A stretch of 7,537 nucleotides of DNA from assembly GCA_947259315.1 (NCBI GenBank), contig CAMYLR010000011.1, forward strand, positions 1 through 7,537, read 5' to 3'. Positions within the stretch are counted from its first letter, which is position 1; the number at the start of each line of letters is the position of its first letter. A program made the translations under genes and the position numbers. Shown here piece after piece: positions 1-7,537 of this stretch. Below the pieces are notes generated by a model, which did not search any database, was not told the DNA's origin, and saw only the letters and a program-made list of their open reading frames with translations. Source of the stretch: an uncultured Gemmatimonadales bacterium. GTDB taxonomy: Bacteria; Gemmatimonadota; Gemmatimonadetes; JACCXV01; JAHWKZ01.

Positions 1-1
1 T

Positions 2-853
2 ACTGCGGGCGACGAGCACGCTTTCCTATGGGACGGCACGATGACCGACCTCGGGACGCTTGGTGGCGATTACAGCAGGGCCTGGGCCATCAATGACGCG
101 GGCGAGGTCGTAGGCGAGAGCACGACAGCCACTGGCAGCGTTCACGCTTTCCTATACGACGGGGAGATGAGCGACATACACCCTGCGTGGGGCGGCGACG
201 AAAGCAAGGCGTACGACATCAGTGATGCGGGGGTCGTGGGGTACGGGACTGACTCTTGGGGCTCGCATCATCCTTTCCTGATGACAGACGAGTCGCATAT
301 CGACCTGGGGACGCTGGGAGGATGGTGGGCGGAGGCTTGGGGGATCAATGATGCGGGTCAGGTCGTGGGATGGAGCGACACGGATTCCGTCGGGGGGCAC
401 ACCGCGCATGCCTTCCTGTGGGACGACGGCACGATGACCGATTTGGGGACGTTGGGTGGGGAGCACAGCTACGCGTTCAGCATCAATGCTGCGGGTCAGG
501 TCGTGGGCATGAGCGAGACGGCCACGGGCGACGTGCACGCGTTCCTGTGGGACAACGGCACGATGACCGACCTCGGGACGCTGGGTGGGGACGAAAGCTG
601 GGCTTGGGCCATCAATGATGCGGGTCAGGTCGTGGGCACCAGCCAGACCGCCACGAGCTTCTGTCTCCCCGACACCGACCCGTTTAGCGGGCTCGCCTTC
701 CTGTGGAACGGCACGATGACCGAGCTCGGGACACTGGGTGGGAGTGAGAGCGGCACTGGGGGCATCAACGATGTAGGTCAGGTCGCGGGCACGAGCGAGA
801 CGGCCACGGGCCGGGAGCGCGCCACGCTCTGGACGATTGGAGCAGGCGACTAA
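2..853 (+). CDS. HAF-repeat protein, 3' part (5' end outside window)
   Basis: The reading frame is open from the left edge to a TAA at 851-853, so about 283 C-terminal residues are visible and the N-terminus, including any signal peptide, is missing. The protein is made of roughly 42-52-residue units built on HAFLWDxGTMTDLGTLGG, then a variable aromatic or acidic stretch, then INDAGQVVGxSxTATG. This is the pattern of the HAF family of extracellular repeats. Such proteins are usually predicted to be secreted and are thought to fold as beta-propeller-like or beta-rich domains; no biochemical role is established that I know of. Unit 2 is degenerate (HPAWGG replaces LGTLGG), and unit 5 carries an insertion with a Cys (SFCLPDTDPF). 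The last unit breaks off at ATLWTIGAGD, a natural-looking end. A strong terminator lies 43 bases downstream. The family assignment is firm; the function is unknown. Confidence 0.88.
   Translation, partial: TAGDEHAFLWDGTMTDLGTLGGDYSRAWAINDAGEVVGESTTATGSVHAFLYDGEMSDIHPAWGGDESKAYDISDAGVVGYGTDSWGSHHPFLMTDESHIDLGTLGGWWAEAWGINDAGQVVGWSDTDSVGGHTAHAFLWDDGTMTDLGTLGGEHSYAFSINAAGQVVGMSETATGDVHAFLWDNGTMTDLGTLGGDESWAWAINDAGQVVGTSQTATSFCLPDTDPFSGLAFLWNGTMTELGTLGGSESGTGGINDVGQVAGTSETATGRERATLWTIGAGD
17..820 (+). repeat. Six tandem HAF coding repeats
   Basis: In-frame units begin at about 17, 143, 269, 407, 536 and 692, with spacings of 126, 126, 138, 129 and 156 bases. Identity is also high at the DNA level: the core gacggcacgatgaccga and gatgcgggtcaggtcgtggg recur almost unchanged in several units. 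This points to recent duplication or gene conversion rather than only protein-level constraint. Units 4 and 5 (407-691) are the most alike and unit 2 (143-268) is the most diverged. These are coding repeats with no spacers and are not a CRISPR array. Confidence 0.85.
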
Positions 854-895
854 CCGCTTCTGATTGGGGAGACGCTCTCCGGTCTAAGACACTAC

Positions 896-929
896 GAGGG
901 GCGGTCCTTTGGAACCGCCCCTCTTTTTT
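896..929 (+). terminator. Rho-independent terminator after the HAF gene
   Basis: A 10-bp perfect stem, GAGGGGCGGT (896-905) with ACCGCCCCTC (914-923), has a short loop that can add two more G-C pairs, and is followed directly by six T residues (924-929). It lies 43 bases after the HAF stop codon and is oriented for plus-strand transcription. A smaller 5-bp hairpin (GGAGA/TCTCC, 868-880) sits just before it. The remaining intergenic sequence up to 1047 shows only the ribosome binding site of the next gene. Confidence 0.93.
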
Positions 930-1047
930 GTACCGCCGTGTGTGTCTGAGAGGTGTGCTAGTAAGTGTGCGAGTTGAGCGCCGGTGAGCGTAATGTGCTA
1001 TCACATGTGGCGTATCTTGGTCCGAACCAGAACGGGGAGGGTAGAGA

Positions 1048-1242
1048 ATGTCAAAAAAACCCGTAGGCGTGACTTGTACTGACAAGGGTTATGTGATCGT
1101 TGTACTTGAAGACGGGTCCGTCTATGCGACCGACGGCATCAAGATCGGGGAGAGTGGAGTCATGGGAAAATGGGTAGAGGTTGAGCCGGCACCGAACACG
1201 TTACGTTCGACCAACCCGAGCGCCCCAAACTTCATTTCGTAG
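1048..1242 (+). CDS. Small hypothetical protein, 64 residues
   Basis: I do not recognise a family. The ATG at 1048 is preceded by a strong purine-rich Shine-Dalgarno, GGGGAGGG at about 1034-1041, with good spacing; this is the main reason to call it a gene. The first 45 residues look like a compact beta-rich fold: GVTCTDKGYVIVVLEDGSVY reads as two strands joined by a turn, followed by an ATDG turn and a second Gly-rich turn. The tail (PAPNTLRSTNPSAPNFIS) looks disordered. There is no signal peptide and no membrane segment. The gene stands alone between the HAF terminator and the convergent peptidase gene. It is somewhat less GC-rich than its neighbours, which could mean foreign origin. A spurious ORF is possible but less likely given the ribosome binding site. 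Confidence 0.6.
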   Translation: MSKKPVGVTCTDKGYVIVVLEDGSVYATDGIKIGESGVMGKWVEVEPAPNTLRSTNPSAPNFIS

Positions 1243-1277
1243 CTATTCCGCGCTGGAATGAAGTGCCACCCACCACC

Positions 1278-1307
1278 GGAGCTGGCGACCCTACGGTCAC
1301 CAGCTCC
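1278..1307. terminator. Strong hairpin between convergent genes, possible bidirectional terminator
   Basis: GGAGCTGG (1278-1285) pairs with CCAGCTCC (1300-1307). Inside a single C/A mismatch, GACC (1287-1290) pairs with GGTC (1295-1298), closing a CTAC loop. This gives 12 pairs in total. It lies exactly between the 64-residue gene (ending 1242) and the minus-strand peptidase gene (ending 1320), where a shared terminator is expected. Neither side carries a T-tract, so intrinsic termination would be weak. An mRNA 3'-end protection role is equally possible. Confidence 0.45.
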
Positions 1308-1319
1308 CTGGGTTGCTGT

Positions 1320-3644
1320 TCATCGCGCTTCGGTTGAAGCGGTCAGTTCTCTCTTGCCCGCTAGTTCTGGCGATACCCCACCCGGCGGCATGTGGTCGTT
1401 CAGGTACCGCGTCATGTACGTGAACAGGTGCTTGCTCGTTCCTGCTCCCTCGAAGATCCCGTGCGAGCGGTTCGGGTAAGGCAGGATCGTGAAGTACTTG
1501 TTGTGTTTGATCAGCTCATTGACCAGCTGCTCGGCGTTTTGGTAGTGGACGTTGTCGTCACCGGTTCCATGAACGATCAGCAGGTTCCCCTCCAGCCCGG
1601 ACGCGAAGTTCACGGCCGAACCCTCTACGTAATCCTCGGGGTTCTCGTCGATGAGACCCATGTACCGCTCCATGTATATCGTGTCGTAGTTCTCGAGGCG
1701 CGTGACCGCTGCGACCGAGATGCCGGTACTGTAGATCTCCGGATACCGAAAGAGGGAGTTGAGTGTTGCCCCACCGCCGCCACTCCAGCCCCACATCCCG
1801 ATCCGTGATGGGTCGACGTACGATCGCTCAGAGAGCTTCCGGGCTGCCGCGGCCAAGTCCGCACTCGAAACGGTTCCTACCTTCCGATACTGGGCCTTTC
1901 TCCAGTCGCGGCCGCGCGGACCTGGTGTTCCCCGGTTGTCGACGCTGGCCACGATGTATCCTTGTTGGTTGAGCATCATATGCCAGCCGCGGGCCCCGAA
2001 GCGCCAGCGATCCAACACGTTCTGGGCGAACGGGCCGCTGTATACGAAGAAGAACAACGGGTACTTGAGACTCGGATCGAAGTCCGGGGGATACATGATC
2101 CACGCGTCCAGCATCGCGTCTCCCACGTCCACTTGAAAGAGCTCCATGCGGCCTTGGTCCAGCTGGGAGAGCGTCTCTTTCAACCGAGCGTTATCGACGA
2201 GCACACGCTGGACCTCGTGGTCCGGCAGGCTGACCAAGCTTATGACCGGGGGCGAGGTTAGTGTCGAGTACGTGTGGATAGCGTACGCGCCGTTCGGCGA
2301 GAGGTCGTAGCTATGCGTCCCCGGCTGATCGGCCGGCGAAAGCCGGACCGGATCGCCGCCTGAAAGGGGCACCCGGTACAGATAGCGCTGCGTCGCATTG
2401 TCGGGCGACGCGATGAAGTAGACCCAACCGCCGTCCTCGTCGATCAGCTCGACGTTGACGATCTCCCAGTCACCAGACGTGATCGGCGTGAGTTCGCCAG
2501 TTTCCCGGTCTGCGGTATAGACGTGCCTCCAGCCGGTGCGCTCGCTGATCCACGTCATGCGACGGTCGCCGTCGAGCCAGATCCAATCATCGATCGCGTT
2601 CAGGTAGGCGGCGTCCGTCTCAGTGAACAAGGTGCGGGTCGCCCCGTCGTGCCCGTCACAAAGCAGCACGTGGTTCGTGTTCTGGTGGCGGTTCATACGT
2701 TGTATCGCTACCTCGTCGCCGTTCCCAGACCACTCCATGCGCGGGATGTAATTGTCCCGCTGGTCTCCGGGCACGTCGCACCACGTCGTCTCTCCGCCAC
2801 TTGCCTTTACGACGCCCACGCGCGCGGCTGAGTTGCTCGTGCCTACCTTTGGGTACTGGACGGGAATCGTGAAGGAGTAGAGCGAGTCGGTACTGTTGAT
2901 CATGTTGAAGACGCCGATGCCTTCTGCGTCGAGCTGCCAGTACGCGATCGACTCACCGTCCGGCGCCCACCGCCAGCCATCGGCTGGCAAAGGCATGAAG
3001 AACTCCTCCTCGTACACCCAATCGAAGTTGCCGTTGATGATCGTTTCCGACCCATCGAAGGTCAGTTGCACGACCTCCCCCGTCTCGACGTTCTCCACGT
3101 ACAGGTCGTTCTCGCTCACGTACGCGAAACGGTCACCGGAGGGGTCGAACTTGCCGTACATGAGGCTCGACTCAGGGCGGTCGTCGCCCATTTGCCGTAG
3201 GGCCCCCGTATCGAGGTTCAGCACCCAATAGTCCCCGCGGGAGTTGAAACGCCACACGCGCTTTGAGTTCGTGTAAATCAGCAACTTGCTGCCGTCCGGC
3301 GACCACTCGTAGTTATGGATCTCGAGCGGATCGGTGGCGCCCTCTGGCACGAGCTGAGTGGCGACTACCAGCACCTCTCGCTCGCCGGATGCGGCATCGT
3401 ACATCACGAGGTCCCGTCCAGAGCCGTTTGCACCGCTCTCTAGGGTGGTATACGCGGATCCGCTTTCCAGCCACCGCGTCGGGCCGAGCCGGTCGGGGAA
3501 GAAATCGCGGGAGTCGAACAATCGATCCAGTGTGATCTTACTGGCATCGGTCGTCTGCTGGGCGACGCTGGGGGTGGCAAGAACTAGGGCGTAGATCCCC
3601 GCCATGGCCGTCACGTAGATCTTCCATCGTCTTATGCGTTTCAT
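1320..3644 (-). CDS. Secreted dipeptidyl-peptidase IV-type serine peptidase (S9B)
   Basis: This 774-residue protein would release N-terminal dipeptides, typically X-Pro or X-Ala, from peptides in the periplasm or outside the cell. Residues 1-28 form a signal peptide: the basic start MKRIRRWK, a hydrophobic core, and probable cleavage after PSVA. The DPP-IV beta-propeller domain covers about 60-500. It contains DWVYEEEF (208-215), whose Glu213/Glu214 match the pair that holds the substrate amino terminus in human DPP4. The alpha/beta-hydrolase domain covers about 510-755. It has the oxyanion Tyr535 in VYSGP, nucleophile Ser621 in GWSGGG, Asp696 in HGTGDDNVH and His728 in RSHGI; YMERYMG is also conserved. 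The residue after the nucleophile is Gly, not the usual Tyr or Phe, as in many environmental bacterial homologues I recall. An in-frame upstream extension to 3770 exists, but the signal peptide and the ribosome binding site place the start at 3644. The gene is monocistronic and convergent with its left neighbour. Confidence 0.95.
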   Translation of the reverse strand: MKRIRRWKIYVTAMAGIYALVLATPSVAQQTTDASKITLDRLFDSRDFFPDRLGPTRWLESGSAYTTLESGANGSGRDLVMYDAASGEREVLVVATQLVPEGATDPLEIHNYEWSPDGSKLLIYTNSKRVWRFNSRGDYWVLNLDTGALRQMGDDRPESSLMYGKFDPSGDRFAYVSENDLYVENVETGEVVQLTFDGSETIINGNFDWVYEEEFFMPLPADGWRWAPDGESIAYWQLDAEGIGVFNMINSTDSLYSFTIPVQYPKVGTSNSAARVGVVKASGGETTWCDVPGDQRDNYIPRMEWSGNGDEVAIQRMNRHQNTNHVLLCDGHDGATRTLFTETDAAYLNAIDDWIWLDGDRRMTWISERTGWRHVYTADRETGELTPITSGDWEIVNVELIDEDGGWVYFIASPDNATQRYLYRVPLSGGDPVRLSPADQPGTHSYDLSPNGAYAIHTYSTLTSPPVISLVSLPDHEVQRVLVDNARLKETLSQLDQGRMELFQVDVGDAMLDAWIMYPPDFDPSLKYPLFFFVYSGPFAQNVLDRWRFGARGWHMMLNQQGYIVASVDNRGTPGPRGRDWRKAQYRKVGTVSSADLAAAARKLSERSYVDPSRIGMWGWSGGGGATLNSLFRYPEIYSTGISVAAVTRLENYDTIYMERYMGLIDENPEDYVEGSAVNFASGLEGNLLIVHGTGDDNVHYQNAEQLVNELIKHNKYFTILPYPNRSHGIFEGAGTSKHLFTYMTRYLNDHMPPGGVSPELAGKRELTASTEAR

Positions 3645-3650
3645 CGCTAG

Positions 3651-3657
3651 CCTCTCT
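3651..3657 (-). promoter_or_regulatory. Ribosome binding site fixing the peptidase start
   Basis: On the minus strand, AGAGAGG lies six bases before the ATG at 3644, directly ahead of the signal peptide. The longer in-frame alternative starting at 3770 has no comparable site and would put about 42 polar residues before the signal peptide. No convincing sigma-70 promoter was found; the AT-rich patch at 3771-3793 (TATAGA on the minus strand) is only a weak -10 candidate. Confidence 0.7.
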
Positions 3658-3856
3658 GTGGTGTCTGCGTTGGTGTAAACGCGGTTGGGGCCGCTGTCTG
3701 GATGTCGAGAAGGCTGAAAGGCCCGAACAGGCGCGCGATTCTCATCGTTCCCGCCCGTGGGTTGCGCCACCTTTCTATATGTTCAGTCTATAGCCGGTTG
3801 GATTATGGGTTCTGTCCGGCAAAACCCACTCGCAGACGTGGGAAAAACCCGTACGC

Positions 3857-4063
3857 GTGACGATTCAGTTCCGGCATGATCCCGCCGCTGTCGTAGACCG
3901 ATTCGCGGAGTTGATCGACATGACTCCGGGAACGCGCCCATTTCGCAGTGTCGTCGGCGTCGATTTTGGCGTCGCTGAACGGAATTCCATAATCGAGCCC
4001 CATGACAAGCAGATTCTCCAGGCGATGGCTCTGGAAGAGTTCGCTCAGCTTCGGACGACCTAA
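3857..4063 (+). pseudogene. C-terminal remnant of a short-chain dehydrogenase/reductase
   Basis: The 68-residue frame (GTG at 3857, TAA at 4061-4063) reads HDPAAVVDRFAELID, then TPGTRPFRSVVGVDFGV, then a helical tail QILQAMALEEF. This is how the last ~65 residues of a class of classical SDR proteins end: a DP-x-x-VA-x-x-I-x-x-LI helix, GTRPxRxVVGxDFG, and a final helix. The TGxxxGxG cofactor motif, the YxxxK catalytic motif and the rest of the Rossmann fold are absent. The frame is closed upstream by TAG at 3791, and 3645-3856 shows no SDR sequence. It therefore looks like the stump of a deleted gene. There is no good ribosome binding site before the GTG. A minus-strand ORF over the same bases (3803-4111, TTG start) is judged its shadow. 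The family call comes from pattern memory, not an alignment. Confidence 0.55.
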
Positions 4064-4070
4064 CGGGGCT

Positions 4071-4130
4071 GGTCCCTCGGGACCGTCCACCACATATCCA
4101 TTCGTTAGCAATTATCCCCCGCGAGGGACC
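4071..4130. repeat. 9-bp spaced inverted repeat in the gap before the HMG-CoA synthase operon
   Basis: GGTCCCTCG (4071-4079) is the exact reverse complement of CGAGGGACC (4122-4130), with 42 bases between the arms. The left arm can also fold locally as GGTCC (4071-4075) with GGACC (4080-4084), so two alternative structures compete. It lies right after the SDR remnant stop. It may be a decayed terminator or leader, or chance in GC-rich DNA. Confidence 0.3.
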
Positions 4131-4201
4131 TGCACCTACACCACAACAAGGTTCTTTCCGACAGACAGCCGTGTTCTAGGCGCCTACAGTTGAATCAGGA
4201 T

Positions 4202-4218
4202 TCTCCCGACTCGGGAGA
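4202..4218 (+). other. Hairpin in the leader of the HMG-CoA synthase operon
   Basis: TCTCCCG (4202-4208) and CGGGAGA (4212-4218) form a perfect 7-bp stem with an ACT loop, followed by only three T residues. It sits 46 bases before the synthase start. It could be a weak terminator isolating the operon from upstream transcription, a leader structure, or a protein-binding palindrome. A separate 10-bp palindrome, TAGGCGCCTA, lies just upstream at 4177-4186. I found no convincing -35/-10 pair between 4064 and 4250. Confidence 0.4.
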
Positions 4219-4251
4219 TTTCGCCTTCCGCCTTGTCACATGTTACTGACC

Positions 4252-4258
4252 GAGGAGG
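4252..4258 (+). promoter_or_regulatory. Ribosome binding site fixing the HMG-CoA synthase start
   Basis: GAGGAGG ends five bases before the ATG at 4264. An earlier in-frame ATG at 4240 would place this motif inside the coding sequence and has no site of its own. The 4264 start also gives the family-typical beginning [13 protein letters not shown]. Confidence 0.85.
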
Positions 4259-4263
4259 CGCGC

Positions 4264-5310
4264 ATGGCAGGCATAGCCGGTTACGGCGCCTACGTCCCCA
4301 GGAAGAGAATTCGGACCGAGGAGATCGCCCGTCAGTGGGGGAAGGACCCTGGTGCGATCGAGAGAGGGCTTCTCCTCGAGGAGAAATCGGTTCCCGGCTT
4401 CGATGAGGACACGATCACGATCTCGGTGGCGGCGGGCCATGGCGCGATCGATCGCTCGGGGGTCGATCCGCAAAGGATCGGCGCGCTCTACATCGGTTCG
4501 GAGTCGCACCCCTACGCGGTCAAGCCGAGCGGAACGGTGGTCGCCGAAGCACTGGGGATCGGCCCCGAGGTCCACATCGCGGATTTCGAGTTCGCGTGCA
4601 AGGCGGGGACGGAAGCGATGTTCGTCGCGCTGGGCTTGGTGGAGGCAGGTCGGGTCGAGTACGCGATGGCGATCGGCGCGGATACCTCCCAGGGTGCGCC
4701 CGATGACGCGCTCGAGTTCTCGGCGTCCGCGGGCGGAGCGGCGTACATCTTCGGGGTGGATCATGTGGTTGCGGAGGTGGTGGAGACGTACAGCTACACG
4801 TCGGACACGCCGGACTTCTGGCGGCGAGAGGGCGAGTTCTACCCGCGGCACGGGGGTCGGTTCACCGGTCAGCCCGCCTACTTCAAGCACGTGCTCACCG
4901 CGAGCCGCGCGATCATGGAGAAGACCGGTCTTACGGCCGACGACTTCGCCTACGCGGTCTTCCACATGCCCAACGGCAAGTTCCCGCTGACGGCCGGCAA
5001 GCAACTCGGCTTCCGCAAGGAGCAGCTGGAAACGGGGTGGGTGGTTCCGACGATGGGCAACACGTACTCGGGCTCTTCGCCCACGGGGCTGGCCGCGATC
5101 CTCGACATCGCCAAACCGGGCGACCTGATCTTGATCACGTCGTTTGGCTCGGGTGCGGGCAGCGACTCGTTCGTGCTACGGGCGACGGACCGGCTCCCCG
5201 AGGTACAGGACTTGGCACCGACCGTGTGTTCGATGCTCGAAGGCTCGCGGCAGTACGTCACCTACGGCGAGTACGCCAAGTTCCGCGAGAAGATCATCGC
5301 CAATGATTGA
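4264..5310 (+). CDS. Hydroxymethylglutaryl-CoA synthase, archaeal type
   Basis: At 348 residues this matches archaeal-type HMG-CoA synthases rather than the longer eukaryotic or Gram-positive forms. The enzyme condenses acetyl-CoA with acetoacetyl-CoA to give HMG-CoA. It belongs to the thiolase-fold initiation enzymes. The start [14 protein letters not shown] is typical. Catalytic candidates are Glu80 in [11 protein letters not shown], nucleophile Cys112 in [14 protein letters not shown], and His234 in [10 protein letters not shown]. All three residues of the Glu/Cys/His set are present, and [13 protein letters not shown] (264-276) and [12 protein letters not shown] (292-303) fit the C-terminal half. 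It is the first gene of an operon, and the thiolase start follows its stop by 20 bases. The conserved HMGS residues argue against a PhlA-type acyltransferase, a related protein in a similar three-gene set. The specific substrate in this organism is inferred. Confidence 0.88.
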
Positions 5311-5317
5311 TGCCGAC

Positions 5318-5322
5318 AGGAG
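5318..5322 (+). promoter_or_regulatory. Ribosome binding site fixing the thiolase start
   Basis: AGGAG lies eight bases before the ATG at 5331. Upstream in-frame TTG and ATG codons at 5307 and 5310 would overlap the synthase stop, have no properly spaced site of their own, and add residues (MMPTGDIR) not seen before the family-typical [15 protein letters not shown]. Confidence 0.8.
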
Positions 5323-5330
5323 ACATCCGC

Positions 5331-6479
5331 ATGCGTGACGTCGCGATCGTCGGAGCCGGGATGACGCGGTTCGGTGAGCTCTGGGATCAGGGGTTGCGCG
5401 ACATGTTCGTCGAGGCGGCGTCGGGCGCGCTGAGTGACGCCGGCGCGGACCGCCTCGACTCGCTGTACGTGGGGTGCATGTCGGGCGGCCAATTCGTGGG
5501 GCAGGAGCACCTCGGCCCGTTGATGGCCGACCATTTGGGCATGACCGGGGTGGCCGCGGTGCACGTGGAGTCGGCTTGCGCCTCGGGCGGGGTCGCTCTG
5601 CGACAGGCGTTCCTCGAGGTGGGGTCGGGGATGAGCGATCTGGTGCTGGCCGCCGGGGTCGAGAAGATGAACGACGGCGCAGACGTCACCAACGTGTTGG
5701 CGACCGCCGCCGATCAGGAGCTGGAAGTCTACTACGGAGTGACGTTCCCCGGACTGTACGCGATGATCGCCCGCGCGCACATGCAGCACCACGGCACGAC
5801 CGAGGAGGACCTGGCGTGGGTCGCCGTCAAAAACCATCACCACGGGGCGATGAACGACAAGGCCCAGTTTCGTCGCGAGGTGACCCCTGAACAGGTGATG
5901 GCATCGTCGCTGGTGTCGGAGCCGCTCCGCCTGCTCCACTGCTCACCGGTGACCGACGGTGCCGCCGCCGTCCTGCTCTGTCCCCTCGAGATGGCGAAGG
6001 AGTTCACCGACCGGCCGGTAAAGATCGTCGCCAGTGGGCTGGCGAGCGGTTCGATGGCGCTGGCTGACCGTGACGACCCCGCTTTTCTCGATGCCGTTCA
6101 GAAGTCGGGCCAGCGGGCGTTCGAGATGGCCGACATCGGCCCGCCGGACGTCGACGTGGCCGAAGTACACGATTGCTTTACGATCGCCGAGATCTGCTGC
6201 ATCGAGGCGTTGGGGTTCGTCGAGGAGGGCAAGGGGGGTCCAGCCGCGCGCGATGGGCTCACGGCGATCGGCGGCCGGATCCCGGTGAATACCAGCGGCG
6301 GCCTGAAGTCTAAAGGGCACCCGGTGGGCGCGACCGGCATCGCTCAGACGATAGAGATCTTCCGCCAGCTGCAGGGTGAGGCCGGTCAACGGCAGGTCGA
6401 GAACGCCCGTGTCGGGTTGGCTCAGAACATGGGCGGATCGGGAGCGAGCTCCGTGGTCCACATTTTCGAAGGGGTGTGA
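5331..6479 (+). CDS. Acetyl-CoA acetyltransferase, archaeal/SCP2-type thiolase
   Basis: This 382-residue thiolase would join two acetyl-CoA into acetoacetyl-CoA, the substrate of the synthase encoded just before it. The nucleophile is Cys83 in ESACASGG. His280 and Cys282 lie in [10 protein letters not shown], and His330 lies in [14 protein letters not shown]. The HDCF motif and the lack of the usual CxG cysteine near the C-terminus (NMGGSGAS, 367-374, instead) mark the SCP2/archaeal branch, where the HDCF cysteine is taken as the acid/base residue. SCP2-type thiolases with a DUF35 partner also serve other pathways, including steroid side-chain cleavage; the adjacent HMGS gene favours acetoacetyl-CoA synthesis. 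The stop at 6477-6479 is two bases from the next start, indicating translational coupling. Confidence 0.88.
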
Positions 6480-6481
6480 TC

Positions 6482-6871
6482 ATGCCCAGTCCCAGGTACA
6501 CCCGAGAGATCCCCGCTCGCTACCGTCTGGAGGCGGCTCGCTGTAGCGGTTGCAGCAAAGTCGTTTTTCCGATCCGGCGGTTCTGCCCCTCGTGCCGGGG
6601 CGAGGAGTTCGAGAAGCTGACGCTTTCGCGTAAGGGCAAGGTGGTCACATCGACGGTCGTACACGTTCCTCCCGACGATTTTCTGATGGAGGCACCGTAC
6701 GCCATGGCGGTGGTGGAGACGCCCGAAGGCGCTCGCCTCATGACCCAGGTCGTTGACTGCGATCCGTCCGCGGTACTCCCGGGGATGGACGTCGCACTCG
6801 AATTCCGCCTGATCCGCAGAGAGGGCCACAGCGGGATCCTCTGCTACGGCCACAAGGGAGTGCCGGCTTAA
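6482..6871 (+). CDS. DUF35 zinc-ribbon/OB-fold protein, partner of the thiolase and synthase
   Basis: This 129-residue protein has the two-part DUF35 layout. The N-terminal helix and rubredoxin-like zinc ribbon carry Cys21, Cys24, Cys35 and Cys38 (CSGC and CPSC). A C-terminal OB-fold spans about 45-125 (KGKVVTSTVV, APYAMAVVETPEG, LPGMDVALEFRL, GILCYGHKG). In the archaeal thiolase/HMG-CoA synthase complex, DUF35 bridges the two enzymes and helps form the shared CoA site that passes acetoacetyl-CoA between them. It is not an enzyme by itself. The start at 6482 is supported by AAGGGG at 6469-6474 inside the end of the thiolase gene. A GTG at 6476 is in frame but only one base from that motif. 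Two of the zinc cysteines could be checked by structure; all four are present here. Confidence 0.88.
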   Translation: MPSPRYTREIPARYRLEAARCSGCSKVVFPIRRFCPSCRGEEFEKLTLSRKGKVVTSTVVHVPPDDFLMEAPYAMAVVETPEGARLMTQVVDCDPSAVLPGMDVALEFRLIRREGHSGILCYGHKGVPA

Positions 6872-6884
6872 CAGGAGAGTCTCG

Positions 6885-7067
6885 ATGCACAAGGTCAAGG
6901 TCCTGGCAGAGCTCACCGACGAGCACTACCGGGCATATGAGCATGAAGCGAAGCGTCGCGGGGTCAAGATCGAAGAGCTCGTGCAGCAAACGGTGAACTG
7001 CTTGCTCCGGGAGCTCGAGCAGGAAGAGGAGGACGCGGGCCCCGACGAGTTCATCAGCGTCTCCTAA
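6885..7067 (+). CDS. Small ribbon-helix-helix-like protein
   Basis: The gene encodes 60 residues, starts 13 bases after the DUF35 stop and has its own AGGAG at 6873-6877, so it is very probably the fourth gene of the operon. The pattern fits a ribbon-helix-helix DNA-binding dimer: a short strand (HKVKVLAEL, 2-10), helix A (DEHYRAYEHEAKRRG, 12-26), a turn at VKI, and helix B (EELVQQTVNCLLREL, 30-44). An acidic tail follows (EQEEEDAGPDEF). If it binds DNA it could be an autoregulator of the operon. It could instead be a small structural or antitoxin-like protein, though no toxin gene is adjacent. I do not recognise a specific family, and the fold call rests on helix pattern alone. Confidence 0.6.
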   Translation: MHKVKVLAELTDEHYRAYEHEAKRRGVKIEELVQQTVNCLLRELEQEEEDAGPDEFISVS

Positions 7068-7200
7068 CCGCTCATCACCGCACCCCCCCCGCAAGCCGAC
7101 TGCCAGGAGGAACCCCACAAAAACGTGCGTGGTTTGTCTCGCGAGGGAGTCTCGCCTACATGAAAGCGGGATTACCCGGCAGACACCACCCTTGTCAACA

Positions 7201-7220
7201 GGTATGCTGGTACCAGTACC
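7201..7220. repeat. Palindrome upstream of the riboswitch
   Basis: CTGGTACCAG (7208-7217) is a perfect 10-bp palindrome, and the outer GGTA (7201-7204) and TACC (7217-7220) extend the symmetry. It lies 10-30 bases before the riboswitch, where the promoter should be. A TTGTCA (7192-7197) is a fair -35 candidate, but no good -10 follows at the right spacing. It could be an operator over the leader promoter. Chance is possible. Confidence 0.35.
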
Positions 7221-7229
7221 TGAGTCAAC

Positions 7230-7344
7230 GAGTCGATAAGAAGCAAACCCGCCGAAAGACGGGGACGCAAAGCCACGGGTCCTCGCTTGCCCCGTGACCC
7301 TTCAACGACGTCACGGAGAGGCAAGACCGCCGAGCTGCCGACAC
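7230..7344 (+). ncRNA. Cyclic-di-GMP-I (GEMM-I) riboswitch
   Basis: The conserved core is present in order: GCAAACC (7243-7249), a stem CCCG/CGGG (7248-7251 with 7260-7263) capped by a GAAA tetraloop (7254-7257), then GGACGCAAAGCC (7263-7274). A long second stem follows: GGT (7278-7280) with ACC (7326-7328), a 5-base CCTCG bulge where the tetraloop receptor belongs, CTTGCC (7286-7291) with GGCAAG (7320-7325), and CCGTGAC (7292-7298) with GTCACGG (7310-7316). The closing helix pairs GTCG (7232-7235) with CGAC (7339-7342) and AGC (7242-7244) with GCT (7334-7336). The RNA senses cyclic di-GMP and controls the gene downstream. The base before CAAACC, which I align with position 20 of the Vc2 riboswitch, is G, favouring c-di-GMP over cGAMP. 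The start of the adjacent lipoprotein gene is 63 bases away. Confidence 0.85.
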
Positions 7345-7368
7345 CGAGGTATGCCAGGGCACCCGGTG
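7342..7368 (+). promoter_or_regulatory. Candidate expression-platform hairpin of the riboswitch
   Basis: CACCG (7342-7346) pairs with CGGTG (7364-7368), and GGT (7348-7350) with ACC (7361-7363), with a small inner GC pairing. It starts at the last base of the riboswitch closing helix, so ligand binding could alter it. Only ATTTC follows, which is too weak for a classic terminator. Control may instead act on translation at the AAGGAGG (7394-7400). Confidence 0.35.
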
Positions 7369-7393
7369 ATTTCGGATGATCCACTACTCGTGT

Positions 7394-7400
7394 AAGGAGG
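7394..7400 (+). promoter_or_regulatory. Strong ribosome binding site of the lipoprotein gene
   Basis: AAGGAGG is followed by a six-base spacer to the ATG at 7407. AGGA (7395-7398) can pair with TCCT (7402-7405) in a tiny hairpin, so the site could be partly masked. It is the likely target if the riboswitch acts on translation. Confidence 0.8.
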
Positions 7401-7406
7401 TTCCTC

Positions 7407-7537
7407 ATGCGTTTCACAAAACTGTTCGCGCTTGCCGTGGCGACACCGATACTGTTCGCGGCCTGTCAGGACAACGCCGATATGCCGACGGCACTGGACG
7501 ACAGGGTGCTGCAGCCGGCCGATGCTGCGATCGTCAT
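7407..7537 (+). CDS. Putative lipoprotein, N-terminal part (runs off window)
   Basis: The first 43 residues are visible. They begin with a lipoprotein-type signal: MRFTK, a hydrophobic core (LFALAVATPILFA) and Cys20 in LFAAC as the likely lipidated residue. Phe at -3 is less usual than Leu, so an ordinary signal peptide remains possible. The mature start, QDNADMPTALDDRVLQPAD, is polar and linker-like, typical of envelope-anchored proteins. No domain can be named from this fragment. The gene follows a GEMM-I riboswitch, which suggests that its amount follows cyclic di-GMP, as for adhesins, matrix, secretion or motility-related envelope proteins. That role is inferred from the riboswitch, not from the protein. 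Confidence 0.75.
   Translation, partial: MRFTKLFALAVATPILFAACQDNADMPTALDDRVLQPADAAIV

Follow-up and report, generated by a model that had tools for sequence, protein, structure and literature searches.

Archaea assemble HMG-CoA synthase (HMGS), acetoacetyl-CoA thiolase and a DUF35 scaffold protein into one complex, solved as 6ESQ and 6ET9, in which HMGS drives an otherwise unfavourable thiolase reaction. The overall conversion of three acetyl-CoA to HMG-CoA and two CoA lies near balance. HMG-CoA lyase, which also acts on HMG-CoA, yields free acetoacetate that needs re-activation. Annotation models assign the HMGS operon to the mevalonate pathway, and so does at least one paper (PMC7852524), in which archaeal-type HMGS and thiolase were seen in Ca. 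Cloacimonetes together with a full MEP pathway and were counted under mevalonate.

An operon of this type occurs in an uncultured Gemmatimonadales bacterium, within a stretch of 7,537 nucleotides (the window) that forms the start of contig C11 in a host genome of 2.40 Mb that is 96% complete. We infer both a substrate and a direction for the encoded complex: with a probability of about 0.5, it would serve to cleave HMG-CoA during leucine/isovalerate (branched-chain acyl-CoA) catabolism. Among open-licence papers, no published proposal of a degradative role for the HMGS complex was found.

The operon and its flanks

The HMGS, thiolase and DUF35 genes lie back to back (Table 1), with gaps of 20 bases between HMGS and thiolase and 2 bases between thiolase and DUF35, as an earlier note on this DNA had described, and all three proteins find their best solved match in a single structure, the archaeal complex 6ESQ. 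In profile searches, HMGS clears the cut-off of 353 for TIGR00748, the equivalog for archaeal HMGS, with 526 bits, and it reaches 445 bits against the HMGS of 6ESQ (chain I). With residues counted from the start at 4264, its Glu80, Cys112 and His234 fall on the catalytic Glu, Cys and His in both S. aureus HMGS (1XPK) and the HMGS of 6ESQ, and the triad is invariant in 10 diverse relatives. An in-frame ATG is present upstream at 4240; relatives start at the codon at 4264, which is preceded by GAGGAGG.

The thiolase matches 6ESQ chain A at 357 bits and retains the catalytic Cys (ESACASG), His (EVHDCF) and His (KGHP). It lies above the cut-off of the subfamily model NF004720 (526 bits) and scores 517 bits against NF053570, the archaeal acetyl-CoA acetyltransferase equivalog, for which the cut-off is 600. 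Because it falls below this strict cut-off, the substrate assignment is likely rather than proven. The DUF35 protein is above the cut-off for both PF12172 and PF01796, and matches 6ESQ chain E at 103 bits with all four zinc Cys aligned. The alignments to 1XPK and 6ESQ thus bear out the earlier claim that the key catalytic and zinc residues are intact. Chance is excluded as an origin of the arrangement, since the frames are open, ribosome-binding sites are present and the HMGS/thiolase/DUF35 order is kept in 69 of 80 relatives. By sequence, the operon encodes a genuine archaeal-type HMGS/thiolase/DUF35 set, whose products would be expected to form the corresponding complex.

A fourth gene, encoding a 60-aa protein, begins 13 bases 3′ of DUF35 behind the ribosome-binding site AGGAGAG. 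It occupies the equivalent position in eight of the nine nearest relatives (L044-L051), with 37-73% identity, and belongs to the HMGS operon. A Pfam search with the protein gave no match; by eye, one might guess at a ribbon-helix-helix-like fold. The perfect palindrome 5′ of HMGS, for which 0.10 matches are expected when up to 3 mismatches are allowed, is a possible operator; when looked for in relatives it was not conserved.

Other elements in the window were considered and set aside. The canonical c-di-GMP-I riboswitch was rejected as a regulator of the operon, as it is located 3′ of the operon and is oriented towards the following gene; it precedes a lipoprotein-like ORF, which begins at 7407 and enters an N gap just past the window end. 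A tie between the operon and the flanking S9 peptidase or HAF-repeat protein was likewise rejected, as neither is a consistent neighbour in relatives. At the loci L030 and L044, there is a further HAF-like ORF close to the operon.

Table 1. Features of the window and of two further host contigs
Feature	Position	Strand	Basis or remark
HAF-repeat protein	41-853	+	TIGR02913, six repeats
Dipeptidyl peptidase IV-like S9 peptidase	1320-3770	-	Domain search
Perfect 17-base palindrome, TCTCCCGA-C-TCGGGAGA	4202-4218		45 bases 5′ of HMGS start
Archaeal-type HMG-CoA synthase (HMGS), 348 aa	4264-5310	+	TIGR00748; triad Glu80, Cys112, His234
SCP2-like acetoacetyl-CoA thiolase, archaeal complex type, 382 aa	5331-6479	+	6ESQ chain A; NF004720
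DUF35 / ChsH2-like zinc-ribbon and OB-fold scaffold protein, 129 aa from ATG 6482	6482-6871	+	PF12172, PF01796; 6ESQ chain E
Fourth operon gene, 60-aa protein	6885-7067	+	Place and sequence kept in relatives
c-di-GMP-I riboswitch, canonical	7232-7342	+	RF01051, 55.8 bits
LeuA-like PF00682 protein, 416 aa	L038:1420-2670 (host contig C12)		Only HMGL-superfamily protein in host genome
MCC-beta-like carboxylase, 544 aa	Host contig C21, locus L176		Nearest MCC-beta by bits

Carboxylase linkage and the proposed catabolic role

A scan of one genome per species returned at least 540 confirmed stretches carrying the operon, 80 of which were examined; the genomes behind them are mostly metagenome bins. 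These loci come from Gemmatimonadota, Acidobacteriota, WOR-3/Stahlbacteria, Cloacimonadota, Ignavibacteriota, Aminicenantes, Krumholzibacteriota, Coatesbacteria and others. Among 61 relatives chosen by kinship the distribution is patchy (3 genomes above the cut-off, 2 with broken or split copies). The clade that holds the window HMGS in the HMGS tree is supported and has ten rows, from Gemmatimonadota and Acidobacteriota.

A methylcrotonyl-CoA carboxylase (MCC)-beta-like gene is found within about 2-7 kb of the cassette at about 22 of the 80 loci, a count that becomes 26 if four genes at about 8 kb on the opposite strand are included. Genes for BC, BCCP and enoyl-CoA hydratase accompany it in 20-22 loci, mostly on the same strand, in the order HMGS-thiolase-DUF35-carboxylase-hydratase-BC-BCCP. 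By chance, well under one such linkage would be expected in 80 loci, as estimated for a gene that occurs about once in 3 Mb and a span of 16 kb. The linkage changes 10 times on the HMGS tree, and linked loci are found in both deep bacterial clades. The linked carboxylase scores 724 bits against P. aeruginosa MCC-beta, 435 against GCC and below 275 against other PCC entries; it also scores 731 bits against 9TPS, an entry named PCC-beta. It is, as far as these scores predict, MCC-like. The operons of WOR-3/Stahlbacteria also hold genes for alanine dehydrogenase, an acetyl-CoA hydrolase/transferase-family protein, methylmalonyl-CoA mutase and epimerase, and a Met gamma-lyase-like protein (the last two named by eye), neighbours whose predicted functions form a catabolic setting. 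AtuA lies near HMGS in eight of the 80 loci, mostly in Ignavibacteria and relatives. Neither the window operon nor any of its nine nearest relatives adjoins carboxylase genes.

The distribution of HMG-CoA lyase was followed with NF004283, with presence set at no less than 150 bits. The enzyme is absent from 42 of 53 operon carriers and found together with HMGS in the other 11. Neither HMG-CoA lyase nor AtuA is present in 16 of 17 carboxylase-linked genomes, compared with 9 of 36 unlinked ones (Fisher p 2e-6 with kinship ignored; once shared ancestry is accounted for, there are 3 independent contrasts, too few to test the association between linkage and lyase). No candidate for consuming HMG-CoA other than HMGS with thiolase was found here in the linked genomes. 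The host genome has no match to NF004283 at E 1e-10. Its only HMGL-superfamily protein, the LeuA-like protein of contig C12, which has no clear assignment, was rejected as a hidden HMG-CoA lyase, with 28 bits against HMG-CoA lyase and more than 180 against several LeuA/homocitrate models; the host may also lack a normal LeuA.

Because the operon is widespread in genomes without HMG-CoA reductase, and often occurs with MCC and hydratase or with AtuA, a catabolic role at HMG-CoA fits best. MCC and hydratase would produce HMG-CoA. HMGS running in reverse would then convert HMG-CoA and CoA to acetyl-CoA and acetoacetyl-CoA, and the bound thiolase would cleave the latter to two acetyl-CoA, so that the net reaction would be HMG-CoA + 2 CoA → 3 acetyl-CoA. 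The complex would thereby replace HMG-CoA lyase, or assist in HMG-CoA cleavage in the host genome, and would spare the cell the cost of acetoacetate re-activation. Such reverse flux would be feasible because the overall reaction is near balance and HMG-CoA would be supplied by an ATP-driven carboxylase; that HMGS is usually drawn as a forward enzyme counts against it. Across many phyla, there is then an even chance that the complex is a catabolic, CoA-conserving replacement for HMG-CoA lyase, taking leucine or isovalerate to three acetyl-CoA. For the host genome the catabolic reading is weaker, since its operon is unlinked and AtuA is present; the same job as in the linked operons is assumed by extension from them.

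Alternative uses of the complex

As AtuA is present, HMGS is not the sole candidate for cleaving HMG-CoA in the host. The host's own MCC-beta-like carboxylase (Table 1) shares a stretch of 8 kb on contig C21 with AtuA and a hydratase. It scores 383 bits against MCC-beta, 358 against 9TPS (named PCC-beta), 276 against PCC and 273 against GCC, is 39% identical to the linked MCC-beta and is, on these scores, a putative divergent MCC. Sequence comparison did not resolve the hydratase substrate. A cluster that looks like one for branched-chain amino-acid catabolism is seen in the relative G048, where genes for carboxylase, AtuA, AtuA-C and hydratase stand beside B12-binding and methylmalonyl-CoA mutase genes. 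AtuA (DUF1446) is near-universal in the class (relatives G001-G056 and the host), where it adjoins hydratase and MCC-like carboxylase genes. It may itself take the place of the lyase when branched-chain compounds are broken down.

A less likely reading is that AtuA rather than HMGS cleaves HMG-CoA in the host, and that HMGS, thiolase and DUF35 balance acetoacetyl-CoA and HMG-CoA or serve a separate minor product. The position of AtuA near the MCC-like carboxylase and hydratase in the host, and next to them in G048, favours this, as does its distribution: of 27 class members that lack the operon, 24 have AtuA, and both class genomes with HMG-CoA lyase are without it. The activity of AtuA is, however, an annotation; 16 of the 17 carboxylase-linked HMGS genomes have no AtuA, and its place beside HMGS in seven or eight other loci suggests a joint role.

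A forward, anabolic use is similarly doubtful. Serving a product other than isoprenoids, HMG-CoA made from acetyl-CoA would undergo dehydration and decarboxylation to 3-methylcrotonyl-CoA and isovaleryl-CoA, a starter for iso-branched fatty acids, with a reversed carboxylase replacing the myxobacterial AibA/B. Such a route would suit the usual forward direction of HMGS, the hydratase and MCC-like genes found in the host and next to the operon in relatives, and the stand-alone Gemmatimonadota cassettes. On the other hand, ATP-driven carboxylases and amino-acid-catabolism neighbours indicate breakdown, and no protein of the CoA-transferase family PF01144, to which an AibA/B-type decarboxylase would belong, was found in any of 16 genomes (the host and 15 others). 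The host thus lacks AibA/B and a succinyl-CoA:acetoacetate transferase (SCOT) of that family. The myxobacterial isovaleryl-CoA route, one of the outlets proposed in the earlier note, was rejected because its AibA/AibB-type decarboxylase is missing.

A mevalonate pathway that has diverged, or that lies in the missing parts of the assembly, is very improbable. TIGR00748 is named for a mevalonate enzyme, the Ca. Cloacimonetes HMGS and thiolase were filed under mevalonate (PMC7852524), and a class I-like HMG-CoA reductase occurs in G054, a relative from the same class. Against this, the 96% complete host genome contains no candidate for HMG-CoA reductase (PF00368) and no mevalonate-type GHMP kinase or decarboxylase, its single GHMP match being IspE as read by eye, and it has the MEP genes IspG and IspE. 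The absence of HMG-CoA reductase, kinase and lyase genes, reported before for the window, therefore extends to the genome, and the suggestion that the product feeds a bacterial mevalonate route is excluded at that level. HMG-CoA reductase was also not found in 43 of 50 other operon-bearing genomes, and IspG is present in 47 of 53. The operon was accordingly rejected as a mevalonate operon, and the archaeal-type complex is most likely uncoupled from the mevalonate pathway in the host. The HMG-CoA reductase of G054 (L043) lies between CDP-alcohol phosphatidyltransferase-like and ABC permease-like ORFs, and no mevalonate setting was seen at that locus.

A PhlACB-like acyltransferase complex or other non-HMGS condensation, also raised before, is the least credible reading: the three-part layout is identical and PhlA is the second-best solved relative of HMGS, but the Glu, Cys and His kept in the window HMGS are gone from PhlA, which scores 193 bits compared with 445 for archaeal HMGS. 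Taken together, the earlier interpretation was sound in recognizing intact archaeal partners and in making the use of their product the question; its three outlets are excluded or disfavoured, and the catabolic role was not foreseen.

Significance and relation to known systems

If the catabolic reading is true, many bacterial genomes have been credited with a mevalonate pathway that they do not have, and an enzyme taught as one-directional would run backwards in nature. A missing step of leucine degradation would be filled in many uncultured phyla, with one more thioester kept per leucine. AtuA, whose function is unsettled, would become a testable second lyase substitute.

PhlACB shares a homologous three-part layout with the operon and differs in that PhlA lacks the catalytic Glu, Cys and His of HMGS. 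The myxobacterial isovaleryl-CoA pathway (MvaS, LiuC, AibA/B, AibC) is similar in using HMG-CoA without HMG-CoA reductase; it differs in that no PF01144 protein is present here to serve as AibA/B. The Atu (acyclic terpene utilisation) pathway resembles the clusters of AtuA, carboxylase and hydratase in the host and its class, and the Ignavibacteria-type loci in which AtuA is near HMGS. Unlike in the Atu pathway, the host carboxylase is nearer to MCC than to GCC (383 and 273 bits), and HMGS lies outside that pathway.

The Liu (leucine/isovalerate utilisation) pathway, in which LiuE is the HMG-CoA lyase, is matched by the MCC and hydratase genes that adjoin the cassette in many relatives and by the MCC-like carboxylase, hydratase and AtuA located elsewhere in the host. 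In contrast to the Liu pathway, the host has no HMG-CoA lyase, and HMGS with thiolase would give three acetyl-CoA instead of acetyl-CoA and acetoacetate. The closest system is the archaeal complex, which agrees with the operon in best solved matches, in catalytic and zinc residues and in having its three genes back to back. The host departs from it in lacking HMG-CoA reductase and mevalonate kinases and in using the MEP route. In addition, a conserved fourth gene for the 60-aa protein is present here, and bacterial relatives join the cassette to carboxylase and hydratase or to AtuA. The complex itself is already known.
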